Of a stretch of 64,000 bases of DNA, positions 1 through 64,000 are shown piece by piece. How positions within the stretch are numbered: the stretch's first letter is position 1; each line of letters begins with the position of its first letter. Source of the stretch: Phlyctochytrium arcticum (lineage: Eukaryota > Chytridiomycota > Chytridiomycetes > Chytridiales > Chytridiaceae). Under the pieces are notes generated by a model that saw nothing but the letters and a program-made list of their open reading frames with translations, had not been told where the DNA came from and did no database searches. Location: positions 1,178,001 through 1,242,000 of the forward strand of contig JAHLKI010000004.1 of assembly GCA_025602905.1 (NCBI GenBank), written 5' to 3'. A program made the position numbers and the translations under genes.

Positions 1-702
1 CAGTGGGCAACACACAAAATTACAGGACGGCGGTTCGGACATTGCACCTCCAACCTAGCGGAAATAGCCAATTCCTTTCTCAGTGGCATCCGTCAACTGC
101 CTTGTCTGGAAATGCTGGACGCCATCTATAGACATCAAATGGGCAAGTTTCATGACAGGCGGGAGGCTGCTGCCGCATTGATATGTCCTTTGGCGCTCAC
201 TCCACAGGCAAAGTTTGACAAGGAGCTGAGGGACACCTGCAAGTACAATGTGGATGTGTCGAGTTCCCTGCAAGGAGTGGTGATCAACAGTACCAGTCGA
301 ACCAAGCAGTTTGTTGTGAAATTGCCAGGCAACAATAACCCAGTTGGCACTTGCTCATGTGAGTCGTATCAGAAACACCTCATGCCATGCAGCCACGTCG
401 GTGCCTTTGCCCACCGCATCCACCTAGCTCCGATCAGCCTTGTCGACAAATCGTATACAAGTGACGCTTACCAAGCAACCTACAAAGTGGCAAACGAGCC
501 CGTTACTTTGGCCACCTTAGTGGGAGATGAACTTCACCCTCCAGCACTGAAGCGTCCTTGGGGCCGCCCAGTCAACCGTCGTCGAGAAAAGGGCACGCAA
601 GCCAGCCGTGCAGCGAGGGGTTTGACGGGAACTAGTCGACACTGCCAAACTTGTGGAGCCGCTGGTCATGACCGCCGTACTTGTCGCGATCCACATGCTT
701 GA
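1..702 (+). CDS. MULE (Mutator-like) transposase, C-terminal part, cut by window edge
   Basis: The reading frame is open from base 1 to a TGA at 700-702, so the N-terminal catalytic part lies outside the window. The visible part begins with GHCTSNLAEIANSF, the segment that follows the DDE core in MULE transposases. It then has a SWIM zinc finger (CSCESYQKHLMPCSHV, CxC...CxH, near 351-399) and a C-terminal CCHC zinc knuckle (CQTCGAAGHDRRTC, near 643-684) after an Arg-rich linker. The family cuts and pastes DNA with long TIRs and 9-11 bp target duplications; neither end can be seen here. It is a different MULE lineage from the two copies at 19989-32027, which have another SWIM spacing. No frameshift is visible in the part present. 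Confidence 0.85.
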   Translation, partial: QWATHKITGRRFGHCTSNLAEIANSFLSGIRQLPCLEMLDAIYRHQMGKFHDRREAAAALICPLALTPQAKFDKELRDTCKYNVDVSSSLQGVVINSTSRTKQFVVKLPGNNNPVGTCSCESYQKHLMPCSHVGAFAHRIHLAPISLVDKSYTSDAYQATYKVANEPVTLATLVGDELHPPALKRPWGRPVNRRREKGTQASRAARGLTGTSRHCQTCGAAGHDRRTCRDPHA

Positions 703-940
703 GAATCGCCGTTCCCTTCAACTGCTTGGCGGTTCTGGTTTGGTCCGGTTTGGTTGCTTGGAAGAGTCAATCTTCCATCGAAACTTTGTTTGTCATTATT
801 GCTTATTACCCTGACATTATTTTATCACCCCGTTGCTGTGAGGGTATTCTGTGAAATAAAACAAAAGAGGGGTATTTTATGAAATACAGTCTAAAAGGGG
901 GGTATTCTGTGAAATATCTCAAATTTTAAACATCTTTTAG
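703..940. repeat. Noncoding gap with three imperfect GGTATTCTGTGAAAT repeats
   Basis: Between the MULE stop and the Harbinger relic, the motif GGTATTCTGTGAAAT (or ...TTTTAT...) occurs three times at about 30-bp spacing (about 843-917), each after a run of A or G. Nothing else is recognisable. It may be the terminal or subterminal part of one of the two flanking transposons. Confidence 0.5.
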
Positions 941-1521
941 TCTGGGATCATGCCCGTTTGACTCCGGAATATTTGGGAATGCTGGCAGCTGCAATTACCA
1001 GAAAAGGCTCGCCATATGAGACGTGCTTTGGATTTACAGATGGCACATTTGCCGACCTTCCCGTCACCAACGCCTAGTCTACAATGGTCATCAACGGGTG
1101 CACTCCATCAAATTTCAGTCAGTCACTACTGCAGATGGAATGATTGTGCATCTCAATGGCCCTTATGCGGGGAGACGTCATGACTGTTGAATCTTGGGGG
1201 AGAGCGGCCTAATCGGTCAGATGGAGCGCACAGGGTTTCTGTATTTATGGGGAACCAACTTATCAGCGAACCACGTTCCTTCAAGCAACCATTGTCAGAT
1301 CGCAGCTCACTGCTGAAGAACAGGAGCTCAACAGGGCTATGAGCTCTGTGCGTGAATCTGTGGTGTGGTCATTCGGGGACATCATCCGGCACTGGGCATT
1401 TCTGGACTTCAAAAAGAACCTCAAAATCTTGTTGCAGCCCGTGGGAAAGTACTATCTAGTAGGTGCCATCCTGACCAACGCATTTACTTGTTTGTACGGC
1501 AATACTGTAACGGGATGGTAG
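941..1521 (+). pseudogene. PIF/Harbinger-type DDE transposase, decayed
   Basis: Pieces of one protein lie in three frames. Positions about 943-1074 read WDHARLTPEYLGML and CFGFTDGTF, matching the first catalytic Asp block of the DDE_Tnp_4 superfamily. Positions 1080-1187 read YNGHQRVHSIKFQSV and LNGPYAGRRHD, the second catalytic Asp block. Positions 1339-1521 read SSVRESVVWSFGDIIRHW and ILTNAFTCLYGN, the conserved C-terminal block of the family. At least one frameshift lies near 1075 and another between 1190 and 1339, so it cannot make a full protein. A splice-like acceptor (TTTTAG) precedes 941. The 3' end runs into the LTR at 1506, so the gene was truncated there. Order and spacing of the blocks make the family call strong despite the damage. 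Confidence 0.78.
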
Positions 1522-1800
1522 TATAGGATGATGAAAGGACAATGGACAGTAAGATGCAACTTCCCAGGTTGCGGATTGTGGGTGGTTTATTCAGATGGTC
1601 GCAGGGCGAGTGCAAGAATAAAAGTAAGCTCGAGTTTACAACGGCATACCGCTGGCCTTTTATATGGAAGAATAACTAAACTATATCACGCGTGTGGCGC
1701 GACACTCCCGGTTGCTACCGGACTCCGGTGGTAGACACCGGATGGTACGAGTGTGAAAGATCACTGCGCTACTGCGCCGCAAGGGCCCAGATCCGCTACA
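1506..1800 (-). repeat. 3' LTR of Gypsy-1 (LTR A)
   Basis: On the plus strand it runs from TGTAACGGGATGG to CCGCTACA and matches 19691-19988. A TATA-like CCATATAAAAGG lies on the minus strand at 1656-1667, as expected for an LTR promoter. It lacks a short segment near its right part and has an extra segment near 1605-1625 compared with the other LTR. Confidence 0.85.
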
Positions 1801-1815
1801 CCCCCCTCAGACTCG
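1801..1815 (-). other. Polypurine tract of Gypsy-1
   Basis: On the minus strand, CGAGTCTGAGGGGGG abuts the first base of the 3' LTR. The same tract sits against the 3' LTR of Gypsy-2 at 8740-8754. It would prime plus-strand DNA synthesis. The 660 bp from here to the pol stop (2476) are an untranslated region with no other feature I recognise. Confidence 0.75.
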
Positions 1816-2475
1816 TTCAGAATCGGTCGGAGGCATGATGGCGAGTCTCAAGTTCGGGGTCCTTGTTAAGCGAGGAAACTACAGGTGGCCAAGACACCAA
1901 CAACCTACTTGATGATCCCGCGTACCGAATGTCGCCAGACGTACGCCGAAAAGTCAAGCCAGAGCACAAGCCGAACATCGCCAGACGCTTGCCCTCTGAA
2001 TCATCGATACCATAGTCAACAGTAGTCCAGGCGCTTAACGCGAGCGCACGCCGTGTAGACAGCGTAGTGTAAACTCCTCTTGCATTGGCAAGAGTTACTA
2101 GGGGAAATGGAAACGGGTCACTATGTCTGTCTGCGTCTCTTGGGTTAGAGTACGCGATAGAAATCATTAGATCTCAGTCTCTGGACGCCCATGCATGGAC
2201 GACCCATCTGCTTAGCTCAGGTTGATCAGACCTACCAAAGCAAGAACCAGCGAGACACTTGGTTCACAAGGAGCAACCTTGGATGCGCGTTATAGAACGT
2301 TAGGTAGTGTGGCCACTTGAAAAAGGCAGAAGATGTAGCTGGTCGCCTGTGGGGGCGTTGACCGCGTCCTGTAAAGGGATGAGAGCTGGGCTCATGCATC
2401 TTCGTGCCCGTCGTCATACTGTACGACCTGTCGTTATTGAACGACCAGACATAGGTTTCCTGACACAACGAAGCG

Positions 2476-5400
2476 TTAGCGCTTTTTTTTCGTTGTCGTA
2501 GATGGGGTGTTGGCAGTCGGTCCATTTTTGCGCTTCGCCGATTGCGCGGGAGTACGGTTTGCAACTGGTGGTTTTGCTGTGTTCCACGCTTTTGGTGCGT
2601 CCGTCTCCTTGATGTGTTCTAGCGGCTCCCAAGTAGCCTCCTCTGGTCCGTAGCCTTCCCATTGTACTAGGTACATGCGCTTCCGGTGACGGACTTTCTC
2701 GTCAAGAATGCGTTCCACAAGATAGTATTGTTCACCATTCACCAATACAGGTTCCGGAGCGTCCTTCGAAGCTCTATGAGCGACGGAATTGGGTGACTTC
2801 CACGCCTTGAGGATACTGACGTGAAATGTAGGATGGATTATACGTAATGTATGCGGCATATCCAGCTTGTAAGTGTCAGGGTGAGGTCCGCGCTCTAGTA
2901 CCGAAAACGGTCCGAGCCAGTCCTGACGAAGCTTTTCTGGGAGCTTCCCAAGCGCCGGAATATGGATGCCTTTACGCTTAAGCAGGACTAAATCCCCTGG
3001 GCTAAACGTAAGGGTCCGACGTTTGACGTCGTGATTCCTGGCTTGTTTGTCTTGTTCATCGCGCAACGTTTGTTGCACGATCCGTTCAGTCTCGCGAAGT
3101 GTTTCGATGAATCGGTCAACTTGTTGCTTTGTTGGCACCGAGATCTCTTGGAGACCTTCACGCGTCGTGAATTCAGCGAAGACTGTCGGCAGGCAACCTT
3201 TGTCGATCATGAACGGGGCGTACCCGGTACTTGTTGGCGTCGAGTTGTGATGAAACTCCAATAGTGGAAGAATATCAACCCAGTTAGAGCCGTCCCGGTC
3301 GATTTACACCTTCAAGACTTTCTTGACAGACTGGATTTTGCGTTCGCATTTACCATCAGTCTATTGATATCGAGCTGTAGCAACCTCTTGCTTGATGCCG
3401 AGGCGGGCCGTCAAGGCTTGCCAGAATTCGGACAGAAAGCGGCTGTCACGATCGCTAACAATCACTTGTTGAGTTCCTTTATTTTTGAAGAAGGGCGCCG
3501 TAAAAAGGTATGCAAGCTCCTTGCTCGACATTTCCATGTTGCATGGAATGAGGTACACACGAGTGGACAAATAGTCTACAATAACCAGCACGGCATCGTA
3601 GTACTCGCCATTATGGCTATCCTTCCCTCCCCACAATTCCGTGCGGGGTAAGGAAGCTAGGTCCATTCCAATTGTGTGCCAGCGCCAATCAGGCACTGGT
3701 AAGGAGCGGAGTAATCCGACTCCTTGGGCAGGACCACGGAAGCGCTGACCAGTAGCACACGTTTGCACATATTGAGCAACGTCCTGTGCCTTAGTAGGCC
3801 AGAAGTACTTCTCCAGCAATCGTCCGAAAGTTGTATGCTTGCCCGTATGGCCACCCGTAAGGAGTGAGTCATGGTATTGCGCCAGCACCGCACCGCGGAG
3901 AGCATCAGGCACATAGAGGGGACCCTCATAGCGTAGCAACCGCAGCGTAGCGCCGTCGGTGTCCGCAGAAAGATTCTCTATGGAATAACGCCGTTCTGCC
4001 ACCGTCAGTGTCTCAGGTGCTTTCGACTTTTTTTCTAACGTCTTGAACGTCCGGAGTGCGAAGTCATCCGTGCGGACAAACTTGGCCCAATCCAGTGGAT
4101 TGCTAAGGATCTCCAGTTGGGCGATCACTTGGGCGATCTGCTTCTTCGTGCGTTTACGAGCACGGGCGGCGTTGGCCGTGACTACCACTGTACTGCCGGG
4201 AGCGGTGCGCTCGAGCGTTTGCAGTTTGGATGTGTGCACGGCGATAGCATTGAGCGTAACGCGTTGTGCACAATCCGCACAGCGAGGGGCGTACCACTGT
4301 ACTGCCGGGAGCGGTGCGCTCGAGCGTTTGCAGTTTGGATGTGTGCACGGCGATAGCATTGAGCGTAACGCGTTGTGCACAATCCGCACAGCGAGGGGCG
4401 TACCACTGTACTGCCGGGAGCGGTGCGCTCGAGCGTTTGCAGTTTGGATGTGTGCACGGCGATAGCATTGAGCGTAACGCGTTGTGCACAATCCGCACAG
4501 CGAGGGGCGTACCACTGTACTGCCGGGAGCGGTGCGCTCGAGCGTTTGCAGTTTGGATGTGTGCACGGCGATAGCATTGAGCGTAACGCGTTGTGCACAA
4601 TCCGCACAGCGAGAGGCGTAGTACGGGTTGCGACTAAGAACATCTGCCACGGTGTTCCATTCGCCAGGTAAATATTCGATGTCAAAGTCAAACTGTTGAA
4701 GGAATTCAACCCAATTCGCCTGACGCCGACTCAAACGCTGTTGCTCCAGAAGATAAATCAGGGATTTGTGGTCAGTGTAAGCGCGGAAGTGCCGTCCCCT
4801 AAGGAACTGCCGGTTGGATTTCAGGACTTTCACAAGAGCGAGTAGTTCCTGCTCATGGACCGGGTAACACGTCTCGGGGCCCTGCAACATTTTAGAAAAG
4901 TACAGGACAGGCCGGAGTCTTGGCAGGTTTTGGAAGCCTCCCACAGTGGTGGGTAGGGGGGACGGCATAACGTCGTCCTCATTAGCGGGTTGGGCAATCC
5001 AGCCGCCAACGGCGAAGCCTGAAGCATCTGAGAAGACATAGACTTCCTTGTTGGGATCGAATGGCGAAAGAACTGGGGCCGTTGAAATTTTTGCTCGCAG
5101 CGTTTTGAACGCCGTCATTTCCGCATCGCCCCACTGCCACGGTTTATTACCGGACTGGAGCTCCGATAGGGGATGCGCGATCTCAGCATACTTGTCGATG
5201 TAAGCCGACAAATAATTCGTCAAACCTAAGAAGGACTGAATGTCTTTGTAGTTCTTAGGAACCGCAAAGTTCTGCACGGCGGCGATCTTGCTTTTGGCAA
5301 TCCGAATGCCATTTTGGCCCATCATGTGGCCGCAGAATTCAACCTCAGAGGTCGCCCAAGCGCACTTGGACGGCTTGACGTGGAGTGCACTAGACTCTAA

Positions 5401-6942
5401 AGCCTTGAGCACTGTCTCGACATGTCGCTTGTGATCCTCAAGCGTGTCGGAGAAAACAAGGATGTCATCCATATACGTGACAACAAAATCATTGTACATG
5501 GACCCAAAAACCTTATTCATGATCCGCTGGAACGTGGCCGGTGCGTTGGTCAACCCAAAGGGCATTACAACGTACTCGAAGTGTCCAAAGCGGGTCTTGA
5601 ATGCGGTCTTTTGGATATCACCCTCCTTGATGCGGACGCAATGATAGGCATCCTTGATGTCCAGCTGCAAAAACCACTTCTTGCCGACCGTCCGGTGGCG
5701 CAGCTCGCCTAAATTCGGCAAAGGAGTTTGTTCGCGCTTCGCCTGCTTGTTGAGGCCTCGATAGTTGATGCAGCAGCGAAGAGAACCGTCCTTCTTTTTC
5801 GCGAATAGCACGGCGGCGCCCCATGGGCTCGAGGAGTCGCGAATCCACCCTTTGGCGAGGAGCAAGGTGATCTGTCACTGGAGCTCTTCGAGCTCATTCG
5901 GTCCCATTGCGCGGAGAGGCACGGACAGTGGCTTGGCCACACCCTCGATTTCAATCTGAAAATCGTCCTGGCCGCGGGAGGGAGGAAGTGTTTGCAGTTC
6001 TGTAAAGACTGTCTTTGCAAAAGGTTGCACGATCGGTAAGAGTGGGTTATGCGCCGGTATTGTCGCCAAGGGATCCACGTCTTCGGGTGACGCATCCAGC
6101 GGTTGTGAGCCAGATTCTTGGGTTCGGATACTTGACGCGGCCACTCGAACTGATGCCGGCGCTACGCGCACACGACCTCACCCGTCGATCCAGCGATCGA
6201 CATTGACTTGCACCGCAAACAGGGACGCGAACTCCTTCTTTCGGATCGCGCGAAGAAACCTCTCACCTCGAAAGAGGAACGGGGTGTTCTTCGCTGCGGC
6301 GAACATAAGTGACGACATAAGTTGCGGAGAGTCGGTCCTGCATTCAAACGATCGCAAGTGGGAAGCGTTGCAACTGGGCTTTTCTTCGCGTTTCCGCGAG
6401 ACAGGTCGTGCCTTACAGAAATGCCGCGTGCCTTCAATAATGAAGGAGAGACGGGGGCGCTTGTCGACTGTGTCGATCTGGAGGGAGTCAAGACCCAAGA
6501 TGAATGGAAGCCCCAGGATTGCGTCAACTCGAAGCGGAGCCACAATATAGGGAGAGTCCCCAAAGTTGGTCTTGTGGCCATTGTTTGAGTAGACATCCAG
6601 GTTGCCGGTCATCATTTGGTCCGACTTGAAGGTATCCCCGTCGTCGCCCCATTCTACTTCTATGGTAGACCTGGGTGCGTAAGTGGGGAAGCGATGCTTA
6701 CGAACCCACTTGTCATTGACCATCATCGTATCGCAGCCGGTGTCGATGAGCGTTCGCGCCATCTTGCCGTTCAAGCGTCCATGAATGACAAACGCGTGCG
6801 GTGAGATGAGAGGGTCCAAAGTCTTGTCCGGAAGTTGCGATCGCGGAACCTCCTGTTCCTCGGGAGGTTTGGTACCGGCGGAGACTACCCGAACAACGCC
6901 AGACGGTAGTACACCTCCGTTCTCCTCCCCCTCCTCGAACAT
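2476..6942 (-). pseudogene. Gypsy-1 pol: protease, RT, RNase H, integrase, chromodomain
   Basis: Read on the minus strand, the order is protease, RT, RNase H, integrase, chromodomain. Aspartic protease has [11 protein letters not shown] (about 6740). Reverse transcriptase has FLQLDIKDAYHC, MPFGLTNAPATFQ and the catalytic YMDDILVFS (about 5460). RNase H has VYVFSDASGFAVGGW. The integrase zinc finger is HHCC but its last CxxC reads CATGQ rather than CxxC, followed by the DDE core with VSDRDSRFL. A chromodomain (VERILDEKVRHRKRMYLVQW) lies near 2660. Lesions include TGA near 6178, a TGA near 5873 in the linker before RT, TAG at 3361-3363 (Gypsy-2 has CAG there) and TAA near 3304. The region between RNase H and integrase holds a 109-bp quadruplication. 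Gag and pol are in different frames. Dead copy; family call very strong. Confidence 0.9.
4184..4619. repeat. 109-bp tandem repeat, four copies, inside Gypsy-1 pol
   Basis: Units start at 4184, 4293, 4402 and 4511 (ACCACTGTACTGCCGGG), spaced exactly 109 bp and almost identical. Gypsy-2 has a single counterpart, so this is a local expansion. Because 109 is not a multiple of 3, each copy is read in a different frame; three extra copies add 327 bp, which restores the frame. No stop occurs in any of the frames used. Confidence 0.95.
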
Positions 6943-7087
6943 CGGCTCCGCGATTGTGACTCCGGGGAGACATTATCAACAATTGACACAGAATTTTGGG
7001 AAACTACTATAGGTTTTGTATTGATTACAAATAAACTTTTAGAAGTAACTATATCTGACAGGGATGAACAATCTGCGCCTATGGCCA

Positions 7088-7847
7088 TCATCCCCTGAAG
7101 ATTCCCTGGTTGCGGCGGCGCTGACCCTGTGAGCCTGGTGCAGGGCCTTTGCCCTTGCCATCCTTGGGATTGGGCTTGGGGAAGGATCGGGGACATTCAC
7201 GCGCCGAATAGTCCGGGCTACCACACGTATAACAGTGGGGGGTGCCGGGGTTGCCATCTGTCTTGGGGGGTGCTGGTGCCCTGCTGCTGCTGCCGCTGCC
7301 TTGTCCAGCGGAGCCCCTTGGGGGGTAAGGGGTTTGGCGGCCCTGGGCGGCGTTGGCCTTGACCTTGGGAGCCTTCCCACCTCCGGTACGGGAGGGTTTG
7401 TCCGGGGTATCCGAACTGGAGCCGCTCGGTTTCTTCCCGCTGACGTAGGAGATGCGACCGTCATTGTTGCGGGAGAGCTGGACCAAGAGATCGGATCCGA
7501 GGGCCTGGAGGCCGGCGAGGGAGAGGGGTCGGTCGACCCTGTTTTCAGGGGCCGTGACGATGGACGTGGCTAGTCTAGTCCAGAATTTCCCACCGCGGTA
7601 TAAACTGTCCCTAAAATACCCTGTCAATTCTGAGAGGGGTGGGGCCTCAACATTCAGGGCTAAGCCTGACGCCAGCTTGTTGATCTGTGCGGAATAATCG
7701 GAATAATTCCGGCACCTGATGGTCCGAAGCTTTGCAAGAATGCCCTCACTAGGGTCGCGTTCTTGAAAATGGCGTTTGAACTGGCTCTCAAAGCCGGCTC
7801 TGGTGGTGGGGCGGACACAGTCATCTAATGACGTGTACCAAGACTTG
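7088..7847 (-). pseudogene. Gypsy-1 gag, C-terminal part
   Basis: This is the 3' part of gag, beginning SWYTSLDDCVRPTTRAGFES at the transposon junction and ending at TGA 7088-7090. It covers the retrotransposon gag domain (FKRHFQERDPSEGILAKLR) and a nucleocapsid zinc knuckle. The knuckle reads CYTCGSPDYSAREC, with Tyr in place of the usual His, so zinc binding may be weakened. Downstream pol lies in the -1 frame relative to gag and overlaps it (about 7088-7196), as in Gypsy-2, but I see no clear slippery heptamer here. The N-terminal part is at 18884-19610 on the other side of the inserted transposon. Confidence 0.85.
7840..7847. repeat. Left target-site duplication of the DUF6589-type transposon
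   Basis: AAGACTTG, identical to 18884-18891. Deleting one copy and the insert rejoins Gypsy-1 gag in frame (…AAK/SWY…). Confidence 0.95.
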
Positions 7848-7878
7848 CTCAGGCAGGAACTGCTATAAAAGGGTAAAT
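7848..7878 (+). repeat. Left terminal inverted repeat of the DUF6589-type transposon
   Basis: 31 bp starting CTCAGGCAGGAACTGCTATA. Mismatches to the right TIR are at positions 9 and 21 only. Weaker similarity (GGTTxAAATTC) continues a further 30 bp inward. Positions 7879-8284 lie between the TIR and the gene start and presumably hold its promoter; no motif is recognisable there. Confidence 0.92.
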
Positions 7879-8284
7879 CAACATTGCCCAAAAAGGTTAA
7901 ATTCCTCGTCCAGACGTAGGGTTGTTGGAGTTTCGCGTCGCATTCACGGACGTTGACCCAAACTCCGCTCCTATACCTCCTCCTCAACCCATCGTGTCTG
8001 AACCTAACCAGCGGCGTAGGTTCGCGCCTGAGAGGTATGTGAATGGATTGCACTAACAAATTCTCTTCAAATTCGACGTCGTTTGGCCGTCCGGCACTGT
8101 TTCGCAGACTTCTTCAGGTTATTGTTAAGTTTTTTTTCGCAACCAAGACTTAACCCCCCCAGGGCACCGGACTGGTCCTTCCTCACTGTCAACTTCGAGG
8201 TATATATTCAAAGTTTGACTTGAGAAAATCTTAGCACTTTCTGACGCTTGCCTTGCCCTAGAATTGTACACAAAATTCCATCCA

Positions 8285-8512
8285 ATGTCCACCCCGTCGT
8301 TCCTGAAAAACCCCAAGAGTCCCGTCCAGGAACGCAAGAATGGTCGCTTTTCATTGTCTCAGTCACCTGTCAGAAAGACCAAGTCCGGATCGAGCTATCC
8401 CGCAGGCTGCATAGTCTGCGGTATCAAGTCCAGTACCCTCTTCCACCAACGGCACCGCGCGACAGTTCTTTATTTATTGGACAACGGCATCACTCTGCTC
8501 TTTGACGGCAAA
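8285..8512 (+). CDS. DUF6589-like transposon gene, 5' exon before the Gypsy-2 insertion
   Basis: ATG at 8285 opens 76 codons (MSTPSFLKNPKSPVQ…) that end exactly at the Gypsy-2 junction. The frame resumes at 15483 with PTNVKGFNAVFCNTC. Across the join, the pattern CIVC…CNTCLHRC, with intervening FHQRHR, suggests a small zinc-binding module at the N terminus, which would suit a DNA-binding region. The start is chosen because it is the first ATG of this frame after a stop-rich leader, and the region before it has no similar coding signal. The inserted element separates it from its remaining exons by 7 kb, so the gene is certainly inactivated in this copy. Confidence 0.75.
8508..8512. repeat. Left TSD of Gypsy-2
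   Basis: GCAAA, identical to 15478-15482 on the other side of Gypsy-2. Confidence 0.93.
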
Positions 8513-8739
8513 TGTAGCGTTTTCGGTTAAGAGTTGGTATGGACGGTAATGCACCTTCCCAGGGTGCGAGAGTCGGGGTAGTGTTATTAGCTTTAGCGCA
8601 GAGGAAGAGAAAAAGCGTCAAGAGTAAAAATGTACAGTGTAAGGGAATGATATACAGAAGAAAACAAGAAATATACACGTGACGATGCGCATTAGCGCAG
8701 TCGTGCGGTCAATGCTCATCAAACCACGAGCCCGCCGCA
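8513..8739 (-). repeat. 3' LTR of Gypsy-2
   Basis: On the plus strand it runs TGTAGCGTTTTCGG to CCCGCCGCA; 226 of 227 positions match 15251-15477. The polypurine tract (minus strand, …CTGAGGGGGG) abuts it at 8740-8754. Positions 8755-9431 are the untranslated tail of the element. Confidence 0.95.
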
Positions 8740-9431
8740 CCCCCCTCAGACTCGGTGCTGAAAAAGGTGGAAGAAGCGAGTCTCAGATCAGGGTTCGTGT
8801 GTCAGCAGGAAGAGTGGAATGTCAGATCACCAGCACAACCTCACCGGCCATCACTATACACCGAACGTCGCCAGACATGTATAGGTGTCAACGGTGCAAG
8901 GGAACAAACCGAACAACGCCTGACGTTTGAGCACTTGAATTGTGTTGGATCCCCTCGAAACCAGCCTTCTGATGTCCACAGGCATGAATGCTGCTGGATG
9001 CAGTTCCCGCAACTCTCGTTGCAAAGTGTGCAACCTTCCGTGTCCAAGTTAATCACGGGCATAGAGGTAAGAGTGTGTTTCCTTGCGTGGAGGGTAGTTA
9101 CGCGTAATAACGGAGATAAATGTTTCCCCGGTCTCTCATCACCTATGCATAGATGATGCATCAACTCAGCTCAGGCTGATCAGGCCTACCGGAGTTCTGA
9201 CGTGCGAGACGCGTCGTCAGCAAGGGGCAACCTTGGATGAGGGTCTCAAAGTGTTGAGATGGTGCGCGCGCGTAGGTAGTATCAAGATATGGGATGGGAG
9301 GTCCCGAAAAGTAATAAATGACGTAGAGAGTGTTTGCAAGAGGACACTCCTTGCTTTGATAGCAGTCAATGAGGTTGTCTCGTGTTGAGAAATAGTGATA
9401 CTTGAAAATATGAAACACATCTTCCTTGACG

Positions 9432-12400
9432 TCACTTGCGTTTGCGTCGTGAACGTTTCGATGGGGTATCGGCGGTAGACGTCGTGTCGGTTGCCGGGGC
9501 TTCTTTCTGGGCTTTCTTTCGTTTGGAACTCTTGGGGGCTGAGGGACGTGCTAGTTCCCATGCTTTCAGCGCGTCGGTTTGCTCAAGGTGTTCCCGCGGT
9601 TCCCAAGTTGAGTCCTCCGGCCCGAAGCCTTCCCATTGAACTAGGTATTTCCGCTTCTTGTGACGGATCTGCTCGTCCAGAATACGGTCGATGAGCCAAA
9701 GTTCCTCGCTGTTGACCAGCACAGGTTCCGGCGCGTCCTTCGTGGCACGATGGACAATAGAGCCAGGTTTGTGCCACGGCTTCAGAATGTCGACATGAAA
9801 TGTCGGATGTACCATACGCATTGGGTGAGGTAATTCCAGCGTGTAGGTATCAGGGTGCGGACGGGTTTCTTTGACCTTGAATGGACCGAGCCAATCTTGG
9901 CGAAGTTTCTCTGGAAGCTTGCCCAAAGCTGGAATGTGGATTCCCTTGCGTTTGAGTAAGACTGAATCGCCCTTCTTGAAGATGAGCGTCCGCCGACCCT
10001 TGTCATGGTTCCGCGCTTGCACATCTTGTGCATTGCGTAACCGTTGTTGTACCACCCGTTCGATCTCATGGAGAGTGTCCACGAACTTGACAACTTGCTG
10101 GTTTGTTGGCTGTGAAATCTCCTGCAGGCCTTCCCTGGTATGGTGTCCACCATTGACCTGTGGGAGGCGGCCCTTGTCGATCATGAACGGGGCATAGCCG
10201 GTATTCGATGGTGTTGAGTTGTGGTGAAACTCAATCAAGGGTAGAATGTCAACCGAGTTCTTGCCATCGCCGTCTATGTAGGCCTTCAGCACGTTCTTGA
10301 CAGACTTGATTTTGCGTTCGCACTTGCCGTCTGTCTGCTGATGTCGAGCGGTTGCCACCTCTAGCTTGATACCGAGAGCAGCGGTAAAGGATTGCCAAAA
10401 TTCGGCTAAGATCCGGCTATCGCGATCGCTGACAATGACCTTGGGAGCACCTTCGTTTTTAAAGAAGTGCTGGATGAAGAGGTACGCAAGCTCTTGACTC
10501 GAAATCTCCATGTTGCATGGGATGAGGTACACACGTCCTGACAGGTAGTCGACTATGACCAGGGCGGCATCGTAGTAGTCGCCGTTATGGCTAGGTTTCC
10601 CCCCCCCCACGATTCCGTCCTAGGTAGTGAGACTAGATCCATGCCGATGGTGTGCCAGCGCTTATCAGGCACTGGGAGCGAGCGTAATAGTCCGACACCT
10701 CGTGCGGGACTTCGGAAGCGTTGATAAGTTGCACATGTACGAACATAAGCTGCAACGTCGCGTTCCATAGTGGGCCAATGGTATTCTTGCAGTAGACGAC
10801 CGTAAGTCGAATGTGTACCAGTGTGGCCACCCGTAACCAACGTATCGTGATATCGCGCGAGCAATGCACTACGGAGGGCATCGGGTACGTACAGGCGATC
10901 TTCGTAACGGAGCAAGGTGAGGGTTTCCCCGTTGTTGCCTTTCTCCGGAAGGACTTCCACGGAATAACGCCGTTCAGGGACCGTCAAGGTATGCGGCGCC
11001 GATGCCTTGTCTTCAAGTGTCTTCTGCATTTGAAGAGCGAAGTCGTCTGTAAGCAACAATTCGGCCCAAACCTTCAGGTCAAGTGGGAGCTCGAGTTGTT
11101 GTGTTGCCTGTGCCAGTTGTTTCTTGGCACGTTTCTTGGCACGCGCAGCGTTTACCGAAACCACAAGGTTAGGCTTGTCGAGAGGCATGCTGGCGGAGTT
11201 CACGGCGATGGCGTTGATCGTAACACGCTGGGCGCAATCAGCACATCGCGGTGCGTAGTAGGGGTTTCTGCTCAGGACATCGGCTACCGTATTCCATTCA
11301 CCAGGGAGGTACTCAATGTCGAAGTCAAACTGTTGAAGGAACTCAACCCAATTCGCCTGTCGCCGACTCAAATGCTGCTGATCTTGTAAATAAATCAGCG
11401 ATTTGTGGTCAACGAACGCACGAAAGTTACGTCCGAGAAGGAACGGTCGGTTGGCCTTCAACATTTTGACGAGCGCGAGTAGTTCCTGTTCGTGAACTGG
11501 GTATCGTGTCTCCGCATCTTGCATTTTCCGAGAAAAGTACAAGACGGGTCGCAATTTCGGCAGGTTCTTGAAGCCATGTATCGTCGTTGGTAACGGGGAT
11601 GGCATGGGATCGTCTGCGTCAACTGGCTGAGCAAGCCATCCGCCGATGGCGAAGCCGGATGCGTCCGAAAACACATAGACTTCTTTTGCAGGATCGAACG
11701 GCGTCAAAACTGGAGCCGTTGAAATTTTCTCCTTCAAGGTGTTGAATGCTGAAATTTCTTCATCACCCCACTTCCACGGATTGTTGCCAGACTGGAGTTC
11801 CGAGAGAGGGTGAGCGATCCGTGCGTAATCATCGATGTATGATGATAGGTAGTTGGTCAAACCCAGGAAAGATTGAATGTCTTTGAAGTTCTTAGGAGTG
11901 GCGAAATTGTTCACGGCAGTAACTTTGCTTTCAGCAATTCGCACACCGGATGATCCCAGCATATGACCACAAAATTCAACTTCCTGTACGGCCCATGAGC
12001 ACTTGGATGGTTTGACGTATAGAGCGCTTGCTTCAAGGCTGGTCAAAACAGTTTCGACGTGCCGTTGATGTTCCTCAAGCGTATCTGAAAAGACGAGAAT
12101 GTCATCAAGGTACGAGATAACAAAGTCATCGTACATGCTTCCAAAAACCTTGTTCATGATACGTTGGAACGTTGCGGGTGCATTGGTCAAACCGAAGGGC
12201 ATGACAACGTACTCGAAATGTCCGAAACGCGTCTTGAAGGCAGTCTTTTGGATATCACCTTCGCAAACCCGAACGCAGTGATAGGCATCCTTGATGTCAA
12301 GAAGAGAGAAGTACTTTTTGCCGACAGTGCGATGTCACAATTCTCCGAGATGCGGCAAAGGAGTCCGGTCTTTTTTCGTTTGTTTATTCAACCCCCGATA

Positions 12401-13804
12401 GTCGATACAACAACGAAGAGTGCCGTCCTTCTTTGGAGCAAAGAGAACTGCTGCACCCCAAGGACTGGTCGAATGTCGGATCCAGCCTTTGGCGAGCAAT
12501 GCCGTGATTTGCTGCTTAAGTTCTTCCAGTTCACTCGGACCCATTGGACGCAAAGGTACCGAATGAGGTCGTTCTACGCCGTCGATTTCAATCTTGAAGT
12601 CGTCCTCGCCACGCGATGGCGGGAGGTTGCGTAGCTCCGTGAACACCATCTTCTTGAATTTTCGTAAAATCGACAGTAACGGGTTGTCTTGCGGGATTGA
12701 TGCCAGCGGATCTTCGTCCGGCACTTTCGGTCCCGAAGTCGCGGTGCTGGAACTTGCAGCCGCGGTAACTCGCGCGGAGGCTGGAGCAGCTCGCACACGC
12801 CCGTCACCGTCGATCCACTCGAGTACGTTAACTTGAACTGCATAGACTGAGGTAAACTCCTTTTTCCGCATCATGCGTAAGAACTTCTCGGCTTTGAGGT
12901 GAATCTTGAGACCTTGTACCGAAGCCAGCGGCGATTGAAGTCGTGGAGATTCGAGTCTGCAGTCGAACGTACGTAGGTGGGCTGCGTTGCAAGAGGGATT
13001 TTGTTCCCGTTTCCGTGAAACCGGTCTTGCTTCGCAAAGGTGTCGAACGCCGTCAAGCATGAAAGACATGCGGGGGCGTTGGTCAACCTCGTCGATCTGG
13101 AGTCCTTTGAGGGAGAGGATGAAAGGGAGGCCTACAATGGCATCTACGCGTAGGGGCGCAACAATGAACGGCAGTTCGCCAAATGAACATTTGGTGCGGT
13201 CGCAGTAGATATCCAAGGCTCCTAGCATCATTCGGTCCGCCTTGAAGGATTCTCCGTCGTCACCCCATTCTACCTCGATAGTAGAGGTGGGTCGATAGGT
13301 AGAAAATTTGTGATGCCGGACCCATTTGTCGTTGATCATGAGGGTATCGCACCCGGTATCAATGAGAATGCGGGCCATTTTGCCATTCAGTTTCGCATGA
13401 ACGACAAAGGCATTTGGCGCAATGGCCGGTTCAGGTCCACAAGCTGTACGACGCGGAGCGTAGCGATCTTCGCCAGGGGAACTCCCAATCGGTGCAGCCC
13501 GAACAGCGCCAGACGGCTGCATCGGAGTTGATAGTTCCTCGGGTTTTGATCGTACGTCTTCTTGTCGAATAGCTTGGGATTGCTGAACTTCATCGGAGAG
13601 AATGGACACAGTATTGATGGAGACCGTTGTATTTGAATTAGAGTTATGTATAAACAAAGTTGGGCTATCTAATTTTGCGGGTCCATCCTTCGGCATACGA
13701 CCTGCGTCGTTATTGCATGCCGAGACTAGTTTTTTGACGACGGTCGGTGCTTGGCACCGGCACAACGGCTGGCAGGGTGCCCTTCTTTGCCGCAGACGAG
13801 GCAC
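9432..13804 (-). pseudogene. Gypsy-2 pol: protease, RT, RNase H, integrase, chromodomain
   Basis: Domains run protease ([15 protein letters not shown], about 13350), RT (LDIKDAYHC, MPFGLTNAPATFQ, catalytic YLDDILVFS), RNase H (VYVFSDASGFAIGGW), and an HHCC integrase finger with CATYQRF at its last pair. They continue with the integrase core (VIVDYLSGRVYL, VSDRDSRIL, a Glu in KCERK) and a chromodomain near 9620-9700 (IDRILDEQIRHKKRKYLVQW), then a Lys-rich tail. Pol starts in the -1 frame relative to gag with a 79-base overlap. Two lesions are visible: TGA at 12335-12337, where Gypsy-1 encodes Arg, and a frame break in a run of ten G near 10601-10610. With LTRs this similar, the latter may be a consensus error. 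The chromodomain would tether integration to histone-marked chromatin, as known for chromoviruses. Confidence 0.92.
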
Positions 13805-15177
13805 CAGGGAGGCCGCTCATCTCGACGGTCATCGCGCCGGTCGTCGTCACGGCGGGAATCGCGGCGGTCGTCGCGCCGGTCATCGTACTGGTCATCGCGG
13901 CGGTCGTGGTTCCGAGAACCACGCCCCTGATTGCTATCAGGCTGCCGTCCTCCCTTACTGTAAGGGGTGGCTTTCTTGTTGTTGTTGCTGCTGCTGGCCG
14001 CGACACTGGCTTTGGGGGCTTTACCACCTCCGGGCTTGGACCCCTGATTGGAAGGCCCAGGGGCAGGAGTGGCGCCTTTGCCTTTCGCGGCGGGTGCGCC
14101 GGAAACAGGGACATAGTTCCCTAAGTTGTCGCATCCCCAGTTCCCGAGAATGGTCTGCACTGCCGTCTGGAGCAATTGAACGGATTGGTCGGTCAAATTG
14201 GCAAACGCAACCCGCATCACTTGCGTCCAGAAGCTCCCCCCACGCTGGAGCCCGTCCCGGAAAAATCGACGGATCTCATCCTCATCGACGGGACGGCGGC
14301 GGGTGGCAGTGGCCCGTAGTTCTCCGGTCAACCGGTTGAAGCCAGACAGAAAGGTGGCATAGTTGTCACAGGCAAGCTGATTCAACTTCGCCACAATGCC
14401 GTCGCGGGAGTTATGAGCCTCAAATCGCTCGCGCAACATCAACTCAAACTCGTCACGGGTCTTGGGCTCGTTGGCGAAGGTCAAGGACTTGAACCAAGCC
14501 TTGGCCGTGCCCTCAAGAAAGCCTTTGAGGTACTCAACACACTTGCGGCCGTATCGCTGGTCGGCATTATCGGTTGAGTTGTCCAGAAAGAGAAAGTGTC
14601 GGTCCAAAAAGTCCCGAATTCTCTTGTGGGCATCCTCGTCCGTGCCGTTGCCATTGAAAGTGGCCTCATCCGCCCTGCGCTGCATAGACTACAGCATGGA
14701 GTTTTGAAAGAAACTACCATCTAGGGGGACGCCCGCCTTCGAAATCAACCGCTTCAGTTGTTCAACCTCTTGCGTGAGGGTTTCGAGTCTTTCGACATCC
14801 GGGCCGGTGTTGGTCGCAACAAAGGGAGTTCCTCTGAGAACCTGGCCAGCAGGGTGAACGTTGCCCGAAAGGGACAACGTTGCACCGCCGGAAGGTTCTT
14901 GGGGGGTAGGCTTGTCGACCTCCATAGGTACGACACCGCCGTCCTCTCCCTTGTTGTTGCCCTCAGCGCCGCTATCTCTAGCGCTGGGACGGCCCTGCTC
15001 GCCGCTATCTCTAGCGAGAGGGTTTTCTTGCTCGGAGTCGGAGGCAGCGGAATGCTGTCCCTCCTCAACGTCCGAGCTCGCTCCATCCATAGGTTTGGAG
15101 GACAATTCGCTCCTGACGGGGCTGTCCTCGGAAACCTTGGTGGGCTTGCGGCTGCTCTTCTTGGATCCAGGACCCAT
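13726..15177 (-). pseudogene. Gypsy-2 gag with an in-frame amber stop
   Basis: ATG at 15175-15177 opens an acidic, Ser-rich N-terminal region ending in a short coiled-coil-like segment (VERLETLTQEVEQLKRL). A TAG at 14689-14691 interrupts the frame. The frame then continues with the retrotransposon gag domain (KAWFKSL, REREF-like segments) to TAG 13726-13728. The C-terminal part holds an Asp/Arg-rich low-complexity stretch and a normal CCHC knuckle ([14 protein letters not shown]). It would form the virus-like particle and bind the RNA. The amber codon could be a C-to-T mutation of CAG or a readthrough site; Gypsy-1 does not help decide because it is broken in this interval. Confidence 0.88.
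13729..13735 (-). promoter_or_regulatory. Slippery heptamer A AAA AAC for -1 gag-pol frameshifting
   Basis: The last gag codons are TCA AAA AAC TAG. The heptamer A AAA AAC lies in the correct zero-frame register one codon before the gag stop. A -1 slip there continues directly into pol (…KN/LVSAC). Downstream secondary structure was not evaluated. Confidence 0.75.
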
Positions 15178-15237
15178 GGTGAAGAAGTAAGAATAAGGTT
15201 AAGTTGAAAATAGAGTTGAGGCTAGTAGGTCGAAGAG

Positions 15238-15250
15238 GGTGGTGCTACCA
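15238..15250 (-). other. tRNA primer binding site of Gypsy-2
   Basis: On the minus strand TGGTAGCACCACC follows the 5' LTR with no gap. It is complementary to a tRNA 3' end GCTACCA, which fits the initiator Met tRNA. Confidence 0.75.
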
Positions 15251-15477
15251 TGTAGCGTTTTCGGTTAAGAGTTGGTATGGACGGTAATGCACCTTCCCAG
15301 GGTGCGAGAGTCGGGGTAGTGTTATTAGCTTTAGCGCAGAGGAAGAGAAAAAGCGTTAAGAGTAAAAATGTACAGTGTAAGGGAATGATATACAGAAGAA
15401 AACAAGAAATATACACGTGACGATGCGCATTAGCGCAGTCGTGCGGTCAATGCTCATCAAACCACGAGCCCGCCGCA
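15251..15477 (-). repeat. 5' LTR of Gypsy-2
   Basis: 227 bp, one substitution from the 3' LTR at 8513-8739. Confidence 0.95.
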
Positions 15478-15482
15478 GCAAA
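15478..15482. repeat. Right TSD of Gypsy-2
   Basis: GCAAA, matches 8508-8512. Confidence 0.93.
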
Positions 15483-18354
15483 CCCACCAACGTCAAAGGC
15501 TTCAACGCCGTCTTCTGCAATACCTGCTTACATCGTTGCAAGAAGCTTGTACCAGGAGACTGGTACAAAGCAGGATGGATGCCCAGGGGAGAAGAGGAAT
15601 GCAGCGAAGGTGATGAGACTGGTTCCTTGAGAATGGGTTATATCGCTGCTCCCAACGACGACCACCAAGACGTTCCCATCATTTGTTTGCTCGATGAAAT
15701 GGATACGCCGCATGATGCCCGTTCTGATGCCGATCTCAAGTCATTCAAGGACAGCATCATGCTATTGGAACAAAATCCATTCACATTGCCGAGTCCGTTT
15801 AGTCAAAACATGCAACAGTTTATGGATCATCTGGAAACAGTTTGTGATAAGATGGTCACCAAGAAAGCAATCTTTATTGGGGACGGTGAACATTGAAGAT
15901 CAACATTGACGCTGCGCCAGAAACGCGCTTTACTTTTCTCCACAATTTATGATGCAACAATCCACAACCATGGCGGCCGCATCAACTACATCAAAGACTG
16001 CTTCTAGGCTCCGTTGGCTGGCGCGTCCAACGTCTTGAAGAACTTCCTCTCTGCCTTCAACCTGTGCTATTCGCCAACTACCATGAGGAAAAAGATGACC
16101 GAAGCAGTGCTAGTCAATCTGGAACAGATTAAGCTGGATCTTGCGCGCGGTCAATTTGTACCGGTCTTGAAAATCGATGACTTCAACCGAGTTCGCATCC
16201 AGGGTACTCCTGGATCTGCCAATGCGGGGAAGTTCTCGAGTTGCACACCCAAGCGAATCTTGCTATAAAGCCTCACCCGCGCAAACCCGCAGAGGAAACC
16301 CACCGTTACTCGCTGTACCCAATAGTAACTGACACACGAGTACCCATTTACGCCCTCTATGTGAGTCTGGATTTCATGGGGGAGTGGATGCGTGCTGGGT
16401 TACTGTCTGCGTCTGATGTAAGGGATTATCGCATCCTGCGCTCGGCCGCCAACACTGAGCATGTTCCATTGAATGGTATAAGGCCAATGGACACGCCAAC
16501 TATCCACATTCCCGCTACTCCATATTTCGAGGTCTGGGAACGTCGCTTGGCGCTCAAAGGTGCATTTAAAACTCTATACAAGTTCAGCATGGCAACCGAT
16601 GGTGGGCAATTGAATGGCTTCCATGTCTTCCATGCTAGTTCCAACGCAATGAAAAGCGTTCAGGACATACGCCAATTGTTCTCCACGGTGTCAGAGTTTG
16701 CCGCCAACTACGATGGAGCCATGTTTCTGGTGGGCGACTTCTATGTTTGGCGGAACATGATGAAGTTGTTGTGGTCTGTGTACAAAGTGAAGCCTCCTCC
16801 CCGTCAACGCGCTCCAACCGCTTCTACTCTCGAAGAAAGCATGGCCGCTCTTGGTCGGGGACAGGTCGGGTTGGTGCCTACCGAGGCCCGTAGAAAGTAC
16901 ATCCCGTGGCCCAATATGATGCATGTCGCGTTGAATGCCCAGCTTGGTAAGTACAATTTCCTTGTCCTTTCAAAAGCAGCGAAACTAACGACGGTCCTAG
17001 CTTTGCTGCAATGGGCGTTTGGTGTCATCATGCCCCTCTGGAACGCCGCTTTCCCCGACGGCCCCATCAGCCTGGTCAACCTTCGTCCCATCCGCCGTGT
17101 CATGATCCTGACAATTATGCTGTGGGCCTGGAAAGCCATCCGACAAGAAGTGCTCCGTCAGTATCATTCACGCAAGAACAGCTGGACGGCGATGCAAACG
17201 GTGCTAGTCGAGTCTCTGATCCGATTGTTCGACGAAGACATCCCACTTGTTCTTGACGCCTGTGCCGCGATCGGGGATCGCGACGTGTCCCTGATGAAAG
17301 GAGTGCTGTTGAGACTTCTCTCCCTTTTCATCCGATTTGACAAGAAGAACTACGTGGTCATTATCCTGTACGTACATGCAGCTATCAAGTACTATGAGGA
17401 TATGAGTCCGGCCGATCGAGACGCCATGTACAGCTTCCTGCCAGTCGCAAGCTCCGAAGATTTGGAAGTGTTCCATTCCTTGTTGAGAGCGGTGCTGCGT
17501 CCCTGGGACGCGGAAAGCATCTGCGTACTGAAAGCCTTGTACATCTCGGCGTTACCGCCCGCAAATTCCTTAGTGATATCGCCGAGATGAAGCGCGCTGA
17601 AGCTGAGAGCAGCTGTCCGTGGTCGCAGAATATGGGGGTGATGCAGTTTGAGACGGCCACGCCGGGTCAGAAGACGACGTACTACGAGCAGAGGAGCGCG
17701 AACGTGGCGAAGGCCATGCGTGACATGTTCGACATTCTCATGAGTGTCTCTTCCAATTTGATCATTGAAGGGGCCATGGATGTCGAACATTCCGCGGCCA
17801 CACGAAAAAGCGCGCCCGTCTATCGGATCTTGCATGACCTGACTGAAGCTGCCGCACCACCAACGAAAAAATCAAAGACGCGGATTGCCGGCAAGGGCAA
17901 GTCCAATATTGCAAAGTTTGCCAGGCCTGCTCCCGGTCATCTGTGCACCGTTTCGGAGCGGTTGCTTCCATTTTCCCTATGGAAAAAACAGCATGTGCCA
18001 CTGAATATTCGGACCGACATTTCCACATTCAAGGCGCATAGTCCTGCAGACAAGCCTCCTCCCAAGCCCAGCGTAACTCTCGTGCCGATTGGTAACCTCC
18101 CGGAAGGGGCAGACAAGGGCAAATCTTCCAAAGAGAATGAAGCATTTCTCCATATGACGACAATCCTCAAATCTGTCTTGCCTTGTGGCTGTCCAGCTCT
18201 GGTACAGCAGCCTTGCCATCACTTTATTGACAAGGTTTCCAAAGAAAACATGAGCTGGTTCTTGAGCAACCTTACCATTCCAATTACCGTCAAGGATTTG
18301 CAGCCGGATGAAGATGATCCGGTCATTGTTTTCTCGGAGTTCGATCAAAGCTAA
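15483..18354 (+). pseudogene. DUF6589-like transposon gene, remaining exons (candidate transposase)
   Basis: Continues the frame that begins at 8285. Segments are 15483-15893, about 16008-16235 (LSAFNLCYSPTTMRKKM), 16241-17590 and 17587-18354. The core has FLVGDFYVWRNM, then WPNMMHVALN and later LVLDACAAIGDRD, followed by a helical stretch with NYVVIILYVHAAIKYY. That order resembles my memory of the fungal DUF6589 family; it is not proven. A good intron lies at 16947-17000 (GTAAGT…CTAAC…TAG, 54 bp, frame-neutral). The C-terminal part has NLS-like KKSKTR and a Cys/His cluster (CGCPALVQQPCHH). Two in-frame stops (15894, 16005) and two frame changes (about 16235 and 17545) mean either more introns, decay or consensus errors. 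Its position inside exact TIRs makes it the likely mobility protein. Confidence 0.6.
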
Positions 18355-18852
18355 TACATTTCCGCAGTCTCGTCACTTCCATATAGTTTCCACCCTTTAT
18401 ATCTTCTTTTCAGTAATAGCCCGTGGACTTCTTTGTACATAGTTTCTCTAGTTTATACCATTTTATCAAACGTGTCAGAATAAGGGATGGGCAAAAATAC
18501 AATGTTCCTTTCCACAAGGGTCCATGATGATCCATTCCATATTACAGCCGTATTTTTGCCCTCAAAATGAACAACTCTTCAGTCTTGTGAGAAAAATTTA
18601 CCGCTTGCCTTGCCGGCAGAGTGCATTTTCCTTTTTTTTGCGCAGACCCTGAGACCTCTTGTCACATATGCATGACATGAATTTCCCTCCGATTTTAAGT
18701 TGGCTTATTACAATAATATCTGGATAAAACTATTCCGGAGACGTGTGGGCAAGCTCAGGTCTGTAAGCGGACGTTTTTTTAATCGATTGTTCCGGGGGGG
18801 GGGGGGGGGAATGCGCAGACGCAAAGGAAGAATTTGGAACCCTAGCTTTTTA
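18355..18852. other. 3' region of the DUF6589-type transposon with a G16 run
   Basis: Noncoding stretch between the gene stop and the right TIR. It contains a run of sixteen G at 18794-18809 and no gene or RNA that I can recognise. Confidence 0.6.
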
Positions 18853-18883
18853 ATTTACCCTTATATAGCAGTTCTTGCCTGAG
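18853..18883 (-). repeat. Right terminal inverted repeat of the DUF6589-type transposon
   Basis: Inverted counterpart of 7848-7878, 29 of 31 positions matching. Confidence 0.92.
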
Positions 18884-18891
18884 AAGACTTG
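18884..18891. repeat. Right TSD of the DUF6589-type transposon
   Basis: AAGACTTG, identical to 7840-7847. Confidence 0.95.
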
Positions 18892-19610
18892 GCCGCGTTC
18901 TTAAGGTGGCGGCCAATGTAGGCAACATATTTGCGGCCAATCCGTTTGGATTCGAAGATACCCGCGCCTGGATGGTCCAGGAAGTCATAATGAGCAGAGA
19001 GGAAGTCCCGAATTCTCTCCGGGGAGTTTTCCTCTTTGGACCCCGAGTACACGGAGCCCACGGCTACTTTGTGCAGAGCCCTGTACTCCAAGTTATCAAA
19101 GGATTCACCTTTGGGCTTGGGGAGCGACCGCTGCGCAACGTCGGCGTAGGCCTCCGCTAGCTTTGCCTCTAGCTCGGCAATACGCTTGGCGTATTCCCTT
19201 TCCACCGCGTCCCGTTTAAGGGCGGTTGTTTGTTCCTGTGCGGGGCGCCGCCGGACCTGCGTCCCGTCCAAGTGAAGATCGGCGAGCCGACTATCAATGG
19301 AGGAGGGGGCAGGGGGCTGCGCGTCGCTAGAACGGGCCACGGGGCGGGGAGCATCGGCCAGCTGGTGGAACACTACGCCGTCCATAGGTTCAGCGGTAGT
19401 GGCACTGCGGCGGGCCGGGACATCGACTGGGTCGAGTGACCCAAAGGTAATCTGGCTTTGACCCTCTTCGGCACCGACAAGAAGGACTTCGTCATCCTCA
19501 CCAGTGGGTTCAGGGGAGGCACGGGACTCTCTGTCCGTCGGCACGCTGGGAGTTGGTGAGGGGTCCCTGAGACTTCCGAAGGCCGAAGGGGTGGCAGAGG
19601 AGCGGGACAT
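18884..19610 (-). pseudogene. Gypsy-1 gag, N-terminal part
   Basis: ATG at 19608-19610, then an acidic N-terminal region (MSRSSATPSAFGSLRDPSP…), a short coiled coil (EYAKRIAELEAKLAEAY) and the start of the gag domain (ERIRDFLSAHYDFLDH, then YIGRHLKNAAK). It stops at the transposon junction; the next residues SWYTSLDD are at 7847 and below. A third copy of the same N-terminal region lies at 63747-64000. The reading frame has no stops up to the junction, so this part was intact when the transposon landed. Confidence 0.88.
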
Positions 19611-19677
19611 GGCGGGTGTAGAGGAAGCGGTTAAAGGCGATAAAGTTGAGCCTAAGTTGTTTTATGAAGTCAACGAA

Positions 19678-19690
19678 GGTGGTGCTACCA
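19678..19690 (-). other. tRNA primer binding site of Gypsy-1
   Basis: Minus-strand TGGTAGCACCACC immediately inside the 5' LTR, same as in Gypsy-2; fits initiator Met tRNA. Confidence 0.75.
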
Positions 19691-19988
19691 TGTAACGGGG
19701 TGGTAGTATAGGATGATGAGAGGACAATGGACAGTGAGATGCAACTTCCCAGGTTGCGTATTGTGGGTGGTTTGTTCAGATGGTTGCAGTAAGCTAGAGT
19801 TTACAACGGCATACCGCCGGCCTTTTATATGGAAGAAAAACTAAACTATATCACGCGTGTGGCGCGACACTCCCGGTTGCTACCGGACTCCGGTGGTAGA
19901 CACCGGATGGTACGAGTGTGAAAGATCACTGCGCAGTCTTGGACTGCGTTACTGCGCTACTGCGCCGCAAGGGCCCAGATCCGCTACA
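19691..19988 (-). repeat. 5' LTR of Gypsy-1 (LTR B)
   Basis: Matches 1506-1800 with substitutions and indels; ends TGTAACGG and CCGCTACA. TATA-like sequence on the minus strand at 19821-19832. Its right end joins MULE coding sequence directly. Confidence 0.85.
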
Positions 19989-20670
19989 TGGTGATTGACT
20001 GTGATACAGCTTTCGTTGGTGCTGTACAATCCAAATGGCCCGTAACCATCATAATCTTGTGCAGATGGCACCTCTGGCAAAATATCAAACAACACAGTCA
20101 AAAAAACTTTGTTGACACCGAGACAGGAAAGCATGATGCTGAGGCTTTCGCTGAATTCAAAAAGTAAGACTTTACATGAATTTCTTGCGGAATAGGCCAC
20201 TTACCTGCAATTGCCGCTTCAGGTCCTGGATGATAATTGAAAAGGCCCCGACTACAGAGGAATTCAATCTCTTATGGCAGTCGTTAGAGGACGAGGTTGA
20301 CAAAGCAACATACAACTACCTGAAAAAGAACAAAATCCCACTCAAGGAGCACTGGGCAAGTTGTTACATTGATTGATACCAACACCTGAACACCACTGTG
20401 ACCTCCAGAGTCGAAGGAAAGCACTGGGCTTCAGTGAAGTCCAACGGATCTGCCAATTCCACAATCTTGACCTTGTACCGAACCATTGAAGATAACTGTG
20501 CGCAGCAAATGGCCAATTACCAACTGGCTGTAAATGATAACGCTTCAACCAACCACAGATTTATGACTGCCGTCGATAATACTACGCCGAGAAACAAAGT
20601 CCAATTTAACCCTGGTGTCAAGGTCAAACCCTTTTACCAGGATGTCAACAAAGCGTTACCTCTCCACAAT
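19989..20670 (+). pseudogene. MULE-2 transposase, part before the copia-1 insertion
   Basis: Starts abruptly at the Gypsy-1 LTR with MVIDCDTAFVGAVQSKW, the second catalytic Asp block of a MULE, then CRWHLWQNI. An intron at 20164-20222 (GTAAGA…TTCAG) matches the position of one in MULE-3. The next exon reads FNLLWQSLEDEVDKATYNYL and VEGKHWASVKSNGSAN. A TGA at 20374-20376 interrupts it. The frame then continues to VNKALPLH at the copia junction, and 25183 onward carries on the same protein. It is a truncated, dead relative of MULE-3; no 5' part is present because the LTR cuts it. Confidence 0.82.
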
Positions 20671-20897
20671 TATTGGAAGATAGGATACTTAGACGTGTGA
20701 GCGTTACTGCTTAATCTTATTGCAGGGGGGGGGGGGGGGGGCGGAAGGCCTCCTTATATAAAGGTAGATGCGCAGAGGAATGTTTGCCTACGGAAACTAT
20801 CGCTAGATCTACATATAGTAACATCCCTAAGATCTCTTGTTTATACTCGGATCTCGGCCGGTCTGTTTGTTTGTTGTCGTATGACAATACTCCAACA
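20671..20897 (-). repeat. 3' LTR of Copia-1
   Basis: Runs TATTGGAAGATAGG to TACTCCAACA on the plus strand. It contains G17 at 20725-20741 and a TATA-like TATATAAGG on the minus strand just beside it. The polypurine tract GTTTGAGGGGGAG (minus strand) abuts it at 20898-20910. It differs from the 5' LTR by a handful of substitutions and by G-run length. Confidence 0.92.
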
Positions 20898-20904
20898 CTC
20901 CCCC

Positions 20905-23900
20905 TCAAACAGATGGTTGTTCCGTCAGTCCTAGCATGTTCCGTAGAGTGATAAATCTCTCGCGCGCAAGTGGTTTGGTCAGAGTGTCTACTACCATTGC
21001 AGCTGTCCGGAGGTATTTCACGGTGATCGGTCCGTCGTTGATAGTGGACCGGATGAATTGATGGCGTATATCAATATGCTTGCTCCGGGCGTGGTGCGTG
21101 GGGTTCATGCTCAATGCAAGCGCTCCTTTGTTATCGTCGTAGACTGTCGTGGGTCCTGTGGTTGGGATCTGTAAGTCGTTACGTAGCATATTCAGCCATA
21201 TGCATTCGCGGGCGGTCTGTGCAAGAGCCATGTACTCTGCTTCCGTAGTAGAAAGCGCAACGGTCGATTGTTTCTTGCTGATCCATGATACGGGCAATCC
21301 GTCCAAAGTGAAGAAGTATCCCGTAGTCGACTTTCTGTCGGTAATGTCACCAGCCCGGTCAGCATCCGAATATACGATTGACTCCCCCTTGTTCGATGCG
21401 CCTCCAAGCCGGAGTGCATAGTTACGCGTGCCATTCAAGTATCGAAAGATGGGTTCTACGGCGCTCCAGTGAGTTGGTCCCGGATTGGCCATGAACTTGG
21501 CAACTTGGCTGACAGCAAACGCAATATCGGGTCCTGTACCGTGCATGGCATAGATAAGACTTCTTACTGCCGCCTTGTACGGTGTGGGTGCCATCTGTCG
21601 TTTCGCTTCATCAGTCGTCGGTTGATCATCCTTACTTAGGAGATTGCCAGTTTCCATGGGGGTTGCGCAAGGCGTAGAGTCTTGCATGCTGAAACGCGTG
21701 AGGATTTTCTCCAGGTACAGTTCCTGAGACATCCATATAGTCCTCTTGGCGCGATCTCGTGTGATGCGAACTCCGAGAAACCGCTCGAGTTCACCAAGAT
21801 CCGTCATCTTGAATGTGGAGGACAGGCGTTGTTTCAAAGTAGTCATGGCGGACTTGTCGTTGCCAGCGAGAATCAAATCGTCCACGTACAGGACAATGTA
21901 GATAATCGTTGCGCCGTCAGAGAGTGTGTAAAGTCCGTGATCCGTGTCGCTACGGAGAAATCCAAGTTCCTTGAGTAATGCATCAATGACCTTGTTCCAT
22001 TCTCGTCCTGATTGCTTCAGGCCATACAATGTCTTCAGCAGACGCGCGACTAAGCCGTTTTGTTCGTAACCGGGCGGAAGTTCCATGTAGATTTCCACGT
22101 CCAAATCGCCGTTGAGGTAGGCGGCTTTCACATCCATGTGATGTATCTCAAAATCCATGAGAGCGGCGTGTGTTAATAGCATCCTGACTGTAGTGAATTT
22201 GACAACGGGAGCAAAAGTTTCGCTGTAGTCAATGCCCTCTTGTTGCGAATAACCTTTCGCCACAACACGGGCTTTGTGTCGTTCGATGCTTCCGTCGGCC
22301 TTGTATTTGATCTTAAATACCCATTTGCAACCGATGGCTTTGCGTCCCGGCGGAAGTTTGACTAGCTTCCAAGTGAAGTTGTCAAGTAATGATTGGTACT
22401 CGACATCCATCGCGTCCTTCCATTTCGCAGCGTCCGGACAGCGTATGGCTTCTTGATACGTTTCCGGCTCGTTGATAGCAGCGTGCGCAGAAAGAGCCCG
22501 AGCGGCGGGTCTAATGCGCGTGATCAATGAGTGGTCTTCACCGTACCGCTGTGGTGGTACGCCGCGGTTAGCTCGTCCTGACGTCCGTGTGGGTGGAGTA
22601 GGTGTAGCGACTTGGTCATTGTCGCTTGGCAAATTGCTTGGCGTATCATTGGAACCGGTATTACTGGATGTGTCACTATCCTGTGCGGCGTCCGAATGGT
22701 AAATTGACTCGGCGTCGTCGTTAGGAGTGGGTATAGGATCCTCCGGTAAAGGTTCATCCTAGAGGTCCAGAATAACTACATCTGGTTGCTCGTTCTTTGC
22801 GGCGTTCGGCCAGTACTTGTTCTCGTCAAACACGACATTGCGGGAGATAACTAACTTCTGGGTGACAGGATCCCAGAGCTTGTACGCTTTGTGTTCGGTT
22901 GGGAACCCAAGAAAAATGCACTTGGAGGCTTTCTTGTCGAGCTTGCCGCGTTTTTCCTTCGGTATTTGAGCGTAAGCGACGCAACCGAATGTTCGAATAT
23001 TCAACAAGTCGAGTGGTAAGCCAGTGAATGCCTGGAATGGGGTGGTGTCCGTCGCAAGCGCCCGACTGGGTGTACGATTGCGGATGTACGCAGCGTACTG
23101 AAGAGCATCGCTCCAATATTTGGTTGGCGTGCTGGCTTGAAAGAACATGCAGCGGGTTGTTTCAACCAAGGTACGATTCATCCGTTCGGCTTTTCCATTC
23201 TGTTCTGGCGTGTTGGGGCGCTGAACTGTTGACGGATATTGTTCTCCTTACAAAATGCACGAAATGCGCGACTTTGATATTCGCCGCCATTGTCGGATTG
23301 TAGAGCAAGTATTTTCTTTTTCGTCCTTTGTTCTGCCCAGATCTTTTATTCCTTGAATGCATCGAAAGCTTCTGACTTCTTTTTCAAGAGAAAAACTGCC
23401 ACTGCTCCGCTTGCATCGTCGATAAAAGTCACGAAATAGCGTTCGCATCGGTCCACAAATGTCAGAGTGAACGATATCCGACACCTCGCTGGTTTTGTTT
23501 CCAGTTGATTCGGGAACATGGCTCTTGTAATTTTTCCCATCGCGCATGCTTCACACGTTGTGGTGGTTGCATGGCTGCACGCCCCAATGAAGCCTTGGCT
23601 CGCGAGTTTCTGGACACTCGCATGGCTCAGGTGTCCTAAGCGTCGATGCCATAGGTTCGTATCGGGAGCGGTGGCGACATTTGCATGATGCTGTAATGTC
23701 AAGATATACAGTCCGTCTGTCAACTTCGCTTGAACCAGGGTTTGGCCATCAGGCGCGTTGATGCGGCACTCAGTATCGGTAAATACGGCTTGTAAACAAG
23801 TTACTGTCGGCTTTCTTACTGAAATCAGGTTCTTTTCCAGCTTCGGGACATACCAAACATCTTTCAATGTGACCTTGTCGTTCAAGGTGACCGTGCCGTA

Positions 23901-24197
23901 TCCAACTGCTTGCAGCGACCTGTTGTCCGCAAGTAGTATGTCCTTGGACGGCATCTCGCGATATCCAATCAGTAGTCGTTTATCCCTCACCAAATGCTGG
24001 GATGCACCCGAGTCGATAATCCAGTCTTTCGTAGTCCCACAGTCCTTGGTAACAGCCATAAACAGAAACCCTTTCTGTTTGTTTTGCGCTGCTGGACTTT
24101 CTTTGACATGGGCAAGATTTGCTTTCCCGTTTCCGTTTTGGATATCTGCCAATCGCTTGTTACAGTCCTTTTTGAGGTGCCCGAGCTTGTTGCAATA
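20905..24197 (-). pseudogene. Copia-1 pol: protease, integrase, RT, RNase H
   Basis: Protease motif WIIDSGASQHLV (about 24020). The integrase has LWHRRLGHLSHASVQKL with a CEACAMGK finger, then FVTFIDDASGAV; RNRTPSRAL and CIFLGF lie in the C-terminal region. RT has WKLVKLPPGRKAIGCKWVFK, DVKAAYLNG and the catalytic YVDDLILAG (about 21870). RNase H has IVYSDADRAGD and a C-terminal DIRHQFIR block. Breaks are frame changes near 23225-23350 and a stop at 22759-22761 between integrase and RT. The frames otherwise stay open for hundreds of codons, so decay is slight. Confidence 0.9.
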
Positions 24198-24860
24198 TTA
24201 GCACTTCATTTTCTGTTTGTTGCCAACCGTAGCTTTGAACGCCTTTTGGGGACCAGGATCTTCGGTGTGGTCGATCCGACGTGTCTCCTCATTCAGTAAG
24301 CGACTTGTGATGACGTTCCATTTGAGCTCTTTGAGGGAGTTTCCCTCCAATGACATAATGAAACTCGCATATGTTTCCGGCAAGCTGTATAATAATGTCG
24401 CTATCTTGTCTTTTTCCGTTACAGGTTCTTCAATGGATTCGAGTTGTTGGACCAGCGCGAGAAGCTTGTTAATGTTCTCCTGCATGGTGCCGTCCGTCAT
24501 TTTGAAGGTGAAAAACTTTCGACGTAGGAATAGAATAATGGCGATCCCTTCTCCATCATGTACCGTCTTGAGCATGTCCCAAGCCTCCTTGGATGTTTTG
24601 GCTGTCTGGATATGCAACAACTGGGTATCATTGAGGGTGATCGCGATAGTGACAAGAGCTTTCTTGTCCTTGCGGGCATATTCTTTGGGGTCATCGTATG
24701 CTTTCGGGTCTGCGTTGCCCGTTACGAACTCCCATAACCCCTTCTCCTCCAAGACCAGTTCCATCGTGAACTTCCATAAGTGGTAGTTTGTACCATTGAA
24801 CTTGTCCAGACTGATCTTGTTATCCGATTCACTCATGCTGACGCGTCTTGCCTTCTGCAA
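24198..24860 (-). CDS. Copia-1 gag, ending in a stop inside the zinc knuckle
   Basis: A typical copia gag (UBN2 type): begins NKISLDKFNGTNYHLWKF, with ALVTIAITLNDTQLLHI and AWDMLKTVHD, and ETYASFIMSL near the C terminus. It ends KMKC followed by TAA, then YCNKLGHLKKDC in the same frame, so the stop replaces the second residue of a CxxC…H…C knuckle. One C-to-T change from CAA would explain it. Otherwise gag and pol form one frame. The ATG at about 24834-24836 (MSESDNK) is the likely start. Confidence 0.85.
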   Translation of the reverse strand: MQKARRVSMSESDNKISLDKFNGTNYHLWKFTMELVLEEKGLWEFVTGNADPKAYDDPKEYARKDKKALVTIAITLNDTQLLHIQTAKTSKEAWDMLKTVHDGEGIAIILFLRRKFFTFKMTDGTMQENINKLLALVQQLESIEEPVTEKDKIATLLYSLPETYASFIMSLEGNSLKELKWNVITSRLLNEETRRIDHTEDPGPQKAFKATVGNKQKMKC

Positions 24861-24935
24861 AGCGTCTGAAGTAATCGATAGAAGGGCGTGTCGTAAGTAC
24901 TCTCACACTATATCAGCGTGTGCTGATTACTATAG

Positions 24936-24952
24936 TGGGCAGGGCTCTAACC
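24936..24952 (-). other. Half-tRNA type primer binding site of Copia-1
   Basis: Immediately inside the 5' LTR the minus strand reads AGGTTAGAGCCCTGCCC. It is close to the complement of the initiator Met tRNA anticodon stem-loop rather than of a tRNA 3' end, as known for Drosophila copia. Copia-3 has the cleaner form GTTATGAGCCCTG. Confidence 0.55.
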
Positions 24953-25177
24953 TATTGGAAGATAGGGTACTTAGACGTGTGAGCATTACTGCTTAATCTT
25001 ATTGCAGGGGGGGGGGGGGGGCGGAAGGCCTCCTTATGTACAGGTAGATGCGCAGAGGAATGTTTGCCTACGGAAACTATCGCTAGATCTACATATAGTA
25101 ACATCCCTAAGATCTCTTGTTTAAACTCGGATCTCGGCCGGTCTGTTTGTTTGTTGTCGTATGACAATACTCCAACA
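24953..25177 (-). repeat. 5' LTR of Copia-1
   Basis: Near-identical to 20671-20897; G15 run at 25007-25021. Confidence 0.92.
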
Positions 25178-25182
25178 ACATT

Positions 25183-25776
25183 CTGCTAGAAATTGATAAG
25201 CAACGGATCAAAGCAGACAGGATCACCAAAGCTGCCGATCACCCAGACGCCATCCTCGACAAAGATTCCCCAGCATTGAAGCCGTGCAGCCAGTGGCACC
25301 GGACTGTCATGGGCATGCCGTGTTCCCACGAGATACTACCGATGCGGAAAGAAGACAGGGGATTAAGAAAGTCAGATTTCCTAAAGCGCTGGCATCTAAA
25401 ACCTTCAACTGTAACTGCGACTCCGGAAATATTGGAACCTCCGATTGGGCGACTCACCGTTGTGACGCATGATCGGGCCAAGAAACAACTGAAGACGGGC
25501 CCTGAGCACGCCTATGCCGCATTGCTTGCCGCTGACCAGCAGTACGGGCAATGCAAGCAGCGCGGTCACAATTGAACCCAATGTCCCTCCACATTGATGG
25601 CATTGCTAACGGAAGATGGAGTATCCATGACCATGGATGCACAGCGGTTTGGTCCAGTATACGATGCTCAAGAAGGAAGCAGTACGGATATACCGCTGGC
25701 AAGGGCTCGCGCAGCACCGAGGTGTACTGGTTGCGGGTCTTTGTCACATAAATTTAACAAGTGTCCTTTGAAGTAG
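25183..25776 (+). pseudogene. MULE-2 transposase, part after the copia-1 insertion
   Basis: Continues MULE-2 with LEIDKQRIKADRITKA, then the SWIM-like finger CSQWHRTVMGMPCSHEI, KRWHLKPSTVTATPE, and two C-terminal zinc knuckles (CKQRGHNRTQC and CTGCGSLSHKFNKC). It ends at TAG about 25774-25776. At least one frame change lies between the two knuckles (about 25590). Alignment with MULE-3 (28200-28484 plus 31688-32027) is collinear, including both knuckles. The stretch 25777-26031 that follows has no recognisable gene. Confidence 0.82.
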
Positions 25777-26031
25777 TAAATTGTCATTCTCGTTCTTGTT
25801 GTAGTACCTTTCCATTTGTTTAAGAAAAGATACTTGTTGGTTGAGGATATACAGTCTGATATTATGCACGAACTTCACGAAGTCTTCGATGGGCTCGGCG
25901 TCAGTCAAACCAGCAGTCCAGCAGTAGTCAACAGAGCAGTCAAACCCTCTGCCATGTGGCGGTGCTATCACATTTCCTTCTATGACAACAGTCGGTATGA
26001 GTCATGGGGTGCGGATTTGGCAATCCCCACA

Positions 26032-26105
26032 GCAAAGTCAAAACACAGCCACTTCAGGGCATGGAAGGCGTGTGTCATCCACACCGGTGACTCATTACCA
26101 TGACA
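26032..26105 (+). repeat. Repeat block left of MULE-3, inverted copy at 32244-32315
   Basis: Two sub-blocks: B1 (26032-26072, GCAAAGTCAAAACACAGCCA…) followed by B2 (26075-26105, …GACTCATTACCATGACA). Both recur inverted right of MULE-3, but in the opposite order. A degenerate reverse complement of B2 also precedes B1 near 25981-26015. They could be remains of long MULE terminal inverted repeats. Confidence 0.7.
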
Positions 26106-26210
26106 TAATGCAATTACTCTGGCCCTCTCTCGGAAGTCTCGGGGGTTGTTTCTGCTGCCATACTAGTGTTGTCCAGAACTGTACAGAAAGTTCGCAGGGC
26201 AACCAGTAAC

Positions 26211-28484
26211 ATGGACCCAGCCCTCGAAGGACAGGTGCAGCAGTTGATAAAGGCCCATAATAAACGTCTGAATGAGGAGATTGTGCGATTGATGTCCCAG
26301 TGTGCTTCGCAGGCTCCTGCAAATACTTCTGCTGGCGATCGGGCTGTCAACTCCTCCCTCACAAGCCGAATAGAGACTGCTGAGAACACACAGCTTGACG
26401 GTAGGTCGATGTCCATTTTCTTTTCATTGATGGTTGAAGTCCAATGTACCTTACTTATCTCCTGCTTCATAAGTTGAGACAATGGGAACAACGTCATCTA
26501 GCACTGGATCTAATCAAGCAGATACGGGAATTGGTCTTGATAATGATGCATTGGATGGTGAGATTCGATTGGAAAGCGCCTTTGGTTAGCAGCTCACAAA
26601 CATGCCCCATCTCAGTTTGGATCCCTCCACCCCCACCACCGGGTCCATTCTCTTCGTTATTAGAAGCAGATAGGGCTTTGCGACAATTTGGATGTGAAAA
26701 TGGATTCGCTTTCGGAAGTACAAGGACCGTCAAAACGAGCTCCGGAGAACTACACAAGGTTACTCGGCCTTGCGCCTGTGGTGGAGAATACAATCCCAAG
26801 GACGATGGGATCCCGCTTACAACTAGGATGAGCAAGAAAGTCGGATGCAGCTACAAAGTCATTTTGAAAGGCACCGTGGTGAATGGTAATGTCGGTGATT
26901 GGCATGCCAGGGTCGTCAATCCCAGCCACAGCAATCATTCCCAGCTTTCAAGAGAGGTTTTGCGGGACTTTTTTCAGGCATGCAATGTAACTCAAACTCC
27001 CAAAGTACTGACCGAAATTCAGAACATGATCAATTCAAATACCCGGCCGAGTGAAAATCAATCAACGATCAATCAACACTCCAGCCGGCCGTTGGTGACA
27101 ACCCAGGACATCAAAAATCAAAAGGCAAAAAAAGTTAGGTTATTTTTAAATGGACGTAGTCCTCTAACCGCCGTGCTGGAAGGCCTAGAACAAGAAACGC
27201 ATACGGGGGTGGTGACCGATGTCATCACTGACAATGATGATGTTTTGACCCACTTGTTCTTCCAAACCAATGTGAGTCTGTCGACTTTGCTCTGCTCTTT
27301 CATGCTTGCATCCTGAATATACTGTATCCCTCTGCTACATGTAGAAGCGGATGGTTGAATTGCTGCATCGGTTTTTGGATGTACTTATTTTGGACTGTAC
27401 ATACCGGATATGCCGTTACAATCTTACCCTCTTACACGTTGTTGGAATCACCGACACTGCCCAATCTTTTTCGGGTGCTTTTATGTTGATGGCAAGTGAG
27501 ACGACAGAGGATTATAAGTTAGCTCTTCAACGTCTGGCCTTATCGCTGGAGAAAGTACCTGGAGTAGTGGTCATTGATTGCGACTCAGCATTCATAGCAG
27601 CGGGTAAGTCTCAGTGGCCGAACACGACAATTCTTCTATGCCAATGGCATTTATGGCAGAATATTGAAAAAAAATTGCCAGAAGTATTTTATTGATCTGG
27701 ATACAGGCAAAATAGATCAGGAAGCGTGGGATAAATTCAAAAGGTATGCGCAGACATTTATGCGGTGTTAAGAACGCGCTTTGTGATATTGTCCTTTGGT
27801 TCAGTGAGTGGAATACAATGGCAAGAGCAGCGTCCAAGACGGAATTCCATCAACTGTGGCAAGAGCTCGAAGACAATGTCGACGAAAAAACCTACGCATA
27901 TGTTGAGAAAAACAAATACCCCCTACGAAATCACTGGGCGAGTTATGCCATTGACAAACACCAACATTTGGATACAATTGCGATATCGCGTGCGGAAGGC
28001 AAGCATTGGGCGTCCGTGAAAAGCAATGGATCGGCAAACGCCACCATCCTGACCCTTTATGAAAGGATTAGGGACAACTGCGCTGCGCAAATGAGAGACT
28101 ATGATACTCAAGTAACCGCACACGCAAATGGTATCGCGCCGATAACACAGCCAGTGGCGCTCGACTTATTTTTCGAAAGCGGTCGAAGGCGGCTTCCGTT
28201 ACATATTTTGCAAACGGCCAACCAGGAACGGTTGCGAGCGGAGCGAATTCTAAAAGCTGCAGCAGATGAGGAGACTGCGGTGGACAGCACTTTAGCGGCT
28301 ACCTCATCTCTGAGGCCGTGCAGATCTTGGCATCGTACAGTTTTGGGCGTGTCATGCGCGCATGAGATTATTGAAATGTGGAAGAAAGGGAAGGGGCTGC
28401 AGTTGCCAGACTTTATTCCTCGATGGCATTTAAAACCGGTAACGAGTGCAAAGGCCCCCGAGGTGGTTGCCCCGCCTGCTGGTC
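26211..28484 (+). pseudogene. MULE-3 transposase, part before the hAT insertion
   Basis: ATG at 26211 (MDPALEGQVQQLIKAHN). Introns are visible near 26401-26474, at about 26584-26616, at 27270-27342 (GTGAGT…TAG) and at about 27744-27802. A FAR1/WRKY-GCM1-like DNA-binding domain spans about 26690-26945 (RPCACGG…GCSYKVIL…NPSHSNHSQ). The MULE catalytic core has ILDCTYRI (first Asp), VVIDCDSAF (second Asp), CQWHLWQNI and EGKHWASVKSNGSAN (candidate Glu). A SWIM-like finger reads CRSWHRTVLGVSCAHEI. A frame change near 27665 breaks the core. Fullest member of the family here; MULE-2 is its truncated relative. Confidence 0.85.
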
Positions 28485-28492
28485 GTTACACC
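28485..28492. repeat. Left TSD of the hAT element
   Basis: GTTACACC, 7 of 8 positions identical to GTTATACC at 31680-31687. Confidence 0.85.
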
Positions 28493-31400
28493 CAGTCATC
28501 CCACTCCACTATTTGTGTTAGCCCAACCTTCCAATTGGTGATTGGATTGGTTAAGCGGTTTGGCAATTGGCCAATTGCATTGGTTAGTGGATGTTGTGGC
28601 GCGGCAGCTGCAAGCCACATGAAGTAGCCAGCCACCTGTATATTTCTTTTTTGTGGGATTGTTGGAAATCCAATCCTTTCCACCTTTGCCTGCTGCCTTT
28701 GATTGAGATACACAACACACTTACCACTGATACAAACTTGTCCTCAAGGCATAGTTAAGAAGATTTAAGCTAGAAACCGAAAGGCTAAAGCCATTCCAGA
28801 ACAGAAGGTTCTCAAAATCCCATGCACAAAAGTATTAACGTGAATCTCTAGTTGGTAAAGATGGATAACCAGGACAACGAGAGTGTTGCTCCCTCCGAGT
28901 CCAGCGTTAATGAGTCCGAAGGGTCCAGGAAGCGTGTGAAGAGAAGCCATATATATGACCACATTACCCTGTTGTCGGAAGATAAAGCCAAAAAGACGAA
29001 AGACTACGTGTGCGCAGTAGGAAACTGTCGCAAGCAATGGACCGTCACGGGCGCCGCTACGTCGAATATCAATGTGCATTTGACAATGTTCCATCAAATC
29101 ACTGCGTCAGGAAACCAAGCCCGCGAAAGCAACGGCAACATTCAACATTTTTTTAAGAAGGCACCCTTGCAGCAGGTCAATAAGGTACTAAATGAACCAC
29201 TCTAAACACTGATTGGCCAGATGTTAATGTGGATCTAGTCCTTCACTTCTTTGGGGATCAAGACGGCCATCGCCAACTTCATTGTTGATACAGACTCTTC
29301 CCTGAGCACTGTTGAAAACCCCGCCTTTATAGAACTATGTACTGCGCTGAACAGTCGCGCTCCAGATATGCTCGTAAGGACAACTGCCATAACCAACCAT
29401 ATCTTCACGATGTTTGCCGAAACAGGCAACACCATCACTGCTATGTTTACTAGTGTGGTGGAGCGTTTCCCTAACAAATTTGTCCACTTCACAACCGACT
29501 GTTGGACTTTGAAACTGAAAACACATTCCTTTATGGGAGTTACTGCCCATTGGATCGATAACGACTTCAAGCTGCAAACCTTGATGCTGGCATTGAAGCC
29601 AATTACCGGTAAATGCTTCCTTTCCTGCTCAGAGAACATTTGAGTCTGATAAGTAAATAATCCGGCCAGGTTCTCACGAAGGAAACGAGCTCGTGGTCTC
29701 CTATAAAACCATTATCAACCGCTTTGGCCTCCTACCCTATCACGGCAATGTTACGGTGGATAATGCTAGCAACAATGGGACACTGTTTGGGGCGTTTGAA
29801 GCTGATCCGGATGTTACAACGTTCCAAACTGCCAAAGACATGCACACATGCATGGCCCATGTAATCAACTTGGCAGCCAAAGACGCGTTGAAAGCGTTTG
29901 GATCAAGATTCCCGGACACGGGGGAAGAGGCCATGCATCCCCAAGATGCCCTGGACAGCGCAGCCGAGAGCACGGCACGATTTACGTAGGCAGTTATAAA
30001 ATGCTCACTGGTCTGTTTCCACCCGCTGATTCCTCCCTTTAGTATCTCGTCTTTACTCGATGCACCCGATGGCAAGGACGTGGACTTGAAGAGTATACGC
30101 ATCTACAAAACGCTTTCCAATAGTTCGACCAAGAACGATCAATTTAAAAGCATTATCAAAACATCCCAGCCAAGAATGATTGAAAAAAAGGTGGATGGTC
30201 TCGTAGACAATAATGAGATACGTTGGAACTCGACATTCAGAATGTTGAAAAGATTTCTTCTGCTCCGGTAAGTGGGTAGTTGAACATGGCTCTCATGTTT
30301 CCTATTCATACACTGACGCTAAACTCACAGTCGCTCCATCGACCACCTGCTGGAATACTACCAAGACTTCTTTGACAAACCTCAAAACAAGACAAAGGGC
30401 ATTGAGGTGCTCACCCATGCAGAATGGGACAAGATTGAGCAAATGTGTGAATTCTTGGAACCACTCTCCATTGCCACAGATCTTCTGTGTGCGGACAAGA
30501 CGCCCACCCTGAATCTGGTAATTCCCACTTTTGTCAACATGATTAGGGATGTTAAGAAAGCGGCCGACCGCTACGATGCTCGGCAACTGCTTCCAGCGTC
30601 CAGCTCAATGCTGAAAAAGCTCAATATATACTGGAAAATCATCTGTGAACAGCCGGCGTACGTAGGTGCAACATGTCTAGACCCCAGATTCAAGTTGAAA
30701 TTCTTTGACACCTACGCGTCCACATTGCTGGACCTTCAACCGCCGTTGCCTCTACGAAAAATTCGATCTACGTTTAGACAGGAAGCGGAAGAGTTCAAAA
30801 CTCTCGCAAGCGTAGAGGATACGATTGACATGGCCCCAGTCAGCTCGCCCGTAGCCGCAACTGACCAATTCCAGCAAGACTTCTATGCGAATGAGCCTGC
30901 CCCAGCAGAGAACTCGCTGCAGGCAGAGATTGATGTCTACCTGGCCTCACCAGTAGTGAACGCAAAGCCGTTGGACTTCTGGTCCGGAAAGAAGCATGAG
31001 CTGCCAATTCTCGCAAAAATGGCCAGATTTTACCTTGCGATTCCGGCGACTAGTGCCCCTGCTGAGAGGGTATTTTCCCAGAGCCGAAGAGTTGCGAGAT
31101 GGGATCGAGCGCGGCTCAACCCCGAGACGCTTGAAGCCAATTCATGCACAAAAAGCTGGAATCGCAAGTTCGGATACAGGTCTGCAGAATAATGGTTATC
31201 ATCTTTTGAAGCTTTAATTTCTTTTTAATTTATCTTTCCACATTTTCTATAATAGGACTAGCAGGGAAACTGTTCCATTGGCATAAGAATAACGTGGTTG
31301 AGAATACGATACAAATGAACTAGTATGATTCTGGCATCTCCAACTGGTATTTGGTATGTTTGGGAAATAATACATTTGCCTCAAAAAAAAGCTAGAGGGA

Positions 31401-31679
31401 AAAAACACCAGGATGCAAGACAAAACACTCGCGTCGCCGCCCCGTGTCGAACCAGGGACTTGAGGGTCCAGTCGCACCAACCTGACACATATGCCATTGA
31501 GGCTTGTAAGATTTCTGAAATTCTGAACATTCCCAAAATAAGTATCAGGTGGCTTGACCTGCTGATGTAATCCAATGACCAATTTATGATTTATCCAATT
31601 TTCTTGAGGGCCAATTGGTTATTGGTTAAGGTTAACCAATCCAATACTCCAATATTTAACCAATGCAGTGGGATGACTG
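28493..31679 (+). mobile_element. hAT DNA transposon inside MULE-3
   Basis: 3187 bp, with 13-bp inverted ends CAGTCATCCCACT (28493 and, inverted, ending 31679), an 8-bp target duplication with one mismatch, and one gene. Removal joins MULE-3 (…PPAGR / KHDRANKHLKTG…). Both subterminal regions (about 28525-28590 and 31580-31660) are dense in CCAATTGG-like and GGATTGGTTA motifs in both orientations, the pattern expected of transposase-binding sites. Between 31200 and 31580 only noncoding DNA is seen. Confidence 0.92.
28861..31192 (+). CDS. hAT transposase with BED zinc finger
   Basis: ATG at 28861 (MDNQDNESVAPSESS…). An N-terminal BED-type finger (YVCAVGNCRKQW…HLTMFH) is followed by the RNase H-like core with FTTDCWTLK (first Asp), VTVDNASNNGTL (second Asp) and CMAHVINLAAKDALKAF. 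The C-terminal dimerisation domain has LDFWSGKKHELPILAKMAR and AIPATSAPAERVFSQSRRV, including the catalytic Glu. Introns: about 29610-29671, about 29990-30042 (ends CCTTTAG) and 30270-30331 (GTAAGT…CACAG). One doubtful interval, 29190-29240, has stops and may be a further intron or a lesion. Family and completeness are clear; whether it is active is not. Confidence 0.87.
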
Positions 31680-31687
31680 GTTATACC
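31680..31687. repeat. Right TSD of the hAT element
   Basis: GTTATACC, matches 28485-28492 at 7 of 8 positions. Confidence 0.85.
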
Positions 31688-32027
31688 TGTATGAAGCATG
31701 ATCGTGCAAACAAGCATTTGAAAACAGGGGCGGAAAGAGCAGCGGGAATTCTTCGCAAGCAAACTCAGCGTTGTGGACTATGCCAAGAACTAGGGCACGA
31801 TCGAAGTGAATGCTCTTCCTTGGCTGCGCAAGAGATATTTGCACAGGCAACCCAAGCGGAAGAGGAACCTCAGGATATGTTTGGACTTTGGCGCAGCGAT
31901 GAGGACCTGGCACACGGCTCCACACCCCAGCCAGTAACCCCAACAATCAGCGGTCGAGCTCCGAGAAAATGCTCTGGATGTGGCTCATTGCAACATACAT
32001 TCAGAACCTGGCGGGTTGCCAATAGGT
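31688..32027 (+). pseudogene. MULE-3 transposase, C-terminal part after the hAT insertion
   Basis: Continues MULE-3 with MKHDRANKHLKTGAERAAG, then two zinc knuckles, CGLCQELGHDRSEC and CSGCGSLQHTFRTW. The second knuckle has lost its final Cys (MULE-2 reads HKFNKC at that place). Ends TAG about 32025-32027. The 200 bp that follow are noncoding up to the inverted repeat block. Confidence 0.82.
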
Positions 32028-32243
32028 AAGGCTGACAGGACTTAGACTAGACTAGGTTGGTTCCTGTATTTCTAATATTGATTGGGCGTACTCTTTTGTT
32101 GATTGGATGTACTTTAATGTTTTGTGTAATACATTGTTAATACGTGCGGCACCCATCCAAAGTATCCACTGTACATAAACGTTTAGTGTACTCAAACTTT
32201 TAAATCTCAGTCTTGAAATTTCAGAAAGTCCCACGCCTTCCTG

Positions 32244-32315
32244 CACGCCTTCCATGCCCTGAAGTGGCTGTGTTTTGACTTTGCTGTCATGGTAATGAGT
32301 CACCCGTGTGGATGA
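32244..32315 (-). repeat. Repeat block right of MULE-3, inverted relative to 26032-26105
   Basis: Contains B1 (32244-32284) and B2 (32285-32315) in reverse orientation and swapped order compared with the left block. Candidate right TIR of MULE-3. Confidence 0.7.
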
Positions 32316-32335
32316 CAAGTTTTGGGCGTGTGGAT

Positions 32336-32529
32336 TTACACTCCGCCCCCAGCAATCCAGAGGGGATGAATCAGCGTCCAAGCATGTATGAGGATGGCCT
32401 CTTGAGAGTTGAGTGATACATGCATCAAGTCGGGTACTGCCAGTACATGTGGTTGTAAAGCCTGGTACTTTGGGGATCTGAGCAGCTTGTTGACGTACAT
32501 CCATACGTAAAAATCCCCGGCCAGCACAA
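32336..32529 (-). pseudogene. Fragment of a second DUF6589-like gene
   Basis: A 64-codon frame reads LAGDFYVWMYVNKLLRS, then VPDLMHVSLNSQEA and IHPLWIAG. It aligns with the transposon gene at 16720-17050 (VGDFYVWRNMMKLL, WPNMMHVALNAQ, IMPLWNAA). The aligned pairs keep GDFYVW, MHV and PLW, and the intron at 16947 of the first gene falls between the matching halves. Only about 200 bp remain; both sides are unrelated sequence. It shows that the family has at least two diverged members in this window. Confidence 0.65.
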
Positions 32530-32556
32530 AGGACTGTTTGTTTCAATCTACCTCAT

Positions 32557-35545
32557 TTGGATGTCAGCATTCCTACCCCCATTGAAGAACGAAATGCAGC
32601 CGGACGAGTCCCCCGTACGAACCAGAAGGCTAGCACCTTCATCCGTAGACAAGACATCGCGACGGCCGCCGGCGGAGCCCAGAGGAGTCGCAAAAAAGCC
32701 AAATTGCAGTCTGTGGAAACGCCTACCGGTATGGAACCTGCAGCCCTTCTTTGAATCGATTGAATTTAAAATCAGACATGTATGGCATAGGTGTAGGAGT
32801 TGAAGCAACCGTGTTTTTGAATCCGCATCCGCGGTCTATTCAAGACAGTTTCAATTTCCATGCCTCGGTAAGCATATTTGGCATCTGAGCGTGTGTCATT
32901 TGCTACGCTGTAACATTGACTGACTCTCTCTGTTATCGCAGACCTCATCTTTTTCCATAAAACCCCAGGTAACAAGCGCTTCTGAAATGATGGCCGAGAT
33001 TGTCATGAGACTACGTCTGGGTTTCGTGCATAATTTGCCATCTCTACTGAGGCAAGAATATGATATGGAAAAGGCTTTTTCGGAAGGGGAGTCCTTGGCG
33101 AAGCAATTCCGGCGGGAAGCCCAAGATTTGGTGTATCAGGTAAGATCCATCCTGAATCATGATGTCCATCAACTTGGATTGGCTTACACACATCCCGGTA
33201 CCAATTTCAGTACATCGACAGGAGCAACCTGGTGATTTTCCAGTCACAGGCGCAGCGCCTCAAGGATTGCAACTACCTACCTAGTGGCAGTATAATCGAC
33301 TCCTTATCAGAATCATGGAATGCCTCTCACATTCCTCGATTCACCAACTTACAAGGTGGGCAGAAGACGGAAGAAGACTGGCCGATCTATAGGATGTACC
33401 TGGGCTTTATCAGTCCGAACTTCGGGGAGGAGCTTCGGGCTCTAGCAGTCCGATACGAGGAATTGTGTCGGGAGCCCCGTCGGTCGCAATCTCCCATTGG
33501 CAGTTCCCGATTGTCAACTTCCGATTGCCGGTCTCGTTCACCCCATAATCGGTCGCCAACTCCCCGCTTTCCTTCCTCGTCCACCCAACCACCCGCCAGA
33601 CCTTACCCCATGATTACAAACCGGAGGGCCTCATCGAATTTCACGTCAGACACGGACTCGGTCATTGACAGGGAATTCACTTTCCCACGCGGTCGCCATT
33701 CCCCTCTATCCAGCAGAGTCGATGGACCAATCGGGATTATGGAACCCATTCTAATCCCGGAACTAGCCCAAGTTCCGGATGATTTTCACAACGCGGACCT
33801 CATCACGGACAGTCCGTGGATGCTTGAAATCGATCACTCCGTCCAAGCTGGCGGCATGGTAGCAAACAACTTTATGGACCCTACCGCAACAGCGAACTAC
33901 CAGAGGACGACCTGTACGACCATGAGCAATTGCTACAACCGTTTGTCCCAGCGGAAAACATCGTTCTCCACGACTTTCTCGATCAAGAGCAGGCGAAGGA
34001 AGTCTTCCGAACCAGCACCGAATTCGGTCGGATTGTCGGAATCTGTGTGGACGTCAAGGAGGAACTGAAACTCCTGAAACCACCTCGTGTCAGAAAATCC
34101 CAATCAATTTCAGTAAAACTAGCCGACAACATCGCGGATATGGCAGACTCATTCTGCAGTCAGGTGTTCATTGAACTTGGTGATGATCCCAAGCTTGCAG
34201 GAATCGCGTACTCTGGGAGCACTGTCAGGTACACTATCGCCATTTTTTATTCTTCTCAAGTTTCTTCTCGACTAACAGAAGCCCGGTACTCTCTCAGGGT
34301 GACTCCCTTGGTGACAGCGTTCAAAGCCGTGGATCCGGGGGGACCGACACGGTCGGTAATAGGCGCCACATTTGAAGAGTTTACCACGAAGGCACTGGAG
34401 GGGCTACCGTTGTTTGAAAAGGTAAGGTTACTGTCATACGTGAAGGTTCAACCACAATTGACTGTGTTTTTTTCGAAGACTTACGGCAACACCTTCATTC
34501 CGTGCGCGATCTCGTTCCTGACGGTCCGACAGCAGCTCAGCTACGCATTTACAAGTTCATTGGATGGCTGTTTGTCTTTTCTTTGGTTCATAACAGCCAC
34601 CTGCTCAAACTTAATCCGTGCCTCTTGAGCACATGTATGTTAGCAACACCCAATGCTACCGGCACTATCGACTGGTCTCTCCTGGACCCCAGCATCCACC
34701 AAATATTATCCAGTCGAGGCACTTCAACATGGACCAACCTACCTTCCGCACATAAGTCTGCTATCATGAGCATTTTGCGCGAAACACCTCCTCATTTCGA
34801 AATCCACCGCCTCCCCAGGGCTCTGGAGGACAGATGGAAGCAGGCGCGCCGTCATGCCCTGAAGGCCATGAGTGAGGGAATGCAGCTCTGGTCGTCCTTC
34901 CAACCTGTCCGTAACTTCTTGGAAAAAGAGAAGGGCGCCATCAGCCAACTCCTAGTCTACAAACCAACCCCCGCTGATCTTGCCGACTTCACTCTGCACT
35001 TTACGTCGAGGACGCCCTTCCCTCTTTAACAAGACTTTGAGACAGCACTCCGGAGGCACATTCGTGATGAATGGACCCAAGACCAAGTGGAGGACTTCCT
35101 CCAATGGGTCTGTGGCAGTCGCGCTTACCAAGGTATGGTTGGGGTCTTTTGGATAGACAAGAAATTGCGGTTGGCCGCCTTGGAGCTACAATGGGAGGAA
35201 AGTTCAAAGGTTGACAGGTACGCCCACATCGTCAGTCAATACCCTGGAGGGATGGACAACGCGGCGTGCGTCGAGGCGGTCAACAAAGCATTTGATGAAG
35301 GGAAGCGGTTGGCTAAGAGGGATGAGAATGCCCCAAAGACCAACACCTGCAGTCAACGTCTGATTAATCGACCGCAATTTCGAAAATTCCGCAGAGTTGT
35401 TGGACTGCTGGGATGCGTATTTAACGGGTTTTGGGAAACAGGGCGTACTGAGCTTCAACGCCAAGTAAACCCTTGTCGTAGTTATATAGTGCTTCTTAGT
35501 CCTAGCGGCGTAGTTTCCATTGGACCGATATTTAATGTTTGTTAG
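32557..35545 (+). pseudogene. HECT-like ubiquitin-ligase domain gene, broken
   Basis: Exons in changing frames. Positions 32557-32754 encode a basic segment (RSRKKAKLQ). Then come GVGVEATVFLNPHPRSIQD, an intron near 32880-32940, LPSLLRQEYDMEKAFSEG, an intron at 33140-33210 and a Ser/Arg-rich region (about 33470-33600). The C-terminal half resembles a HECT N-lobe: FKAVDPGGPTRS (HECT proteins have a GG-R signature), YKFIGWLFVFSLVHNSHLL, LLDPSIHQILSS, and later VEDFLQWVCGSRAYQG like the HECT C-lobe hinge. Introns also fit at about 34229-34279 and 34422-34479. A TAA at 35027-35029 interrupts it and no catalytic Cys is visible, so it is likely inactive. The overall HECT call rests on pattern order only. 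Confidence 0.5.
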
Positions 35546-35880
35546 TCATAGAAGCGTATCAATATTGAATGTTTGTTAGTCGTAGAAGCGTATTCGTAAT
35601 TGGACCGATATTTAGTGTTTGTTAGTCGCAGAAGCATATTCGTAATTGGACCGATATATAATGTTTGTTAGTCGTAGAAGTGTATTCGTAATTGGACCGA
35701 TATTTAATGTTTGTTAGTCGCAGAAGCATATTCGTAATTGGACCAATATGTAATGTTTGTTAGTCGTAGAAGCGTATTCGTAATTGGACCGATATTTAAT
35801 GTTTGTTAGTCGTAGAAGCGTATTCTTAATTGGACCGATATTTCTTATTCTCCATTGGACGGATATTTGATGTATAAGGT
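35480..35880. repeat. 46-bp satellite, about eight copies
   Basis: Units carry TTGGACCGATATTTAATG, then TTTGTTAGTCGTAGAAGC, then GTATTCGTAA, spaced about 46 bp. The first and last units are degenerate. It begins immediately after the HECT-like gene. Confidence 0.9.
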
Positions 35881-36602
35881 ATACTTTCTTACTGCGAATC
35901 GATTGACTGACCCTAAGATCGACGCTGAATAAGGGCGTAGTATCGAGTGTTACGGTTGGACATTTTCAGATGTTCACCTTGAGTAGTGAAATGTCACAAA
36001 CATAACGACTCGTAGCGCTCACATACTCGTTTTTTCGAGTCTATCACTGCAACTTTATGACAGGACTCGTTGGTTCAGGGTTGTTGAGCAAAACTATAAT
36101 TTATTCAATGGAGTACTAGGTGTAAAGTAATGCTAAAGGAATAGAAGGGATGTCCAGAAGACTGAAGTTATATACAGTGAGTAGCTAGGTACCGCTAACT
36201 ACCTCAGGAAAAGGACGGTCCACGGCCAATAATGGCCAATATAATAGGAACGAGTACGCGACGCGTGAATCAAAAATGTAAAGATACTGACCAGCCGAGT
36301 TGTCACAAACTTCAACCACTCGTTTGCTCGTCTTTTGCTGCGCTACTTCACGGAGGGGTGGTGTTGAATCCTCAAAGGAGACCAGCAAGTCCAGTTCTAC
36401 TACAGAAAACTCTAAGTACACGAAGTTGCGAGTCTCCTGCAAAGTTCCGCCTTCACCATCCTACTTCAAGAAAATGTTTACAGAGGGGAGTTGTTGTGAA
36501 GATAGTTTCGTACAGCCTCCCTGAATCTGCAGTATGTCCGCATCTGCTCGTCGGCCTCCAACTGCCATGCGTGATGGTCTACCCCCGTCAACAGAGTTTC
36601 TT
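35881..36602. other. Noncoding gap between satellite and integrase-core gene
   Basis: No gene recognised. TGTCACAAAC followed by an ACTCG-rich stretch occurs at about 35993 and again near 36300, about 300 bp apart. This could be a short duplicated LTR-like segment or chance. Short reading frames here have no family resemblance. Confidence 0.4.
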
Positions 36603-38449
36603 TCACCGCTTGAGTAGGAATTCCGTGACCGGCTCACATTCCAGATGAGGCTGTCCATGTCGGTCGAAGGTGGATGCGAACGCGGCGGGGTCCACAAATG
36701 CAATGGTATCGTCATCGGCGTGTATATCGATATCTCCACCGGTGTCCACCTTTTTTTGGGCCACAAAGCGCCTGAGGATATCGTCTGGTCTACCCCGCAA
36801 TTTCCTGTTGTAATGTTGATTGAAGCCATCGACGAACATCTTCAGTGAATAATTGATATAAGGAACAAATGTCTATAGCGGAAAGGTAGAACAAATATCA
36901 GATGCTTTTGAATCAACCTTGAGCCGTAAGAACTTGGGACGACGAGAACCCACCGTATGCAAGCAGTACAAGTCCACTTCATCATCCGGGTTGAGCACCC
37001 GATGTTGTTGTAAAAAGAAACAGGTTCAGTAAAACTGAACTCCCACGGCTGCACTCACATCTCCCCACGTACGTTCAATCCTCTGGTTGTTGCAACTGCC
37101 CCCACGAATGAACGATCCACGCCCGACGCCTCGCAGTTCTATCATCAAATCTTCGACCCCGTTATTTTCCCCACCGTAGTCTCCTCGGACGCGGCTGGGG
37201 CACATTCTGAAGGTATCCAAGACATGCTTCACAAAGATTTGTAGTACCGTATCGGCTCGGTTGTTGGTAGCGCATATCATGTACAGGATGTAACGTGTAT
37301 AACCGTCTATACAGCCATGGACCACCAGCCGGTATTCCTTCAATTTGTGCCATCCGTCAATGTGAAACAGGCTAAAAGGACCTGCAACCTAAAGACCGGT
37401 CAGCAACGACACTTGGCGAACACAAATGTTGCTGTAGATTCGAAATTGCTATTTATCCAACATACTTGGTACACTCTCCGCTTCACGACTCTCCGCAGTC
37501 GAGATTGAGCCCCTCTCGGATCCACTCTGCGGGAGATCTCCTTGATTTTCCTGATACTGAGCTTGATCTCAAAGCGGCTCCGAAGGACGCCTGGTGACTA
37601 ATAGTAAATACTTGAAAAGGAATCGGATGGGACCTGCGCAATTACCGTACCTTGCAGGAACATAGATCCCATTGTTGCGGCATTGCCCATGAAGGTTCTC
37701 AACCCGTAAATAATCCATTCCAACTCATCGTCAGTGAATGCCCTACGATCACTGGGCAACAAATCTTGTTCCCTCAAATGAACCCTCAATGTCTCGCGGG
37801 AGATGCGAAGTTTTGCCGCTATGTTGATCTGGGTGTATCCAAACTGAAGAAGGGTGTAAATCCATGTAGTCGGCAGAATATATTTCGGTCGTCCTTTGAG
37901 CCCACTGTTTCTGAGGCCGATCTGGATGGTCGACATATGATCAAACTCATTCCCTTGGCCGTCCGTTCCGTACTCGTATGCAACCACTAATACGTCCAGT
38001 CTGCTTTTTGCTTGTTGAAACACCCTTTGTGAATACTGCAGCAACCCTTCCATTTCACAAACGACTTGCTGCCGTTTCTCTCGTGGATCACTAGAGAGCG
38101 TAGGGTGCTGACAGTCCGAAAATCTACATCAAGGAGGTTGGCTGTGAGGCTCTGGTCGCAAAGGGGTATTCGCTTTCCTCTACCTTATCATGATGTTTAT
38201 GATATCGCGCATGGTTAAGCGGATGCTGCTGTGACATCGAACGACAGTGTGGCCGTCATTTGGAGCACAGTGCCTCATTGCATAATCACATTTTACGATA
38301 TCCTCCGCCACTTCGTTTAACAGGTCGTCGAAAGGAAGTGGCTCTCCTTCCGAGATATGTGGTAACGTCGAAGGATCAAAATCGGTGTCCTCAAAATCGT
38401 GAAACTCGTCCTCCAATTGAAAGTCCTCTTCTTGGTCACTGTCACTCAT
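36603..38449 (-). CDS. Integrase-core domain protein with N-terminal helix-turn-helix
   Basis: Minus strand, ATG at 38447-38449 (MSDSDQEEDFQLEDEFHDF), an acidic first exon. After an intron, the second exon starts DPREKRQQVVCEMEGLL and carries a helix-turn-helix-like region (LQFGYTQINIAAKLRISRET). The next exons carry the integrase core: YRLVVHGCIDGYTRYIL (Asp), RVRGDYGGENNGV (Asp) and SCNNQRIERTWGDV (Glu). The tail has VLNPDDEVDLYCLH and FVDGFNQHYNRKLRGRPDD. The NxRIERxWxDV signature is that of the integrase-core proteins common in mushroom-forming fungi and some animals. Introns are near 38055-38180, 37560-37598, 37345-37375 and 37050; one stop near 37390 is probably intronic. No terminal repeats were found, so mobility is unproven. 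Confidence 0.72.
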
Positions 38450-38459
38450 CACCAAAAGC

Positions 38460-39210
38460 TCTGGGCACTTTCTCTCCGTGACGGTGGTGATATCCTAATG
38501 GGCTAATGGGCTTACGAGGTAAGTCTTTCAGGACTTCCTTAGGAGCTTTCGATTCGACCGGGACTGCGAGTTAAAAAACTCCGAAAATGCAAGCTGGCGT
38601 TCCTTCCAAAGGATATGGTATGACAAATTTTGAGCAGCCCACTAAAGATGGAAAGATATTTTCACCCACAAACGAGAGAGTTGTGCACCTACCGAACCGT
38701 TGCCCTCCGCCGTTGCCTTTTTGCGAGCAGACCTTTGCCATCCGGAAACCGACCTTTGCCATCCCTAAATGAGACCTTTGCCACAGGAAAATGACTCATA
38801 TGTGCCGAAAGTAAGCCCTCTGTGGCAAAACCAGTACCTTATGTGTGCGTCGGTGGGAGCATTGTGTGTGTTGAACGACGGACCCTTTGTAGCAGCTGTG
38901 GAGACCTTGTGTGTGCCGCGCTTGACCTTTGCCATTTGTGTATTTTTTGGGCAAGTGACCACCATAAAGAAGGACTCCATTGTAGGAGACGCGTTGGGCG
39001 TTTGTTCTAGCGTTTGTTCGATTTCAGAATTTAGATAGATTAGGGAAGGTTGTGTTACCTTAGTTTTTTGGCGGGATCAAGAACCGTCGGAGATTCAGAG
39101 GGTGGAACGGCAGGTCGCTTGTATAGAACCCTCTATACATATATTCTTGAATAAGACTACTTTACACAGTCAGTCGTATCCTTCAAGACCGTAGTTTCGG
39201 CCACTACATC
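38460..39210. other. Noncoding stretch with ACCTTTGCCAT repeats
   Basis: ACCTTTGCCA occurs at about 38731, 38752 and 38774 (about 21-bp spacing) and again near 38925. Frames are open on both strands for 60-90 codons, but neither resembles a known family. The last 200 bp may include the start region of the copia-2 relic. Confidence 0.45.
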
Positions 39211-42200
39211 CATCGAGAGAGACGCGCTCAAGAACATTCCCACGTTCTCTGGCGAACTCGATGCCTCTGGAAACTAGAACGTCCAGAAACTAAGAACTCT
39301 TATCGACAAACTTGAGGACTATAAGAGAACAGTCAATCTCAGAGATGAGGACACCATCAACTTAGCCATTAACAGACTCACCTCTGACGCCCACGCTCGA
39401 TGGAAGAAATATGAACAAAGAAGTCCTACTTGGAGACTGGAGCTCACCACCTGGTACGAATTCAAAGAACAAGGTCTCCAAGCAACGTTCGTGTCCACAC
39501 AATACAACGAACAACAAATCAAGCGACTTCAATCCATCAAACTCGACACGACCGTCCTCGCGTACGACACTGCTTTTGAGCAACTAACTGAAAACATCGT
39601 CAATCTCAGTGATCGAGAAATTATCAACGCTTACCTGAAAGGTCTCCCCAAGCGCATTCGTGGACGCGTCGACAACGTAATGATCTCACAACCTTACAAC
39701 GAATGGAATTTAGAGGACATTCAACAATACGCCTCTAACGCCGAAGCCGCTAACCAACGAGCTGATGCCGAGAAGGGAACTAGACCGCACGAAGACGACA
39801 AGGCTCTATTCACCCAAGATCATAGCCATAAAGCCAACAAAGATACTGGTAATTCCTCTCGAGGCCGTGGGCGTGGTCGCAATTCTCAACGTGGACAAGA
39901 TCGTCGTCACAACAACAACAATCGACCTCCCGCTGTCTGCGCACACCGTTCTGGTCCTCATTTTTTCAAGAGTTGCCAAGAACTTTGGAACAAAAGCAAG
40001 AACCAAAGTGGGAAGTCCACAGTGGCCGCCGCCGCTGTTGAAAATGTCTCGCTCGGTCCTGGAGAAGATGGCTCGTTATTCAGTGTATACGCAGCGATTG
40101 TTTCGACTTCAAAGAATGCCAACCTTGTGTCGTCCTCTCGCTATTTAGCTCTCCATACTTATCCTCAGCATTCACAAGACGTATGGGTTATCGACTCCGC
40201 CGCCACAATGCACATGTACTGCAATAAGAGCGATATCGCGGACTACATTTCCGAAAGGAAACCTATCACAGTCGGGGGTAACAACACAATATATTCCGAA
40301 GGCAGAGGCAGGATCATTTTCGATAAGTATTCGGTTCCTGTCCTCCATGTGCCAAATCTTGGATTCAATCTTTTGTCCGTGCCAATGACGACTAAAATGG
40401 GATTCAGCTGGGAATTTTCCGATAACTTTGCCAAAATGAAGAAGAGTTCCAAGACCTACCTAACTGCAAAGAAGAACACCTCCTCCAACTTATCGGAGAT
40501 TCCGCTAACCATGAAGGCACGATCGGCGCTTGTTACAACTTCACCGCTCGACAGCACTCAACAGTCTCAGCAGTCCCCCAAGCCTCAACATCAACATCAG
40601 GCCGACCTCAAAGATCAAAATCAAGTGTCGTCTATCGAGCTCTGGCATCGCCGTATGGGACACGCAGGATACAAAGCAGTCGCGCAAGCGCAGGAAAGTA
40701 CCGTCGGCCTCCCGTCCGATATGACTAGGCCAAAAGAAAGCCCTTTCTGCGAAGGTTGCACCTACGGCAAAATGAAAAAATCACCATTCCCAACTGTTGC
40801 ATTCGCCAAAAGCCCTGCGATCCACATCGACCTCGCGGGAAAATATCCAACACCGTCACCCAATGGCGAACAATTCTTCATCATCCTTCTCGACAGTTTC
40901 ACACACAAAAGATGGATCTACTTCATGAAGAACACCAACGACGTATACGACATCGTACGTAATTGGAAAATTATGGTCGAACGTGATTGCAATCAACGCG
41001 TCAAGGCGATCGTCAATCACCCAAAACATCAAGTCGAGACCATCCGCTGCGACAATGGCTCCATCCTCATGACTCCCAAATTTCAGAACATTTAACCCAG
41101 TGACAATTTTCAACCAACTGTCCGATACAGTCCAGAACAAAACGGTGCCATTGAACGTTCGCTCGGCGTCATAGCTGACATCGGTCGTACCTTGCTCCAC
41201 TCGACGGACCTTCCAACTTACCTTTGGACTTACGCCTACGGATCCGCTTGTTACCTGAAAAACAGAACCCCCCTCGCGGCGCTGGACGGCAAAACACCCC
41301 ATGAACTCTGGTACGGCATCCGTCCTGACCTACGACATCTAAGAGTGTGGGGTTGTTTAGCCTACATCCACATTCCGGAAGAGACACGCAACAAACTGGT
41401 TCCTCACGCAATGAAAGTACGATTCGTCGGATATCCCAGCGGTACCAAAGGATGGACCTTCTGGAACACCCTAGAGACCCATCACCTAACAAGATTCTTC
41501 AACTCTCGCGACGCCATGTTCCGTGAAAACCAACTCATTTGGACCCCCCACCCCGGCGTAGCACCTGGAACGGCAATCCCCGACGACATTATAAACGCCG
41601 AACGCAACAAAGAAATTAACGCCCTCGCCGACCCCATGTTGTATTGGGCACACCGATCCCCGGACGTAGATGAATTACTTGACCCCGATCTTGATAGCGC
41701 CAAAGCATTCGTCGCTGCTCCTTTCGAACGCATCACCTTGCGCCAAGCATTAGCCTCGCCTCAATCTGCACTGTGGCAACTAGCAATGGAAACAGAACTC
41801 AAAGCACTTCTTGATCGCGGCACATTCAAGATCATCAAACCTTCTGGCGCCCAACAACTACCCACACGCATTCGGCTCCATTGGGTTTTCAAAATAAAGT
41901 ACCTCCCGGATGGCACCATTGAGAAGTACAAAGCAAGATTGGTAGCTCAAGGCCAAAATCAAATTCAAGGGATTGATTTCGACGAAAATTACGCCGCCGT
42001 TGCATCGCTCAAGTCGTATCGCATTGCCCTCGCTTTCGCCGCACAAAATGAACTACCCATTCTCCAATATGATGTCCCAAACGCCTACCTGCATGAGAAG
42101 TTCCTCGATAACGACCAAGTCTTCTGTTACCTACCGCCGGCCTTTGCTCACTACTTCCCCGGCGCGGATTACCTTCAAATCATGCTACCTCTATACGGAC

Positions 42201-43239
42201 TGAAACAATCAGCGAACCGTTGGTGGAAGGAATCCGCCGGAACAATGCAACAGCTTAACTGCGTCCCAATTCCAACCGACTCTTCACTTTACTACAACAA
42301 GAAAGACAATGTCCTTTGTCTCCTGGTAGTCGACGACATCCTTGTAATTGCCAACGACAAAACCCAACAAATCGTCAAGAGCGCGTTGCACCACAAGTAT
42401 CATATAACCGCCAAAGGACCGGTCAAGCATTTTATCGGCACTGAAATCGTGCGTTCAGAGCGACATATCTCTTTACATCAACAAGCTTACATCAACGAAA
42501 TGGCACATCATTTCGGCCAGTTGCAACGCCCCTAGTACCAGGTCACACACTGACAGCGATGGACAAGTCCCCGCCTCTGAGTGAGGGAGAGTGTCATACG
42601 TACCGTTCCATTGTCGGAAAGCTCATGTACACCGCAATGGGGACCAGGCCAGACATCTCGCATGCATTCTCCATTCTATCAAGATACACCCAAGCTCCCC
42701 AACAACAACACCTAGAGGCAGCAAGGCGTACCATACGCTACTTATACCATACGCAACATATGGGTCTGAAATTTCAAGCTGGTTCATTTTCCCAATGGTC
42801 AGGATTTGCAGATTGAGATCATGCGGGCGACATAACAAATTCAAAATCCACATCGGGCCAAATATGGTTCTTTAACAACACACCCATATCTTGGACTAGC
42901 AAGCTCCAGCCAACAATATCCCTATCAACAACGGAAGCAGAGTTCACGTCGCTAATGTCAGCTGCAAAAGACGGCATGTGGTTGAGTTTGTACCTTCAAG
43001 AAATCAACCTGATCAGCAAAACACAAATCAAACTGATGGGCGACAACCAAGGCGCCATTCAGTTAGCACGACATAACCGTATGAGCGAGCGCACAAAACA
43101 TATCACCACTCACAAACGATTTCTACAAGAAAATGCTACTACTACTTTACGTTCCAACAACCAGCATGGTCGCGGACATTTTAACAAAGGCATTACCTAC
43201 CCCAACTTTCATCAACCTCCGCAACATGCTCGTATGTAG
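39211..43239 (+). pseudogene. Copia-2 gag-pol relic
   Basis: Plus-strand copia. The gag begins near 39211 (SIERDALKNIPTFSGELD), with TAG at about 39279. It then continues with a long gag frame and a His/Asn-rich basic region with a CAHRSGPHFFKSC finger. Protease VIDSAATMHMY and integrase LWHRRMGHAGYKAV with CEGCTYGK follow, then IHIDLAGKYPT, then TAA at 41093 and YSPEQNGAIERSLGV. RT has WVFKIKYLPDGTIEKYKARL, YDVPNAYLH and the catalytic VVDDILVIAND. RNase H reads GFAD-stop-DHAGD (TGA 42814-42816), then STTEAEFTSL. Further frame breaks lie near 42535 and 43130. At least five lesions; clearly dead. It is a lineage distinct from Copia-1 and Copia-3. Confidence 0.88.
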
Positions 43240-43253
43240 GAACGAGGGAGACT

Positions 43254-43406
43254 GTCACAGTCCGACCACGTTGCAAGACACCAATGCAGGACGAGCCGTC
43301 GTTTAGTTTAGCCCAATATGTATTTATTAACTCTGTACGTCTCTCACATATAATGGGGGTATGTTCGCTCCCCCCGGAATAAGAATAAGGAATATCCACC
43401 TTGAAC
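43254..43406 (+). repeat. Probable start of the Copia-2 3' LTR, truncated
   Basis: A purine-rich GAACGAGGGAGAC is followed by TGTCACAGTCC, as at a polypurine tract/LTR boundary. The sequence is cut after about 150 bp by the terminal repeat at 43407. No matching 5' LTR was found upstream of 39211, so the LTR call is tentative. Confidence 0.45.
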
Positions 43407-46400
43407 CTTTTAATCATGTGATTTTAGCGCGTTTTTCTTCGCAAAATGACCGTGTCTTCTACACTGCGCTGTTTTATTCAGGCGCGTTTTGCCGCACTCA
43501 TCGCTGCGATGAACCCAAAGTGCGCGCTTAATTGTATAGTTCACATACAAACCATTCTCTATATAATTCTAGGGGTATGCATAGTCTACCACCAGGTTAC
43601 CACAACCATTACCATCAGCGGCACACGTCTACTGCGTCTGCCGTGGTGTCCTCGTCATGAATGTCGTTGCCAGTCTCTTCCAAAGTGCAATGAACCCAAA
43701 ATGCGCGCATATTCTAGTTTACATACAAAACATTCTCTATTCATTTCCAACGGAATGCATAGTTTACCACCAGGTTACCACAACCATTACCATCAGCGGC
43801 ATACGTCTACTGCGTCGGCCGTGGTGTTCTCGTCACACCATTCTCTTCCAAAATGCGATGCACCCACAATGCGCGCTTAATGTAGTCCACACAAACCATT
43901 CTCTATTTAATGCATAGTCTACCACCAGGTTACCACAACCATTACCATCAGCAGCATATGTCTACTGCGTCTGCCGTGGTGTTCTCGTCATAAATGTCGT
44001 TGCCATTCTTCTTCCAAATTGCGATGAACCCAAAATGCGCGCTGATTCTAGTTTACATACAAAACATTCTCTATTCATTTCCAAGGGTATCCATAGTCTA
44101 CCACCTGGTTGCCACAATCATTACCATCAGCGGCATACGTCTACTGCGTCGGCCGTGGGGTTCTCGTCACACCATTTTCTTCCAAAATGCGATACACCCA
44201 CAATGTGCGCTTAATTGTAGTTCACATACAAACCATTCTCTATTCAACAATGAGGGTATGCATAGTCTACCACCAGCTTGCCACAACCATCCTCACCAAC
44301 AGCGTGCGTTTGCTGCGTCTGCCGTGGTATCATCCTTGTCATAAAGGTTGTTGCCATTCTCTGGCTGGTTTCCCAAATTTTCAAAATTCAACAATTTCCG
44401 CCGCTTATGTAAGCACCATTTTGACAAACATGCATTCAAGTTTCCACCGTTGCAGCAGCATTAATCGCCATGACCCTTTCTCAAGACCAAGCAGCACACC
44501 CCACCACAACCCTTTCCAGATCCACCCTGCGAAAGCAGGTCCCTCGTCGTCAATCGCCTGGAGCTGAAAACCTTGTAGTGTGCATCCCATGGGCATGCCG
44601 GAGGTATTGACGAGTTGACCAACCTCCATCCTCCCCATACCTCTCCCGCTCCTCCACGCAACTCTCTGCAACACTCGTTTACCCCTCCGGCACAAGTCTT
44701 AGCTTGTTTCAATCACTGGATATGCCTCACGGGTTTCTGGCTAAGTATCACCCGATAGTCGTCTCTTTTTGCGAATCTCTCTATTTGACTTCCCCCCGAA
44801 CGGCTCTTCACTTTCAGGGTATCCTCAGTGGTGCTTGCAATTAGTACATTTGGAACTTTCATGGCCTTTGGATCGATTCTGGAGTTTGCCAAATTTGGGG
44901 TCCAATTGATCATGAGTACCGCCAAATTGCCCGTGACACTCACATTTCGTCAGCTTCTCCATCAAATACTGCTGCTGTACCTGCTGGACCTTCCTTGTAC
45001 TGTAACTCTGGAGGCATAGGCATGACGTTCGTTCCTATGGATGGGTGTCAGCGAGATTTTGCCATTTTGAAAGTCTGCGATGGCTCCTTAGGCAAACTAT
45101 CTCGGAACCCCCTCAAGACTCTGCCACATCACCTTTGATATGTTATCTGTCATTGATGAAGGATTGAGCCCCCTATTGCCATCCCTTATCTCCACACCCG
45201 CTACCTGCTGTACAGCCGATTTTCACATAATCAACGTCGGTTCCTGCTCTGTCATTACCTACAGCGCGTGTGTCCATTCTTTCAGAAGTCTTGTTGGGGT
45301 GCTCCGGTTCTTCGTCTAATAATTTGACTATGTGGCTACTGCGCAGTGAATTTTGGTCGACAGTCACTCGATGGAAAGTTGGCCCCGATCACTGTCATCT
45401 CTTTACCAAACATTCTTCAACCCGTTCCACGTCCCTAAATCCGCTGTTTTGTGGTCCCCGATTGATACTTGTCAAAATAACCATTGTCACTGGTCACCCC
45501 CGAGCAAACGCTGCAAATCTATTTTCTCTGGCTCCCCAAAGAACACCTTAACTTTTCCTCCACTATGGGCCGTTCGCCCCATGCTGTGTCCATCTAAACA
45601 TCCCGGTGCCCCTCCTGGTATTTACGTCCCGAATTGATATGCCGCAGTGGGAATTTTCCCATAGAAAGTTGACCACGGCTTCTAATTGATTTGCCTCTGA
45701 TAGGGCTGCAACTCTACACCCATCAGCACACATACCCCCGGCACCAGTGTGCTGCAGCGCGCGCCCCACGCTCTAGAAACAGTGTGTCGGACTACAGTTT
45801 TGTTACCCTGCTTCCCACTTATGACAATTTTCGTAATCAATTCCTTTTTTTGCAATTTTTGGATATTTTGGGAGGCAGCAAGCTACCTCGAGGAAAACGT
45901 CTGTAGACCTCTACGTTTGCGCACACCTTCAGCCACACTTACCCCCCCCCCCCCCCCCCCACCAACTATATATCCCTCAGGCCGCTGTCCCATGATCTTC
46001 GTCATTTTCCAATACCATCGGTCACGCCGGGGTACGCTGTCGTCAAATCCCTCATATCAGCTCTCTGGCCCCAGTTATCCCATTCCTCGACAGCTCCAAA
46101 ACCCACGCAAACATCCCTCTTACGCGGGCATTCCTGCCTTGAGTTTGGTGTTTGAAATGCTCCCGACATCTTAACTGGTCTGCCTCAATTTTTTCCCACA
46201 CCAATGTGTACCAGTTTCTTTGGGCAAACGCTCTGCGATCTGGCTGCCAGTTTTACCACATCAATATTAACGCTACCCGTACCAACGCCCCGCACCACAG
46301 GCACTGGGCTCGCCGCTGTCGTTCTCCCTACTACTACCTCTCGACATCACTCCCGCCGCTATCGCAAAATACTGTACCTCATATCAACTAGCGATAACTT

Positions 46401-46470
46401 AGCGTATCATTTCAAACGTGTAAAAGTTAACTTGAATATACACAAATATCAAGTTCGCTAGGCTAACTAC
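43407..46470 (+). repeat. Repeat X: left end of the large composite element
   Basis: Noncoding 3-kb repeat. From 43407 to about 45180 it is a near-identical inverted copy of repeat Y (63689 down to about 62240). From about 44265 to 46400 it is a diverged direct copy of repeat Z (from 50036). It starts AATCATGTGATTTTAGCGCG within six bases of the edge. A tandem array follows, then long unique sequence, and a run of nineteen C at 45942-45960. Reading frames within it are products of the repeats and have no protein resemblance. Confidence 0.85.
43500..44345. repeat. Tandem array of about 155-179-bp units in repeat X
   Basis: Five units, recognisable by CATAGTCTACCACCAG at about 43580, 43759, 43913, 44093 and 44260. 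Each contains ACCATTCTCT, the CATAGTCTACC block, a GTTACCACAACCATTACC block and a GCGAT/TGCGCGC block. Three 169-bp units are present in Y. Confidence 0.88.
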
Positions 46471-46476
46471 TCTATT

Positions 46477-49400
46477 TCACCCTACATAATCCCTTCCCCT
46501 CACTCCCTCTAAGTGTCTAGTCATCGCTGCAGGGTCAGTCCGTATGACAAAGTCAAATAGCAGTTGCCGAGCTTCCATGGCATCAGCTTGGTGTGGGGAA
46601 GCCTGCCGGTCGTTGAATTCACTGTCCTCATAAAGCTTCTTGAAAACGTCATCCTGTCCGAATAGGTAAAGAGCATGAAGAATGCAAAAAATCCCGCAAT
46701 TAGAAGAATCCGTTTGCTGCCAGCATCCATACCACACATTCACATTTCTCAATTCCACTCCGTTCGCTTGATATTTGTCAAACATGGTCGGCACCTTTTT
46801 CTCGTCCCCATTCTCAGTCCATGCTCCACTGTTGATGCCATAATTTGCCCTCATGAAATAGGCACAAATTGCGATAAAAAGTCCATAGTCTTTGCGCGTC
46901 TTCCCAGCGGATGCCATGGAGTCCACGACCACAAACTCGCAGTGGGTGACACTAAAGACGACCAAAATGAAATGATAGGTTCCCCCATTCATTATAAATG
47001 CCAATGTCTTCGGCCTGCCCATGGTAGCATAAAAATTGGCGCTCTTCTTCTTGATCCTTTCCAGCAAACGAGCTGTTTCGGGTTTGTCAAGGTCTGACGC
47101 TACAGTCAGGTATGTAAAGACGTCTTCGTCATTGCGAAATAGCACCTCCCGCGGTTCCGCAATGATCTGACTGCGCTGAAAAAGAGTGATCATACCCGCG
47201 ATGACCTCGGTGTACAGCCATTCTGTTCCGCTCAAAGTCCACAAATTCTTGCAACCTGGCGGGAATGATTCTGGCCTGGAGCGTTTTGAGATTGGGGGCC
47301 ACCCGGGCACTTCCATAGTCCTGTAGCAAATTCTCCAAAGGTCTTCCAAATCCAGCGTCGGCAGTTGATCCCGTTTATCAGCATCTTTTTGGGGATTTTT
47401 TGTGGTGGTCTCCTCTGAGATAGTGGCTTTGCGCTTTGGCACTTTGTGTTGAGGTTGAGGTTCTGGAATGGGAACATGAAGGTCATCTTTGTCCCTGTCC
47501 TCTTCATCATCACTGGGCACTTTCTCACTTTCATCGTCGGTGTCGTCTGCACTGCTCAGGTCTTCATCCTGATCTTCAGCTAATCTTAAAACCTCCATGA
47601 TTTGGTCCGCCGCGTCGTTCATTGCCTCCTCATCATTGGTCAGGTGCGTCAAATCGGTAACGTCATTCCAATTGTCAATGCCGTCCCAGTTCAAATGACT
47701 CTCGGGTTCCCAACCAACAAAGTCGGAGGTAAACCCCTTCCACTTGATCAACGCCTCCCAGAGGCCAGTGTCTGGGTCTTTGCGCTTGGCCAGCACACAC
47801 TCTATCTCCCAATGCTCCTTCGTCGTGTTGTCCGTGTGACTCAAGAGATCATCGATATTTACGTGGGCTGGGGGTCTTTGCAAATCTCGTCTCGATAGTT
47901 TTGCAAACGTGCCGACTTTGTTCTTTTTTCTTGGTCCCGGGTTCAAGAATTTCACATTGTAGGAAGCTCCGGATGAAAGCACCTCCTCAACCTTCCCAAG
48001 GGAGATCCACTTTGTGCTTTGCAGCTTCTTTGTCTTTCCAGTTTTCCTATCGGCGATCATTACAATATCCCCAACCTGAAATGCAAGGAAGAGTCAGTGA
48101 ACTAAGTCATTACTGCGATGAATGGTAACGGTATTTTGACGTACCTGATGGGGAGCCATGCCTAGAGGGTCGATCTTGATTTGGAGCTTCAACTTATAAG
48201 CGGCGTTCCGGCGTGCACGGTTCTTCATGTTGAGCAGTGCCTTTGCATAGTTCATCTCCTTATCTGCAGTAGTCCAGCTTTGGAACTCTTCTCTACCCAG
48301 CTCGGGATTGCGGAGCCAGTTGGGATCGGTCCTTCCGTGAAATAGCTCGAACGGTCGGAACCTCGTTACAGAATGAAGCTCATGATTGTATTTGTCATAG
48401 ATGTTCTCTAGAATTTCTCGCAATTCGTCTAGTTCGATACTTTCATTGCGTTTGTTGACTGCATGTTTAAGGCGCCCATGGAAGGTTTGATGACTGCGCT
48501 CTACAATTCCTTCAATCTGCGGGTGATAAGGCATCCCATGTTTTTGAACAACGTTCCAGGCCGCGACGGCATCCTTAATACACTGAGCAACAAACTCTCC
48601 TCCATTGTCTGAGAGCAAAATATCCGGTTGGCCATATTTGTCAAGGAGACTCAGTAAACAATTACCGACATTGTTGGCTCCCTTGTCTGGAAATAGGTCA
48701 CCCATTGGAACTTAGCAAAATGATCGACAACGGTCAGGAGAGAATAAGGACCAATCTGTTTGTAGTCGACAACCCACTACGAGGAAAAGAATGCTATCAG
48801 TCTGTGTTTGCATAAAGACTCATCATAGTGATGAGTCTCAAGAAGCCCGTCATTGGTGCGATGAGTGGGTCTCCCAAAATTAATTGCTGCGCTGAGTGCC
48901 AAAAACAAGTCTTGTGAGATATACCATATGTTTAGGGTACTTGCAGAAAATAGGCTGCAGTGGAATAAATGCTGCCTTGGTCTTCTCTATTGAGCAAGAT
49001 GGGCACTGAGACACCCATTGACAGATAATTCTGTAGAGTCCGCGGGTGTAATGGTGCTGGCTAAATTTCTCCCATGTTCTTGCTATGCCGGTGTGGTTGC
49101 CGCCATGATCTGCAAAGTGTACCTCAGCAAATCTTTCAACTACCTGTTCACGACAAGAGTTTAGTTCTCGATCTATGCGGCTCAGTGTGTTTTACAAGTC
49201 CACCAACCTCCTCGACACTTCTGAAATTCACTTTGCCAGTAGAGACTTGACGGATTTGGGAGCGGACAAATTCAAAGTTCTTGGCTTGGCGACGGATGGT
49301 TTTCTTTTCATCTTTCGTTAAGTTATCCGGGTAACGCTTCCCGCGCTTGGCATCTTTGGCCACCAAGTACCCTGCGATGCTTTCGCAATGGTCCAGGTAC

Positions 49401-49755
49401 GACTCAATTTCGTTCCATTCGCGTGGTACTGTAATACGTCGAGAGTATATGCATCTAGTTCTTGATCGTCATGGTCTGATGACATTTCAGGTTCCGGTTG
49501 TGGGTTATTGTCGGGATCGCCCCAGACACGATATGTCTGATGATGCAACAGTTGTGGTTCCCAAATGAACTGCTCTTCATTCCAGAAAATAGACATGCAG
49601 TCATTGAACAAGCATAGGGAGTCCGGTTTGTAGTTGTAAAGGGCACCGAGTATTTTCGGGGTGGTCTTTTCAGCTTGAAGCCAATGCTCGTTGTTGCCCT
49701 CGATGTTGACGAAACGAACATCATTGAACCTCACAATCTTGCCGAGATGTTCCAT
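46477..49755 (-). pseudogene. Integrase-chromodomain-Ulp1 protease gene (Ginger-like transposase)
   Basis: Minus strand, ATG at 49753-49755 (MEHLGKIVRFNDVRF). The N-terminal region is followed by an integrase HHCC finger (HFADHGGNHTGIARTW…CPSCSIEK). An intron about 48778-48949 ends TTCCTCGTAG. Integrase core: VVDHFAKFQW (Asp), ILLSDNGGEFVAQ (Asp), HPQIEGIVERSHQTF (Glu). A second intron (48078-48145) precedes a GPY-like segment and a chromodomain (WEALIKWKGFTSDFVGWEPE). After an acidic linker comes a C48/Ulp1-type cysteine protease with GGTYHFILVV (His), FVVVDSM (Asp) and QQTDSSNCGIFC (Gln, Cys). Frameshifts near 49425, 49175 and 48700 break this copy. Integrase with Ulp1 is known in Ginger1 DNA transposons; adding a chromodomain is notable. 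Confidence 0.8.
48817..48837. other. Perfect palindrome in an intron of the integrase gene
   Basis: Arms GACTCATCA and TGATGAGTC around TAG, inside the intron at about 48778-48949. Nearby at 48850-48872 is a second partial copy (CATTGGTGCGATGAG). See the matching motifs in the ParB-like gene and in repeats X and Y. Confidence 0.75.
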
Positions 49756-50035
49756 TTGGTTTTCGTGTCTTGAAGAGTATAACAGGATTAGCAGGGACAG
49801 GTTTCCAAGACAATAGCAACTTTGTTTGGTGTAAAATACAGAAGGGCAAGTACGATCCTAGGTAAAGGTTACGGGGGAGAGAATGTCTATGCTGGCTATA
49901 TACTCTGTACAGGTGAAGAAAAGAGAACGATAACGATTGGCGGTGCGCAGTAGCCGTGGGAGTGCGCGGACGGCATAGCGACGCGACGCGTTCTGAAACT
50001 ATTAACAAGTGAGATGTACAATTGACTTGTTACTA
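49756..50035 (-). promoter_or_regulatory. Leader/promoter of the integrase gene, homologous to 58660-58894
   Basis: Read on the minus strand it carries CATCTCACTTGTTAATAG, TTTCAGAACGCGTCGCGTCG and, at 49884-49901, ATATAGCCAGCATAGACA. All recur in the same order before the ParB-like gene, at a similar distance (about 110 bp) from the start codon for the last one. Confidence 0.7.
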
Positions 50036-52650
50036 ACATAGTCTACCGCCGGCATTACCACAACCATCACCACCCGCTGTTAGCTTCTGCTGCGTATGCT
50101 GCGCTGATGCCGCGTTGATGCGGCGTCTGCCGTGGTATCTTCTTTGTTGTAAATGTAATTTCGAATTTCGAAATTTCGGACGCTTATCTAAGCACCGTTT
50201 TGACAAACATGCATTCAAGTTTCCACCATTGCAGCAGCATTAATCGCCATGACCCTTCCTCAACACCAACCGACACACCTCACTCCTCCATACACCCCAC
50301 CACAACCCCTTCAAGCTCCACCCTGAGATATAAGGTCCGTCATCGTCACTTGCCTGGGGCTGAAAACCCCGTAGCGTGCATCCCACGGGTGTGCCGGAGG
50401 CATTGACGAGTCGATCAACCTCCAGGCTCCCCATACCTCTCCCGCTTCTCCACACAGTTCTCTGTAGCACTATTTTACAACTCTGAATCAACTTTCAGCG
50501 TGTTTGAAGGACCGGATATGCCTCGCACTTTCTTTTGGCTAAGTGTCACCGATTGTCTTGTCAGTTTTGAATATCCTCCTTATTGACCTTCCCCCAAACA
50601 ACTTGGGAATTGCAGGGGTCACTCATGGACGTATGCCATTGGAAAATCTGGAACTCTCGTGGTCTTTGGACACCTTTTGAAATTTGGCACATTTGGAACC
50701 ATATTGCGGGTCAGTATCGCCAAATTGACCAGTGCGATCGCCCCACATCAGCTACTACATCAAATGCTCCTCTCCCCAACGCATCTGGACACTATGTACT
50801 ACATTGTACCTGTTTGGAAGCATTGGTGTGATGTTTGTCCATATGGACAGGTGTTGCATAAAATCTGCATTTTTGAATATTCGCATCTGCCACCATGCAA
50901 ACTATCTCGGAACCCCCTCAACACTTTGCGACATCATCTTTAACCTGTTGTCCGTCATCGGTGAAGGATTGAGCCCCCTTTCGCCATCCCTCACTGATTT
51001 CACCCATCTACCCATTTTGACCCCGTTAGCTGCTGCACAACCGGTTTCTACACCTTCAACATTGGTTCATGCTCCATAATTACCTACAGCAAGTGTGTGT
51101 ATTCTCTCTGGAGTCTTGTTGCAGTGCCGGGTCTTGGTCTAATCTTTTGATTATGTGGCTACTGCGCAGTGAAATGTGGTCAACTGTTACTTGACACAAC
51201 TAATAGCAAAGTGGGCCTGAATCACTCCCATCTCTTTGCCAAACATTCTTTAACCCGTCCTGCGTCCTGGAATCTGTTTCTGGTCGTTCTCCGATTGAAA
51301 TTCGTCAAAATAGCCATCGTCACTGGTCACCCCCACGGGTGTATTTTCCATGGCCCCCCAAACTACACCTTACCTTTTCCTCCACTATGGGCCATTCGCC
51401 CCGTGCGGCGCCCAGCTCCTAATGCCGGTTCCCCTCCCGGAATTTGCCTGCCTGGTTGATACGCTCAAGCTTTTCACCTCTGGCGGTTTCGCAACCTCCA
51501 AGTGTTGCAGCATCACAGATCTGGTATCTGCCGCTGATCTCAACGATCCATGGCTTCTAGTTGATTTGCCTCTGATAGGGCTGCAACTCGACACCTAGTA
51601 GCACACATATGGCCGGCACCAGTGCATTGCAGCGCATTCCCCTTGCTCCAAAAATTCCCACTTTTAACAAGACTTTTAGGGAAGATTTTCTGGAGGCATC
51701 AAGCTGACTTGTGGATAACGTCTAGCATCACTCCGACATGTTTTTCGGTGTTCTCGTTGACTCGTGGGTGTGAATGTGTGACCTTGGCCTGGTCACATAA
51801 AATGCTGTGGGCAGTTTTTCCCGGAACAAACTGGACCACTTGGCTGAGCCAAACGATGTCCAAACCAACTGCAACTTTTACCACATCAACAGAAAAGCTC
51901 TCCTTACCAGCGCCCCGCGCCACAGGCACTGGCTCGCCGCTGTCGTTGTCCCCAATAGTACCTCTCAACACCACTCCGCAAACTCCCGCAAAATACCTTA
52001 TATCAACTCCTGGTTCGCCACCACTCTCTTTCTTTCGTCTTTTACCATACCCTTCCATCACCGCTGCGTTTCCGGGACGGCCCAGATACGATCTTGTTTC
52101 CGCAATTGCACGTACAAGTCGGCGTAATGCGCAGCGCCGTTGCGTAGTGGCTCCCGTTCCCTCGACTCTTCCCTAGTACTATTGACCTCAAATGACTCCC
52201 ACACGTTCCTGGACACGGCTCCCATCTGCTGTACACTCCGCACAGGCCTGGCTTTACGTATCTATCATCTTCTGCATCACCTACGTTCTTGATGATAGAA
52301 CCTCAGACAAGCTCGATAGAACGACCCACCCATGGGCAATCCGACGCAGTTTTACCCGCGCTAAACAGCTTCCCACACTTGAGTGACGCAGTACCTCATT
52401 ACATCTACAAAAAATCCAACTCTCGGCAGCACCATTTCACTTTTTCCCCAAATGATCAAAAATTGTTCCTGTATGCACTTGGCCCCTGAACATTCCTGAC
52501 TCAGATTGGCGTACGTTCCAGTGTAATTCCTCTTCCCGCATTTTCTGGTCATCCCTCGCTTCCCAAATTTTTTTCTACTCTGGTTGTTTTACCTCATTTC
52601 TCTAGTTAGTATAGCTTTTACCTATCTCATATCATTACCAATGTACTTGT
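50036..52650 (+). repeat. Repeat Z: diverged direct copy of the inner part of repeat X
   Basis: Begins with a CATAGTCTACCGCC unit and follows X collinearly (shared blocks near 50195/44410, 50970/45160, 51880/46250), diverging and continuing past the end of X. With X it brackets the integrase gene. No coding sequence recognised; open frames are short and unrelated between X and Z. Confidence 0.75.
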
Positions 52651-53008
52651 ACGCAAACTTTTGAATAAACAGCACCATACTTCTCTAATGTACACGTGGA
52701 GGTCCAGTGAAGGACCAACATCACCCACAACAAACTTCATTCAGATACTTGCAAATCGCAATGATCGATCCCGTCCTCATTGATTCCCCAGCTAACCCAA
52801 GATGAATCTTTTCTTTGCGAAACCGCACTTCAGCCGCGTATAGTACAACATTATTTTCCGCTCCAGTAAATATTGTCTTCGTTGACTATCACGCTAAAGC
52901 ATGGTGTCCAAAAACAAAATATGTGGAATGTGTTGGAATCGATAGTGGGACTGTGTGGTAAAAAGGCCACGCGGCCGCCAATTGCACTAACTGGGCGTCG
53001 AACAAATT
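52651..53008. other. Noncoding stretch before Copia-3
   Basis: No gene, repeat or RNA recognised. Part of the composite element; it continues at 58150 on the other side of Copia-3. Confidence 0.5.
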
Positions 53009-53013
53009 ATTTC
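53009..53013. repeat. Left TSD of Copia-3
   Basis: ATTTC, identical to 58145-58149. Confidence 0.9.
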
Positions 53014-53349
53014 TGTTAGATGATAGTCGTCGTTCCTCTTAGATCGAAGCAAACTTGCCAAGATCTGAAGATTGTAGGTCCCGAGTCTTTGCCTGACAGT
53101 CTGCCACCGTCGTCACCGTTTACCACCATAGATGCCTTATTAGTTAGTTATCTCTTATCCATGTAGTACTATCAGTTGTCTTAGTTAGTCCTGCATCATC
53201 TTGCCATCATATTGTATCATGACCGCAGAGGTCGAACCTCATACATTTATCAATATAAAAAGAGGCATCCTGAGGTTCTCCCTCGAAGGTTATCCTCAAT
53301 CATCACAAGCTTCCTCATACCAACTTGTCTCTACCAGTGACCTTTCTTA
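53014..53349 (+). repeat. 5' LTR of Copia-3
   Basis: Starts TGTTAGATGATAG and ends CTTTCTTA. A TATA box (TATAAAAAG) is at 53254-53262, about 95 bp before the LTR end. Confidence 0.93.
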
Positions 53350-53363
53350 AGTTATGAGCCCTG
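53350..53363 (+). other. Half-tRNA primer binding site of Copia-3
   Basis: AGTTATGAGCCCTG directly after the LTR. GTTATGAGCCC is the complement of the initiator Met tRNA anticodon stem-loop (GGGCTCATAAC), the classic copia-type primer. Confidence 0.75.
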
Positions 53364-53453
53364 AAAAGCACCTCTGCACTACTAGCTACTACTACTGCGA
53401 ATCTACCTCTTCTTCTCCTTTCCCTTGTCTGACCCAACGATCCTACTTGCGAA

Positions 53454-56400
53454 ATGATCACTCGTGGAGCCGCCAAGAAAGCCCTCGATCGCCCTCAACC
53501 TCCACAGCTGGGAGGACCTGATGTCAAACCCACGATCGACACTTCATCTGGTTCCGTTTCGTCCAAGTCCAAAGGAAAGGAGCCCGTATACACCGAAGAG
53601 CCCGCAGTCACGACGGACAACACCGACAACATGTTCTCGACACCTATGAAAGGCGATTCTTCGACTAGTTGTCCCGTCCTATCCATTGAAGATCGTCTAC
53701 AACAACTTATCTTCGAACAAGGTCAACGCATCAAAGAACTGGAACAAGCATTTTCGAACACCGCCTTACCTGCCTACAACTCTCCTCGCCGCCCACCTGG
53801 AACCGTTCGACCTGCTTATCTCCCCAGTCAAGAGGACGTCTTTGTTCCACCGCCCATGGAACAACAAGCTACCACGGATTCGACCAACAAAATCCTCGAA
53901 TCCCATATCAAACAGTGTCGCAACCTGATTCCAAAGTTCTTCGGGAACTTTGGAGAAACCCAGAAACTGTTTGAGTTCTTCAAAGTTGTAGACAACTACT
54001 ACTCCAAGGTCAACCTGCCTGCCGATGAACAACTACACTTCGCCACCAGCCATTTCGTCGGTTACGCTCGGTCTTTTTGGGATAGCCATGATTCCCGCCA
54101 CCCACCCGGAGATCCCTCTCGCATTCCGTCCTGGCCAGCCTTGAAGATCGCCCTCAAACATGAACTTACCCCACCTGGCCACGATGAAGATATACGCAGT
54201 CAAATCCTCGCCTTGCCCAAGACCAGTAATGTCGCGGATTTCACCAACAAGTTCATGCGTCTTGATCTTCAAATACCTGACATGACTGATAGAGAGGCCA
54301 TATTTTTGTTCAAACACCGCCTGGACGATCGGGTTAGAGATCTTCTCAACACCAACGAATTCAACCTTCAAACCTTTGAATCAACCCGTTCGACCGCACT
54401 TCGACTCAGCTCTGGTTCCTCCAACAAGAAACCTTCCGAAGAGGCAATGTATGTCCAAAATCAACCTTCTACTTCTGCAAATACTTCTGCGAAAGGGGCT
54501 TCGCAAAAGAAAGGAAATCACGGCAACCGTCATGGCAAGAAGAAATATCAAGGCAAACCTCGCTTCCCCTGCTCCCTCTGCGACAGTCCGGATCATGTCA
54601 CCTACAATTGCCCGGGTATCCCCGCTCTCAGGAAGAAACGGGAAGCATTAGCTGTTTTTGCAGCAAACGGAGATCCGCAAGACCTTTTCCTCATCGATTC
54701 TGGCGCGTCTCAGCATACAGTATGGTCCGCTCCAAGTCGGCTCTCACCAACTATGAGCAAGAGAACTCTTTCGTGAGTCTGGGCGACGGCTCTCGAATTG
54801 AAGTTACTGGGAAGGGTCAAGTTTCAGTCGGCGACACACCTCTCGTCTTGTCAAGTGCATTACATGTTCCGGACCTTACACACAATCTGCTTTCGGTTTC
54901 AGCTTTAACCGATGAGCGCAAGGGCGTATTATTCCGGCACTCTGGCGACGTGTACGTGTGTGACGGCGATTGTCTTGTCTCGAATGCTGCCGATATTGCT
55001 TTTGCTACTGGGAAACGGATCGACAATCAATTCTATCTCTCTGGCAAGGCTGTTTCCGCTTCCCCGGATCATTCGGCATTCAAGGCAAAGCATGCAACCG
55101 ATCTTGAAAAACTCCGACTTTGGCATCACAGACTTGGGCACCTCACAAATATGATCTGGCCAAAATCGGACAACACACTACTGGTATCAACGACGAGCTT
55201 TCTGCTGCGGTAGAAGCTCTGCAACAAGATCGGCTCTGCTATGGATGTTCCGTTGGGAAATCGCATCGACAACCGTTCGGATCGGCAACCCGACGGGCGA
55301 CACAAACTCTGGAACTGGTCCATTCTGATCTTTGCGGTCCACTGGCTCCTTATACGCTATCACCTTCGTCGACGACTATTCTCGAATGTCTTGGGATTAC
55401 TTCCGTGAACACAAAAGCGAGACGGCGGAATGCTTCAAGTTATTCAAGGCGAAGGTTGAGAAGGAATGCGGCCACAACATCAAGACTTTGCGTACTGATG
55501 GCGGCGGTGAATATCTGGGCGAGTTGGGTGCTTTCTTGAAGGCAGAAGGTATCCAGCACAAAACCACCATCCCATACACCCCACAGCAAAACGGCGTTGC
55601 GGAACGTCTCAACCGGAGTATTTTCGCCATGGTCCGGGCATTCATCCACACCTATGAAATTCCGTATCACCTCTGGGCAAGTCTGGCTCTCACCGCCATC
55701 TACCTCCGCAACAGACGACCTACTGCCGCCAACAATGGACCAATACCCTATGAACACTGGTTCGGTACTCCTCCGGATCTCGGCCATCTTCGTGCGATTT
55801 GGTCTGATGCGTATGTTCACATTCTCCCGGTTGACGGCAAACTCGAGGCTCGCGCCATCAAGTGCAAGTTTATCGGCTACTTGGAGGACCAAAAGGGTTA
55901 TCGCTTCTGGGATCCCGTTCGCGGAGTCTTCCGCAAAATTCGTGACGCTCAGTTTGACGAGAACCCGCCCCTTGCTACCCATTCTTCTGGTCCACCATCC
56001 GCTGTCGAGATTTACCAAGACGACGAGTTTCCCATTGACCGCATCATCGCCGATCGCTTTATCGACGATACCGAAACTGACAAAGAATATCTGGTTCGCT
56101 GGTCTGGCTGCAACTCGTCTGACCATTCTTGGGTATCCGAAACCGCAGTCTTGGGCCCAGTACTTGATCGATGGGAAGGTCAAGATTCAACTCCGCATCA
56201 AGCCTTTGTCGTCTCTTCAGGTGAACCTTCCACCATTCAAGAAGCTCTGTCTGGCCCGGAGCGTGCTTTCTGGCAAGAAGCGATCGATTCCGAACTGGCA
56301 TCCTTGAAGGACAACAAGACTTGGGACTGGATCAACATTCGCGACGTGCCCGCTCAACGCAAGTTGATCGGAAGTCGTTGGGTTTTCAAGAAGAAGATCG

Positions 56401-57788
56401 GCCGCGACGGACTGGTTAGTCGCTACAAGGCAAGACTGGTCGCTCAAGGTTTCTCTCAGCAACCCGGCGTCGATTTCAATGAGACCTTCGCTCCTGTCGC
56501 CAAGTTCACCTCCCTTCGCACCCTTCTCGCTATTGCTGCCGCCTCGAACCAACTGGTTCATCAGATGGATGTGAAGACTGCTTTCCTCAACGGCACCATT
56601 GAGGAAGAAATCTATATGCGCCCCCCTCCTGGTACTCGGTCCACCAATCAAGCTTGCCGCCTCAGAAAAACGATTTACGGCTTAAAGCAATCTCCTCGGA
56701 TGTGGAATCAAGAGCTTGACCGATATTTGTCTTCCCAAGATTTTCAACGCCTTGAATCCGATCATGCTGTCTATTGTCGTTTGGCTGATGGTTCCATTAT
56801 TGCCGTTTATGTTGATGACTTGTTCATTTTCACCACCACTCTGGCCCTTCTGGAACCTATCAAGACTGGCTTGTCCTCCGCCTTCGAAATGAGCGACCTC
56901 GCTGATCTTTCCTACGCCCTTGGTATCCGAGTCACTCGCCATCTCAACTCTCGTACGATTGCCCTCGACCAAACTGAGTACGCCCGTACCATTCTGGAAC
57001 GCTTTGGCCTCTCCGACTGCCGTTCCGTTACGACTCCTCTGGACCCTTCCGTTCACTTTCTGGCCTCCACTGACGACAATGTTCTGGATTCGCAACGTAT
57101 TCAGCTCTATCAGCAAATCCTTGGAAGCCTCATGTATCTTTCGGGTGCGAATCGTCCGGACCTCTGTGTTGCTATTAGCACTCTCTCTCAGTTCAGCGCC
57201 AAACCAACTGCCATTCACCTTGCTGCCGCTCAGCGTGTTCTACGGTATCTGAAGGGAACTCTCAACACCCAGCTCGTTTACGGCTCAGTTTCCCTCTCCG
57301 CACCCACAACTATCTTTGGCTACAGCGACGCAAACTGGGGGGGAGACCTCAACACCCGCAAGTCGACTACTGGTTACGTTTTTCTTCTCAACGGAGGCGC
57401 CATTTCTTGGAGCAGCAAGCGTCAACCGACAGTGGCACTCTCTTCGACTGAGGCTGAATACATGGCTGCTACCGCTGCAACAAAGGAAGCAATCTGGCTC
57501 CGCGCGTTTCTCAACGAACTTGATCTTCTACCTACCGACACGGCCACTACGATTTACGAAGACAACCAATCCTGTGTGGCGCTCGCCAGAAACCCGGTTC
57601 AACACGCTCGGACTAAGCACATTGACATTCAGCACCATTTCGTTTGCGAGCAAGTCCAACTTGGCAACATCTCTCTGGTTTACATTCCTACTACGGACAT
57701 GGCAGCAGACGCACTCACCAAACCTACTCCACGACCTAGTCTCACACAACACGCCTCTACCATGGGACTCCGCTTTCTTCAATCTTAG
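53454..57788 (+). CDS. Copia-3 gag-pol polyprotein (three frame breaks)
   Basis: ATG at 53454 (MITRGAAKKALDRPQ). Gag has FEFFKVVDNYYSKVNLP and a CCHC knuckle (CSLCDSPDHVTYNC). Protease: FLIDSGASQHT. Integrase: LWHHRLGHL with CYGCSVGK, then FVDDYSRMSWDYF, LRTDGGGEYLGEL and PQQNGVAERLNRS. An extra chromodomain-like stretch lies at about 56040-56130 (IIADRFIDDTETDKEYLVRW). RT: VDFNETFAPVAKFTSL, DVKTAFLNG, catalytic YVDDLFIF. RNase H: GYSDANWGGDL and STEAEYMAATAATKEA. Frame breaks near 54722, 55139 and 55345 contrast with the nearly identical LTRs, so consensus error or very recent damage is likely. TAG at 57786-57788 ends it. Confidence 0.92.
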
Positions 57789-57808
57789 ACTTCCTCCTTC
57801 TGGGGGAG

Positions 57809-58144
57809 TGTTAGATGATAGTCGTCGTTCCTCTTAGATCGAAGCAAACTTGCCAAGATCTGAAGATTGTAGGTCCCGAGTCTTCGTCTGACAGTCTACC
57901 ACCGTCGTCACCGTTTACCACCATAGATGCCTTATTAGTTAGTTATCTCTTATCCATGTAGTACTATCAGTTGTCTTAGTTAGTCCTGCATCATCTTGCC
58001 ATCATATTGTATCATGACCGCAGAGGTCGAACCTCATACATTTATCAATATAAAAAGAGGCATCCTGAGGTTCCCCCTCGAAGGTTATCCTCAATCATCA
58101 CAAGCTTCCTCATACCAACTTGTCTCTACCAGTGACATTTCTTA
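57809..58144 (+). repeat. 3' LTR of Copia-3
   Basis: 336 bp; only about five differences from 53014-53349. Confidence 0.93.
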
Positions 58145-58149
58145 ATTTC
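58145..58149. repeat. Right TSD of Copia-3
   Basis: ATTTC, matches 53009-53013. Confidence 0.9.
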
Positions 58150-58659
58150 TTCGATGTGTCTATATATATCTGGCAAGTCTAAACAGCGGAAAAGTCGAAA
58201 ATATATTATGTTGCAAATGGCACATACAATTCTCGCTGAGGCAAATGCCATGCACGCAATGCGACAGTGTGAATATTGCAATTGAATTCTACTAATTGGG
58301 GGATCATAGGTTGACAAAAAGTACGGCCACGAGAGTCCAACTTAAATATATTGAACAGCGCACCACTGCCGAGTCTATTCAGCAAAAGACCTGACAAGAC
58401 ACATTATGGTCAAAAAAAACAGCCCCTCCCTTGTTAGTTTCAAGACGCGTGCTGCGCAGTATTTAAGGGTCTTTTCTTTCCGTCGTTTTACAACTACGGT
58501 ACTTCCCACGTCCCCCGTAGTTAGACTAACCCCTTCACACAAGAAGTGTGCTGGTAATTGTACTGTACACTGAACAACGTTGTACTTTACCAATGGAACA
58601 TCGTCTGTGCTAATCCTGTTTTAGTTTCCCACCAGAGTTCTTAGCTGGTACTCTCCCTT
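58150..58659. other. Noncoding stretch between Copia-3 and the ParB-like gene leader
   Basis: Nothing recognised. It contains AAGACGCGTGCTGCGCAG near 58442, reminiscent of the CGCGT-rich leader motif that follows. Confidence 0.45.
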
Positions 58660-58894
58660 CTGGTAACAAGTCGACTGCGCATCTCACTTATTAGTTTCAG
58701 AACGCGTTGCGTCGTGCAACGCGTCCGCGGATTCCCCCGCCCAACCTATTCCCGTCATGCTCTTTTCTATCCCTGTACCTAGCATATAGCCAGCATAGAC
58801 AGTCTTGCCCCGTAGCCATTAACCAAGACTTGTACTTTGCACTTAACAAGTTTTCCTGCTATATTTCTATCTCTTCTACCTCTTGTAACCAATC
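58660..58894 (+). promoter_or_regulatory. Leader/promoter of the ParB-like gene, homologous to 49756-50035
   Basis: Shares TAACAAGTC, CATCTCACTTATTAG, TTTCAGAACGCGT and GCGTCG, and at 58784-58801 ATATAGCCAGCATAGACA, with the leader of the integrase gene. A pyrimidine-rich stretch (TCTCTTCTACCTCTTG) runs up to the ATG. Confidence 0.7.
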
Positions 58895-59582
58895 ATGCCA
58901 CCTAAAGGAAGCAAGCGCAAGGCCGGATCTTCTGACCAACTACCGAAAAAGTCCAAGGGCAAACAGAGGCTACAGCCGGAAGAGGAGATTCAGATAATCA
59001 GATCGACCCTACAACAGTATTACATGATCATGCTGTACAAAAGGATGCAAGTGGTCACCCTGTAACGCAGCAAATTAACAAATTGTGCATCGACTATGCT
59101 GAAAGCGAGCGAATGGCGATCTGTGCTGTGAAAACCGACAAGCTAGCCAGAGTTTTGGTATGTATGACTTGTGCGCAGTGCACTTCATCACCAAGCTTAC
59201 AGCAAAGTATTCATTAGCTAGTGAATGGTTTAAGAACCCCAGCGCAAAGAATGCGGTCCCTCAGTGGAAGCCCACTCGTCCAGCTGTTTTGCAATTAATG
59301 CAAGAAGATGCGAATATTACCGTGTATCCTGGCGGAAAAAGGTACACCATCGTTGACGGTATGCACAGGTGTTTTGCTGTACGCGACTGGGACGGGATCA
59401 AGGAGGTGATAGCTATTTTTGTGGATAGCCACTTGTCGGACAATGAGCGCTTGGCTGTAGCAGCGCAAGAAAATGCTACCAACGAAAAAATGTTTGCCTA
59501 TGAGCTGGTGGGATGATATTTGTTTCCTAAATCGTGCAAGGTATGTACACTCATTACCGCGATATATTGGTGGGGACCCCCT

Positions 59583-59596
59583 TATCGCTGCGATGA
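59583..59596. other. Palindromic motif in ParB-like gene intron
   Basis: TTATCGCTGCGATGA-type hairpin (ATCGC-T-GCGAT core) in the intron 59541-59623, with a partial copy ACTCATTACCGCGAT at 59550-59564. Confidence 0.6.
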
Positions 59597-60495
59597 ATTC
59601 AGCATTAAGACGTTTTTTTACAGAGAAGCTCTGAGGAACAGGGCGGGCAAAGAACCAAGCGTTATCTGAATATGCAGCCACACTGGGTAATCGTCTCATG
59701 TTCAAGGCAGGATCGTCTGTGGCACATGCCGGAACCGTTTATGACCAAGGTCAGAAATGCCGCAACCGCTGGGAAGAAATTGTGCAGGACGACGATATCA
59801 AGGACGCTCTGTCATCCGGCTTGATGTACATTGGGGAGGATCCATTCGAAGTTGGAAATGACGTAGCCGGTAAAGAGCGTTTGATGGTATGTTCTTTTTT
59901 CATTCGTCACAGCAATGAGACCTAGAAGTCTAAGCTGTCCTTTTAGCTTGAGTACACCGAGGAGCTTGTGAAGTGGTACCTTTCTAAGAAAACCCGGGTC
60001 ACCATGTTGCAGCGTTTGGACGTGATAGTGCCTCGCATCAAGACTCGTGAGCGCTGGAGAAACAGGATACACAGTGGGAAGATCACAAGGAAACCAACAC
60101 GGGATGAAGTTCAAAGGGGCCAGCACACAGCAACTGACCTTGTGCCTCTCGATGAAGAAGAATGCGACATCCTTCTCAAATCAATCGACGATGGCACAAT
60201 CGACAATGCCGGTACAGACATTCAAATCAGTTCTTTGCTATTGAGATCCGTGGGTTACGAGTTACCGGGGCCACCACCAATCCCTATCGGAGACAGACTT
60301 TTTGAAAACGGCCCCAGACGCACATTTGGCCCAGTCAGTATGCACATGGGCAAATTCAGTACACTTCCCCAAGACAAAACCTTTGGCTGGGTCTTCTTAG
60401 ACTGGGATCTTTACGATGTTTGGTCTCCTGGCTACAAGCAGATCGAAACAGTTCACCTGGACGATTCTTGTGGAGTGGTGATTGTAAGTTTCCAA

Positions 60496-60510
60496 TCATC
60501 GATACGATGA
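60496..60510. other. Perfect palindrome in ParB-like gene intron
   Basis: TCATCG-ATA-CGATGA in the intron 60484-60552. Confidence 0.7.
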
Positions 60511-61559
60511 GATCAGACACATGTCAGTTTTAATGAAGTCTCCTATTGTAGTTGACTGGGAACTTTCAGCAGGCGGTCGCCGCAACGGAATTTTTAAAGA
60601 AGAGAGAGATGAACCTCCTAGAACCTTTCGTCTGGGTACAGAAAAGTTTGCCCAAGGTGACATACACGACGACCAACTGCTGCCATCAAATTGTGATTGG
60701 CCTTCAGGGCGAAGACTTCGAGTACAACCCAGCCATTATGGGACATTTGGGTGCCCAGGCGTATGCCAACCATACTTTCTCATCCGCGCTAACGTCCCTC
60801 AATCCGCGCCCTAAGGGAACGGTCCTTTGGCTGCCACCAGGGGGAATGTTTTTAAAAATCATGAGCGTGATTACGACTAAAGTTGTCGTGAATGTACTTG
60901 TTCATGGGGACACTCTATTTTTTGCTGTCTGGGCAGCGCGAATTCGGAGTTCAGAAGTAACGTTCATGTTGAATGTGGCAAATCCAATGGCGGACTATGT
61001 TGCTCATGTGTCGGCAGTCGTCACGGATGACGACTTTGATAAAACACGGCAAACGTGAGTCCTGGTCATTCATTCATCAAAGCGACGAGTTTAAAGACTG
61101 ACATAATTTTGCATAAAACTAGGAACATCGGCAAAGATGTGAACACCAGAAAGTTGTTTGAAATACCCCGAGAAGAAGAGGATGAGTGTGATGGGGACGA
61201 AGGTAGCGGCGGCATGGGGAGGGATGGTGAGTATAATGGTACAGAAAATGGTGACTCTAGAAGCATAACTAAGCCGAAGTCACCTGTAGAGTCGCAGAGT
61301 GGAGAGACACATACCAGATTGCAACCCCCAAGGTACAAAAAGGCCTCTTCAACTTTGCATGATCGATTTCGTTTTGCTGGTGGAAAAATTCGGTCCATAA
61401 GTGTGACTGGTAGCTCCGTGGCCGAGCGCAAAGCCAGAGGACGACTCAGAGAGCGATGTGGCGTCGTCAGATCAAGATGAGCCTGTGGAGCCTGTTGCTG
61501 CTGTTGCGCGTGGACGTGGACATGGTCGGGGGAAGAAGACCTCACAATAATGTATAATT

Positions 61560-61760
61560 TGTTGATTGCATGAAAATAAAGAATATGTGTCCATGGTACT
61601 ACTCAAATTCCTATGTTAATAAGCTCCCTGAATAGCGGCGATGAACATATAAAGCGCACTTTTTACTAGTCATACTCGCTGATTGCTGCGGTGATCATAT
61701 AAAATGCGCTTTTTACTGGTAAGATTCACTCATTTGCCGTGATGAACCCAAAACGACGCA
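61560..61760. repeat. Three imperfect GCGATGAACATATAAAGCGC-type repeats after the ParB-like gene
   Basis: At about 61636, 61694 and 61738 the sequence carries GC(G/T)GCGATGAACATATAAA or a close variant followed by GCGC and TTTTTACT. The last copy reads GATGAACCCAAAACG, as in the first unit of repeat X. A probable AATAAA polyadenylation signal lies at about 61574. Confidence 0.65.
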
Positions 61761-62239
61761 TGTCCGGTGGAAAGAGCATTGCCCAGGGTGAAAACGACCA
61801 TCAGGGGATGAGCACAGGTTGGGGAGAACCGCGTATGGTGTGGGAAAAGGTGGGGTGTCGCTCGCCATGCCAGGAAAAAAAAATTTGCAAAATTCTGCGG
61901 GATGATGGCTATCTTGACAATTTGACCCAGAGGCTTACAAAAAAAGCATCTCGGTACGCCGGAAGGGTTGAAGGATGGGTCTGAGGGTTTTAGGGTACGC
62001 CGGGCGATGTTTCCTGGTGCTTATGTCAAGCTAGGTGCCGGGTAAATGGACCGCTAGTGAATAACTGAATTGGATCGGACCAGTGGTTCAATCTCTCTAG
62101 ATCTTGTCCAGGACGGGTAGATAAGCAATCTGGAGGTAACCGCGCGGCCCGAGCCCATGTTCCAGATGCAGAAACTGAGGGAAGCGCAAGTAATACAAGG
62201 TCAAGAAAAATGGTGTGGTAAAATTGGCAATGCACAGCA
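61761..62239. other. Noncoding stretch between the ParB-like gene and repeat Y
   Basis: No gene or known repeat recognised; part of the composite element. Confidence 0.45.
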
Positions 62240-63689
62240 ACACGGGCCTCAGACTTTCACCAATGACAGACCACAAGTCGAAGTTAACGTGGCAGAGTCT
62301 TGAGGGTATTCCGATAAAGTTTGCCTAGGAGCCATCGCAGATTTTCAAAATGGCAAAACCTCGCTGACCCCCATTTATACAAACAAGCATCATGCTTATG
62401 CCTTGAGCGTTTCAGGGAAGGTCCAGTAGGTACAGCAGCAATGAACAAGCAGTATTTGATGGAGGAGCTGACGAAATGTGAGTGTCACGGGCAATTTGGC
62501 GGTACTAATGATCAATTGGACCCCAAATTTGGCAAACTCCAGAATCGATCCAAAGGCCATGAAAGTTCCAAATGTACTAATTGCAAGCACCACTGAGGAT
62601 ACCCTGAAAGTGTAGAGCCGTTTGGGGGGAAGTCAAATGGAGAGATTCGCAAAAAGAGACGACTATCGGGTGATACTTAGCCAGAAACCCGTGAGGCATA
62701 TCCAGTGATTCAAACGAGCTAAGACTTGTGAGGGAGGGATAAACGAGTGTTGAAGAGAGTTGTGTGGAGGAGCGGGAGAGGTATGGGGAGGATGGAGGTT
62801 GGTCAACTCGTCAATACCTCCGGCATGCCCATGGGATGCACGCGACAAGGTTTTCAGCTCCAGGTGATTGACGACGAGGGACCTGCTTTTGCAGGGTGGA
62901 TCTGCAAAGGGTTGTGGTGGGGTGTGTGGAGGAGTGGGGTGTGCGGCTTGGTCTTGAGAAAGGGTCATGGCGATTAATGCTGCTGCAACAGTGGAAACTT
63001 GAATGCATGTTTGTCAAAATGGTGCTTACATAAGCGGCGGGAATTGTTGAATTTCGAAAATTTGCGAAACCAGCCAGAGAATAGCGATGACCTTTATGAC
63101 AAGGAAGATACCACGGCAGACGCAGCAAACGCACGCCGTTGGTGAAAATGGTTGTGGCAAGCTGGTGGTAGACTATGCATACCCTTATAGTTCAATAGAG
63201 AATGGTTTGTATGTGAACTACAATTAAGAGCGCATTGTGGGTGCATCGCATTTTGGAAGAGAATGGTGTGACGAGAACCCCACGGCCGACGCAGTAGACG
63301 TATGCCGCTGGTGGTAATGGTTGTGGTAACCTGGTGGTAGACTATGCATACCCCTAGAATTAAATAGAAAATGGTTTGTATGTGAACTACAATTAAGAGC
63401 GCATTGCGGGTGCATCGCATTTTGGAAGAGAATGGTGTGACGAGAACCCCACGGCCGACGCAGTAGACGTATGCCGCTGGTGGTAATGGTTGTGGTAACC
63501 TGGTGGTAGACTATGCATACCCCTAGAATTAAATAGAAAATGGTTTGTATGTGAACTATACAATTAAGCGCGCATTTTAGGTTCATTGCAGCGATGAGTG
63601 CGGCAAAACGCGCCTGAATAAAACAGCGCAGTGTAGAAGACACGGTCATTTTGCGAAGAAAAACGCGCTAAAATCACATGATTCAAAAG
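62240..63689 (-). repeat. Repeat Y: right end of the composite element, inverted copy of X
   Basis: Inverted, near-identical copy of 43407-45180, including three 169-bp array units (about 63163, 63332 and 63501) and the outermost AATCATGTGATTTTAGCGCG. It has fewer array units than X. The inner limit, where similarity to X fades, is approximate. Confidence 0.85.
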
Positions 63690-63746
63690 ACGCGCATATT
63701 AGGGGGGGACTGCCACAACAGGGGGGACACTTTCTGATGCTACAAG
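63690..63746. other. Junction between repeat Y and a gypsy gag fragment
   Basis: 57 bp of G-rich sequence (two GGGGGG runs) ending in GATGCTACAAGCATC, a short palindrome at the gag boundary. No duplication matching the left side of X was found. Confidence 0.5.
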
Positions 63747-64000
63747 CATCGGCCGGCTGGTGGAACCCTACGCCGTCCATAGGTTCAGCGGTAGTGGCAC
63801 TGCGGTGGGCCGGGACATCGACTGGGTCGAGTGACCCGAAGGTAATCTGGCTGTGACCCTCTTCGGCACCGACAAGAAGGACTTCGTCCTCCTCACCAGT
63901 GGGTTCAGGGGAGGCACGGGACTCTCTGTCCGTCGGCACGCTGGGAGTTGGTGAGGGGTCCCTGAGACTTCCGAAGGCCGAAGGGGTGGCAGAGAAGCGG
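63747..64000 (-). pseudogene. Gag fragment of the Gypsy-1 family, cut by window edge
   Basis: Aligns with 19350-19604 in the Gypsy-1 gag N-terminal region (DRESRASPEPTGE, LLVGAEEGHSQITFGSLDPV) with only scattered differences. It continues beyond the right edge. Its inner side stops abruptly at the junction, so the composite element or a rearrangement truncated it. Confidence 0.85.

Follow-up and report, generated by a model that had tools for sequence, protein, structure and literature searches.

Does the only gene of the DNA transposon at positions 7848-18883 of the window, the 64-kb stretch of Phlyctochytrium arcticum DNA analysed here, encode the element's own transposase? The initial annotation had likened this gene to DUF6589, a fungal protein family without assigned function, and had suggested that the family, or this branch of it, may encode a transposase. 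The element lies on the plus strand and spans 11,036 bp with a nested Gypsy-2 LTR retrotransposon (8513-15477), which is foreign to it, and about 4.07 kb without Gypsy-2. The LTRs of Gypsy-2 are 227 bp long (8513-8739 and 15251-15477, one mismatch), and its target duplication GCAAA was read from the sequence at 8508-8512 on the left and 15478-15482 on the right (retrotransposon and duplication both unstranded).

The ends of the transposon are 31-bp terminal inverted repeats (TIRs), CTCAGGCAGGAACTGCTATAAAAGGGTAAAT at 7848-7878 (plus strand) and CTCAGGCAAGAACTGCTATATAAGGGTAAAT at 18853-18883 (minus strand), which are identical at 29 of 31 positions, and both flanks carry a perfect 8-bp target site duplication (TSD), AAGACTTG (7840-7847 and 18884-18891, unstranded). 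These repeats, described in the initial annotation, were recovered as the only pair in the 64-kb window when it was scanned for TIRs matching at ≥13/16 positions with an exact 8-bp TSD and a spacing of 1.5-12 kb. The exact empty site claimed for this locus was also found, as the joined 200-bp flank aligns uninterrupted to other Gypsy-1 copies in the genome, covering 200/200 bases at C46:11117-11316 (96%) and C3:952134-952333 (95%), with further matches of 82-88% over 182-197 bases on C2, C28 and C6. Together with a second copy of the element, these features bear out the proposal that the 4.07-kb unit outside Gypsy-2 moved as a DNA transposon, and the TIRs, the fixed-length TSD and the empty sites are those of a class II DDE/D TIR transposon. 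The notion that 31-bp inverted repeats and 8-bp flanks met by chance in a repeat-rich region has a negligible probability and is already refuted by the second copy, the empty sites and the absence of such structures from 400 control loci, and nothing was found in its favour.

The second copy emerged from a search of the 31.5-Mb genome with the 31-bp TIR (≤3 mismatches), a check proposed at the outset. This search gave four occurrences, against none in the control, corresponding to both ends of the window element and both ends of one 4063-bp copy, which is 96-97% identical to the window element and has its own 8-bp TSD, AGATCCGC; short copies of this subfamily were not seen at this mismatch limit. 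At least about 58 loci in the genome are related to the gene by tblastn. A scan for TIRs with 8-bp TSDs was positive in 13 of 20 fetched loci and in 0 of 400 resampled loci, a count that leaves out eight shorter loci of 4.0-5.0 kb (L014-L017 and L019-L022), in which the scan found no match and six of which overlap places covered at greater length (L013, the window and L049-L052), L017 and L022 being the other two. All 13 positive loci enclose the gene. The elements are mostly 3.4-4.1 kb in size with TIRs of about 22-40 bp and termini of the form C(T/C/A)CAG(G/C)GC (CNCAGSGC), and three copies of 3449 bp differ from one another by 0-1 bases and share one 892-codon frame. The TSD is 8 bp long in 14 elements, whose target sites are unlike one another. 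The context of these 14 sites shows a weak preference for C at the second base upstream of the duplication and for G at the second base downstream of it (about 0.47 bit, both strands counted). No relative of the gene was found in a scan of the viral_contigs set, and shared exact-word searches, some of them over the 7996 best candidates, returned a single relative not named P. arcticum (P0012).

The TIRs of the family fall into several classes, each following the gene tree and each with its own gene clade inside TIR/8-bp-TSD elements, and 16 of the 18 terminus pairs enclose the gene (the accompanying figure of 0.09 ignores clustering of repeats). This co-inheritance of gene and termini largely refutes the possibility, anticipated in the initial annotation, that the TIRs depend for their movement on a transposase encoded elsewhere, with the DUF6589-like gene as a cellular passenger. 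The long open frame also makes up 78% of the compact 3449-bp elements, and the fold predicted for a relative is a transposase fold. A passenger role would fit the state of the window subfamily, both copies of which are broken and would therefore now need a transposase from elsewhere, but for the family we consider it very unlikely.

The window element is thus a defective copy in which the putative transposase gene is split by Gypsy-2. Its 5' part (8285-8512, plus strand, tblastn) starts at a Met equivalent to L013:1942, placed by comparison with the L013 frame, and includes the first CxxC of an N-terminal zinc-finger-like motif. The 3' part (15478-18354, plus strand, tblastn) ends with a TAA at 18352-18354 and is disrupted by in-frame stops and frame changes; a fragment of it is annotated as P0002 (DFS34DRAFT_366017). 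A 54-bp intron (GTAAGT..TAG, 16947-17000, plus strand), whose position is common to relatives, is missing from the P0002 protein. Four motifs lie on the plus strand of the 3' part: DDFN (16176-16187), the candidate region of the first catalytic Asp on strand 1; GDFYV (16733-16747), with the candidate second Asp at the end of strand 4; PNMMH (16910-16924), a DxxH motif with Asp replaced by Asn in this copy and kept as PDxMH in most relatives covering it; and SSEDLEVF (17450-17473), with a candidate catalytic Glu in a helix after an insertion.

A nuclease fold, which the initial annotation had suggested looking for, was predicted in a relative of the window gene. In the AlphaFold2 model of P0014 (pLDDT 72.5) the order of the strands is RNase H-like and the residues D, D, DxxH and E are present, and the first 48 of the 50 structure matches listed for it are transposases, RAG or SETMAR, led by the P element (6pe2) and Hermes (6dww) transposases. 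A model of P0001 with 11 rows was of poor quality and was left out of the structure search. A search of the viral structure library gave no match at E ≤ 0.001; its first entry, at 8.2e-3, was a protein of a Pandoravirus that carries the name hAT. Nothing credible came from searching the PDB with sequence profiles. The D, D, D/E residues of class II DDE/D transposases are conserved in the family, the candidate Glu lying within SSEDLE, and the first and second Asp are separated by 145-188 residues (P0014, P0004, P0003 and P0001), strand 2 being followed by a long segment before strand 3.

On this evidence, the window element is very probably a defective class II transposon with its own RNase H-like DDE/D transposase, belonging to a lineage that falls into none of the transposase families of Pfam and is nearest in fold to the P element and hAT (Hermes). 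The single gene would then encode a transposase of the cut-and-paste type, with a predicted core of an Asp on strand 1 (DDF), an Asp after strand 4 (GDFYV) and DxxH after strand 5 (PDxMH), followed by an all-helical insertion of roughly 160 residues and a Glu-bearing helix (SSEDLEVFHS). The N-terminal CxxC...CxxC module may bind zinc and recognise the TIRs, and a transposase multimer would pair two C(T/C/A)CAG(G/C)GC termini, cut both to excise the element and join the cut ends to the target with an 8-bp stagger, which would give the 8-bp TSD.

In agreement with the claimed absence of known transposase signatures, a Pfam scan of 28 members reported no transposase model (hAT, P, THAP, KDZ or other) at a limit of E ≤ 10, HMMER filters dropping most matches above about 0.1, and no transposase name appeared when single proteins were scanned against Pfam and NCBIfam. 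A Tc3 helix-turn-helix model was rejected (E 0.24, far under the cut-off, a 17-residue stretch only). The recurrent match was DUF6589 (PF20231), found at E ≤ 0.1 in 10 of 24 members, with a best E of 5e-5 at 22.6 bits against a curated cut-off of 27. A genome profile search with DUF6589 placed 0 of 14 matches over this 27-bit cut-off (best 23.7 bits). With scores under the cut-off, the family is DUF6589-like and not a formal Pfam member, so the resemblance noted initially stands as a recurrent weak match; judged by these profiles, the family appears weakly but significantly related to DUF6589, which is probably the wider family of this transposon lineage. In every row displaying a stretch, the match covers about profile positions 233-330 of 410, corresponding to the helical insertion, and the catalytic strands lie outside it. 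A transposase function is therefore supported for this branch by the gene-TIR link and the predicted fold, and for DUF6589 as a whole it stays an inference. We lean towards the view that all of DUF6589 either derives from or continues to be the transposase of a separate 8-bp-TSD DDE superfamily with a fold near P element and hAT, of which the P. arcticum elements would be the first complete TIR/TSD-bounded members.

No relevant paper was found on DUF6589, PF20231 or IPR046496, none on P. arcticum transposons, and nothing on this transposon family in the titles and abstracts listed. The proposal offers a mechanism-level hypothesis for DUF6589 and enlarges the DDE transposons by a candidate superfamily whose fold lies close to that of the P element and hAT. 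Many "hypothetical" proteins of this chytrid (P0001-P0031 except P0012) would become transposon genes and, if the proposal holds for the whole of DUF6589, its genes elsewhere among the fungi would be either transposases or their domesticated derivatives. The three 3449-bp copies in this chytrid genome, near-identical and with a long open frame, make direct testing of transposition feasible.

Among known systems, MULE/MuDR has a MULE or Mutator transposase domain, which was not reported in the 28 members. ISCth4 (6xgx), a member of the IS256 family, is a bacterial insertion sequence, and no corresponding Pfam match was reported here. CMC/Transib (CMCT) elements are defined by 2-5 bp TSDs (PMC12730594), in contrast to 8 bp in this family. 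Dada resembles it in a DDE transposase with DxxH after the second D, a CCCC zinc finger at the N-terminus and a Cys/His motif at the C-terminus, but has 6-7 bp TSDs, targets small RNA genes and, in its U6 and U1 families, is devoid of TIRs, according to Kojima and Jurka (2013, PMC3706591), whereas the present family has 8-bp TSDs, TIRs and 14 dissimilar target sites. KDZ (Kyakuja-Dileera-Zisupton) elements are likewise fungal with reported 8-bp TSDs (PMC12730594; 4-8 bp in PMC12810828), but the KDZ transposase domain was not reported in the 28 members, and the Cryptococcus KDZ1-3 elements are about 9-11 kb with TIRs of 139-241 bp. The best-surviving alternative, possible but doubtful, is that the element is a highly diverged P element or hAT member, with the same fold, 8-bp TSD and D/D/DxxH/E plan and a sequence beyond Pfam detection. 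The hAT superfamily shares its usual 8-bp TSD and the catalytic plan D, D, C/DxxH, E (PMC3706591) with this family. However, the C-terminal dimerisation or BED domain of hAT (Hermes) was not reported in the 28 members. The termini of hAT elements have a YAG-type start, as opposed to CNCAGSGC, and so long a segment separating strand 2 from strand 3 is not known from P or hAT. The P superfamily has the same 8-bp TSD, but its P transposase, THAP and GTP-binding sequence domains were not reported in the 28 members, and the Drosophila P transposase has a THAP-type N-terminus and a GTP-binding domain, with a CxxC..CxxC N-terminus here instead, as well as termini that differ from CNCAGSGC. The rank of superfamily is a matter of convention; the P. 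arcticum elements are best read as a DDE transposon lineage of that rank.

The window is part of C4, one of the 91 contigs that make up a 31.48-Mb genome. Its DNA transposon at positions 7848-18883 is bounded by 31-bp TIRs (29 of 31 bases identical) and an exact 8-bp TSD, AAGACTTG. A scan of the whole window for TIRs matching at 13 or more of 16 positions and flanked by an exact 8-bp TSD returned this single pair. When the flanks of the transposon are joined, the resulting 200 bp align in full with two other Gypsy-1 copies (96% and 95%) and over 182-197 bases with three further copies (82-88%); these uninterrupted Gypsy-1 matches are natural empty sites of the element. The TIRs, perfect TSD and empty site from which the initial annotation concluded that a DNA transposon had moved are borne out by the sequence, the window scan and five Gypsy-1 copies.

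Nested inside the unit is Gypsy-2, with 227-bp LTRs and a GCAAA duplication; the first ~89 bases of its LTR have matches at many genome sites. With a single mismatch between its two LTRs and with these matches recurring, the retrotransposon has probably moved recently as well. To the right of the element, past the Gypsy-1 flank, a degenerate MULE-type transposase fragment occupies window positions 19922-20700, of which 19922-20164 matches PF10551 (E 4.3e-4, under the model's cut-off) and two further pieces have no match.

Allowing up to 3 mismatches, the genome contains four occurrences of the 31-bp TIR: two bound the window element and two bound one further copy (C2:1228003-1232065), which is 4063 bp long, 96-97% identical to the window element and carries its own 8-bp TSD, AGATCCGC, on both flanks. 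Judged from their sequences, both copies of this subfamily are broken. Gypsy-2 divides the window copy, which also carries in-frame stops as well as frame changes and has PNMMH in place of the PDxMH found in most relatives; in the C2 copy the frame changes once and GDFYV is missing. The annotated protein P0002, which like P0001 is named as coming from the chytrid Phlyctochytrium arcticum, corresponds to part of the window gene. When the genome was searched with the first open frame of the C2 copy (659 residues), 67 of 278 candidates were scored and at least 106 exon matches emerged; merging by hand reduced them to about 58 loci. The family protein P0013 gave at least 57 matches (48 of 277 candidates scored) at partly shared loci.

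Twenty of the approximately 58 loci were scanned for element ends, 19 picked by gene match before any end search and the C2 copy by its TIR. TIRs with an exact 8-bp TSD were found at 13 of them (12 of 19 leaving out the C2 copy), compared with none in 400 controls made by first-order resampling in 20 rounds of 20, and all 13 enclose the gene. Adding the window element brings the total to 14, each 3.4-4.1 kb in length, or 11.0 kb where Gypsy-2 is included, and no two share a TSD. Among the remaining loci, L044 (element at 3704-7277) and L046 (3949-7522) have both termini and no matching 8-bp flanks, perhaps because copies recombined or the assembly is faulty; one of the two adjoins a run of G. 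A single terminus was found at L038 and L048, one candidate at most at L047, and termini were not recognised at L035 (at a contig end) or L037. At L048 (positions 4992-7688; relative at C6:1021500-1030500), the C-terminal transposase half continues stop-free into a DUF5906 region (PF19263, E 2.3e-18), which we take to be primase-helicase-like. This locus is a nested or chimeric mobile element.

By eye, the 14 elements share the terminus consensus C(T/C/A)CAG(G/C)GC; a further block, TAAATNA, frequently lies ~25 bases inward. Clade and terminus class agree in an 18-row tree of the C-terminal protein core, with support of 100/98 for the CTCAGGCA class (window and C2 copy), 100/100 for CTCAGGCG, 99/97 for CACAGCGC, 99/100 for CCCAGGGC (in one of its two rows the left end alone was read) and 100/100 for CTCAGCGC; CCCAGCGC is a single row. 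P0012 (474 aa, on a contig of 3247 bases) is the one relative recovered that does not bear the name P. arcticum. It groups with CTCAGCGC (support 100/99), and its branch is long when the tree is rooted at the midpoint. The terminus CTCAGCGCAMCCCGGG had at least 61 genome hits with at most 1 mismatch and its reversed pattern none. Thirty-eight of the 61 face one of 48 gene loci from no more than 1 kb outside, about 0.09 being expected at random places if clustering of repeats is ignored. Inward-facing pairs enclose a gene match in 16 of 18 cases, and 16 of the 48 loci are flanked by such a pair. The two pairs without a scored match (C67:5035-10694 and C3:884352-887651) may represent copies that have diverged or are non-autonomous, or may hold genes unscored in the limited search.

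Three copies of 3449 bp differ from each other by 0-1 bases and have the TSDs AGCATCAG, ACCAAGTG and ACACATGG. Each contains a single open frame that runs 892 codons between stops, or 842 when counted from the first start codon, and takes up 78% of the element; in the alignment to P0013 one TAG near the N-terminus, perhaps in an intron, was read through. On this evidence, they look like a one-gene element that moved recently, and a passenger role for the gene becomes very unlikely.

Among 28 family members, Pfam scans reported no transposase model (limit E ≤ 10, with HMMER filters dropping most matches above ~0.1), nor was an NCBIfam one found in the five members scanned. The recurrent Pfam match is DUF6589 (P0003, E 5e-5, 22.6 bits against a cut-off of 27; P0004, E 0.0011; E ≤ 0.1 in 10 of 24 members), and none of the 14 genome matches of its profile at E ≤ 0.01 exceeds the cut-off. 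The DUF6589 resemblance proposed by the initial annotation is measurable but remote, with every score under the cut-off; the match spans profile positions ~233-330 of 410, which fall in the helical insertion, outside the catalytic strands. Each cysteine of an N-terminal CxxC...CxxC is present in 9 of 10 sequences, with P0004 and P0018/P0019 deviating. Further conserved motifs are DDF(N/H), GD(F/Y)Y(V/I), PDxMH and SSEDLEVFHS, and several family proteins are fragments without one of them. Variants include DNFN (P0005), PN (P0002, P0023), PDLMP (P0021), PDSLH and LELF (P0012), SSEVMEVF (P0018, P0019), SSEDQEVF (P0022, P0026) and SSQDLEVF (P0029). In P0001, D550-x-x-H553 lies downstream of D492; Kojima and Jurka (PMC3706591) describe DxxH or CxxH after the second D in hAT, Kolobok, P, MuDR, IS256 and Dada transposases.

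The suggestion that the gene encodes a transposase holds as far as can be computed, from gene-end co-inheritance, motifs and the fold predicted for a relative. The element is a DDE DNA transposon. Its enzyme would pair both ends, cut them and join them across an 8-bp stagger, as P and hAT enzymes do; the N-terminal cysteines would bind zinc and the element ends, and the catalytic Glu would be one of the two in SSEDLE. TSD length, TIRs or a missing domain speak against Dada, KDZ and CMCT. In the papers searched, no described superfamily matched the lineage, although Repbase or Dfam may hold such a superfamily under another name. Although P element and hAT enzymes have a plan and TSD length like those found here, we placed the lineage in neither, since at the sequence level the family had no reported domain of either and the fold comparison separates the two by just 1.4 Z.
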